Assembly (NCBI GenBank): GCA_013361475.1
Contig: JABFYB010000150.1
Location: 1 to 41,007 of the forward strand
Direction: 5' to 3'
Origin: Hamadaea sp.
GTDB taxonomy: Bacteria > Actinomycetota > Actinomycetes > Mycobacteriales > Micromonosporaceae
DNA length: 41,007 bases
Shown in pieces: positions 1 through 41,007 of this stretch. The notes beneath the pieces are model-generated. The model searched no databases. It was not told the DNA's origin and saw nothing but the letters and a program-made list of their open reading frames with translations. Made by a program: the position numbers and the translations under genes. Within the stretch, counting starts at the first letter, position 1, and each line of letters begins with the position of its first letter.

Positions 1-5
1 GTCAT
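1..5 (-). CDS. pafC: start codon of a downstream gene, probably pafC (partial)
   Basis: An ATG on the minus strand (5-3) overlaps the pafB stop codon (4-2) in an ATGA arrangement, the usual sign of a translationally coupled next gene. In actinobacteria pafB is nearly always followed by its paralogue pafC, another WYL-domain protein with which it acts. Only the start codon lies inside the window, so the identity rests on gene order alone. Confidence 0.4.
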
Positions 6-1030
6 GCGGCCACACCCTGTTCGGAACGAGTCTGCTCGGGCAGTTCGGTCGCGCCGAGCTTCTCGGCCAGTCCGGCCATGTCCCGCAGACGGCACACGAT
101 CGCCTCGCGGACCTCCTCGGGCTCCAGCACGAGGACGTCCGGCCCGTAGCGGACCAGCCACGCGGCGAGCCCGTGCGGCTCCGCGTAGCGCAGGGTCAGG
201 ATGTCGCCGTCCGGCGTCGCCTCGACCTGCTCGGCCCAGCGGCGTACCCCTGCTGCTCGTCCTGGCCGGGCCAGGACCCGCGCGGACCGGGTGCGCTCGT
301 GCGGGCCGGACCAGCGCGCGACATGGCTGATCAGGTTGAGATCGGCCGGCGGCGTGTACGCGCCGGTGGGACCGACCAGCCGCACGGTGCCGGAGATCCG
401 GGACAGCCGGAAGCAGCGCGTGGCGCCGCGGTCGGTGTCGTGACCGACCACGTACCAGCGGCCGCGCCAGCAGACCACGCCCCACGGCTGAAGGTGGCGG
501 GTCGCGGACGCGTCCTGCTCGGGGACGCGGTAGTTGAACGTGACCGCGCGGCGCTCGCGGGCCGCGTTGGCCAGCGGGGTGAACGCCGGGTCGACCGCGA
601 CGACCGGCTCGACGCCGAGGGTGGCCTCGCCGTCGACCTCGACACCGCCGGCTCTCAGCTTGGCCAGGCCCGAGCTGGCCGCGGCGGCCATGCCCGCGTG
701 CCGCCACAGGCGCGCGGCCACGCCCACGGCGGCCGCTTCGTCCGGCGCCAGCGGGATCTCGGGCAGGCCGTAATCCCGGCGGGCGATGCGATAGCCCGGC
801 TCCGCGTCGAACACGCTCGCCGTGCCGATTTCCAGGGGTACGCCCAGCTCCCGCAGCTCAGCCTTGTCGCGTTCGAACTTGCGCTGGAAGGCCTCGTGCT
901 CGCGGGGATCGTCGGAATCGTGCTCGTAACCGGGAACGGTCGCGGCGATCTGGGCAGCCGTGAGGAACCTGCGCGTAGAGAGCAGGCAGATCACCAAGTT
1001 GACGAGGCGTTCGGTCCGGCTGCGCGACAC
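2..1030 (-). CDS. pafB: WYL-domain transcriptional regulator PafB
   Basis: 342-residue protein. An N-terminal winged helix-turn-helix of the DeoR type (about residues 1-75, beginning MSRSRTERLVNLVICLL) is followed by a WYL domain (about 145-235, with the segment WGVVCWRGRWYVVGHD) and a C-terminal WCX-like region. In mycobacteria PafB and PafC form a complex that activates many DNA-damage genes independently of LexA; that role is family knowledge. The start is GTG, preceded at exactly 6 bases by a TAGCGT -10 box, so the mRNA is probably leaderless. The stop overlaps the next start by ATGA, implying coupled translation with pafC. Unlike the common pafABC operon, pafA lies 1.7 kb upstream with other genes between. 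Confidence 0.9.
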   Translation of the reverse strand: MSRSRTERLVNLVICLLSTRRFLTAAQIAATVPGYEHDSDDPREHEAFQRKFERDKAELRELGVPLEIGTASVFDAEPGYRIARRDYGLPEIPLAPDEAAAVGVAARLWRHAGMAAAASSGLAKLRAGGVEVDGEATLGVEPVVAVDPAFTPLANAARERRAVTFNYRVPEQDASATRHLQPWGVVCWRGRWYVVGHDTDRGATRCFRLSRISGTVRLVGPTGAYTPPADLNLISHVARWSGPHERTRSARVLARPGRAAGVRRWAEQVEATPDGDILTLRYAEPHGLAAWLVRYGPDVLVLEPEEVREAIVCRLRDMAGLAEKLGATELPEQTRSEQGVAA

Positions 1031-1036
1031 AGAGCA

Positions 1037-1042
1037 ACGCTA
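1037..1042 (-). promoter_or_regulatory. -10 box TAGCGT of pafB
   Basis: TAGCGT on the minus strand, 6 bases before the pafB GTG. This spacing puts the transcription start at the start codon. Confidence 0.6.
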
Positions 1043-1151
1043 GCAGCGTCCGCGTCCGGCGTCGCCCCCGGCTCCCGAAAAGATCGAACTAACGTTCGGA
1101 AGAGTGACAATCCGTGTGCGAGCGCTGCGATCGGAGCGACTCCTGGGCCGC

Positions 1152-1157
1152 TAGGGT
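1152..1157 (+). promoter_or_regulatory. -10 box TAGGGT of the DUF3866 gene
   Basis: TAGGGT lies 6 bases before the GTG at 1164 and 3 bases before the alternative GTG at 1161. The 6-base spacing matches other genes here and favours 1164. Confidence 0.5.
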
Positions 1158-1163
1158 GTCGTG

Positions 1164-2231
1164 GTGATCAGGTGGCGGCAGGGGTCGGTGGAATCGGTGG
1201 GCCGGCGGTGGCACGGCGCGGTCGAGCTGGCGGTACGCCTCTCCCAGCGCACGCCGGACGATCCTTCGTCGGTGCGGGCGCTGGCGTACCCCGCGCTCGT
1301 CGGGGAACCGGAGCCCGGTGACCGAGTGTTGCTGAACGCCAACGCCTTGGCCCTTGGCCTGGGAACCGGCGGGTACGCCCTGGTCGTGGCCCTGCCGGAC
1401 CGGCTGCCGCCGGACCCGTCCGGCCCCGGGCACATCGTCAAATCCCGCTACACCCCGCTACAGACGGTGACGCTCGCTGCGGACGAGGAGGATTCCCCCT
1501 TCCGTCCTTCGCTGGAGCGCGCCGACGATCTCGGCGGTATGCCGGTCGTCCTGGCGGATCTGCACTCGGCCCTCCCGGCGATCCTGGCCGGCGTCGACGC
1601 CACCCGGCCGGGAACTCGCGTGGCGTACGTCATGACCGACGGGGGCGCCCTGCCGGCCTGGTTCTCCCGATCGCTGTCGGAGTTGAGCGGGCGACTGCTC
1701 GGGACGGTGACCGCCGGGCAGGCGTACGGGGGCGACCTGGAGGCGGTCAACGTCCACAGCGCGCTCCTCGCCGCCCGGTACGCCCTCGACTCCGAGCTCA
1801 CGATCGTGGCGCAGGGTCCGGGGAACCTCGGCACCGGCACGATCTGGGGGTACTCCGGAGTCGCCGTCGGCGAGGCGGTCAACGCCGTCGCCACCCTCGG
1901 CGGGCGGCCGGTCGGGTCGCTGCGCATCTCGGAGGCCGACGCTCGGGAACGCCACCGGGGTGTGTCGCACCACAGCCTCACCGCGTACGGGCGGGTGGCG
2001 CTGGTCCCAGCCGACCTGCCGGTCCCCGCTCCCCTGCTCCCGTCGCTGACCGCCGAGCTGGCGGCGTTGCGGGACCGGCATCGGATCGTCGAGGTGGACT
2101 GCGCCGGACTGGACGAGGCGCTGCGCGCTTCGCCGGTCAAGCTGTCGACCATGGGACGCGGACTCGACGCCGACTACGCGTACTTCCTCGCCGCCGCGGC
2201 GGCCGGACGCCACGCGGCTGGGCTGCTCTGA
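1164..2231 (+). CDS. DUF3866 family protein
   Basis: A protein of about 355 residues matching the DUF3866 family of Actinobacteria and Firmicutes, whose biochemical role is unknown. Recognisable stretches are the Gly-rich segments LGLGTGGYALVV near residue 65, GPGNLGTGTIWGYSG near 220, and the HHSLTAYGRVALVP segment near 270. No signal peptide or membrane helix is visible, so it is probably cytosolic. Two adjacent GTG codons (1161, 1164) can start it; the -10 spacing favours the second. It is divergent from pafB with 133 bases between starts, each with its own -10 box. Location beside paf genes is the only clue to its role. Confidence 0.75.
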   Translation: MIRWRQGSVESVGRRWHGAVELAVRLSQRTPDDPSSVRALAYPALVGEPEPGDRVLLNANALALGLGTGGYALVVALPDRLPPDPSGPGHIVKSRYTPLQTVTLAADEEDSPFRPSLERADDLGGMPVVLADLHSALPAILAGVDATRPGTRVAYVMTDGGALPAWFSRSLSELSGRLLGTVTAGQAYGGDLEAVNVHSALLAARYALDSELTIVAQGPGNLGTGTIWGYSGVAVGEAVNAVATLGGRPVGSLRISEADARERHRGVSHHSLTAYGRVALVPADLPVPAPLLPSLTAELAALRDRHRIVEVDCAGLDEALRASPVKLSTMGRGLDADYAYFLAAAAAGRHAAGLL

Positions 2232-2435
2232 CGCGCTCGCCTCACCCGGCTTGATCCAGTGCCCTACGTGAGCGATTCACGGCTCGATTCGGAGATCAAG
2301 TTCCTCTGTGTGCGTTGCCTGCGTTGATCAGGGTCGCGCGGAGTTGATCAGGATCGTGGGGACACGACACGCCGGTCGATCACGACCATAAGTTCATGAT
2401 CGCGCGGAAAAAAGGAGGAGGAGGAGGCGGGCGAG
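2232..2435. repeat. 204-base intergenic region with TGATCA repeats and hairpins
   Basis: No gene is visible between the convergent genes ending at 2231 and 2436. It holds two tandem 14-mers with a 20-base period, GTTGATCAGGGTCG (2323-2336) and GTTGATCAGGATCG (2343-2356), 13 of 14 identical; an inverted pair CTTGATC (2250-2256) and GATCAAG (2294-2300); and a hairpin (2377-2385 with 2394-2402) beside a run of six A (2407-2412 area) that reads as six T on the minus strand and may end the 2436-2663 transcript. Similar TGATCA-flanked palindromes follow other genes in the window. Confidence 0.5.
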
Positions 2436-2663
2436 TCAGGCGAGGATGACGAAAAGGGTGAAGCCGACCACGATCGCCACGAGGAGGGCGACCAGGACCC
2501 AGGTCGGCACCGTGTATTCGCCGCGCCGGTTCCGCTCGATCTCGGCGCGGATCTTGGCCTTGCGGCGCTCCCACCGGGGCTGGACTTCGTCCATCCGGCG
2601 GCCGAACAGGTCACGCTGGATTCGCCGCTCGGAGTCGGTGGGCGGGGTTTCGTTCTCGCTCAT
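2436..2663 (-). CDS. small single-pass membrane protein downstream of pafA
   Basis: 75 residues. The N-terminal two thirds are hydrophilic and strongly charged (rich in Arg and Glu, about residues 10-45); the C-terminal end is one hydrophobic helix of about 22 residues (TWVLVALLVAIVVGFTLFVI) that ends the protein. This gives a C-tail-anchored or N-in topology with a positively charged cytosolic side. No known family recognised. It has its own candidate -10 TAGGCT (2679-2674), ten bases before the ATG, and is separated from pafA by a strong hairpin. Position next to pafA suggests but does not show a link to pupylation. Confidence 0.7.
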   Translation of the reverse strand: MSENETPPTDSERRIQRDLFGRRMDEVQPRWERRKAKIRAEIERNRRGEYTVPTWVLVALLVAIVVGFTLFVILA

Positions 2664-2673
2664 GGTGCGCCGA

Positions 2674-2679
2674 AGCCTA
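2674..2679 (-). promoter_or_regulatory. -10 box TAGGCT of the small membrane protein gene
   Basis: TAGGCT ends 10 bases before the ATG at 2663; it touches the base of the pafA-distal hairpin, so terminator and promoter abut. Confidence 0.4.
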
Positions 2680-2723
2680 CACCTCGCCGCCCGCACCCCG
2701 AACGGGATGCGGGCGGCGGGTGT
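2679..2723 (-). terminator. hairpin terminator after pafA
   Basis: Arms 2685-2695 and 2708-2718 form a perfect 11-bp G+C stem, extended by five further pairs (2679-2683 with 2719-2723) past a one-base bulge. It starts six bases after the pafA stop on the minus strand. No T run follows, as is common in high-GC actinobacteria. Confidence 0.6.
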
Positions 2724-2728
2724 TCCGG

Positions 2729-4087
2729 TCACATGCTGGCGATCAGGCGGTCCACCCGCTCGTCGTGCGCCCGGAACGGGTCCTTGCAGAGGACGGTGCG
2801 CTGGGCCTGGTCGTTCAGCTTGAGGTGCACCCAGTCCACCGTGAAGTCGCGGCGCTTCTCCTGGGCGTGCCGGATGAACTCGCCCCGCAGCCGGGCGCGG
2901 GTCGTCTGCGGCGGCGTCTCCTTGGCCTCGTAGATCCGCAGGTCGTGCACGGCCCGCTCGACCTGGCCACGCTTCTCCAGGAGCGGGTAGAGCCCCCGCC
3001 CACGGCGCAGGTCGTGGTACGCCAGGTCGAGCTGGGCGACCCGGGGATGCGCCAGCGGCAGGTCGTGCTTGGCCTGGTAACGCTCGATCAGGCGTAGCTT
3101 GGTGACCCAGTCGATCTCCCGGGAGACGGGTTCCAGGTCGCCGCTCTCGACCGCGGTGAGCACCCGGCCCCAGAGGTCGATCACCTTCTTGGAGACGTCG
3201 TCGTGCGTACGCTTCGCGACGAACTCGGCGGCCTTGGCGAAGTACTCCTGCTGGATCTCCAGCGCGCTGGCTTCCCGGCCACTGGCCAGCCGGATCCGCC
3301 GACGGCCGGTGATGTCGTGGGAGACCTCCCGGATGGCCCGGATGGGGTTCTCCAGCGACAGGTCGGCCATCGCGACCCCGGCCTCGATCATCCGCAGGAC
3401 GATGTCGGCCGAGCCCACCTTGAGCAGGGTCGTCATCTCGTTCATGTTGGAGTCGCCGACGATCACGTGGAGGCGCCGGTAGCGCTCGGCGTCCGCGTGC
3501 GGCTCGTCCCGGGTGTTGATGATGGGCCGGCTGCGGGTGGTCGCGCTGGACACGCCCTCCCAGATGTGCTCGGCGCGCTGCGACAGGCAGTAGACCGCTC
3601 CGCGCGGCGTCTGCAGGACCTTCCCGGCTCCGCAGATGAGCTGGCGGGTGACCAGGAACGGAATCAGGACGTCGGCCAGGCGGCCGAATTCGCCGTGCCG
3701 GCTGACGAGATAGTTCTCGTGGCAGCCGTACGAGTTGCCGGCGGAGTCGGTGTTGTTCTTGAAGAGGTAGATCTCGCCCGCGATGCCCTCGTCGTGCAGT
3801 CGCTTCTCGGCGTCGACCAGCAGGCCCTCGAGGATGCGCTCGCCGGCCCGGTCGTGGGCGACCAGGTCGAGCAGCGAGTCGCATTCGGGGGTGGCGTACT
3901 CGGGGTGCGAGCCCACGTCCAGGTAGAGGCGGGCGCCGTTGCGCAGGAAGACGTTGCTAGAACGGCCCCAGGAGACCACCCGCCGGAACAGGTAACGAGC
4001 CACCTCGTCCGGGGACAGCCGACGCTGCCCCCGATACGTGCAGGTGACGCCGTACTCCGTCTCGATGCCGTAGATGCGCCGGTCCAT
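2729..4087 (-). CDS. pafA: Pup--protein ligase PafA
   Basis: 452 residues, the normal length. PafA uses ATP to join the C-terminal glutamate of Pup to a lysine of a target protein, marking it for the proteasome. The glutamine-synthetase-like core shows the ATP/Mg motif GIETEYGV (residues 7-14), the segment [15 protein letters not shown] with Asp57 at the position of the catalytic base, [17 protein letters not shown], and [10 protein letters not shown]. The longer open frame reaching to 4633 runs through rmlC and is not the gene: the ATG at 4087 is preceded at 6 bases by TACTGT, giving a leaderless start. It lies 32 bases after the rmlC stop but appears to have its own promoter. Confidence 0.96.
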
Positions 4088-4093
4088 CCCCAA

Positions 4094-4099
4094 ACAGTA
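4094..4099 (-). promoter_or_regulatory. -10 box TACTGT of pafA
   Basis: TACTGT, 6 bases upstream of the pafA ATG, in the 32-base gap after rmlC. Confidence 0.6.
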
Positions 4100-4119
4100 C
4101 GCGAGATCACCTGCGAAGG

Positions 4120-4716
4120 TCACGCACGTAGCGCATCGACGTACGCTCGGTAGTCCGCATAGGACGGAAGCAGGCCCTGAGCAGCGGCTTCCGCGAGCGA
4201 CGGCGCGGCGGAATCGCGCGCCGACAGCAACGGCGTTTCGGCCGGCCAGACGATGCCCAGCTCCGGGTCCAGGGCGTTCACCGCGAACTCCCGCGCCGGG
4301 TTGTAGACCTCTGAACACAGGTAGGTGATCGTGACGTCGTCCGACAGGGCGCAGAAGCCGTGTCCCAGGCCTTCGGCGAGGTAGACCGCGTTCCGCTCGG
4401 TCTCGTCGAGCTGGACGGAGGCCCACTCGCCGAACGTCGGGGACCCCACTCGCAGGTCGACGACGACGTCCAGCACCGCTCCGCGTACACAAGTGATGTA
4501 TTTCGCCTGGCCGGGCGGCACCTGGGCGAAGTGGATCCCGCGGACCGTGCCCCCGACGGACGTCGAGAGGTTGGCCTGCGCGAGGCGCAGCGGATGCCCG
4601 ACCGCGGCCTCGACCTCCTCGAACCGGTACCACTCCAGGAAGACCCCGCGCGGATCACCGTGCTGCACCGGGACGAACTCCCACGCGCCCTCGATCTTCA
4701 GCTCGTTGACCTTCAT
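4120..4716 (-). CDS. rmlC: dTDP-4-dehydrorhamnose 3,5-epimerase
   Basis: 198 residues, cupin-fold RmlC family. It epimerises dTDP-4-keto-6-deoxy-D-glucose at C3 and C5, the third step of dTDP-L-rhamnose synthesis. Visible motifs are the substrate-binding [12 protein letters not shown] (about residues 20-31), the catalytic-His segment VRGIHF with His62, and the Tyr-containing [14 protein letters not shown] that carries the usual acid and binding residues. The start ATG has a strong GGAGGGG site eight or so bases upstream. It is divergent from the flippase gene (165 bases between starts) and separated from rmlA/B/D, yet they belong to one pathway. Related sugar epimerases of antibiotic pathways look similar, but the full rml set nearby favours rhamnose. 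Confidence 0.9.
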
Positions 4717-4836
4717 CGCCGGTCGTCCCCTCCTGGTCAGCCATGACGTCTCCGCTGAACGAACGCGAGATGTCCGATTCGCGCGCGGCCGGGCCTGGTG
4801 TGCGGGCGACCAGCGGCCGGGCTCCCGGGCGTCGTC

Positions 4837-4854
4837 TACGCTGGCGCCTACTAT
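4837..4854 (+). promoter_or_regulatory. candidate -10 boxes of the flippase gene
   Basis: TACGCT (4837-4842) and TACTAT (4849-4854) precede the GTG at 4882 by 28-40 bases, leaving a short leader containing the purine-rich AGGCGGTGAAAC. Confidence 0.35.
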
Positions 4855-4881
4855 GCCCTACCTTCCCCAGGCGGTGAAACG

Positions 4882-6150
4882 GTGAGCCAGACGCAGCTCG
4901 CCGACGAGTCCGCGGTCTCCGCGCAGAGCGTGGCCCGGGGCGCGAGTTCGATCATCGCCGGGCTGGCGGTGCTCGGCGCGGCCGGCTACGCGTTCCTCAC
5001 CATCACCGCGAAAATGGTCACCCCGGCGGAATACGCCACGCTGGCCTCGCTGTATCTGCTGATCGTGGTGTTCGGCGCGGGCGTGTTCAACAGCGTCGAG
5101 CTGGAGATCAGCCGGCTGGTCAGCCGCGGCATCGCTCAGGGGCGACCGACCGGCACCGCCGTGCGGCAGCTGCGGCTCATCGCGGCCGGGATGCTCGCCG
5201 GCTTGCTGCTCGTGCTGGCCGCCATCGCGAACCCGCTGTCCGACCGGGTCTTCGACGGCAACCACTGGCTGGTGCTCGGGCTGGCCGCCGCCTGCGTGGG
5301 CTACGCGGTGATCAGTCTGCCGCGCGGCACCTTCGCGGGGCGCGGTCAACTGCGTCGCTACGCGGCCACCATCGGCGGGGAAGGGCTGGGGCGGCTGCTG
5401 CCGTGCCTCGTCCTGGTCGTCGCCGGAGTCCACCTGGCCTCCGCCTACGGCATCGGCATCGGCGTCGGTCTGCTGCTCGCGGCGGTCGCCTGCCTGCCCT
5501 GGGTGCGCCTCGGCCCGGTCGGCGGGCACGTGCCGTGGCGTGGCCTGCTCCTGGCCGTCGGCTGGCTCGCCGCCTCCAACCTGCTCTCGCTCGGCCTCGC
5601 GAACCTCGGCCCGGTCATGGTCAAGGCCCTGCTCAGCGACGACCCCGGCCGGGCCGGGGTCTTCGCGTTCGCCTTCGTGCTGGCCCGCATCCCGCAATTC
5701 CTCTTCACCAGCGCGCAGACCGTGCTGCTCCCGGTCCTCTCGCGGGCCGCGGCCACCGGTGATCACCGTCTCCTGCGCCAAGGGGTACGCCAAGCGGCGT
5801 ACCTGGTTTCGGGACTCGGCGTGCTGGGCGTCCTGGGCACGGCGGCGCTGGGCGGTTTCGTGCTGCGGATGATCTTCGGCGACGCCCATGGGATCGGCGC
5901 CCTGGACCTGGCGCTGCTGGCACTCAGCGCGGTCTTCGGCATGGGGATGGCCGTCCTGCAGTCGGCCCTGCTCGCGCTGGCCCGTCACCGGGCGGTGACC
6001 GCGGCGTACGCCGTGGGGATGGTCAGTTTCCTGGCCTGCTTCCTGCTCCCGATGGAACCGGTCGCGGCCGGGCTGACGGCCCAGCTCGTGTCGGCGGTGG
6101 CGACCGTCGCGTTCATGTACGCCGTGCTCCGCCGCGCGGCGGCGGACTGA
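4882..6150 (+). CDS. polysaccharide flippase-type membrane protein
   Basis: 422 residues with about twelve hydrophobic helices spread along the whole length and no large soluble domain, typical of the MOP superfamily (Wzx-like O-antigen or lipid-linked oligosaccharide flippases). Near the start IIAGLAVLGAAGYAFLTITAKMV forms helix 1, followed by YATLASLYLLIVVF, the usual second helix of this family. A role in moving an undecaprenyl-linked, perhaps rhamnose-containing, glycan across the membrane is inferred from neighbouring rml and glycosyltransferase genes. I chose the GTG at 4882 over the upstream in-frame start at 4798 because the added 28 residues look non-coding and contain the candidate promoter. 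It is convergent with rmlA, 54 bases apart. Confidence 0.8.
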   Translation: MSQTQLADESAVSAQSVARGASSIIAGLAVLGAAGYAFLTITAKMVTPAEYATLASLYLLIVVFGAGVFNSVELEISRLVSRGIAQGRPTGTAVRQLRLIAAGMLAGLLLVLAAIANPLSDRVFDGNHWLVLGLAAACVGYAVISLPRGTFAGRGQLRRYAATIGGEGLGRLLPCLVLVVAGVHLASAYGIGIGVGLLLAAVACLPWVRLGPVGGHVPWRGLLLAVGWLAASNLLSLGLANLGPVMVKALLSDDPGRAGVFAFAFVLARIPQFLFTSAQTVLLPVLSRAAATGDHRLLRQGVRQAAYLVSGLGVLGVLGTAALGGFVLRMIFGDAHGIGALDLALLALSAVFGMGMAVLQSALLALARHRAVTAAYAVGMVSFLACFLLPMEPVAAGLTAQLVSAVATVAFMYAVLRRAAAD

Positions 6151-6204
6151 TCTTCATCCCGGCGGCGCTTCTTCATCCTGGGCGACCCGGCCTGCCGGCG
6201 ACGG

Positions 6205-7071
6205 TCAGCGGTCGGACAACAGCCGCAGCAGGTAGTCGCCGTAGCCGCTCTTGCGCAGCGGCTGGGCGAGCGAGGCGAGACGGTTGTCGTCGATGAAGCC
6301 GGCCCGCCAGGCCGCCTCCTCGACGCAGCCGATCTTGAGACCCTGCCGTTCCTCGATGACCCGGACGAACTCGGCCGCCTGCATCATCGACGAGAAGGTC
6401 CCGGTGTCGAGCCAGGCGGTGCCCCGGTCGAGCGCGGTGACCGACAACTGACCGGCTCGCAGATACGCGTCGTTGACCGCGGTGATCTCCAGTTCGCCGC
6501 GGTCGCTGGGCTTGAGCCCGGCCGCGATCTCCACGACCTGGTTGTCGTAGAAGTACAGGCCGGGGACGGCGTACCGGGACTTCGGCTCGACCGGCTTCTC
6601 CTCGATCGACAGGACGCGCCCGTCCGGGGCGAACTCGACCACGCCGTAGTCGCTCGGATTGGCGACCTGGTACGCGAAGATCCGGCCGCCTTCCAGCTTC
6701 CCGTGCTCGGCGAGCTGCCGGCCGAGGCCGACGCCGTGGAAGATGTTGTCGCCGAGGATGAGCGCCACCGGCTCGTCGCCGATGAAGTCGGCCCCGATCA
6801 CGAACGCCTGGGCGATGCCCTCCGGCTTCGGCTGTGTCGCATATCCGATGCTCAGACCCCATTGGCCGCCGTCGCCGAGCAGTCGCTGGAACTGCGTCGA
6901 GTCCTCCGGAGTGGTGATGACGAGGACCTCGCGTACGCCCGCCATCACCAGGGTGGTGAGCGGGTAGTAGATCATCGGCTTGTCGTACACCGGCATGAGC
7001 TGCTTCGACACCGCCCGGGTGATCGGCCACAGCCGCGAGCCGGTGCCTCCGGCGAGCAGGATTCCGCGCAT
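6205..7071 (-). CDS. rmlA: glucose-1-phosphate thymidylyltransferase
   Basis: 288 residues, the standard length of RmlA. It makes dTDP-glucose from dTTP and glucose 1-phosphate, the first step to dTDP-L-rhamnose. The nucleotide-binding signature [11 protein letters not shown] (residues 8-18) with the [16 protein letters not shown] segment is intact, as are the substrate motifs [10 protein letters not shown] and LSIEEKP, and the late TAWLDTGT segment. A TACCCT -10 hexamer lies 8 bases before the ATG, suggesting a leaderless mRNA. It is divergent from rmlB, with only 45 bases between the two start codons, so the two promoters must overlap. Confidence 0.95.
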
Positions 7072-7116
7072 GAGGGGACAGGGTACTAGCCAGCGTGTCG
7101 GCTAGACTCCCGGACC
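7072..7116. promoter_or_regulatory. 45-base divergent rmlA/rmlB promoter region
   Basis: Back-to-back hexamers: TACCCT on the minus strand (7085-7080, 8 bases before rmlA) and TAGACT on the plus strand (7103-7108, 8 bases before rmlB). Each -35 region would fall on or inside the other promoter, so RNA polymerase binding is probably mutually exclusive. Confidence 0.55.
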
Positions 7117-8103
7117 GTGAGACTCCTCGTCACCGGCGGTGCCGGCTTCATCGGCTCGGAATATGTCCGGAACCTCCTCCGAGGCGTGTACGGCCCCGCT
7201 GAGACGGCCGTCACGGTCCTCGACGCGCTGACCTACTCCGGCAACCGGGCGAACCTGGACCCGGTCGCGGGCGACCCCGCACTGACCTTCGTGCACGGCG
7301 ACATCTGCGACGCCGAGCTGGTCGACGAGCTGATGCGAGGGCACGACGCGGTGGTGCACTTCGCCGCCGAGACGCACGTCGACCGGTCGATCACCGGGTC
7401 CGCCGCCTTCGTGCGGACGAACGTCCTGGGCACGCAGGTGCTGCTGGACGCGGCGTACCGGCACGGGGTGGGGCGTTTCGTGCACGTGTCGACCGACGAG
7501 GTCTACGGTTCCATCGACGAGGGCTCCTGGACCGAGGACTGGCCGCTGGCCCCCCGGTCGCCGTATTCGGCCGCCAAGGCGGGCTCGGACCTGCTGGCGC
7601 TGTCCTACTTCAAGACGCACGAGCTGGACGTCGTGGTCACCCGGTGCTCCAACAACTACGGGCACTACCAGTTCCCGGAGAAGGTCGTCCCGCTGTTCGT
7701 GACGAACCTGCTCGACGGCAAGAAGGTCCCGCTGTACGGCGACGGCCTGAACGTCCGCGACTGGCTGCACGTCTCCGACCACTGCCTCGGCATCCACCTG
7801 GCGCTGCAGAAGGGCCGGGCGGGCGAGGTCTACCACATCGGCGGCGGCACCGAGCTGACCAACCGGGAGCTGACCGAGATGCTGCTCGCCGCCACCGGGC
7901 GCGACTGGTCGTCGGTCGAGCCGGTCGCCGACCGCAAGGGCCACGACCGGCGTTACTCGCTGTCCATCGAGAAGATCCGCGACGAGCTGGGCTACGAACC
8001 GCAGGTCACGCTGGCCGACGGGCTCGCCGCCACAGTGGCCTGGTACCGGGACAACCGGTCCTGGTGGGAGCCGCTGCAGGCGAAGGCCGCGCTGCTCAAG
8101 TGA
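7117..8103 (+). CDS. rmlB: dTDP-glucose 4,6-dehydratase
   Basis: 328 residues, an extended short-chain dehydrogenase. It converts dTDP-glucose to dTDP-4-keto-6-deoxyglucose with bound NAD. The N-terminal Rossmann motif TGGAGFIGS (residues 4-12), the HFAAETHVDRSI segment, the catalytic STDEVYGS containing the Asp-Glu dehydration pair, the YSAAKAGSD Tyr/Lys pair and the NNYGHYQFPEK substrate segment are all present. The start is GTG with a TAGACT hexamer 8 bases upstream. Its stop overlaps rmlD by GTGA, so the two are translationally coupled, and it leads the plus-strand operon running to 11098. Confidence 0.96.
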   Translation: MRLLVTGGAGFIGSEYVRNLLRGVYGPAETAVTVLDALTYSGNRANLDPVAGDPALTFVHGDICDAELVDELMRGHDAVVHFAAETHVDRSITGSAAFVRTNVLGTQVLLDAAYRHGVGRFVHVSTDEVYGSIDEGSWTEDWPLAPRSPYSAAKAGSDLLALSYFKTHELDVVVTRCSNNYGHYQFPEKVVPLFVTNLLDGKKVPLYGDGLNVRDWLHVSDHCLGIHLALQKGRAGEVYHIGGGTELTNRELTEMLLAATGRDWSSVEPVADRKGHDRRYSLSIEKIRDELGYEPQVTLADGLAATVAWYRDNRSWWEPLQAKAALLK

Positions 8104-8942
8104 AGATCCTGATCACCGGCGCCGGTGGCATGCTCGGCCGGCGCCTGTCCGCCCTTCCCGGCTGTGTCGGGCTGGACCGGGCTGCCCTGGACATCACCGA
8201 CCGTTCCGCCGTCGCCGACGCCGTGACCGGCTACGACGCCGTGATCAACGCCGCGGCGTGGACGGACGTCGACGGAGCCGAGACTCGGGAAGCCGAGGCG
8301 ACGGCGCTCAACGGCGACGGCCCGGCGAACCTCGCGGCGGCCTGCGCCGCCAGCGGCGCCGCGCTGCTGCAGGTCTCCACCGACTACGTCTTCGCCGGCA
8401 ACGGGACCTCGCCGTATCCGGAAGACGCCCCCACCGCACCCGTCAACGCGTACGGGCGCAGCAAACTGGCCGGTGAGCAGGCCGTCCTGGGGGCGCTGCC
8501 CGATCGCGGCTATGTCGTCCGCACGGCGTGGCTCTACGACCGGGACGGCCGGAACTTCCTGACCACGATGCTGCGACTGGCCGCCGATCGGGAGACCCTC
8601 GAGGTGGTCGACGACCAGCGGGGGCAGCCGACCGGGGCGCCCTTCCTCGCCGCGCAGCTGGTCGAGCTGGCCCGGGCGGCGGTCGCGGGACAGGCCCCGG
8701 CCGGGATCTACCACGGCACCGCCGGCGGCGAGACGACCTGGTTCGGGTTCGCGCGGGCGATCTTCGCGGAGGCCGGGCTCGACCCCGACCGCGTACGCCC
8801 CACGACCACCGACCGCTTTCCCCGCCCGGCCCCGCGACCGGCGTACAGTGTGCTCGGTCACCGCCGCTGGGCGTCGGCGGGGCTGACCTCCCAGCCCGAC
8901 TGGCGCGACGAACTGCGCGACGTCCTGACCGGAGGACGGTGA
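8100..8942 (+). CDS. rmlD: dTDP-4-dehydrorhamnose reductase
   Basis: 280 residues, RmlD family of NAD(P)H-dependent reductases, last step of dTDP-L-rhamnose synthesis. The Rossmann motif ITGAGGMLG (residues 4-12), the segment VINAAAWTDVDGAE, the STDYVF segment and the YGRSKLAGE catalytic Tyr/Lys motif are clear. The GTG start lies inside the last codons of rmlB (GTGA overlap), so coupling to rmlB is expected. The open frame continues upstream across rmlB but those residues do not resemble a protein. A strong GGAGG sits at its 3' end, serving the next frame. Confidence 0.94.
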   Translation: MKILITGAGGMLGRRLSALPGCVGLDRAALDITDRSAVADAVTGYDAVINAAAWTDVDGAETREAEATALNGDGPANLAAACAASGAALLQVSTDYVFAGNGTSPYPEDAPTAPVNAYGRSKLAGEQAVLGALPDRGYVVRTAWLYDRDGRNFLTTMLRLAADRETLEVVDDQRGQPTGAPFLAAQLVELARAAVAGQAPAGIYHGTAGGETTWFGFARAIFAEAGLDPDRVRPTTTDRFPRPAPRPAYSVLGHRRWASAGLTSQPDWRDELRDVLTGGR

Positions 8943-9026
8943 TCGCATGAGCGACCGCAGGTCGATCATCATCAAATACAGTCCCCCTCATGCGGTCGCC
9001 GGCCGCAGGACGGTGAACGCATGAGC
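8934..9026 (+). repeat. 19-base direct repeat around two start regions
   Basis: GGACGGTGATCGCATGAGC (8934-8952) and GGACGGTGAACGCATGAGC (9008-9026) match at 18 of 19 positions. Each copy holds a ribosome-site-like sequence and an ATG. They bracket a 25-codon frame between rmlD and the DUF2304 gene. Confidence 0.7.
8947..9024 (+). CDS. possible 25-residue leader or micro-ORF
   Basis: A frame of 25 codons beginning ATG, with GGAGG (8931-8935) eleven bases upstream, and a TGA that overlaps the next ATG (ATGA). The peptide starts MSDRRSIIIKYSPPHA and has no recognised match. The start context is a near copy of the next gene's start context, so it may be a by-product of a small duplication rather than a functional gene. 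If translated it would couple rmlD to the DUF2304 gene. Confidence 0.3.
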   Translation: MSDRRSIIIKYSPPHAVAGRRTVNA

Positions 9027-9386
9027 CTTAATGTCACCACTATGATCTGCGGGCTGGTGCTGCTCGTTGGCATCCTCGAGTTGCTGCGGCGGCGGCAGCT
9101 CCGCGAGAAGTACGGCATCTTGTGGATCGGCGTGGCGCTGGTCATCGTGCCGTTGTCGATCTTCCCGAGCCTGATGGACCGGGTCGCCGGTTTCGTCGGC
9201 GTGGCCAGCGGCGTCAGTCTGGTGCTGTTCGCCGCGATCCTCTTCCTGTTGCTGGTCTGCCTGCATCTGAGCTGGGAGGTCAGCCGGCTGGAGGAGGAGA
9301 CGCGGACGCTCGCCGAGGAGATCGCCCTGATCAAGATCAAGATCGACGGCACTGAGAAGGTGGGTGCCCACGATGATCAGCGGTAA
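9021..9386 (+). CDS. DUF2304 small membrane protein
   Basis: 121 residues with three hydrophobic helices (about residues 5-22, 33-50 and 58-85), a LREKYGILWIG segment typical of DUF2304 proteins, and a short C-terminal coiled coil rich in Glu and Lys (SRLEEETRTLAEEIALIK). DUF2304 genes usually sit directly before a family-2 glycosyltransferase of the dolichyl-phosphate-mannose synthase type and may hold that enzyme at the membrane; that is inference from gene order. Here the stop overlaps the following glycosyltransferase by 14 bases, so the two are probably made together. Confidence 0.8.
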   Translation: MSLNVTTMICGLVLLVGILELLRRRQLREKYGILWIGVALVIVPLSIFPSLMDRVAGFVGVASGVSLVLFAAILFLLLVCLHLSWEVSRLEEETRTLAEEIALIKIKIDGTEKVGAHDDQR

Positions 9387-10074
9387 GCGCGTCCTGGTCG
9401 TCATCCCGGCGTTCAACGAGGCGGGGGCCATCGCCGGAGTCATCGACGAAGTGCGGGGTGAACTGCCGGGAATCGACGTCCTGGTGGTCGACGACGGCTC
9501 GGCCGACACCACCGTGGTCGAGGCGCGCAAAGCCGGCGCGCTCGTCGCCCGGCTCCCCTACAACCTCGGCGTCGGGGGCGCCCGGCGGCTCGGTTTCCGC
9601 TACGGGCTGGACCACGACTACGACGTGGTCATCCAGTTCGACGCCGACGGACAGCACGATCCCCGCTACATTCCGCAGCTCGTCGACGCCCTCGACACCG
9701 CCGACGTGGTGATCGGCGCCCGCTTCGCCGGAGAGGGCGACTACCGCGTACGCGGGCCGCGGGCCTGGGCGATGTCGTTGCTGTCGGCGGTGCTCTCCCG
9801 GGTCGCGAAGTCCCGGTTGACCGACACGACGTCGGGGTTCCGGGCAGCCAACCGCAGGGGCATCGACCTGTACGCCCAGTGGTTCCCCGTCGAGTACCTC
9901 GGCGACACGGTCGAGACGATCGTGCAGGCGGTCCGGGGCGGGCTGACCGTCCGCCAGGTCCCGGTCGCCATGCGCGCCCGGGTCGCGGGCAAGGCGAGCC
10001 ACTCCCCCGTCAAGGCGACGGTCTATCTCGGGCGATCCTTCGCGGTGCTCCTGCTCGCCCTGGTCCGGCGCTGA
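9373..10074 (+). CDS. family 2 glycosyltransferase, polyprenyl-phosphate sugar transferase type
   Basis: 233 residues, GT2 fold, close in form to dolichyl/polyprenyl-phosphate mannosyl- or glucosyltransferases: VVIPAFNEAGAIAGVI near the start, the acidic VVDDGSAD, LPYNLGVGGARRLGFRYG, the metal-binding QFDADGQHDP, and the TSGFRAANRRG segment. The sugar and acceptor cannot be told from sequence. I chose the ATG at 9373 over GTG 9364 because the AAGG at 9357-9360 would be only three bases from the GTG. It overlaps the DUF2304 gene by 14 bases, and the next glycosyltransferase starts one base after its stop. Confidence 0.85.
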   Translation: MISGKRVLVVIPAFNEAGAIAGVIDEVRGELPGIDVLVVDDGSADTTVVEARKAGALVARLPYNLGVGGARRLGFRYGLDHDYDVVIQFDADGQHDPRYIPQLVDALDTADVVIGARFAGEGDYRVRGPRAWAMSLLSAVLSRVAKSRLTDTTSGFRAANRRGIDLYAQWFPVEYLGDTVETIVQAVRGGLTVRQVPVAMRARVAGKASHSPVKATVYLGRSFAVLLLALVRR

Positions 10075-10075
10075 C

Positions 10076-11098
10076 ATGACCGATTCCACCGCCGGCGCTC
10101 GCCTGGACGTCGTCATGCTGGCGTACGGCAAGGAGCCGTGGCTGGCCGAAGCCGTCGACGCCGTCTTCGCCTCCACCGGCGTCGACGTGACGCTGACCTT
10201 GGTCGACAACGGCAGCGAGTCGGTCTCGGCGATCACACCGCGGCCGGGGCTGCGCGTCCTGAAGCCTACGGAGAACACCGGATTCGCCGGGGGCTGCAAC
10301 CTCGGCGCGGCCGAGGCCCAGTCCGACGCGATCGCCTTCGTGAACTCCGACGCCGTCGTCACGCCGGATGCGCTGGCGAAGGTGCGGGCGGTCGCGCTGG
10401 AGCCCGGGGTGGGCGCGGCGATGGCCTCGATCCGGTACGCCGACCGCCTCGACGTCGTCAACACCTCCGGCAATCCGTTGCACCTCGCCGGGCTGTCCTG
10501 GGCGGGCGGCAACGAGGAGCCCGCCGACCGTCACGCCACCCGGACGGCGGTGCCGACGCTCAGCGGCTGCACCTTCGTCATCCGGGCCGACCTGTGGCGG
10601 GAACTCGGCGGCTTCCCCACCGAGTACTTCGCGTACCACGAGGACACCGAGCTGAGCGTCCGGCTGTGGCAGCGTGGGCTGACCCCGGCGTACGTGCCGG
10701 ACGCGGTCGTCGGGCACCACTACGAGTTCTCCCGCAACGACCTCAAGTTCTACCTGCTCGAACGCAATCGCCTGCTGACCGTCCTCACGGTCTACCGGAT
10801 ACGCACGATCCTGCTCCTGCTGCCCGTCCTGGCCCTGACCGAACTCGCCATGCTCGCGACGGCGGTCGCCGGAGGGTGGCTGCGGCCCAAGGTACGCGGC
10901 TGGGGCTGGATCTGGCGCAACCTCGGCTTTCTGCGTACGCGGCGGCGGCAGTTGCAGGCGGAGCGCGTGGTCGGCGACGCGGCGCTGCCGCTCACGCCGG
11001 ACTTCACTCCGTCCAATGTCGAGGCTCCGCCCGGGATCGGGCTCTACAACGCGTTCGTCCGTGCCTGGTGGAGCCTGGTACGCCGCTTCGTCCGCTGA
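10076..11098 (+). CDS. family 2 glycosyltransferase, rhamnosyltransferase-like
   Basis: 340 residues. The GT2 domain shows VVMLAYGKEPWLAEAV, the ENTGFAGGCNLG motif found in WbbL/GlfT1-type transferases, the metal site VNSDA, the acceptor segment LSGCTFVIRADLW, and the catalytic HEDTELSVRLWQRG. A hydrophobic stretch (about residues 240-265) probably attaches it to the membrane. Because it ends an operon starting with rmlB and rmlD, dTDP-L-rhamnose is a likely donor, but this is inferred. ATG lies one base after the previous stop. A hairpin and a further terminator follow before the convergent prcA. Confidence 0.82.
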   Translation: MTDSTAGARLDVVMLAYGKEPWLAEAVDAVFASTGVDVTLTLVDNGSESVSAITPRPGLRVLKPTENTGFAGGCNLGAAEAQSDAIAFVNSDAVVTPDALAKVRAVALEPGVGAAMASIRYADRLDVVNTSGNPLHLAGLSWAGGNEEPADRHATRTAVPTLSGCTFVIRADLWRELGGFPTEYFAYHEDTELSVRLWQRGLTPAYVPDAVVGHHYEFSRNDLKFYLLERNRLLTVLTVYRIRTILLLLPVLALTELAMLATAVAGGWLRPKVRGWGWIWRNLGFLRTRRRQLQAERVVGDAALPLTPDFTPSNVEAPPGIGLYNAFVRAWWSLVRRFVR

Positions 11099-11118
11099 CG
11101 CTCGCCTTCCTGACCGCC

Positions 11119-11173
11119 GGATCAGGGTTCTCGGTCGAATCTTGGTGCATGATTCGACCCGGATCCCTGATCC
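11119..11173 (+). terminator. imperfect hairpin after the glycosyltransferase operon
   Basis: 23-base arms 11119-11141 and 11151-11173 pair at 20 positions plus one G-U, with a 9-base loop. The arms begin and end with GGATCAGGG / CCCTGATCC, the GATCA-bearing style seen at other gene ends here. No T run. Confidence 0.5.
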
Positions 11174-11212
11174 AGCGCTGGGAACGACCGGCGTCAGAGG
11201 CGACACGAACGG

Positions 11213-11246
11213 AAAGCGCCCCGAACCGACCGGCTCGGGGCGCTTT
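11213..11246. terminator. bidirectional intrinsic terminator between GT2 gene and prcA
   Basis: Perfect 12-bp stem (11213-11224 with 11235-11246), 10-base loop, flanked by AAA on the left and TTTT on the right, so it can act on both strands. It starts 12 bases after the prcA stop on the minus strand. Confidence 0.8.
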
Positions 11247-11257
11247 TCGCGTAGTGC

Positions 11258-12049
11258 TCAGCTCTCGGTGTCGCCGGATTCCTCGGGCGTACCGTCGCCG
11301 GCCGGTTCAGCCGCCGGCTCGGGCTCGTCCGCCGCAGCGGCGGCAGCAGGCGCCGGGGCCAGCAGGGCCTTCAACGCGTTTCCGGTGATCCGGCGGAACG
11401 CCCGGCCCCGGCGAGCCCGCTCCAGGACGGCGACCTCCAACTGGTCGGCCGAGATCTGCCGGGTCGCCCCGCCCTCGCCACCGACACTGCCGAGCGCCTC
11501 GACCGCGAGGGTCAACGCCTGGCCGAGCGAGTGCGCCTCACTGTGCCGGTCCTTCAGCACCGTCGCCACCGCGTCGGCCTGGCCGCCCATCACGAGGAAG
11601 CCGGGCTCGTCCTGGACGGAGCCGTCGTAGGTGAGCCGGTAGAGCTGGTCGTCGGCCGGGCTGGCGCCCACCTCGGCGATGCAGATCTCCACCTCCAGCG
11701 GCTTGCCGCTCTCGCCGAACAGGTTGCCCAGGGTCTGCGCGTATGCACTGGCCAGGGCCCGGCCGGTGACGTCCCGGCGGTCGTAGGAGTAGCCGCGCAT
11801 GTCGGCCATCCGGACGCCGGCCGAGCGCAGGTTCTCGAACTCGTTGTACCGCCCGACGGCGGCGAACCCGATCCGGTCGTAGATCTCGCTCACCTTGTGC
11901 AGCGTGGTCGAGACGTTCTCCGCCACGAACAGGACGCCCTGCTCGTAGGTGAGCACGACCACGCTGCGGCCGCGCGCGATCCCCTTGCGCGCGTATTCCG
12001 AGCGATCCCGCATGATCTGCTCGGGCGAGGCGTAGAACTGCATGGCCAC
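11258..12049 (-). CDS. prcA: 20S proteasome alpha subunit
   Basis: 263 residues. Seven PrcA subunits form each outer, gated ring of the proteasome. The N-terminal segment [23 protein letters not shown] is the actinobacterial alpha signature, followed by the N-terminal-nucleophile-fold core with [15 protein letters not shown] and [14 protein letters not shown]. The C-terminus is an Ala/Glu/Pro-rich tail of about 35 residues, as common in high-GC relatives. GTG at 12049 is chosen over ATG 12043 because an AAGGGAG site lies about nine bases before it. It follows prcB with 59 bases between and ends in a strong terminator, so pup-prcB-prcA look like one operon. Confidence 0.95.
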
Positions 12050-12108
12050 GCGGCCTGCTCCCTTCCAGGTGAATCCTCAGTGGACTGACAGCACTCTGGC
12101 CGCGGCGG

Positions 12109-12948
12109 TCAGCCGCCCGGGTTCTCGTGGCGCGCCGCGATGATCTCCTCGGCGATCGTGCCGGTCTCCGCGTCGGGCAGCCGATGCGTGCCCTCGGCGG
12201 TCGCCGTCATGACGACCGGGAAGATGCGCCGGATGACGTCGGGACCGCCGGTCGCGGTGTCGTCGTCGGCCGCGTCGTAGAGCGCCTCGATGGCGAACCG
12301 GACCGCCTCGGTGGTGGTCAGGCCCGGCCGGAACCGCTTCTTCAACGCCGACTTGGCGAACAGCGAACCGGAGCCGATCGCGTCGTAGCCCGTCTCCTCG
12401 TAGACCCCGCCGGCCACGTCGAAGCTGAAGATCCGGCCGACCTTGGCCGGGTCCTTCGCGTCGAGGTCATAGCCCGCGAAGATCGGGATCGCGACCAGGC
12501 CCTGCAGCGCCGCGCCGAGGTTGCCCCGGATCATCGCGGCGAGCCGGTTGGCCTTGCCGTCGAGCGAGAGCATCGCGCCCTCGATCTTCTCGTAGTGCTC
12601 CAGCTCCACCTGGAACAGCCGGATCAGCTCGATGCCGATGCCGGCGGTGCCCGCGATGCCGATCAGCGAGTAGGGATCGGCCTCGTGCACCTTCTCGATG
12701 TCGCGGCTGGCGATCAGGTTGCCCATGGTCGCGCGCCGGTCACCGGCCATCACGACCCCGTCGCTGCAACTCAGCGTGACGATGGTGGTGGCGTGCGGAG
12801 CGATCTCCGCGTGCGCCCCGGCCGGCAGCGGGCGACGTCCCGGCAGCAGGTCAGGCGCGGCCATGCTCAAGAACTCCGTGAACGAACTGATGCCCACGGC
12901 GTGGTACGCCGCCGGAAAGCCCCGGTTCCACTCTGCTCCGGACGTCAC
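12109..12948 (-). CDS. prcB: 20S proteasome beta subunit (protease)
   Basis: 279 residues from the chosen GTG. The propeptide of 53 residues (containing [18 protein letters not shown], as in other PrcB proteins) is followed by the mature protein starting at Thr54 of the TTIVTLSC motif, the autocatalytically exposed nucleophile. The mature chain has [14 protein letters not shown] with the Asp and Arg of the active site, and [17 protein letters not shown] longer frame starts at ATG 12975, but AGGTGAAGGGG lies just before the GTG at 12948 and the extra nine residues are not conserved-looking. It lies 77 bases after pup. Confidence 0.94.
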
Positions 12949-13025
12949 GTCGTCCCCTTCACCTCTCGACGGCATCTGAAAGAAACACCTGCGTCCGTGA
13001 CGCGGCGTGAAACGGACATCGGCGA

Positions 13026-13241
13026 CTATTCGCCGCCCTTTTGAATGTATCCCCGGACGAACTCCTCGGCGTTCTCCTCGAGCACCGAGTCGATCTCGTC
13101 CAGCAGGTCGTCCACATCCTCGCCGATCTGCTCGACCCGCTCGGCGATCTCGGGGTCGACCTCGGGCGCTACCGCCTCGTCGACCTCGTTCTCGCGCCGG
13201 CGACCGGCCTGACCCTGCCCACCTGTGTCCTGGCTGGCCAT
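13026..13241 (-). CDS. pup: prokaryotic ubiquitin-like protein Pup, ending Gly-Gly-Glu
   Basis: 71 residues, largely disordered and acidic. The C-terminal half carries the conserved [20 protein letters not shown] helix region that binds the Mpa coiled coil, then GYIQKGGE. The last residue is Glu (GAA before TAG), so the protein is made ligation-ready, whereas many relatives end in Gln and need Dop deamidation first. The ATG at 13241 follows GGAGGGG; an in-frame extension further upstream lies in the leader hairpin and is not coding. The leader contains a hairpin and a palindrome described separately. First gene of pup-prcB-prcA. Confidence 0.96.
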
Positions 13242-13262
13242 TGCGCCCCTCCCTGATGGCAA

Positions 13263-13287
13263 GGCCGGGACTTGTAGGGTCCCGGCC
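13263..13287 (-). promoter_or_regulatory. hairpin in the pup 5' leader
   Basis: Perfect 9-bp stem (13263-13271 with 13279-13287), 7-base loop, ending about a dozen bases before the pup ribosome site GGAGGGG (13245-13251). It would form in the pup mRNA if transcription begins near the palindrome at 13296-13308. Confidence 0.5.
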
Positions 13288-13295
13288 GTCCGTCT

Positions 13296-13308
13296 TAGGT
13301 AAAACCTA
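13296..13308. promoter_or_regulatory. palindrome TAGGTAAAACCTA upstream of pup
   Basis: TAGGT-AAA-ACCTA, a 5+3+5 palindrome in an A+T-rich pocket. On the minus strand it provides TAGGTT, a plausible pup -10 box; the symmetry also fits an operator. Which is right cannot be told by reading. Confidence 0.4.
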
Positions 13309-13359
13309 CCCCGCCCGACCGACAATTGCGATCAGCTGGAAGCTCAACGCGATTCGGTG

Positions 13360-14871
13360 TCAGGACGCGGCCGTCAGCGCCTCGAGCAGATCCTTCGCAC
13401 TGGCGCAGCGGTCGAAGAGCGGGCCGACGACACGCTTGGTGCCCCGCTCGGGCTCCAGCATCGGCACGCGGACCAACGACTCGCGGCCGACGTCGAAGAT
13501 GACGGAGTCCCAGCTGGCGGCGACCACTTCGGACGCGTACTGGGCGAGGCAGCGGCCCCGGAAGTAGGCCCGGGTGTCCTCCGGCGGCTCCGTCATGGCG
13601 CGGCGGACGTCCTCCTCGCGGAGCAACGTCTTCATCGCGCCCCGGGCGACCAGCCGGTGGTAGAGACCCTTCTCCTGGCGGACGTCGGCGTACTGGAGGT
13701 CGACGAGGTGCAGCTTCGGCGAGGCCCAGCCGAGGTTCTCCCGCTCGCGGTAGCCCTCCAGGAGCCGGAGCTTGGCGACCCAGTCGAGTTCGTCGGCGCA
13801 CAGCATCGGATCGCGGCCCAGCTTGTCCAGCACGGCTTCCCACCGGTCCAGGACGTCCGCCGTCTGGTCGTCCAGGCCGCGGCTGTCCATGAAGGCCCGT
13901 GCCCGCTCGTAGTACGCCCACTGGACGTCCAGGGCGGTGAGGCGACGGCCGTCGCGCAGGCGTACGCGATGGGTCAGCGACGGGTCGTGACTGACCGCGC
14001 GCAGCTCGGCCACCGGGTCGGCGATGCTGAGGTCCGGGGTGAGCGCCTTCTCCTCGATCATCGTGAGGATGAGGGCGGTCGTGCCGACCTTCAGGTAGGT
14101 GGAGATCTCCGAGAGGTTGGCGTCACCGATGATCACGTGCAGCCGCCGGTACTTGTCGGCGTCGGCGTGCGGCTCGTCGCGGGTGTTGATGATCGGCCGC
14201 TTGAGGGTGGTCTCCAGACCGACCTCGACCTCGAAGAAGTCGGCGCGCTGGGAGACCTGGTAGCCGGCCTGCGAGCCGTCGGCGCCGATGCCCACCCGGC
14301 CGGCGCCGCAGACCACCTGCCGGGTGACGAAGAACGGCGTCAGGTAGGTGACGATCTCGGCGAACGGCGTCTGCCGCTTCATGAGGTAGTTCTCGTGCGC
14401 GCCGAAGCTAGCGCCCTTGTTGTCGGTGTTGTGCTTGTAGAGATGGATCGGCGGCGCGCCGGGGATCGTGCCGGCCCGGCGGGCGCCCTCGGCCATCACG
14501 CGCTCACCGGCCTTGTCCCAGAGGACGACGTCGAGCGGGTTGGTCACCTCGGGCGTGGAGTACTCCGGGTGGGCGTGGTCGACGTAGAGGCGGGCGCCGT
14601 TGGTGAGGATGACGTTCGCCAGGCCCAGGTCCTCGTCGGCGAGCGCCTCGGCGGGGTCGAAGACGGCGCCGGTGTAGGTGAAGCCGCGGGCGTCGCGCAG
14701 CGGCGACTCCTCCTCGTAGTCCCAGCGGGCGCGGCCGCCCTTGGTCAGCTCGGGTCGTGCGCCGTAGGCGTTGACTACCTGAGAGGAGGTCACCATCGGG
14801 TTGGCTTGAGGCTGTCCGGGCACGCTGATGCCGTACTCGACCTCAGTCCCCATGATCCGGCGCACTGTCAT
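13360..14871 (-). CDS. dop: depupylase/deamidase of Pup, Dop
   Basis: 503 residues, a PafA paralogue. Dop removes Pup from proteins and, where Pup ends in Gln, converts it to Glu. Seen here: the [10 protein letters not shown] nucleotide-binding motif near the N-terminus, a long insertion before the core (about residues 35-80, the Dop-loop region absent from PafA), [19 protein letters not shown] with Asp98 in the catalytic position, [18 protein letters not shown] and [17 protein letters not shown]. Because Pup here already ends in Glu, depupylation is the likelier job. ATG 14871 has TAGGCT 7 bases upstream; a terminator separates it from mpa, so it has its own transcript. Confidence 0.95.
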
Positions 14872-14878
14872 ATGACTG

Positions 14879-14884
14879 AGCCTA
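14879..14884 (-). promoter_or_regulatory. -10 box TAGGCT of dop
   Basis: TAGGCT on the minus strand, 7 bases before the dop ATG. Confidence 0.6.
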
Positions 14885-14938
14885 GACGGTGTCCAGGCGA
14901 TCGCACTCCCCGCTACCGGTCCGTGGCACTGCGCACGC

Positions 14939-14979
14939 AAAAAATCCGGCCCGGCCGCCACGCGGGCGGCCGGGCCGGA
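14939..14979 (-). terminator. intrinsic terminator of mpa
   Basis: Perfect 15-bp G+C stem (14945-14959 with 14965-14979), 5-base loop, followed on the minus strand by six T (complement of 14939-14944). It lies ten bases after the mpa stop. Confidence 0.9.
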
Positions 14980-14989
14980 CAGGTGCGCC

Positions 14990-16756
14990 TTACAGGTACT
15001 GGCCGGTGTTGGTGGCGGTCTCGATCGACCGGCCGGCCTCGGTGCCCTTGCCGCCGGAGACGAGCGTGCGGATGTACACGATCCGCTCGCCCTTCTTGCC
15101 GGAGATCCGGGCCCAGTCGTCGGGGTTGGTGGTATTGGGCAGGTCCTCGTTCTCCCGGAACTCGTCGACGCAGGCGTCCAGTAGGTGCTGGAGCCGCATA
15201 CCCTTGCGCCCGGAGGAGAGGAACTCCTTGATGGCCATCTTCTTGCCCCGGTCCACGATGTTCTGGATCATCGCGCCGGAGTTGAAGTCCTTGAAGTACA
15301 GGACTTCCTTGTCACCGTTGGCGTAGGTGACCTCGAGGAAGCGGTTCTCCTCGGTCTCGGAGTACATGCGCAGGACGACCGCGCTGATCATCGCGTGCAC
15401 GCACGCCTCGGCCGAACCGCCGTGCTCGGCCAGGTCGTCCGGGTGCAACGGCAGGCCTTCGACGATGTACTTCGTGAAAATGTCCCGGGCCGCCTCGGCG
15501 TCCGGCCGCTCGATCTTGATCTTGACGTCCAGGCGCCCGGGGCGCAGGATCGCCGGGTCGATCATGTCCTCGCGGTTGGAGGCGCCGATGACGATGACGT
15601 TCTCCAGACCTTCCACACCGTCGATCTCGGACAGCAGCTGCGGGACGATCGTGTTCTCCACATCGGAGGAGACACCGGAACCACGGGTGCGGAACACGGA
15701 GTCCATCTCGTCGAAGAACACGATGACCGGCGTGCCCTCGGAGGCCTTCTCCCGGGCCCGCTGGAAGATCAGCCGGATGTGCCGCTCGGTCTCGCCGACA
15801 TACTTGTTGAGCAGCTCGGGGCCCTTGATGTTGAGGAAGTAGCTGGTCTGCCGCTCCTCGCCCCGCTTCTCCGCGATCTTCTTCGCCAGGGAGTTGGCGA
15901 CCGCCTTGGCGATCATCGTCTTGCCGCACCCGGGCGGGCCGTAGAGCAGCACGCCCTTCGGCGGGCGCAGGTGGTGCTCACGGAACAGCTCGGCGTGCAG
16001 GAAGGGCAGCTCGACGGCGTCGCGGATCTGCTCGATCTGGTTGGAGAGGCCGCCGATGTCGGTGTAGTCGACGTCGGGCACCTCCTCCAGGACGAGCTCC
16101 TCGACCTCGCTCTTCGGGATCCGCTCGTACGCGTAGGCCGAACGGGGCTCGATCATGAGCGAGTCGCCGGCTCGCAGCGGGGCGTCGATGAGACCCTCCG
16201 CCAGGAAGACGATGCGCTCCTCGTCGGCGTGCGAGATGACCAGTGCCCGGTCGCCGCCCTCGAGCAGCTCCTTGAGCATGACGACCTCACCGCTGCGCTC
16301 GAAGCCGAGCGCGTCGACGATGTTCAAGGCGTCGTTGAGCAGCACCTCTTGACCACGCTGCAGGGCCGACACGTCCAGCGAGGGCGAGACGGCGACACGC
16401 AGCTTGCGTCCCCCGGTGAAGACGTCGACCGTGCCGTCCTCATGCCGGGTCAGGAAGATCCCATAGCCGCTGGGCGGTTGCGCCAGCCGGTCGATCTCCT
16501 CCTTGAGGGTCACGATCTGGGCCCGCGCCTCCTTGAGCGTGGCGACCAGTCGCTCGTTGTTCTCCGTGAGCCTGGCCAGCTGAGCCTGAGTCGCGGCGAG
16601 CCGCTCCTCCAGCTGGCGAACATGACGAGGGCTCTCAGACACCTTGCGCCGCAGCAGGGCGAGTTCCTCTTGAAGGAACGCGACCTGCGTGGAGAGATCG
16701 TTGGCCTCCTTCTCCCACCGTGCGGCGCGCGCATCCGCGTCGTCGCTGCGTGCCAC
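14990..16756 (-). CDS. mpa: proteasome-activating AAA+ ATPase Mpa/ARC
   Basis: 588 residues. A hexameric unfoldase that binds Pup with its N-terminal coiled coils and feeds the substrate into the 20S core. The N-terminal 90 residues form a heptad-rich coiled coil (from [20 protein letters not shown] on), then the OB domains, then the AAA module with Walker A GPPGCGKT, Walker [11 protein letters not shown] and the sensor/Arg-finger region around LRPGRLD. The protein ends GQYL, the HbYX-type tail that docks on PrcA. GTG 16756 follows GGGAGGTGG at ideal distance; the frame extends upstream but without merit. A candidate -10 TAGTGT lies near 16800. Confidence 0.96.
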
Positions 16757-16887
16757 GTCCCACCTCCCCGGGGGTTGAGCCAGGTTGTGCCTTAACACTA
16801 GCCGCTGTATGCCCCGATGAAACCCTCCCGACACGGCCATACGCAATCGTGATCTCACCGGCTGCGACGGCCTTCGCGACCGTGGAG

Positions 16888-16893
16888 TACCGT
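16888..16893 (+). promoter_or_regulatory. -10 box TACCGT of the ferredoxin gene
   Basis: TACCGT, 6 bases before GTG 16900; it fixes that start against upstream in-frame alternatives. Confidence 0.55.
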
Positions 16894-16899
16894 CGAGGC

Positions 16900-17220
16900 G
16901 TGGCAGACAGCGAACTTCAGGTCTGGGTGGATCAGGATCTGTGCACCGGTGACGGCTTGTGCGTGCAATACGCCCCGGAGGTCTTCGAGTTCGACGTCGA
17001 CGGGCTGGCCTACGTCAAGGACGAGGCCGGTGAGTTGCAGCTGGCCAAGGACGCCCGCGTCGCGGTGCCCGCGAACCTGCGGCTGGAGATCCTCGACGCG
17101 GCCAAGGAATGCCCCGGCGAGTGCATCCACGTGCGCCGGGCCGCCGACGCGTCGGCCGAGCCGCTGACCGAGGACGAGCGCGACGAGATCCGGTCTCAGC
17201 TCGCGGCCGGAGCGGTCTGA
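16900..17220 (+). CDS. small 3Fe-4S/4Fe-4S ferredoxin
   Basis: 106 residues. The cluster motif is Cys15-x2-Asp18-x2-Cys21 (CTGDGLC) with the distal Cys71 in ECPGEC, and [15 protein letters not shown] between, as in single-cluster ferredoxins that serve cytochromes P450 and other oxidoreductases. Asp18 stands where a fourth Cys would be; archaeal ferredoxins with Asp there can hold either 3Fe-4S or 4Fe-4S clusters. An additional Cys75 lies close to Cys71. The C-terminal 25 residues are acidic and unusual for the shortest members. It diverges from mpa with 143 bases between starts; no partner oxidoreductase is adjacent. Confidence 0.85.
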
Positions 17221-17224
17221 AAAA

Positions 17225-19860
<2,636 letters not shown>

Positions 19861-20021
19861 TCACCTCGCTTCGGTCAGCGCCCGCATGTGTCCTGAGCAT
19901 CGTGATGCCCGCGCCAGCGCGGCCATGGCGCTTCTCCATCGCCGCAATGCTACGCACCGCGTACGCACCGCCGGGCGGCACGCCCGAAGATCCGCTGCGA
20001 CCGAACGTCGTACCCCTGCCT

Positions 20022-20027
20022 TACGGT
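20022..20027 (+). promoter_or_regulatory. -10 box TACGGT of the RecB-like nuclease gene
   Basis: TACGGT, 7 bases before ATG 20035; supports that start over GTG 20026. Confidence 0.5.
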
Positions 20028-20034
20028 GAGGGCC

Positions 20035-20904
20035 ATGACAACGCCGCTGCCCACCCTCTCCCCCTCTCGGGCCGCCGATTTCAAGACCTGTCCCCTGCTC
20101 TACCGGCTCCGCAGCATCGACCGGCTGCCCGAGCAACCGACGGTGGACCAGGCCCGGGGGACGTTGGTGCACGCGGTGCTGGAGCGGTTGTTCGACCTGC
20201 CGGCCACGAGCCGGACGCTGGCGGAGGCGGCGCTGCTGGTCCGGCCGGCCTGGGAGGCGCTGCTGGCGGAGGCGCCCGAGCTGGGCACGCTCGCCGTCGA
20301 CGACGGCTTCCTCGACGAGGCCACCCAGCTGCTGCAGGGCTACTTCACAGTGGAGGATCCGACCCGGCTCGAACCGGCCGAGCGGGAGACCCTGATCGAG
20401 GCCACCCTGGACGACCAGCTGCTCATCCGGGGCTATGTGGACCGCCTTGACGTCTCCCCCGCCGGTGACCTGCGGGTGGTCGACTACAAGACCGGCGGCG
20501 CGCCGCGGGAGGCGTTCGAGGCGCGGGCGTTGTTCCAGCTCAAGTTCTACGCGCTGGTGCTGTGGCGGACGCGGGGCATCGTGCCGCGCGTGCTGCGTCT
20601 GGTCTACCTGAAGGACCGGGAGGTCTGCGACTACACGCCCGACTCCGAGGAGCTGGAGCGGTTCGAGAAGACGCTGGTCGCCCTGTGGCGGGCGATCGAG
20701 CAGGCGGCGCAGGCCCGCGACTTCCGGCCGAAGCCGAGCCGGCTGTGCAACTGGTGCTCGCACCAGGCGCTGTGCCCGTCGTTCGGCGGCACCCCGCCGC
20801 CGTTCCCGGAGGAGGCCGCGATCACCACCGCCATCGACGCGCGTACCGCCCGGTCGGCGGCCCAGCGTGGCGTCGACGGCGAACGCCTCGCCGACGTCCT
20901 GTAA
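20035..20904 (+). CDS. RecB-family PD-(D/E)XK nuclease with Fe-S cysteines
   Basis: 289 residues, a stand-alone RecB/Cas4-type exonuclease domain. The motifs are GTLVHAVLERLF (the His of the nuclease core), GYVDRLDVSPAGDLRVVDYKTG (Asp and D-x-K catalytic residues), and a Gln in the motif after. Four Cys, one near the N-terminus (FKTCPLLY) and three near the C-terminus (CNWCSHQALC), are arranged as in the iron-sulphur clamp of AddB and Cas4. A role in DNA end processing is likely from family knowledge but no CRISPR or RecBCD partner is nearby. It points the same way as the regulator and ABC genes but has its own leaderless promoter. Confidence 0.85.
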   Translation: MTTPLPTLSPSRAADFKTCPLLYRLRSIDRLPEQPTVDQARGTLVHAVLERLFDLPATSRTLAEAALLVRPAWEALLAEAPELGTLAVDDGFLDEATQLLQGYFTVEDPTRLEPAERETLIEATLDDQLLIRGYVDRLDVSPAGDLRVVDYKTGGAPREAFEARALFQLKFYALVLWRTRGIVPRVLRLVYLKDREVCDYTPDSEELERFEKTLVALWRAIEQAAQARDFRPKPSRLCNWCSHQALCPSFGGTPPPFPEEAAITTAIDARTARSAAQRGVDGERLADVL

Positions 20905-20941
20905 CGCCCCGAGTACGGGGAATGCGCTGGCGCGAGCCCGG

Positions 20942-20947
20942 TAGTCT
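20942..20947 (+). promoter_or_regulatory. -10 box TAGTCT of the response regulator gene
   Basis: TAGTCT, 6 bases before GTG 20954. Confidence 0.6.
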
Positions 20948-20953
20948 GCCCTC

Positions 20954-21625
20954 GTGACGTCCGGGCCGGTGCGGGTGCTGCTCGCCGACGATCAGCCGAT
21001 GCTCCGCAGCGGCCTGCGCAGCGTGCTCGGCGCGTACGCCGACATCCACGTCGTCGGCGAGGCGGGGGACGGCGTCGAGGCGGTTGAGCTGGCCCGGCGA
21101 CTTCTGCCGGACGTGTTGCTGGTCGAGGCGCGGCTGCCCCGGCGCGACGGAGTCGCCGTGGCCCGGGAGGTCGCCGTGGCACGCCTGCCGGTCGGCGTGC
21201 TCGTGCTGACCGGCGAACCCGTCGGCGATCACGCGGTCGGCGCCTTGCGGGCGGGCGCCCGGGGATTGGTGGCACAGGACGCTCCGGCCGAGGATCTGGT
21301 CGGGGCGGTACGCGCGGTGGCCGCAGGGCACGCCGCGATCTCCCCGGTGCTGCTGGGGCAGCTGCTGGCCCAGTTCGCCGCGCTGCCGGTCGCCGCGGCG
21401 GACGGCGTACCGGAGGGACTGCCGGGGCTGACCGATCGGGAGCGGGAGGTGCTGACCCAGGTCGCCCGGGGCTTGTCGAACGCCGAGATCGCCCGGGTTC
21501 TCACCGTCAGCGAGACGACTGTGAAGACGCATGTGGGGCATGTGCTCACCAAGCTCAAGTTGCGTGACCGTGTCCAGGCGGTCGTCTACGCGTACGAGTC
21601 GGGCTTGGTGAAACCGGGCGAGTAG
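20954..21625 (+). CDS. LuxR/NarL-type response regulator lacking the phosphoacceptor Asp
   Basis: 223 residues. An N-terminal receiver domain (residues 6-120) and a C-terminal LuxR helix-turn-helix (about 155-215: LTDREREVLTQVARGLSNAEIARVL, then SETTVKTHVGHVLTKL). The acidic pair Asp12-Asp13 is kept, but the phosphorylation site reads VLLVEARLP, with Glu58 in place of Asp, and the conserved Lys of the switch region is Gln108 (LVAQDAP). Thr86 is kept. No histidine kinase is adjacent. Glu at this position often mimics the phosphorylated state, so the protein may be constitutively active or respond to something other than a kinase. It is followed, 86 bases on, by the first of two ABC transporter operons, which it may control. 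Confidence 0.92.
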   Translation: MTSGPVRVLLADDQPMLRSGLRSVLGAYADIHVVGEAGDGVEAVELARRLLPDVLLVEARLPRRDGVAVAREVAVARLPVGVLVLTGEPVGDHAVGALRAGARGLVAQDAPAEDLVGAVRAVAAGHAAISPVLLGQLLAQFAALPVAAADGVPEGLPGLTDREREVLTQVARGLSNAEIARVLTVSETTVKTHVGHVLTKLKLRDRVQAVVYAYESGLVKPGE

Positions 21626-21654
21626 CTCGACCGGCCCGCGAGCCGCGAGAAGCG

Positions 21655-21679
21655 CGGGCAATTTAGCGGAGTTTGCCCG
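21655..21679. promoter_or_regulatory. inverted repeat upstream of the first ABC operon
   Basis: CGGGCAA (21655-21661) and TTGCCCG (21673-21679), a perfect 7-bp inverted repeat 33 bases before the ATPase start. The same half sites CGGGCA and TGCCCG recur before the second ABC operon. Confidence 0.45.
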
Positions 21680-21711
21680 TTTCGCCGGGCTCCTGCGGCA
21701 ATATCTGGCCT

Positions 21712-22536
21712 ATGAGCAGCGAACCCACTCAGCCGGCCGCCGCACGCGCCGAGGGCATCTGGAAGGTGTACGGGCACGGCGAAGCGCAGGTGCACGCGCT
21801 CCGCGGCGTGACCACAGCGTTCGACCGGGGACGGTTCACCGCGATCATGGGGCCGTCCGGCTCGGGCAAGTCGACCTTGATGCACTGCCTGGCCGGCCTG
21901 GACACGGTCGACGCCGGGCAGGTGTTCATCGGCGACACCCAGGTGACCGGACTGGGCGACGCCGGGCTGACCAAGCTGCGGCGAGAGAAGGTCGGGTTCA
22001 TCTTCCAGCAGTTCAACCTGCTCCCGACGCTGACCGCCGAGGAGAACATCCTGCTGCCCATGGCGATCTCCGGGCGCAAACCCGACCCGCAGTGGTACGA
22101 CCTGGTGATCAAGACGGTCGGCCTGGGTGACCGGCTGAGTCACCGGCCCACCGAGCTGTCCGGCGGCCAGCAGCAGCGGGTGGCGTGCGCCCGCGCGCTC
22201 GTCGCCCGGCCTGAGGTGATCTTCGCCGACGAGCCCACCGGCAACCTCGACTCCCGGTCCAGCGGCGAGGTCCTGCACTTCCTGCGCAGCTCGGTGCACG
22301 ACTTCGGGCAGACCATCGTGATGGTCACCCACGATCCCCGGGCCGCCTCGTACGCCGACCGCGTGATCTTCCTCGCCGACGGCTCCATCGTGGACGAGCT
22401 GGACAAGCCGACCGAGGGCAGCGTGCTGGACAAGATGAAGAGCCTCGACCCGGCCGAACTCCTGGCGACCCGGCCGGAGACCGACTCGGCGGGGCGGGCC
22501 GACCTGGACGCCGCGACCGGTGGCGCCGATGTTTAA
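21712..22536 (+). CDS. ABC transporter ATP-binding protein, MacB/LolD type (copy 1)
   Basis: 274 residues. Walker A GPSGSGKST, the Q-loop FIFQQFNLLPTLTAEENILLP typical of the MacB/LolD branch, signature LSGGQQQR, Walker B VIFADEPTGNLDS and the H-loop VMVTHDP are all intact. It would power the FtsX-like permease encoded next. No obvious ribosome site precedes ATG 21712; the in-frame upstream start at 21673 lies inside the inverted repeat and is less likely. Its stop overlaps the permease start by eight bases. It closely matches the ATPase at 25283 along its whole length (roughly three quarters identical by eye), so the two arose by duplication. Confidence 0.92.
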   Translation: MSSEPTQPAAARAEGIWKVYGHGEAQVHALRGVTTAFDRGRFTAIMGPSGSGKSTLMHCLAGLDTVDAGQVFIGDTQVTGLGDAGLTKLRREKVGFIFQQFNLLPTLTAEENILLPMAISGRKPDPQWYDLVIKTVGLGDRLSHRPTELSGGQQQRVACARALVARPEVIFADEPTGNLDSRSSGEVLHFLRSSVHDFGQTIVMVTHDPRAASYADRVIFLADGSIVDELDKPTEGSVLDKMKSLDPAELLATRPETDSAGRADLDAATGGADV

Positions 22537-25069
22537 GGCGATGCTGCGCGGCCTGCTCGCGCACAAACTGCGGCTGCTGCTGTCGGCGCTGGCCATCATC
22601 CTCGGCACGATGTTCATGTCCGGCGCGTTCATCGCCGGGGACACCATCGCCCAAGGCTTCACCGGGCTGTTCTCGACCATCAACTCCGACCTCGACGTCC
22701 AGGTCACCGGCAAGTCGGAGGTCGGCGACCAGCAGTCCGGAGTGGTCACCGCGACGGTGCCGCAGCGCGTCGCGGACGCCGTCGGCCAGGTCGACGGGGT
22801 AGCGAAGGCGACGCCGCAGGTCGCCTCGGACGGCGCCCGGGTGATCGGCGGCAACGGCAAGGTGATCCCGACCTCCGGGCCGCCGCGCCTGGGCGTGGGC
22901 TGGACCGGCGAGGACGGTCTCCTGGAACTGCGCGACGGGACCGGGCCGACCCAGCCGAACCAGGTCGCGCTGTCGGCGAACCTCGCCGAGCAGGCCGGCA
23001 AGAAGGTCGGCGACCAGGTCCAGGTCATCACGTTGCAGCCGGAGAAGACCTTCACCGTCGCCGGGATCTTCGGCTACGAGGGCGGCCGCGACTCGCTGGC
23101 CGGGGAGATGACGGTCGCCTTCACCATGCCGGTCGCCCAGGAGCTCATGCTGGGCAAGCCCGGCGAGTACACCAGCGTCGACGTCAAGGCCGCGAGCGGG
23201 GTCGGCGACGCCGAGCTGCGCGACCGGATCGCTGCGGTGGTCGGCCCGGGCTACGACGTACGCACCAACAAGGAGGCGACGGACGCGGCCGACGACGGCA
23301 TCCAGCCCTTCATCACGGTCCTCAAGACCGGGCTCACCGTCTTCGCGCTGATCGCCTTGATCGTCGCCATCTTCCTGATCTTCAACACCTTCTCGATCCT
23401 GGTCGCGCAGCGTACGCGTGAACTGGCGCTCTATCGTTCGTTCGGCGCCTCGAAGCAGCAGGTCCTCCGCTCGGTGCTGACCGAGTCCGCGCTGCTGGGC
23501 CTGGTCGCGGCGCTCGTCGGGCTGATCGTCGGCTGCGGCGTCGGCTGGCTGGGCAAGAAGGGCCTGGAGGCGGCGTCCAACACCAACCTTCCCGTGAGCG
23601 GCATCGTGGTGAAGCCCTACGTCGTCATCGTGACGCTGCTCGTGGGCGTCCTCGTCACAGTGGTCTCGGCACTGGTGCCGGCGTTGCGGGCGTCGCGCGT
23701 ACCGCCGATCGCGGCGATGCGGGACGCCGCGGTGCCGGACAAGCCGCTGCGAAAGCTCACCATCGCCGGGCTGATCGTGCTGCTCGTCGGCGTCGCCTTC
23801 CTCGTGCTGCGGCTGACCAAGGTGTGGAAGGACCCGCTCTGGCTGATCCTCGGCGGTGGGGCGCTGCTGGTGTTCATCGGCGTCGTCATGCTGGCTCCCG
23901 TGCTCAGCCGGCCGGTGACCCGGGCACTCGGCGCGGTGTTCGGCACGTCGGTCCCGGCCCGGCTCGGCACCCGCAACACCGGGCGCAACCCTCGGCGTAC
24001 GGCGTTGACCGCGGCGGCGCTGATGATTGGCGTGACCCTGGCGACCGCGGGCGGCGTCTTCGCGTCGTCGGCCAAGGCCGGGCTCACCGACGTCTTCACC
24101 AACGACGTCAAGGCGCAGCTGATCGTGCAGGTCGACTTCGCGGCCGGGGCGACCGCCGGATTCGACCCGGCGATGCAGAAGCAGATCAGGGAGATCCCGG
24201 GGGTCTCTCAGGCGGTCGCGTTCCGGACCGACGGCGCGCGCGTCGGCGGGCAGACCGCCCAGGTGCTCTCCGGCGATCCGGTGGCGGCGGCAGAGATCTT
24301 CACGCTGAAGGCGGCCTCCGGCGACATCCGGCCCCTGGCGGCCGGGGAGATCATCCTCGACGACGCGACCGCGAAGCGGCTCGCCGCGACGGCCGGGTCG
24401 ACGGTCGACATCGTCACCGCCCGGGGCGGGCCGAAACAGGAAAAGGTCGTGGCCACCCTGGAACCCTCCAGCGCCTGGTCCGGCCCGCTGCTCAACGAGG
24501 CCGACGCGGCCGGGTTCACCTCGCCGAACGCCCAGGCGGCCTATGTGCAGGTCGCCTCGGACGATCAGGTCGAACCGGTGCGTACGCAGCTGGAGTCGCT
24601 GTTCGCCGACAACAAGGAAGTCACGGTCGTCGACCAGAGCCAGCTGCTCAGCACGGTCACCAGCGTCCTCGACATCGTCCTGGTCATCCTCAACATCATG
24701 CTCGGCCTCGCGATCGTCGTGGCCCTGCTCGGCGTGGTGAACACCCTGCTGCTGTCGATCTACGAGCGGACCCGGGAGATCGGCATGATCCGCGCGATCG
24801 GGCTGAGCCGCGGCTCCACCGCGCGGATGATCACCGTCGAGTCGATCCTGATCTCCGTGTTCGGCGCGCTGCTCGGCATGGTCGTCGGCGTGGGCCTCGG
24901 CGTCGCCGCGGTGCAGATCTTCGGCGGGGACTACCTGAAGCTCACGATCCCGTGGGGCTACCTGATCGCGACGCTGATCCTCGCGATCGTGGCCGGCATT
25001 CTGGCGGCCGTCCTGCCGGCGATCCGGGCCGGCCGCCTCAACGTGCTGCAGGCCATCGCGTACGAGTGA
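22529..25069 (+). CDS. FtsX-like permease of the MacB superfamily (copy 1)
   Basis: 846 residues with two FtsX-type repeats: a first membrane helix near residues 16-38 followed by a large extracytoplasmic domain, three helices (about 265-390), then helices, a second large extracytoplasmic domain and three helices at the C-terminus ending LNVLQAIAYE. This twelve-helix-or-fewer layout fits actinobacterial ABC permeases that move lipids, peptides or drive extracellular proteins mechanically, rather than import. The start is ATG 22529, because from there it aligns without gap to the paralogue start at 26068 (MFKAMLRGLLAHKLR against MLRATLKSLLARKLR); the earlier GTG 22520 would add three residues. 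No MacA-type adaptor lies nearby. Confidence 0.9.
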   Translation: MFKAMLRGLLAHKLRLLLSALAIILGTMFMSGAFIAGDTIAQGFTGLFSTINSDLDVQVTGKSEVGDQQSGVVTATVPQRVADAVGQVDGVAKATPQVASDGARVIGGNGKVIPTSGPPRLGVGWTGEDGLLELRDGTGPTQPNQVALSANLAEQAGKKVGDQVQVITLQPEKTFTVAGIFGYEGGRDSLAGEMTVAFTMPVAQELMLGKPGEYTSVDVKAASGVGDAELRDRIAAVVGPGYDVRTNKEATDAADDGIQPFITVLKTGLTVFALIALIVAIFLIFNTFSILVAQRTRELALYRSFGASKQQVLRSVLTESALLGLVAALVGLIVGCGVGWLGKKGLEAASNTNLPVSGIVVKPYVVIVTLLVGVLVTVVSALVPALRASRVPPIAAMRDAAVPDKPLRKLTIAGLIVLLVGVAFLVLRLTKVWKDPLWLILGGGALLVFIGVVMLAPVLSRPVTRALGAVFGTSVPARLGTRNTGRNPRRTALTAAALMIGVTLATAGGVFASSAKAGLTDVFTNDVKAQLIVQVDFAAGATAGFDPAMQKQIREIPGVSQAVAFRTDGARVGGQTAQVLSGDPVAAAEIFTLKAASGDIRPLAAGEIILDDATAKRLAATAGSTVDIVTARGGPKQEKVVATLEPSSAWSGPLLNEADAAGFTSPNAQAAYVQVASDDQVEPVRTQLESLFADNKEVTVVDQSQLLSTVTSVLDIVLVILNIMLGLAIVVALLGVVNTLLLSIYERTREIGMIRAIGLSRGSTARMITVESILISVFGALLGMVVGVGLGVAAVQIFGGDYLKLTIPWGYLIATLILAIVAGILAAVLPAIRAGRLNVLQAIAYE

Positions 25070-25113
25070 GTTCTTGGCGCTGCCGGGAACGGGGCGCCCG
25101 GCCAGGCGTGACT

Positions 25114-25151
25114 CAGGGGCTTCCCCGAGATCGTCTCGGGGACGGCCCCTG
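25114..25151 (+). terminator. hairpin between the two ABC operons
   Basis: Two-step stem: 25114-25120 with 25145-25151 (7 bp) and 25123-25130 with 25134-25141 (8 bp) around a 3-base loop. It follows the permease stop by 44 bases; there is no T run. It probably ends or attenuates the first ABC operon's transcript. Confidence 0.6.
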
Positions 25152-25198
25152 GCGCGGATCTGGGGTCCCTTTCCACCCGTGGTCTGACGTTTCCCGCG

Positions 25199-25251
25199 TG
25201 CCCGGCCGGAACGATGAGAGTCGCCGGCCGGGCACCGCCTTGCCCGGCCGG
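25199..25251. promoter_or_regulatory. three copies of an 11-mer upstream of the second ABC operon
   Basis: TGCCCGGCCGG occurs at 25199-25209 and 25241-25251, and inverted at 25224-25234, so two overlapping palindromes form; the pair 25224-25251 has perfect 11-bp arms and a 6-base gap. Contains the CGGGCA/TGCCCG half sites also found before the first ABC operon. Confidence 0.5.
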
Positions 25252-25282
25252 ACCACATCGAATCCGTGCAGGGGGAACTCCA

Positions 25283-26068
25283 ATGACAATCACCGCACAC
25301 CCGCCCGTCCGCGTGGCCGTCGCCGCGCGGGCGGTGGACGTCTGGAAGGTCTACGGCTCCGGCGAGGCTCAGGTCGTGGCGTTGCGGGGGGTCAGCATGG
25401 AGGTGGCCGCCGGCCGCTTCACCGCGATCATGGGGCCGTCCGGCTCCGGCAAGTCGACGCTGATGCACTGCCTCGCCGGGCTGGACGCGGTCACCCGGGG
25501 CGAGGTCCACGTCGGCGACACGAAGCTGACCGGCCTCGGCGACGCCGGGCTCACCAAGCTGCGCCGCGAGCAGGTCGGCTTCATCTTCCAGCAGTTCAAC
25601 CTGCTGCCCACGCTGACCGCCGAGGAGAACATCCTGCTGCCGCTGGCGATCGCCGGGCGCAAGCCCGACCGCGAGTGGTTCGACACGGTGATCGACACGG
25701 TCGGGCTGCGGGACCGGCTCGGCCACCGGCCGAGCCAGCTCTCCGGCGGCCAGCAGCAACGCGTCGCCTGCGCCCGCGCGCTCGTGTCGCGGCCCGAGGT
25801 GGTCTTCGCGGACGAGCCGACGGGCAACCTCGACTCGCGCTCCGGCGCCGAGGTGCTGTCCTTCCTCCGGGCGTCGGTACGCGACCACGGGCAGACGATC
25901 GTGATGGTGACGCACGACCCGACCGCCGCGTCCTATGCGGACCGGGTCGTGTTCCTCGCCGACGGGCGCATCGTCAGCGAGCTGACCGAGCCGACGCCGC
26001 AGAAGGTGCTGGACGCGATGCAGTCGCTGGACCGGCTCGTGGCCGAGACCGCCGGGGCGGAGTCCTGA
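25283..26068 (+). CDS. ABC transporter ATP-binding protein, MacB/LolD type (copy 2)
   Basis: 261 residues, paralogue of the ATPase at 21712. Walker A GPSGSGKST, Q-loop FIFQQFNLLPTL, signature LSGGQQQR and Walker B VVFADEPTGNLDS are intact. ATG 25283 has GGGGGA eight bases upstream; an earlier in-frame ATG at 25214 lies within the inverted repeats. The ATPase stop and the permease start share one base (TGATG), so production is coupled. The two ATPases differ mostly at the N-terminus and in the last forty residues, which may set partner choice. Confidence 0.92.
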   Translation: MTITAHPPVRVAVAARAVDVWKVYGSGEAQVVALRGVSMEVAAGRFTAIMGPSGSGKSTLMHCLAGLDAVTRGEVHVGDTKLTGLGDAGLTKLRREQVGFIFQQFNLLPTLTAEENILLPLAIAGRKPDREWFDTVIDTVGLRDRLGHRPSQLSGGQQQRVACARALVSRPEVVFADEPTGNLDSRSGAEVLSFLRASVRDHGQTIVMVTHDPTAASYADRVVFLADGRIVSELTEPTPQKVLDAMQSLDRLVAETAGAES

Positions 26069-28617
26069 TGCTGCGCGCCACCCTGAAGAGCCTGCTGGCC
26101 CGCAAGCTGCGGCTCGCCCTGTCCGCCATGGCGGTCATCCTCGGCGTCATGTTCGTCGCCGGGTCCTTCGTGCTCACCGACACGCTCGGGCGCTCCTTCG
26201 AGAGCATGTTCGACTCGGCGTACGCGCACACCGACGTGGTCGTCCAGCCGAAGCCGAAGGTGGACGGCCAGATCGCCGGTGGCGACTCGCCCGTCCCCGG
26301 TGTCCTGACGGCCGACGACAAGAAGGCGATCGAGGCGATCCCCGGGGTCGCCGCCGTGCACGCCATCGCCGACGGCGAGGGTGCTCGCGTGGTCGGCAGC
26401 GACGGCAAGGTCGTCACGACGGTCGGCCCGCCCCGCCTCGGCGGGAACTGGCTCGACGGCGTCGGCGGCGCGGAGATCCGCGACGGGCACGCTCCGCAGA
26501 ACGACAACCAGGTCGTGCTCAACGTCGAGCAGGCCAAGAAGGCCGGTCTGAAGGTCGGCGACCAGGTGACGGTGCTGACGCCGGGCGGCAAGCGCACCTT
26601 CGAGCTGGCCGGCACCTTCGGGTACGCCGGCGGCCTCGACGGGCGCGGTGGCGTACTGGAGGTCCGGTTCACCGACAAGGTCGCCCAGGAGCTGATGCTG
26701 GGCCAGGCCGGGGCGTACACCTCGTTCGACGTGGACGCCGCGCCCGGCCAGAGCCCCGAGGCGGTACGCGACGCGATCGCCGCCCGGACCGGCGGGGCGT
26801 ACGAGGTCAAGACAGGCGCCGAGCTGGCCAAGACCATCGCCGACCAGTTCAAGTCGGTGCTGGACGGGCTGAACAAGGTGCTGCTCGGGTTCGGGGCGGT
26901 CGCCCTGTTCGTCGGGACCTTCCTGATCCTCAACATCTTCTCGATCACGGTCGCCCAGCGGACCAAGGAGCTGGCGCTGACCCGGGCGCTCGGCGCCAGC
27001 CGCCGCCAGATGATCGGCTCGGTGCTGGCCGAGGCGATCGTCGTCGGCCTGACCGGCTCGCTGCTGGGCCTGGCCGCCGGCCTCGGCGTGGGCTGGGTGC
27101 TGGCGATGGTCGCGGCCAACGTCTCCGGGCTGATCCTCGCCCCGATCGCGCTCCCGGCCTCGGCCGTGATCGCGGCGTTCTCGGTCGGCCTCGTGATCAC
27201 CGTCCTGGCGGCGCTGCTGCCGGCGCTGCGGGCCAGCCGGGTGCCGCCGATCGCGGCGCTGCAGGAGGTCGCGACGCCGGACCGGCCGCTGACGAAGCTG
27301 TCGGTGAGTGGCGGGCTGGTGACCGCGGCCGGCGTGGCGCTCATGGCGTACGGCCTGACCGGCGACGGTCACCTGTGGCCGATGCTCGGCGGCGTGATGT
27401 TCGCCTTCATCGGGGTGGCGCTGCTCAGCCCGCTGGTGGGCAAGCCCGTGGTGGCCGCGCTCGGCCGAATCTTCTCCTGGTCGGTCGCGGGCAAGCTGGG
27501 CCGGCTCAACTCCGGCCGCAACCCACGGCGTACGGCGATCACCGCGGCGGCGCTCATGATCGGCATCGCGCTGATCACCGCGGCGAGCACGGTGCTCACC
27601 TCGGGCGACCAGAGCCTGCGGGGCGCGGCCGCTCGGGAGGTCCACGCCGATCTGCTGGTCACCGGCCAGAACAGCACGGACGTGATGCCGACGTTCGCCC
27701 ACTCCACCATGGACGCCATTCGGAAGATCCCCGGCGTCGCGTCCGCCTCGAGCGAGGTCTACGCGCGGGCGCTGGTCGGCAAGCACGGCCACGGTGTGTC
27801 GGTCGTGGACGACCTGCCGGCGATGGCCGCCCAGTTCAGCCTGAAGCCGTCCGGCTCGAACGCGGGCACCCTCAGCGCCCTCGGCCCGGCCGACGCCATT
27901 GTGGACGCCGACACGGCGGTCGAGGAGGGCGTACGCGTCGGCGACGCCGTCCGGGTGGTGCTGCCCAAGGGCGACCCGGTGGAGTTCCACATCGCCGCCA
28001 TCTACGCCGAGAACGACTTCTACGGCGGGTATCTGCTGGGCTCGGCCGCGCTGGAGCATCTCGTGAGCCCCGATCCGTCCGTCGGCACGATCACGCTGGC
28101 CGACGGCGCCTCCGAATCGGCGGTCCGCGACCAGATCAGCCGGCTCCTCGCCGACAACCCCGAGGTCAGCGTGATGACCAAGGGCGAGTACCTGGACCAG
28201 GCGTCGGGCCAGATCGGGACGCTGCTGACGATGGTCACGATCCTGCTGGCGCTGGCCATCCTGATCGCGGTCCTCGGCGTCATCATCACCCTGTGGCTGT
28301 CGGTCCTGGAGCGTACGCGTGAACTGGGCCTGCTCCGGGCGATCGGGCTCGGCCGGGCGGCCACCATGCGGATGATCACGGTGGAGGCCGTCGTCATCAC
28401 GCTCTTCGGGACGCTGCTCGGCCTCGCCACCGGCGTCGGGATGGGCGCGGCGGTCGTCCGGTCGCTCAAGGGCGAGGGCATCACCGACTTCGCGGTGCCG
28501 TGGTCGCAGCTGACCGCGTACCTCGTGGCCGGGGCGCTGGTCGGCGTGTTCGCCGCGGTCCTGCCCTCGATCAAGGCGGCCCGCACGGACGTGCTCAAGG
28601 CGATCGCCTACGAGTGA
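26068..28617 (+). CDS. FtsX-like permease of the MacB superfamily (copy 2)
   Basis: 849 residues with the same layout as copy 1: N-terminal helix (about residues 16-38), large extracytoplasmic domain, three helices, central helix pair, second large extracytoplasmic domain, three C-terminal helices and the end TDVLKAIAYE. The membrane parts are much more alike between the copies than the extracytoplasmic domains, which suggests different ligands or partners. The ATG at 26068 overlaps the ATPase stop. The open frame continues upstream through the first operon but that part is the shadow of the other frame. A strong terminator follows 31 bases after the stop. Confidence 0.9.
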   Translation: MLRATLKSLLARKLRLALSAMAVILGVMFVAGSFVLTDTLGRSFESMFDSAYAHTDVVVQPKPKVDGQIAGGDSPVPGVLTADDKKAIEAIPGVAAVHAIADGEGARVVGSDGKVVTTVGPPRLGGNWLDGVGGAEIRDGHAPQNDNQVVLNVEQAKKAGLKVGDQVTVLTPGGKRTFELAGTFGYAGGLDGRGGVLEVRFTDKVAQELMLGQAGAYTSFDVDAAPGQSPEAVRDAIAARTGGAYEVKTGAELAKTIADQFKSVLDGLNKVLLGFGAVALFVGTFLILNIFSITVAQRTKELALTRALGASRRQMIGSVLAEAIVVGLTGSLLGLAAGLGVGWVLAMVAANVSGLILAPIALPASAVIAAFSVGLVITVLAALLPALRASRVPPIAALQEVATPDRPLTKLSVSGGLVTAAGVALMAYGLTGDGHLWPMLGGVMFAFIGVALLSPLVGKPVVAALGRIFSWSVAGKLGRLNSGRNPRRTAITAAALMIGIALITAASTVLTSGDQSLRGAAAREVHADLLVTGQNSTDVMPTFAHSTMDAIRKIPGVASASSEVYARALVGKHGHGVSVVDDLPAMAAQFSLKPSGSNAGTLSALGPADAIVDADTAVEEGVRVGDAVRVVLPKGDPVEFHIAAIYAENDFYGGYLLGSAALEHLVSPDPSVGTITLADGASESAVRDQISRLLADNPEVSVMTKGEYLDQASGQIGTLLTMVTILLALAILIAVLGVIITLWLSVLERTRELGLLRAIGLGRAATMRMITVEAVVITLFGTLLGLATGVGMGAAVVRSLKGEGITDFAVPWSQLTAYLVAGALVGVFAAVLPSIKAARTDVLKAIAYE

Positions 28618-28648
28618 GTCCCCAGTAGACCCCTCTGCACGGGAGGGT

Positions 28649-28691
28649 CCGGTCCCCGGTGACGTGTTGATCACGGATCACCGGGGACCGG
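28649..28691 (+). terminator. terminator after the second ABC operon
   Basis: Perfect 14-bp stem (28649-28662 with 28678-28691), a 15-base loop containing TTGATCA, followed by the T-rich TTTGATATTTT. The same T-rich tract supplies the -10 box of the next gene. Confidence 0.8.
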
Positions 28692-28696
28692 TTTGA

Positions 28697-28702
28697 TATT
28701 TT
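28697..28702 (+). promoter_or_regulatory. -10 box TATTTT of the ion channel gene
   Basis: TATTTT, 6 bases before GTG 28709, embedded in the tail of the preceding terminator. Confidence 0.55.
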
Positions 28703-28708
28703 CCGCGG

Positions 28709-29554
28709 GTGAGTTTGCGGGAGAGATCACGTCAGCTGGTCGAGTCCCGGGCCTTCCAGTACTTCATCACCGCCGTCATCCTCGGGAACGCGGCGACCCT
28801 CGGCCTGGAGACCTCGCCTGTTCTGCACGAGCGGTACGGCTCGGCGCTCCACGTCATCGACGTCACCGCGTTGACGATCTTCGTCGTCGAGCTGCTGCTG
28901 CGCCTGTTCGTGCACGGGCTGCGGTTCTTCCGCGATCCGTGGAACGTGTTCGACCTCGCGATCGTCTCGGTCGCCTTGGCCCCGGCGTCGTCGGCGTTCA
29001 CGGTGCTGCGGGCGATGCGGATCCTGCGGGTGCTCCGCCTGGTCTCGGTGGTGCCGAGCATGCGCCGGGTCGTGTCCGCGCTGCTGACCGCGATGCCGGG
29101 CATGGTCTCCATCGCCGGGTTGCTGGTCCTCGTGCTCTACGTCGCGGGCGTGATGGCCACTAAGCTGTTCGCGCACACCGCGCCGGAGTGGTTCGGCTCG
29201 CTCGGGCAGTCGATCTTCACGCTGTTCCAGATCATGACCGGCGACAGCTGGTCCGAAGTGGCCCGCGAGGTCATGGCCAAGCAGCCGCTCGCCTGGATCT
29301 TCTTCGTCGGCTTCCTGGTGGTCTCCGCGTTCACCGTGCTCAACCTGTTCATCGCGGTCGCGGTCAGCGCCATGGAGGCCGAGCACCGGGCCGAGCAGTC
29401 GGCCGCGGAATCGGCTGCCGAATCGACTGACGGATCGGCTGAGGGGCCGACGCCGATCCCGGCCCAGGACCGGGCGGTGCTGGCCGAAGTACGCGCACTG
29501 CGGGCCGAACTGCGGGAGCTGCGCGCGGAACTGAGCGAACGGCAGCCCGTCTAG
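28709..29554 (+). CDS. voltage-gated cation channel, NaChBac-like, with TGDSW filter
   Basis: 281 residues with the six-helix layout of bacterial voltage-gated sodium channels, which work as tetramers. The S4 sensor carries four Arg at three-residue steps (R101, R104, R107, R110, RAMRILRVLR). The pore loop reads FTLFQIMTGDSWSE (170-183), so the filter is T177-G178-D179-S180-W181 where the best-known sodium channels have TLESW. Loss of Leu and Glu-to-Asp should change ion choice; by analogy with calcium-type filters this could favour divalent ions, but this is inference. The S6 helix (FTVLNLFIAVAVSAME) runs into an Ala/Glu-rich coiled coil (about 230-280). Its TAG shares CTAG with the stop of the convergent HAD gene. 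Confidence 0.85.
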   Translation: MSLRERSRQLVESRAFQYFITAVILGNAATLGLETSPVLHERYGSALHVIDVTALTIFVVELLLRLFVHGLRFFRDPWNVFDLAIVSVALAPASSAFTVLRAMRILRVLRLVSVVPSMRRVVSALLTAMPGMVSIAGLLVLVLYVAGVMATKLFAHTAPEWFGSLGQSIFTLFQIMTGDSWSEVAREVMAKQPLAWIFFVGFLVVSAFTVLNLFIAVAVSAMEAEHRAEQSAAESAAESTDGSAEGPTPIPAQDRAVLAEVRALRAELRELRAELSERQPV

Positions 29555-30246
29555 AAGCCCCGCAGGTACGCCAAATCGACCCCCGACAGCGTCGGCAGCA
29601 GGTGCGCCCCGAGATCGCCGGGCAGCTCCACCTCGCACGGTACGCCGATCACCCGGGCGCCGGCCGCGATCGCACTGCGTACGCCGGTCACGGAGTCCTC
29701 GATCGCGACGCACCGCTCGATCGGTACGCCGAGCAGCCGGGCCGCCGTCAGATAGGGCTCGGGATGCGGCTTGGCCCGGCCGACCTCGTCGCCGCAGACG
29801 ACCACGTCGAACGGGCCGAGCGTGTCCAGCGCGATCTTGACCAGCCGCCGCTCGGTCGAGGTCACCAGGGCCACCGGTACGCCCGCCGCGCGTACCTCGG
29901 CGAGCAGTTCCCGCGCGCCGGGCCGCCAGGGCAGTCCCTGGGCGAACAACTCGCCGGTCAGCTGCACGAGGCGTTCGGCGCTGAGCGCGTAATCCCGGTG
30001 CTCCTGACCCAGGTCGGCGTGGAAGATCCCCATCGACGTGGGCATGTCGGTGCCGACCATGCTCAGCCGGGCGGCGTCGGACAGCACCCCGCCGTACTCC
30101 CCGGCGAGCTGCCGCAGGGAGATCGCCCAGAGCTGCTCCGACTCGATGAGCGTTCCGTCCATGTCGAAGAGCACCGCGGCCAAGGTCACGCCTTCCAGGA
30201 TGCCTGGCCGGTCCAGCTCGCCTCGCTCGGCGGTGGTGGACGTCAC
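29551..30246 (-). CDS. HAD-family sugar-phosphate phosphatase or phosphoglucomutase-like protein
   Basis: 231 residues, haloacid-dehalogenase superfamily, class with a helical cap after motif I. Motif I VLFDMDGTLIES holds the nucleophile Asp and the acid Asp; motif II is VALVTSTE; motif III Lys lies in GRAKPHPEPYL; motif IV acidic pair is VAIEDSVTGV. Beta-phosphoglucomutases and general sugar phosphatases share this pattern, so the substrate is open. GTG 30246 leaves only 14 bases to the divergent PIG-L start; the GTG at 30189 (residue 20) is an alternative that begins right at the conserved domain. Its stop overlaps the channel stop on the other strand. Confidence 0.85.
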   Translation of the reverse strand: MTSTTAERGELDRPGILEGVTLAAVLFDMDGTLIESEQLWAISLRQLAGEYGGVLSDAARLSMVGTDMPTSMGIFHADLGQEHRDYALSAERLVQLTGELFAQGLPWRPGARELLAEVRAAGVPVALVTSTERRLVKIALDTLGPFDVVVCGDEVGRAKPHPEPYLTAARLLGVPIERCVAIEDSVTGVRSAIAAGARVIGVPCEVELPGDLGAHLLPTLSGVDLAYLRGF

Positions 30247-30248
30247 GT

Positions 30249-30254
30249 TAGGCT
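30249..30254 (+). promoter_or_regulatory. -10 box TAGGCT of the PIG-L deacetylase gene
   Basis: TAGGCT, 6 bases before GTG 30261, inside the 14-base gap to the divergent HAD gene. Confidence 0.6.
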
Positions 30255-30260
30255 CACGCT

Positions 30261-30986
30261 GTGGAGCAACTGGACCCGATGCCCGAGGACTGGACGCGCG
30301 CGCTCGCCATCGCGGCGCACCCCGACGATCTGGAGTACGGCGCGGCCGGAGCTGTCGCCCGGTGGACCGCCGTGGGAAAGGACGTCCGCTATCTGATGGT
30401 GACGCGGGGCGAGGCGGGGATCGACGGGATCACGCCCGCCGAGTGCGCTCCCCTGCGGGAGGCCGAGGAACGGGCCGGCGCCGACCTGGTCGGCGTGGAG
30501 ATCGTCGAGTTCCTCGACCATCGCGACGGCGTCATCGAGTACGGCGTACCGCTGCGCCGGGACCTGGCTGCGGCGATCCGCCGCCACCAGCCGGAGCTGG
30601 TCATCACCGGCAACTACCACGACAGCTGGCCGGGCGGCGGCTGGAACACCCCGGACCACCGCCACGTCGGCCGGGCCGTGCTGGACGCGGTCGCCGACGC
30701 CGGGAACCGCTGGATCTTCCCCGAGCTGACCGAGGCCGGTCTCCAGCCGTGGAACGGCGTCCGCTATGTCGCCGTCGGCGGGTCGCCTCAGCCGACCCAC
30801 GCGGTCGACATCACGGGCACGCTCGATCGGGCCGTCGCCTCGCTGGAGGCGCATCGGGCGTACCTGGAGGGGCTGGGCGACCACCCGATGGCCTCGGCCC
30901 GCGGCTTCCTGGAGTTCCTCGCCGACCAGGTCGCGCCGTCCTTCGGCGGACGGCGGGCGACCGCCTTCGAACTGCTCCGTACATGA
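30261..30986 (+). CDS. PIG-L/LmbE family deacetylase
   Basis: 241 residues. Zinc-dependent N-acetylglucosaminyl deacetylase family, which includes mycothiol enzymes MshB and Mca and antibiotic-pathway enzymes. The metal motif AAHPDDLEYGA (residues 18-28) and the distal His in NTPDHRHVGRA are intact, and TRGEAGIDG follows the first strand as usual. It is shorter than typical MshB or Mca, so it may act on another small acetylated amino sugar. The GTG start fits a leaderless mRNA. The stop lies inside the left arm of the large inverted repeat at 30982-31058, and the gene is convergent with the GNAT gene. Confidence 0.85.
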   Translation: MEQLDPMPEDWTRALAIAAHPDDLEYGAAGAVARWTAVGKDVRYLMVTRGEAGIDGITPAECAPLREAEERAGADLVGVEIVEFLDHRDGVIEYGVPLRRDLAAAIRRHQPELVITGNYHDSWPGGGWNTPDHRHVGRAVLDAVADAGNRWIFPELTEAGLQPWNGVRYVAVGGSPQPTHAVDITGTLDRAVASLEAHRAYLEGLGDHPMASARGFLEFLADQVAPSFGGRRATAFELLRT

Positions 30987-31058
30987 TCATTGCGTCACCC
31001 ATGCCGTTTGAACGGGCATTTCGCCGCGCGAAACAACGTGGGTGACGCAATGATCATG
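30982..31058. terminator. 77-base hairpin with perfect 20-bp arms between convergent genes
   Basis: The arms 30982-31001 and 31039-31058 (beginning CATGATCATTGCGTCACC) are a perfect inverted repeat. The 37-base loop has its own small inverted repeats: CCGTT/AACGG (31004-31015) and TTTCG/CGAAA (31019-31033). It covers the stop codon of the PIG-L gene and ends four bases before the GNAT stop. It can end both transcripts; its shape and TGATCA ends also fit a dispersed palindromic repeat. Confidence 0.7.
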
Positions 31059-31062
31059 CTGG

Positions 31063-31872
31063 TCAGTCCAGGGCGATGTAGAGGCGCTTGCCGGTCGGCA
31101 CGTAGCCCACGCGCTCGTAGACCCGCCAGGACTCGTCGCCCGACGCCTCCAGCCACGCGCCCTCGACGCCGCGCGCGAAGACCTCACGCGTGATCGCCGC
31201 GGTGATCGCACCGGCGATGCCGCGCCGCCGGAACGGCTCGGTGACCGCGATGCCCGCCACCTCGGCGACGCCCTCGCTCGGCGGTGACGCCTGGCCGCCG
31301 CCGACCACCAGGTCGTCGGGGCGGCTGCGGGCCATCCGCACCACGCCGCCTCGGGCGACGGTACGCCGAGAGCGGTCCACGTCAGCCGGCCCGACCTCGA
31401 AGGCGTCCCCGAAGGCGGCGCCCTGGGCCGAGATCATGCCCCAGAAGTCGGCGTCGCTGACCGGTTCGGCGACCTCGACGCCGTCCGGGGTGGGCACGTC
31501 GGCGAACGTGTCCGGCGTGCAGACCAGGTACTCGTGCCGGGCCTCCACGGTGAACCCGGCCGCGAGGAGCTGCCGCTCCAGGTCCGGGGCGGCGCTGACC
31601 ACATACTCCAGGCGCGGGATGCGGTCGATCTCCCGGAACGCCGCCACCAGGGCGGTGACGTCGGCCGAGGTGATCGCCGCTCCCGGACGGGGCGTGGCGT
31701 AGCTGATGTACTTGCTCGGGCTGGTGGGATCCCAGCCGAGGACGAACGGTCCCGCCTCGACGACCTGCGGACGGGCGGAGAGCTGGGCGACGACGGAACG
31801 CTGGACGTTCATGTCCATGATCAACTTCAAGACCTCATCTGATGAGAAAGACTCTGCGGAAAAGTCGCGCAC
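31063..31872 (-). CDS. GNAT-family N-acetyltransferase
   Basis: 269 residues. The C-terminal 75 residues are a clear GNAT domain with the acetyl-CoA loop VTEPFRRRGIAGAITAAI followed by LEASGDESWRVYERVGYVPTG. The N-terminal half looks like a degenerate second GNAT-like fold (ALVAAFREIDRIPRLEYVVS), a common two-domain layout. The substrate is unknown. The start is uncertain: GTG 31872 has no good ribosome site or -10 box, and the ATG codons at residues 19 and 21 (31818 and 31812) are as plausible. Both starts lie in a stretch of lower G+C than the neighbours. Confidence 0.75.
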   Translation of the reverse strand: MRDFSAESFSSDEVLKLIMDMNVQRSVVAQLSARPQVVEAGPFVLGWDPTSPSKYISYATPRPGAAITSADVTALVAAFREIDRIPRLEYVVSAAPDLERQLLAAGFTVEARHEYLVCTPDTFADVPTPDGVEVAEPVSDADFWGMISAQGAAFGDAFEVGPADVDRSRRTVARGGVVRMARSRPDDLVVGGGQASPPSEGVAEVAGIAVTEPFRRRGIAGAITAAITREVFARGVEGAWLEASGDESWRVYERVGYVPTGKRLYIALD

Positions 31873-32066
31873 ACAAGCGCGAAGAAGAGCGTTGGACCGC
31901 CGCAGATGAAGGCGCGCGCCTGAACGATCAGGCGAGGTGCGCGCGGCGGCCGCTGTGGCTCGCCGAGATCATGGACTTCATTCCCTTGGAGAAATCGGGA
32001 CCGGCCCGTACGCCGATCGGGACTCAGCATGCCACCAAGATCGGCGCCGGGTCAACCCTGGTCCGC
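31873..32066. other. 194-base gap, mixed composition, no gene established
   Basis: No protein recognised. A plus-strand frame (31842-32069, 75 codons, start MRKTLRKSRAHKREEERW) exists; the first part is A+T-richer and the second GC-rich, but it matches nothing and crosses the start of the GNAT gene. A hairpin (31912-31944, inner stem CGCCTGA/TCAGGCG) lies in the middle. This could hold the GNAT promoter. Confidence 0.4.
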
Positions 32067-32072
32067 TAGCGT
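32067..32072 (+). promoter_or_regulatory. -10 box TAGCGT of the enoyl-CoA hydratase gene
   Basis: TAGCGT, 6 bases before ATG 32079. Confidence 0.6.
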
Positions 32073-32078
32073 GATCCC

Positions 32079-32906
32079 ATGAGGATTCCCGCGCTCCCGC
32101 CGCAGCTGCGCCTGAGCGCCGAAGGGCCGGTAGCGACCCTGGTCGTCGACCGGCCGGACCGGCTCAACGCCTTCACCCGCCAGATGTGGGCCGCGTTGCC
32201 CGAGGCGGTCGCCGCCGTCGAAGCAGACCCGGAGGTACGCGTACTGGTGATCCGGGGTCCGTCGGGCGGCCCGTTCTCCACCGGCGCGGACATCGACGAG
32301 TTCGCCACCGTACGCCGGGAGCCGGCCGACGCGGCGGCGTACACCGAGGTCGTGCAGCGGGCTGAGGCAGCGGTGTCGGGGCTGTCCAAACCGGTCGTGG
32401 CGCTGATCGAGGGCTGGTGCGTCGGGGGCGGCTGCCAGCTCGCGCTCGCCTGCGACCTCCGGATCGCCGCCGACGGGGCGTCGTTCGGGATCACCCCGGC
32501 GAAGCTGGGCATCGTCTATCCCCTGACCTCGACCGCCCGGCTGGTCCACACTGTCGGCCACGCGGCCGCGCGCTTCCTGCTGATGACCGGCGAGGTCGTG
32601 GACGCCCAGCGGGCGCTCCGGATGGGACTGGCCGACGAGGTGTGCGCCCCGCACGCGGTGGAGCGGCGGGCGTACGCGCTGGCCCGGATGCTGGCGGGCC
32701 GGGCGCCGATCTCGGTCGCCGGGGCCAAGGCGCTGATCGACCGGGTGCTGGCCGGGCAGGAGACGGACGACTCGTGGACCCGGGACCTCTACACGGCCTC
32801 CTACCACAGTCCCGAGTACGCCGAAGGCGTCACGGCGTTCGGCGAGCGCCGAGTCCCGGACTTCCACGAATGCGCTTGGCCCAGCCTGGGTAGGGTCGAG
32901 CCATGA
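32079..32906 (+). CDS. enoyl-CoA hydratase/isomerase
   Basis: 275 residues, crotonase fold. The oxyanion-hole segments FSTGADIDEF (about residues 66-75) and IEGWCVGGGCQLALACDLRIA (109-129) are intact, and ITPAKLGIVYP follows. It could hydrate enoyl-CoA in beta-oxidation or isomerise or cleave another CoA thioester; the catalytic Glu of hydratases is not clear (GIVYPL region), so the exact reaction is open. The stop overlaps the next ATG by ATGA, which couples it to the metallo-hydrolase, although that gene also seems to have its own promoter. Confidence 0.85.
   Translation: MRIPALPPQLRLSAEGPVATLVVDRPDRLNAFTRQMWAALPEAVAAVEADPEVRVLVIRGPSGGPFSTGADIDEFATVRREPADAAAYTEVVQRAEAAVSGLSKPVVALIEGWCVGGGCQLALACDLRIAADGASFGITPAKLGIVYPLTSTARLVHTVGHAAARFLLMTGEVVDAQRALRMGLADEVCAPHAVERRAYALARMLAGRAPISVAGAKALIDRVLAGQETDDSWTRDLYTASYHSPEYAEGVTAFGERRVPDFHECAWPSLGRVEP
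32891..32896 (+). promoter_or_regulatory. -10 box TAGGGT of the metallo-hydrolase gene, inside the previous gene
   Basis: TAGGGT within the last codons of the enoyl-CoA hydratase gene, 6 bases before ATG 32903. Confidence 0.45.
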
Positions 32907-34012
32907 GTGGTGCGCGCAAGGGCTGGGGCCTGGTCGGACTGGCCGCCCTGGCCGGTGGAGCGGCGGTGGCCTGGTTCGGCCGGGAGGTCCCACGGGCGAT
33001 GGGCGGCCGGATCTCCGGCGAGCGGCAGGACCGCGTACGCCGGTCGCCGCAGTGGCGGGACGGCCGGTTCCAGAACACGATCCCGACTCTGACGATGCCG
33101 TCGAGCACGGCGAAGATGGCGCACGACGCCTTCTTCGGCGGCCAGGTACGCCGCCCGAAGCGGGACATCCCCATCGTGGACGCCGCTCCGTCGACGGACG
33201 CCGCTGGGCTGCACATCACCTGGTACGGGCACGCCTCGACGCTGGTGGAGATCGAGGGCGCCCGGGTGCTGATCGATCCCATCTGGAGCGACCGCTGCTC
33301 GCCCTCGCAGGAGATCGGCCCCAAGCGCTTGCACCGGACGCCGATCGCGGTCGACATGCTGCCGGAGCTGGACGCGATCCTCATCTCGCACGACCACTAC
33401 GACCATCTCGACATGGCCACCGTGCAGGAGCTGACCCGGTCGCAGGACGCGCCGTTCGTGGTCCCGCTCGGCGTCGGCGCGCACCTGGAGGCCTGGCGCG
33501 TCCCGGCCGACCGGATCATCGAGCTGGACTGGAACGAGGAGGTGACGCTCGACCGGGTGCGTCTGGTGTGCACCGCCGCGCGGCACTTCTCCGGCCGCGG
33601 GCTCCAGCGGGACCGCACCCTGTGGGCCTCGTGGGTCGTCGAGGCGGGTGCTCGCAAGGTGTTCTACACCGGCGACTCCGGCTACTTCGACGGGTACGCC
33701 GAGATCGGCGAGCGGCACGGCCCGTTCGACGCGACGCTGATCCAGATCGGGGCGTACGGCGACGCCTGGCCGCACATCCACATGTTCCCGGAGGAGGGCG
33801 TGGCCGCCCATCTCGACGTCCGGGGCGACCTGATGATCCCGGTGCACTGGGCGACCTTCAACCTCGCCTTCCACGACTGGTCCGAACCGGTCGACCGGGT
33901 CTGGCGGGAGGCCAAGGCCCGGGGCGTACGCCTCGCCGTCCCCCGGCCGGGCGAACGGGTCGACGTCGACCTGCCGCCGCCGGTGGACGGTTGGTGGGAG
34001 GCGGCCGCCTGA
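32903..34012 (+). CDS. metallo-beta-lactamase-fold hydrolase, NAPE-PLD-like
   Basis: 369 residues. N-terminal hydrophobic segment (about 8-26) probably anchors it in the membrane with the catalytic domain outside or at the membrane surface. The zinc motif is SHDHYDHLD with His163, His165, Asp167 and His168; further zinc ligands lie in CTAARHFSGR, TGDSGYF and PVHWATFNLAFHDW. This set resembles N-acylphosphatidylethanolamine phospholipase D and bacterial UlaG-like lactonases, more the former. Phospholipid hydrolysis is the inferred activity. It overlaps the enoyl-CoA hydratase gene by ATGA and is convergent with the mannosidase, two bases apart. Confidence 0.82.
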   Translation: MSGARKGWGLVGLAALAGGAAVAWFGREVPRAMGGRISGERQDRVRRSPQWRDGRFQNTIPTLTMPSSTAKMAHDAFFGGQVRRPKRDIPIVDAAPSTDAAGLHITWYGHASTLVEIEGARVLIDPIWSDRCSPSQEIGPKRLHRTPIAVDMLPELDAILISHDHYDHLDMATVQELTRSQDAPFVVPLGVGAHLEAWRVPADRIIELDWNEEVTLDRVRLVCTAARHFSGRGLQRDRTLWASWVVEAGARKVFYTGDSGYFDGYAEIGERHGPFDATLIQIGAYGDAWPHIHMFPEEGVAAHLDVRGDLMIPVHWATFNLAFHDWSEPVDRVWREAKARGVRLAVPRPGERVDVDLPPPVDGWWEAAA

Positions 34013-34014
34013 CG

Positions 34015-36393
34015 TCAGCCGAGCCGGTCGTTGACGCAGCGCAGCACCGGCGCGGCGGTCAGGGCCGCCAGCGGGGCGTCCAGCGGCAGTCCGCTGACCC
34101 GGAAGGTGAAGCTGTCGCCGGGCAGCAGCGTGACGAGCTGTTCGTCCACGGTGGCGGCCGGGTCGACCCGGTCGGCGAACAGGCACAGGTCGCGCAGGAA
34201 CGTCTCGGCGATGACCGTCACGAGCACGTCGTCCTCCACCCGCGACGCGGTCGCCTCGTACGCGGCCGGCGGGTAGGCCAGCTCTTTGTCGCGCCCGGAG
34301 AACCACCACGCGGTCCCCGCGACGAGGCACTCGTCCGGCCCCGGTTCGCCCAGCGAGCCGGGGAGCGGGATCGTCACTGAGCCGTGTGCGGGCACCACGA
34401 CGTCCACGTCGAAGGAGCCCAGCTGCTCCCCCGCGAACGACATGCGGCGTACGGGCAGCCGGAGCGCCCACTCGACCGGCGACTCGTTGACGGCGGCCAG
34501 GACGCCGGGCTGGAAGGTCAGCAGCCGATCGGCGTAGGACCGCCGGAGCGCGTACCAGAGCGGTTTGCGGCGCCCGTCGCCGTCGACGGCCGACCACGAG
34601 ACGACCGGCCAGCAGTCGTTGAGCTGCCAGACGATCGTGCCCATGCAGTAGGGCCGCAGCGAGCGGAACCACTCCACCCCGAGCTGGATCGCCCGCGCCT
34701 GGTTCACCTGGGTCAGGTAGTGCCAGTCGTCGAAGCCGTGCACCTCGCCGAAGTGCTCGTCCAACGCACGCTGGAGTTTGCCGTCCCCGCCGCCGGCCTT
34801 CTGATGCGCCGCCAGCGCCGGCCCGCTCAGCGCCGCCGCACGCTCCAAAGTGGAGTATGCCGCCGGCGCCTGGAAGCCGAACTCGGCCACGAACCGGGGT
34901 TTGTAGGAACGGTAGTGCGTGTAGTCGTGGGTGTTCCACACGTCCCAGATGTGCGTCGACCCGTATGCCGGATCGTTGGGATGCCGATCGGTGGCGCCGG
35001 TGAACGGGCCACCCGAGTACGGGCTGGCCGGCCAGTAGGGGCGAGTCGGGTCGAGGTCGGCGACGATCGACGGCAGCAGCTCGAAGTAGTAGCCGCTCCC
35101 CCAGGTCCGATCACCGAGGTCGGCCTGCCAGCCCCAGTCCCGCCAGCCCCAGACGTTCTCGTTGTTGCCGACCCACATCACCAGACTGGGATGCGGCGTC
35201 AGCCGGGCGACCTGCTCCCGGGCTTCGGCCTCGACCTCGCTCCGCAGCGGCTCCTCCTCCGGGTACGCCGCGCACGCGAACAGGAAATCCTGCTCGACGA
35301 GCAACCCGAGCTCGTCGCACAAGTCGTAGAAGTCCTCGGACTCGTAGATCCCGCCACCCCACACCCGGATGAGGTTGACGTTCGCCGCGCACGCGTCGGC
35401 CAGGCGATCGGCGTACCGGGAACGGTCGAGGCGGGTGACGAACGCGTCCTCCGGGATCCAGTTGACGCCCCGCACGAAGACCGGCACATCGTTCACGACC
35501 AGCGTGAACGCACTGCCCGAGGCGTCCGGCGTGGTGTCGAGGCGGATGTCCCGGAAACCGATCCGCCGCCGCCACACGTCCAGCTCCCGGCCGTCGGCGG
35601 CGAGCGTGACCGTGAGGTCGTGCAGCGTCGGCTCGCCGTAGCCGCGGGGCCACCACCGGGCCGGGTCCGGCACCTCTAGGCGTACCACTCCCTGAGCGGA
35701 ATCGATCAGCTGGACCTCGGCGCGGTGCCCGCCCACCGCGGCGGTCACCGTGAGCGGCGCGTCGGCCGCCCGGTCGGCGCGGACATGGACCTCGACGACG
35801 CCGACGCCGTCACGCAGCGTGACCAGCGGGCGGACCTCGGCCAGCCGCGCGACCGACCAGGTCTGCAACTCGATCGGCCGCCAGATCCCGGCGGTGACCA
35901 GCGTCGGACCCCAGTCCCAGCCGAAGTTGCAGGCCATCTTGCGGACGAAGTTGAACGGCTCCGGATACGAGTTGGGCCGATCGCCGAGCTGTTCGCGCAG
36001 CTCGTCGGTGTACCGGTAGACGTCGCCGAAGCGCACCTCCAGGCGGTTGCGCCCGTCGCGCAGCGCCGCACGAGCGTCGAACCGGTAGGACCGGTGCATG
36101 TTCCGGGTGTCACCCAGCGTGACGCCGTTCAGGATCACCGTCGCGACCGTGTCCAGGCCCGCGCACACCAGGTCCGCGCGCTGGTCACCGGCCTCGCTCC
36201 AGTCGAAGTCCAGCTGGTACGCCCACTCGCTGCGCCCGATCCAGGCGGTCTTCGCCTCGTTCTCCCCGACGAACGGATCGTCGATGCGGCCCGCCGCGAG
36301 CAGATCCGTGTGTACGCACCCCGGCACGGTCGCCGGAACCGGCCCGTCGAGCGCGTCTCCATGCAGGGTCCAGGGGCCGTCGAGCGCAGTCAC
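34015..36393 (-). CDS. glycoside hydrolase family 2, beta-mannosidase-like
   Basis: 792 residues, with the GH2 order: N-terminal sugar-binding jelly roll (WTLHGDALDGPVPATVPGCVHTDL at the start), immunoglobulin-like domain, TIM barrel, and C-terminal domains. The acid/base Glu412 lies in MWVGNNENVWGW and the nucleophile Glu504 in FVAEFGFQ. Length, the PGCVHTDLLAAG segment and GNNENVWGW match beta-mannosidases that trim mannose from oligosaccharides; no signal peptide is seen, so it probably acts inside the cell on imported sugars. GTG 36393 has TAGGGT 6 bases upstream. No sugar transporter gene is in the window. Confidence 0.88.
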   Translation of the reverse strand: MTALDGPWTLHGDALDGPVPATVPGCVHTDLLAAGRIDDPFVGENEAKTAWIGRSEWAYQLDFDWSEAGDQRADLVCAGLDTVATVILNGVTLGDTRNMHRSYRFDARAALRDGRNRLEVRFGDVYRYTDELREQLGDRPNSYPEPFNFVRKMACNFGWDWGPTLVTAGIWRPIELQTWSVARLAEVRPLVTLRDGVGVVEVHVRADRAADAPLTVTAAVGGHRAEVQLIDSAQGVVRLEVPDPARWWPRGYGEPTLHDLTVTLAADGRELDVWRRRIGFRDIRLDTTPDASGSAFTLVVNDVPVFVRGVNWIPEDAFVTRLDRSRYADRLADACAANVNLIRVWGGGIYESEDFYDLCDELGLLVEQDFLFACAAYPEEEPLRSEVEAEAREQVARLTPHPSLVMWVGNNENVWGWRDWGWQADLGDRTWGSGYYFELLPSIVADLDPTRPYWPASPYSGGPFTGATDRHPNDPAYGSTHIWDVWNTHDYTHYRSYKPRFVAEFGFQAPAAYSTLERAAALSGPALAAHQKAGGGDGKLQRALDEHFGEVHGFDDWHYLTQVNQARAIQLGVEWFRSLRPYCMGTIVWQLNDCWPVVSWSAVDGDGRRKPLWYALRRSYADRLLTFQPGVLAAVNESPVEWALRLPVRRMSFAGEQLGSFDVDVVVPAHGSVTIPLPGSLGEPGPDECLVAGTAWWFSGRDKELAYPPAAYEATASRVEDDVLVTVIAETFLRDLCLFADRVDPAATVDEQLVTLLPGDSFTFRVSGLPLDAPLAALTAAPVLRCVNDRLG

Positions 36394-36442
36394 GCCCCCA
36401 CCCTAGCCCGCCCATGATCTCCGGCCCGCTACGCTGGTCGGA
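36394..36442. promoter_or_regulatory. 49-base divergent promoter region, mannosidase / pentapeptide gene
   Basis: Minus-strand TAGGGT (36405-36400, 6 bases before the mannosidase GTG) and plus-strand TACGCT (36430-36435, 7 bases before ATG 36443). Both starts appear leaderless, so both promoters occupy the same 49 bases plus the ends of each gene. Confidence 0.55.
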
Positions 36443-37216
36443 ATGAGTTTCCGGGAGCGTCTGCACGCCGACTGCGCCTCGTGCGTCGGGCTCTGCTGCG
36501 TCGCACCCGCCTTCGCCAAGTCGGCGGACTTCGCGATCACCAAGCCGGCCGGCAAACCCTGCCCGAACCTGCGCGCCGACTCCCGCTGTGGCATCCATTC
36601 GCGGCTGCGGGAGTCCGGCTTCCCCGGCTGTACGGTGTTCGACTGCTTCGGCGCCGGTCAGCGCATCACCGCGGCCTTCGGCGGCCGGAGCTGGCGGGAC
36701 GAACCCGGGATGCTCGCCGCCTTCCCGATCATGCGGGACCTGCACGAATTGCTCTACTTCCTCGCCGAAGCCCAGAGCATGCCCGCCGCCGCACCGCTGT
36801 ACGCCCAGCTCACGGCGATGTCCGACAAGATCGACGCGATCGCTTCGGGTGACGTCGCCGGCGTGGACCCGGCCGCGTTGCGGGCCGAGGCCAATCCCCT
36901 GCTGCTCGAGGCCAGCTCACTCGTACGCCGCCCGGCCGGGCCGGACCACCGAGGCGCCGCCCTGTTCGGCGCCTCATTCCGAGGTGCTTCCCTCCGCCGG
37001 GCGTCGCTGCGCGGGGCGACGCTGGTCGGGGCCGACCTCCGGCAAGCCGACCTCCGCGAGGCCGACGTCATCGGGGCCGACTTCCGCGGAGCCGACCTGC
37101 GCGGAGCCGACCTGACCGGAGCGCTCTACCTCACCCAGGCCCAGCTCGACGCCGCCCGCGGCGACGCCCGTACGCGACTCCCCGCCGCCCTCCACCACCC
37201 CACCCACTGGCGCTAG
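36443..37216 (+). CDS. Cys-rich (YkgJ-like) protein with C-terminal pentapeptide repeats
   Basis: 257 residues. The N-terminal 70 residues carry eight Cys (11, 14, 18, 19, 40, 49, 63, 68), starting CASCVGLCC, similar to the metal-chelating CxxCxxCC domain (YkgJ type) but with one extra residue. A helical middle (about 80-150) follows, then a run of A(D/N)LxG-type pentapeptides (about residues 172-226, starting FGASFRGASLRRASLRGATL) that would form a short right-handed beta-helix of around two to three turns. I know no assigned function for such a fusion. Leaderless start. It could be a metal- or cluster-dependent protein with a DNA- or protein-mimicking tail; that is speculation. Confidence 0.8.
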   Translation: MSFRERLHADCASCVGLCCVAPAFAKSADFAITKPAGKPCPNLRADSRCGIHSRLRESGFPGCTVFDCFGAGQRITAAFGGRSWRDEPGMLAAFPIMRDLHELLYFLAEAQSMPAAAPLYAQLTAMSDKIDAIASGDVAGVDPAALRAEANPLLLEASSLVRRPAGPDHRGAALFGASFRGASLRRASLRGATLVGADLRQADLREADVIGADFRGADLRGADLTGALYLTQAQLDAARGDARTRLPAALHHPTHWR

Positions 37217-37250
37217 CAGAAGATGTAGCTGCGTCCGCGACTTCCGCCAA

Positions 37251-37300
37251 GATCATGGTCATTTCCACGTTGTCATGGCGACAGGGAAATGACCCTGATC
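37251..37300 (+). terminator. hairpin after the pentapeptide gene
   Basis: 16-base arms 37251-37266 and 37285-37300 pair at 15 positions, with an 18-base loop; the ends read GATCATGG and CCCTGATC. It lies between convergent genes, 34 bases after the plus-strand stop and 46 before the RNase HI stop. Confidence 0.6.
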
Positions 37301-37346
37301 ATGCAGCAGGCGGTGGGGGCGGCGAGGGCGGCGGGAGGGCGCTGCG

Positions 37347-37808
37347 TCAGAGGACGGCGCGGGACTCCGCCATGCCTCGGTTGGCGAGCGCGTCCGCCCG
37401 CTCGTTGCCCGGGTCGCCGGCGTGGCCCTTCACCCAGACCCATTCGATCTGGTGCGCCTTGACCGCCGAGTCGAGGCGCTGCCACAGGTCGGCGTTCTTC
37501 ACGGGCTTCTTGTCCGAGGTCTGCCACCCGTTGCGTTTCCAGTTCGGCAGCCAGGACAGGATGCCGTTGCGCAGGTAGGAGCTGTCGGTGTGGAGGCGTA
37601 CGGTCACCGGCCGGGACAGCAGTTCCAGCGCCTGGATGGCCGCCATCAGCTCCATCCGGTTGTTGGTGGTCTGTCCGCCGTCGCCGCCCCAGATCTCCTT
37701 CTCGTGGTCGCCCCAGCGCAGGATCGCTCCCCAGCCGCCGGGGCCGGGGTTGCCGCTGCAAGCGCCGTCGGTGTAGATCTCGACGATTCGCGCATTCACC
37801 TCGGCCAT
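37347..37808 (-). CDS. rnhA: ribonuclease HI
   Basis: 153 residues. It cuts the RNA strand of RNA-DNA hybrids with Mg2+. The catalytic set is present: Asp14 in [17 protein letters not shown], Glu53 in [11 protein letters not shown], Asp75 in LHTDSSYL, the His loop [14 protein letters not shown] with the final Asp, and the basic handle region [23 protein letters not shown] seen in E. coli-type enzymes. TAGGTT lies 6 bases before the ATG. It is a single gene, convergent with the pentapeptide gene and followed upstream by the DUF2000 gene on the same strand, 24 bases away. Confidence 0.95.
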
Positions 37809-37814
37809 GGGCGA

Positions 37815-37820
37815 AACCTA
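37815..37820 (-). promoter_or_regulatory. -10 box TAGGTT of rnhA
   Basis: TAGGTT on the minus strand, 6 bases before ATG 37808, in the 24-base gap after the DUF2000 gene. Confidence 0.6.
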
Positions 37821-37832
37821 CCCGACCGCAGC

Positions 37833-38243
37833 TCACGGGTGGAGGGCCGCCCCCTTGAGGATCTTGTCCACAACCGACCGCGGCCCGTGCAAGCCGATGC
37901 CGACCAGGCGCAGTTCCTCGCGCGGCACCGCGGCGACGGCGGCCCGGTTGTCCACGTCGTTGCCGGTCTTGAAGAGGTCCTCGGTGAAGACCGTGACCGC
38001 CACCCCGCGTTCCAGCGCCCGGCGGTGGGCTTGACTCATCAGCGCGGCCGAACCGGCGTAGACCAGCACCGGTTGCCGGAACATCGGCAGGTACGGCGTT
38101 CCGTCGGCGTCGGCGTACGCCTCGCCGATGAGCGACGGCTCGTGCGCCGCGACGCCGCTCACCAGGAACGCCGTGACGTTCAGCCGTTGCCAGGTGGCGA
38201 GGTCGTCCCGCAGCAGGACGGCGATCTTCGTGTCGAACTTCAT
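37833..38243 (-). CDS. DUF2000 family protein
   Basis: 136 residues: MKFDTKIAVLLRDDLATWQRLNVTAFLVSGV at the start, then LPMFRQPVLVYAGSAALMSQAH and the end with LVGIGLHGPRSVVDKILKGA. This matches DUF2000, small proteins whose structure resembles peptidyl-tRNA hydrolase 2 and which are often found beside AraC-type regulators; here the divergent gene at 38292 is an AraC regulator, a known association. No enzymatic role established. The ATG at 38243 follows TGGAGAC. The frame continues far upstream against the AraC gene but that part is a shadow. Confidence 0.8.
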   Translation of the reverse strand: MKFDTKIAVLLRDDLATWQRLNVTAFLVSGVAAHEPSLIGEAYADADGTPYLPMFRQPVLVYAGSAALMSQAHRRALERGVAVTVFTEDLFKTGNDVDNRAAVAAVPREELRLVGIGLHGPRSVVDKILKGAALHP

Positions 38244-38279
38244 GTCTCCAGGCTGTCGGACCGCACGACGTCGGTCTTG

Positions 38280-38285
38280 TACGTT
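38280..38285 (+). promoter_or_regulatory. -10 box TACGTT of the AraC regulator gene
   Basis: TACGTT, 6 bases before ATG 38292. Confidence 0.6.
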
Positions 38286-38291
38286 CTTGGC

Positions 38292-39071
38292 ATGCAGGCG
38301 GTGTCGGCGTGGCGCCCACCGGTGCCGGGGATCGCGGAGGTCTTCCACGCCCGGTTCGAGCGGCACGCGTACCCGATGCACACGCACGAGACCTGGACGC
38401 TGCTGATCGTGGACGACGGCGCGATCCGTTACGACCTGGACCGCAGCGAGCACGGTGCGGTCGGCGCGACGGTGACGCTGCTGCCGCCGGACGTGCCGCA
38501 CGACGGCCAGTCCGCGACCGAGGGCGGTTTCCGCAAACGGGTCCTCTACCTCGATCGGGCGGTCTTGGGCGACGAGCTGATCGGGGCGGCCGTCGGCCGG
38601 CCGGAGTTCGGCGATCCGCTGCTGCGGGCGCGGCTGGATCAATTGCACCGCAGCCTGTCCGGGCCGGAGACGCTGGAGGCGGAGAGCCGGCTGGCGTTCG
38701 TCGCCGAGCGGCTGCTCAGCCATCTGGGCGCGCCCGCGCCGGCGGGGCCCGCGCCCCCGAGGCTCGCGGCCGACCTGCGGGAGCTGCTCGACAGCCGGGT
38801 CACGGCCGGGGTGACGCTCCAGGAGGCGTCGGCGGCGCTGTTCGCGCATCCGACCCATCTGGTACGCAGTTTCACCGGCGCGTTCGGCCTGCCGCCGCAC
38901 GCGTACCTGATGGGGCGGCGGATCGCGCTGGCCCGGACGCTGCTGCTCGACGGCCGCCGACCGGCGGAGGCGGCGATCGAGGCCGGCTTCTTCGACCAGG
39001 CACACCTGCACCGGCACTTCGTCCGACACGTCGGGGTCTCCCCGGGCCGTTATGCTCGCCGACGGCGGTAA
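38292..39071 (+). CDS. AraC-family transcriptional regulator
   Basis: 259 residues. N-terminal cupin ligand-binding domain (HARFERHAYPMHTHETWTLLIVDDGAIRYDL, about residues 18-50) and a C-terminal double helix-turn-helix of AraC type, the last part LARTLLLDGRRPAEAAIEAGFFDQAHLHRHFVRHVGVSPGRYARRRR-like, with the typical F-x-D-Q-x-H-x-x-R-x-F pattern. This subclass often regulates a divergently placed DUF2000 or transporter gene, here the gene at 37833. The start is at the ATG 38292, 6 bases after TACGTT. Ligand unknown. Confidence 0.88.
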   Translation: MQAVSAWRPPVPGIAEVFHARFERHAYPMHTHETWTLLIVDDGAIRYDLDRSEHGAVGATVTLLPPDVPHDGQSATEGGFRKRVLYLDRAVLGDELIGAAVGRPEFGDPLLRARLDQLHRSLSGPETLEAESRLAFVAERLLSHLGAPAPAGPAPPRLAADLRELLDSRVTAGVTLQEASAALFAHPTHLVRSFTGAFGLPPHAYLMGRRIALARTLLLDGRRPAEAAIEAGFFDQAHLHRHFVRHVGVSPGRYARRRR

Positions 39072-39102
39072 CCGGCAGCCGTCAGGCGGACATCTCCTAG
39101 GT

Positions 39103-39672
39103 ATGGAACTTCACGACGCGACCGCTCGAAGGCGCTTCGAAGCTCTCTTCGACGCCCACTACGCGGAGTTGACGCGTTTCGCGACCCGTCGGGTAGGCGC
39201 CGACGCGGCAGGCGACATCGTCGCCCACACGTTCCTGATCGCCTGGCGCCGGTTCGCCGAACTGCCGCCCGATCACGCCCGAGCCTGGCTCTACTCGACG
39301 GCGAGGCACGTCATCGCCAATGAACTGCGGGGGCGTACGCGCCGGGAGAAGCTCGCCGCCAAGGCGGCTACCGGCCACGACGCCAAGGGGGCGGACCCGT
39401 CGGGACTCGTCGACGAGCGACTCCGCGTACGCGCGGTGCTCGCCGAGCTGTCTCCGGCCGACCAGGAAGTCCTGCGGCTCGTCGAGTGGGAGGGGCTGGA
39501 CGTGGCCGAGGCGGCGCTCGTCCTGCGTTGTACGCGTACCGCGCTCAAGGTGCGGCTGCACCGTGCCCGGAAGCGGTTCGCCCAGCGGCTGCTGGCGACG
39601 GAGGAACGAGACGCCACGCCGACCCGGCGCCCCCGGTCGACCATCGTTCCCGGAGGGAGCACCACCTCATGA
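39103..39672 (+). CDS. ECF-type sigma factor (sigma-70 family)
   Basis: 189 residues from ATG 39103. Region 2 (FDAHYAELTRFATRRVGADAAGDIVAHTFLIAWRRF, about 13-48) and region 4 (LSPADQEVLRLVEWEGLDVAEAALVLRCTRTALKVRLHRARKRF, about 108-152) are both present; region 3 is absent, as in ECF factors. The short C-terminal tail is Arg-rich. The upstream in-frame start at 39052 lies within the AraC gene's end. The stop overlaps the next ATG by ATGA, so its product is made with a membrane-anchored partner, a usual way to control such factors. Confidence 0.88.
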   Translation: MELHDATARRRFEALFDAHYAELTRFATRRVGADAAGDIVAHTFLIAWRRFAELPPDHARAWLYSTARHVIANELRGRTRREKLAAKAATGHDAKGADPSGLVDERLRVRAVLAELSPADQEVLRLVEWEGLDVAEAALVLRCTRTALKVRLHRARKRFAQRLLATEERDATPTRRPRSTIVPGGSTTS

Positions 39673-40298
39673 CCGATCCCCTGGACCGGCTGCGCGCCGC
39701 CGATCCCGCCCGTACGCACACCGACCCCGATCCGCGTAGCCCACAGGCGCTGGCCCTGCTCGAACGGGTCCTCGACGCACCGGTCGAACCCATCCCGAAG
39801 CGCAGCCGCCGTCGCCTCATCGCCGCCGTGACCGGTGCGGCAGTCGCCGCGGCCGTCGCCGGATTCTTCGTCGCCACTCCGGCGGCGGCGTACACGGTGG
39901 ACAAACGACCCGACGGTTCGGTGCACTTCTCGTTCCGCGCCGAACGCTTGAAGGACACCGCCAAGCTCAACGCCGAGCTGGCTCGGGCCGGCGCGCGTAC
40001 CGTGGTGATGCGGATGGTCGCGGCCGACCGTTGCGCGGAAGCGCTCGACATGGACCCGGCGTTCCCGTTCCTCACCACGGCCACGCCGGAGGATCTGGAG
40101 CGAGCCCCGGTCGCCTACCGGGTGGCCGACGGCGACGTCGTCATCACCGTTCGCCCGGAGAAGTATCCAACGGAGGACACCCTCGCCTTCGGGTACGCCA
40201 CCCGCACCGATCCCGACGGGCGTACCACCATCGTCGTGCCGGCGGTGGTGCGAAAGCTGCCGTCGTGCATGGCGATCCCGGAGCGGCCGAACCGCTGA
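39669..40298 (+). CDS. membrane-anchored partner of the sigma factor, possible anti-sigma protein
   Basis: 209 residues. A cytosolic N-terminal part of about 55 residues (starting MTDPLDRLRAADPARTHTD), one membrane helix (about 58-76: LIAAVTGAAVAAAVAGFFV) and an extracytoplasmic domain with two Cys (RCAEAL and SCMAIP) that could form a disulphide. The single helix after a basic RSRRR stretch gives N-in topology. The layout and the ATGA overlap with the sigma gene fit an anti-sigma or signal-relay protein, although no zinc-binding anti-sigma motif (HxxxCxxC) is present, so the N-terminal domain may be of another kind. Confidence 0.7.
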   Translation: MTDPLDRLRAADPARTHTDPDPRSPQALALLERVLDAPVEPIPKRSRRRLIAAVTGAAVAAAVAGFFVATPAAAYTVDKRPDGSVHFSFRAERLKDTAKLNAELARAGARTVVMRMVAADRCAEALDMDPAFPFLTTATPEDLERAPVAYRVADGDVVITVRPEKYPTEDTLAFGYATRTDPDGRTTIVVPAVVRKLPSCMAIPERPNR

Positions 40299-40304
40299 CG
40301 GTCC

Positions 40305-40337
40305 CTCACGCGGATGCCGCCCCGGCATCCGCGTGAG
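40305..40337. terminator. perfect 15-bp hairpin with 3-base loop
   Basis: Arms 40305-40319 and 40323-40337 (CTCACGCGGATGCCG and its complement) around CCC. It starts seven bases after the stop at 40298 and ends 12 bases before the next ATG (40350), so it may be a terminator or a translation-blocking leader of the next gene. No T run. Confidence 0.6.
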
Positions 40338-40349
40338 ACCCTGTCGGGC

Positions 40350-40793
40350 ATGCAGTTGCCGCTGACGGCCTCCGGAGTGTTCCGCCGGACGCCGATCGAA
40401 CGATCCGACCAGCGTGTCTCATGGGAACGCACGGATCGGGCCTTCTTCGCCTCGGGCGCTTGCCACATCCTCGCGTGGGCGTGCCGCGAGGCGTACCCGG
40501 AGCGATCGATCGAGCTGGCGGCGATGTTCCTGGCGGGCGAAGAGCATCCACTGCACGTCTACGCCTGCTGGGACGGCTGGGCGTTCGACTCCTCGGGCTG
40601 GCATCCGGAGGCGGACCTCCTGAAGGTCAACGCCGACTTCGAGGGCCGCCCGGTGCGTCGCGTCGAAGTCTCGGTGGAGCTGGCCGAGTTCTGCCGGGCG
40701 CACATCCATCGGATGCCGCATCAGTACTGGCAGGACCCGCGTCCCCGGGCCAGCGCGTACGTGAGCCAGTTCCCGCCGCCGTGGGCAGCGTGA
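40350..40793 (+). CDS. protein of unknown function with a Cys/His pattern
   Basis: 147 residues, no family recognised with certainty. SGACHILAWACREAYP near residue 35-50 and HPLHVYACWDGWAFDSSGWHP near 75-95 give a conserved-looking Cys, His and Asp in an order seen in papain-fold (NlpC/transglutaminase-like) proteins, but that fold is only a suggestion. No signal peptide or membrane helix. ATG 40350 lies only 12 bases past a strong hairpin, with no obvious promoter between, so it may be read through from the sigma operon. Confidence 0.6.
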   Translation: MQLPLTASGVFRRTPIERSDQRVSWERTDRAFFASGACHILAWACREAYPERSIELAAMFLAGEEHPLHVYACWDGWAFDSSGWHPEADLLKVNADFEGRPVRRVEVSVELAEFCRAHIHRMPHQYWQDPRPRASAYVSQFPPPWAA

Positions 40794-40842
40794 TCACGGT
40801 CGCCGCGAGCGGGGGTGGCGGGAACGTGCGAACCTGGACGGC

Positions 40843-41007
40843 GTGGACCTGACCGACACGCAGAGCACCCTCGTCTTCGTCTGCGCGCTGGCGATCCTGG
40901 TCGGGACGGTCGGCGTCGTCGTCCCCGTCGTGCCCGGCCTGATCCTGAGCTGGGGCGCCGTCCTCGTCTGGGCGCTGTTCTCCGACGCGGGCTGGGGCCG
41001 GTGGCTG
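40843..41007 (+). CDS. DUF456 family membrane protein (partial, 3' end outside window)
   Basis: The first 55 codons from GTG 40843 encode a small membrane protein beginning VDLTDTQSTLVFVCALAIL, with a first helix (about 8-30), a VVPVVPGLILSWGAVLVWALF stretch characteristic of DUF456 proteins, and the gene runs off the window end. Function unknown. The upstream 49 bases hold no clear ribosome site. Confidence 0.6.
   Translation, partial: MDLTDTQSTLVFVCALAILVGTVGVVVPVVPGLILSWGAVLVWALFSDAGWGRWL

Follow-up and report, generated by a model that had tools for sequence, protein, structure and literature searches.

The 41,007-nucleotide stretch of Hamadaea sp. DNA analysed here (in the following: the window) encodes a LuxR-type response regulator which carries a glutamate at the position of the phosphoaccepting aspartate and is followed by two ABC transporter operons. 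The locus raises the question of how such a regulator arose and how it may act on its neighbouring genes without a partner kinase.

The regulator and its receiver in Hamadaea

The regulator gene and the relevant sites within it are located as follows:

20954-21625, plus strand: gene (GTG start) of a 223-aa response regulator of the NarL/LuxR type, carrying a pseudo-receiver (Pfam Response_reg and GerE)
20975-21310, plus strand: receiver domain (residues 8-119; Pfam), non-catalytic as judged by sequence; 60% of the 54 positions invariant in kinase-linked orthologs are kept in Hamadaea
21125-21127, plus strand: codon GAG of Glu58, phosphoacceptor position; Asp in 81/81 kinase-linked orthologs
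21266-21268, plus strand: codon TTG of Leu105, aromatic (Tyr/Phe) switch position; Phe in 81/81 kinase-linked orthologs, Leu in 4/4 Hamadaea
21275-21277, plus strand: codon CAG of Gln108, switch Lys position; Lys in 81/81 kinase-linked orthologs, Gln in 4/4 Hamadaea
21428-21592, plus strand: GerE/LuxR helix-turn-helix DNA-binding domain (residues 159-213; Pfam); 37/37 positions invariant in kinase-linked orthologs are kept

According to the Pfam matches (Response_reg, E-value 3e-16; GerE, 9.5e-21) the gene product combines the N-terminal receiver and the C-terminal helix-turn-helix of the NarL/FixJ (LuxR-type) family, its closest solved relatives being NarL, VraR/LiaR, DevR and DesR, and the AF2 model (mean pLDDT 89.9) confidently predicts an intact receiver fold. 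Only Thr86 is kept of the four residues canonical for NarL/FixJ receivers (acceptor Asp, switch Lys, Thr and aromatic residue). The regulator can be regarded as a NarL/FixJ member by descent and architecture, but not as a canonical receiver; a recognisable receiver in which the acceptor Asp is missing along with further catalytic residues corresponds to a pseudo-receiver or aspartate-less receiver (ALR).

The exchanges reported in the original prediction, Glu58 in place of the acceptor Asp and Gln108 in place of the switch Lys, were confirmed, with coordinates, reading frame and residues in agreement. The window regulator contains the motifs ADDQ (D12, codon GAC; D13, GAT), LLVEARLP (E58), VLVLTGEP (T86, ACC) and GLVAQDAP (Q108). 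From the family consensus (MDIRMP, LTTFDL, GFLAKD) it departs at three functional positions, Asp58Glu, Lys108Gln and Phe105Leu, the last being a third altered switch residue that had been overlooked.

Four Hamadaea genomes were compared, namely those of the window (G000), G002, G003 and H. tsunoensis (G001, locus L020). At residues 12, 13, 58, 86 and 108 the window and G003 read DDETQ, G002 reads DAETQ and H. tsunoensis DDE-Q, with Ile or Ser at position 86 depending on the alignment. Since Glu58, Leu105 and Gln108 are shared by all four genomes, these residues are genus-wide, which does not apply to the acidic pair and Thr86; the predicted retention of Asp12-Asp13 and Thr86 holds for the window but not within the genus (Asp13Ala in G002, no Thr86 in H. 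tsunoensis). In the alignment with its relatives Glu58 does not stand alone among close relatives with Asp. In other genera Asp at position 58 is the rule, and Glu recurs elsewhere only in lineages that lack the kinase. The possibility that Glu58 is a sequencing or assembly artefact was considered with regard to the fragmented window assembly (831 contigs, 88% complete) and was ruled out as barely conceivable, since Glu58 and Gln108 occur in three other, separate assemblies, one of which consists of a single contig.

Pairwise comparison of G002, G003 and the window gives a dN/dS of 0.056-0.077 for the receiver (7 nonsynonymous and 32-40 synonymous differences) and of 0.10-0.16 for the DNA-binding domain. 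The corresponding receiver values, compared as medians over sequence pairs, are 0.20 in kinase-linked orthologs at comparable dS and about 0.39 in altered sequences outside Hamadaea, which are mostly of the Actinoplanes type. According to these values the Hamadaea receiver is under purifying selection; it was altered first and frozen afterwards, and the gene is no pseudogene.

Kinase loss and receiver state among orthologs

Two features upstream of the regulator gene serve to identify the orthologous loci:

20026-20904, plus strand: gene of a RecB/Cas4-like PD-(D/E)XK nuclease (Pfam PDDEXK_1, 3.9e-40), upstream neighbour by synteny and used as a landmark only
20905-20953, no strand assigned: 49-bp junction, occupied in most orthologous loci by a HisKA_3/HATPase_c histidine kinase gene (synteny)

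In most Micromonosporaceae and Thermomonosporaceae the locus comprises, in this order, TrmI (divergent), the RecB-like nuclease, the HisKA_3/HATPase_c kinase, the regulator, an ABC ATPase and an FtsX/MacB permease. In Hamadaea the kinase is absent and the gap between the nuclease and regulator genes measures 50-130 bp. Because orthologs have the HisKA_3 kinase gene between these two genes, the regulator is understood as an orphan resulting from kinase loss. As originally stated, no histidine kinase is adjacent to it. A search for the family kinase ortholog across the four Hamadaea genomes yielded best matches of 42-47% identity, true orthologs mostly sharing 50% to >90%; a cognate HisKA_3 kinase was found neither next to the window regulator nor elsewhere in the genome, and a relocated kinase was ruled out for all four genomes. 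Upstream of the locus the minus strand of the window furthermore carries a Pup-proteasome neighbourhood (13360-19856) with a Pup ligase family gene, a proteasomal ATPase (Mpa/ARC type), a TrmI-like methyltransferase and an M50 peptidase.

The kinase status of 209 non-redundant orthologs, some of whose loci are short or situated at contig ends, was derived from tblastn matches upstream of the regulator and from a kinase HMM applied to six-frame ORFs. At loci without a full-length kinase the HMM recovered fragments only; those classed as kinase-less gave no match in the available DNA except for weak remnants at L275 and L167. One locus (L070, WNZI01000003.1) is titled Vibrio cholerae strain 35D; it is an Arthrobacter-like actinobacterial locus and probably mislabelled or contaminated.

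The five catalytic residues (DDDTK) are intact in all orthologs with a kinase (81/81) or a kinase remnant (9/9) and in 58 of the 119 orthologs without a kinase, the other 61 being altered. Fisher's test of kinase against receiver state gives P = 3e-18, which is not a real probability since the sequences are related and not independent, so that the counts on the trees weigh more. Kinase-bearing branches account for 59% of the length of the nuclease tree, but none of the 54 changes at the five residues maps to them, and about ten kinase-loss events are placed on the regulator tree; both are single-gene trees with some weak nodes, and counts of origins are approximate.

Altered receivers are found in Hamadaea, in G004 (DDESK), G008 (DNDTK) and G055 (fragment) and in most of the Actinoplanes-type genus g30, and the regulator is missing from the locus in the kinase-less lineages G012, G030, G033 and G041. 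In Micromonospora kinase remnants lie beside intact regulators, which is consistent with a loss of the kinase preceding the change of the receiver. Many kinase-less Micromonospora keep the acceptor Asp; kinase loss therefore does not force its exchange.

Truncated or split kinase remnants, which may mark an early step of this loss, were detected next to intact regulators at the Micromonospora loci L132, L248, L251, L253, L257, L259, L265 and L270; some of them may represent assembly errors or contig ends. In g30 (L211-L240 and L281-L316; 68 genomes) no kinase was detected at the loci that were read, the residues of the acidic pocket have given way to Ala, Pro, Ser, Gly or His, and in some regulators the N-terminal beta1 region is apparently lost or has diverged beyond alignment. 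The kinase-less genus of G004 encodes a regulator with an independent Asp-to-Glu exchange and a retained switch Lys (DDESK; L116, 9504-10157, minus strand), which offers a natural comparison for Hamadaea.

By parsimony, Asp58 changed directly to Glu five times according to the regulator tree and six times according to the nuclease tree, where two of the six may be a single event; all these changes lie in kinase-less lineages. One further clade has Ala, Gly and Glu at the acceptor position. Elsewhere in these proteins 44 of 146 events at Asp positions lead to Glu (19 of 80 on kinase-less branches). The binomials for an excess of Glu at the acceptor give 0.003-0.03 at these observed rates and about 0.1 at the general-matrix rate of 0.45, and are suggestive rather than decisive. 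Across ALRs Glu is the commonest replacement of the acceptor (26%); an Asp-to-Glu exchange alone is often not activating, and the Glu is dispensable in ChxR (PMC4395418). It seems plausible that Glu58 might mimic phospho-Asp in the active state, and the recurrence of Glu is suggestive, though no more, of a constitutively active dimer. The previously proposed locking of the regulator in an active-like state would be compatible with the sequences, whereas the sensing of a different signal, likewise proposed, is neither favoured nor disfavoured by them. The joint loss of Lys108 and Phe105 speaks against a classical activated state, and an active state of this protein would have to do without the standard Thr/Tyr switch.

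Transporter operons and a candidate operator

The region downstream of the regulator gene contains the following features:

21712-22536, plus strand: ABC1, MacB/LolD-type ABC ATPase (Pfam ABC_tran, NCBIfam MacB/LolD-like); no dyad upstream
22520-25069, plus strand: PERM1, duplicated FtsX/MacB_PCD permease (Pfam, NCBIfam)
25112-25129, plus strand: candidate operator CTCAGGGGCTTCCCCGAG upstream of ABC2, a dyad occurring family-wide at ABC promoters
25182-25216, plus strand: conserved promoter-like block GTCTGACG-N23-GATG, aligning with Micromonosporaceae ABC promoters; putative role
25283-26068, plus strand: ABC2, MacB/LolD-type ABC ATPase (Pfam); start re-assigned from a conserved SD-like run and the frame
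26068-28617, plus strand: PERM2, duplicated FtsX/MacB_PCD permease; its ATG overlaps the ABC2 stop (TGATG)

The two MacB-like ABC operons described for this region were recovered by Pfam as MacB/LolD ATPases with FtsX/MacB_PCD permeases, the combination of a LolD/MacB-type ATPase with an FtsX and MacB_PCD permease being that of MacB/LolCDE/FtsX-type ABC exporters. Two such operons follow the regulator in Hamadaea and some other genera including Dactylosporangium, while most Micromonospora loci seen have one. The second operon likely starts at ATG 25283 behind AGGGGGA rather than at ATG 25214 of the automatic ORF, which lies inside the promoter-like block. Directly downstream of it an Ion_trans/PKD-type ion channel gene (28709-29554) was detected, which is conserved in G002 and G003.

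The dyad CTCAGGG-N3..5-CCCTGAG was found with at most one mismatch in the 400 bp preceding an ABC gene at 35 of 109 loci, and the only three other matches in 1.66 Mb all belong to a genus with an inverted regulator. Among these three the match at L122 was converted to the other strand (10056-10074), where the second ABC gene follows it after approximately 95 bp. With at most two mismatches the dyad is present in 58 of 76 kinase-less and 36 of 91 kinase-linked ABC upstream regions, about one being expected per set. A genome search located CTCAGGGNNNNCCCYGAG at one place each in G000 (88% complete), G002, G003 and G006; the only match in the G000 assembly is 25112-25129, which is conserved in G002 and G003. 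Its position and rarity suggest that this site likely serves as the operator of the regulator. A literature search on the dyad sequence returned no relevant regulator.

The dyad also occurs upstream of an ABC gene in L192 (4768-4785) of G012, a genome without the regulator at the locus that represents the sister lineage on the nuclease tree; the dyad may thus serve another factor, unless the regulator was lost only recently.

The binding sites originally proposed at 21655-21679 and 25199-25251 are poorly supported: the former does contain an inverted repeat, whose left arm differs in each congener (G002, G003), and the latter is a GC-rich inverted repeat. The dyad at 25112-25129 is put forward as the conserved candidate operator in their place. 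A search for sigma-70 promoters and terminators was negative, also with respect to a consensus sigma-70 promoter at the block 25182-25216, whose alignment with Micromonosporaceae promoters comprises all rows but that of G003.

Mode of action and relation to known systems

Taken together, we consider it fairly probable that the protein is a pseudo-receiver regulator, orphaned by the loss of its kinase, that controls the adjacent exporters without phosphorylation. Ancestrally it would have formed an ordinary two-component pair with the kinase and governed an ABC exporter operon of the MacB/FtsX type. On the way to Hamadaea the gene of the kinase would have disappeared, and the receiver would have given up the residues for phosphorylation chemistry (Asp58Glu, Lys108Gln) as well as the aromatic switch residue (Phe105Leu), the protein being kept as a phosphorylation-independent DNA-binding regulator. 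Its most likely target would be the single dyad ahead of the second ABC operon, to which it may bind in the absence of phosphate, possibly with Glu58 helping to mimic the active state, and its activity would be set mainly by the amount of protein. This reading builds on the observed absence of the kinase, the residue changes, the continued selection on both domains and the conserved dyad. It is weakened by about half of the kinase-linked ABC promoters lacking a good dyad and by H. tsunoensis having only a two-mismatch site; the dyad of G012 and the kinase-less Micromonospora with Asp likewise count against it.

The main rival, which we regard as unlikely, is a ligand- or partner-gated switch whose remodelled pocket and beta4-alpha4 loop would recognise either another protein or a small molecule, which might be a substrate of the ABC pumps, following the models of JadR1/RedZ or BldM/WhiI. 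It would account for a receiver that was remodelled and then frozen by selection (dN/dS 0.06-0.08) and for the change of the loop from TTFDLDEY to TGEPVGDH, and end-product binding and heterodimers in actinobacteria are presented as precedents in a review (PMC12632262). However, no biosynthetic cluster or partner was identified, and the loop changes may only reflect the loss of kinase docking.

It seems quite improbable that the gene is a remnant heading for loss, as in G055 or in the lineages that have no regulator at the locus. Such losses and fragments do occur at orthologous loci, and altered sequences, most of them of the Actinoplanes type, have a raised receiver dN/dS (about 0.39), but both Hamadaea domains are under strong purifying selection, the frame is open in four genomes and the DNA-binding domain keeps 37/37 sites. 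Still more improbable, to a degree that leaves it little weight, is a normal response regulator that still receives phosphate, be it at a different residue or from a kinase encoded elsewhere: other HisKA_3 kinases are encoded in the genome and Asp12 is kept in 4/4 and Thr86 in 3/4 Hamadaea, but acceptor, Lys and aromatic switch have changed together, and G002 also lacks Asp13.

The proposed phosphorylation-independent regulator resembles CosR/CosS of Campylobacter, in which the role of the regulator outlives the kinase and the acceptor Asp51 of CosR is lost only in lineages lacking CosS (PMC3938529), and HP1043 of Helicobacter, which is phosphorylation-independent (PMC8345958). However, CosR and HP1043 are essential global regulators of the OmpR family with Asp replaced by Asn/Ser, whereas the Hamadaea protein belongs to the NarL family, carries Glu and apparently has one genomic site. 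The acceptor Asp is likewise absent from ALRs such as ChxR, RitR and the plant PRRs; these usually keep the basic residue (70%) and Tyr/Phe (66%), both of which Hamadaea has lost (PMC4395418). BldM, WhiI, RedZ and JadR1 of Streptomyces are also actinobacterial atypical orphan response regulators, but they control development or antibiotic pathways, and the accessible parts of the sources document no kinase-bearing orthologs (PMC4125116, PMC12632262). LiaR/VraR, DesR, DevR and NarL share the two-domain architecture, but have canonical phosphorylated receivers with partner kinases.

The paired loss of kinase and acceptor is thus known, with CosR/CosS as a direct precedent, and Glu-bearing ALRs are common; distinctive here are the unusually complete set of intermediate states and the unusually clear evolutionary history. 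Close orthologs are graded from kinase present through kinase remnant, kinase absent with intact receiver and kinase absent with altered receiver to regulator lost. Since they share a nearly identical DNA-binding domain and, where present, the apparent operator dyad, switching is testable by receiver swaps on one promoter. Pseudo-receivers are common, but a 2025 review names the way in which they are switched, and their convergence on few or many mechanisms, as a major unknown (PMC12632262). It is possible, if doubtful, that the loss of one kinase repeatedly leaves a two-component regulator working as a one-component one, with Glu favoured at the acceptor position, and that in Hamadaea the receiver was then re-optimised and fixed by selection as a new sensor or constitutive clamp on a single operator. 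The family bears on the question of whether Asp-to-Glu is selected or is simply the easiest decay.
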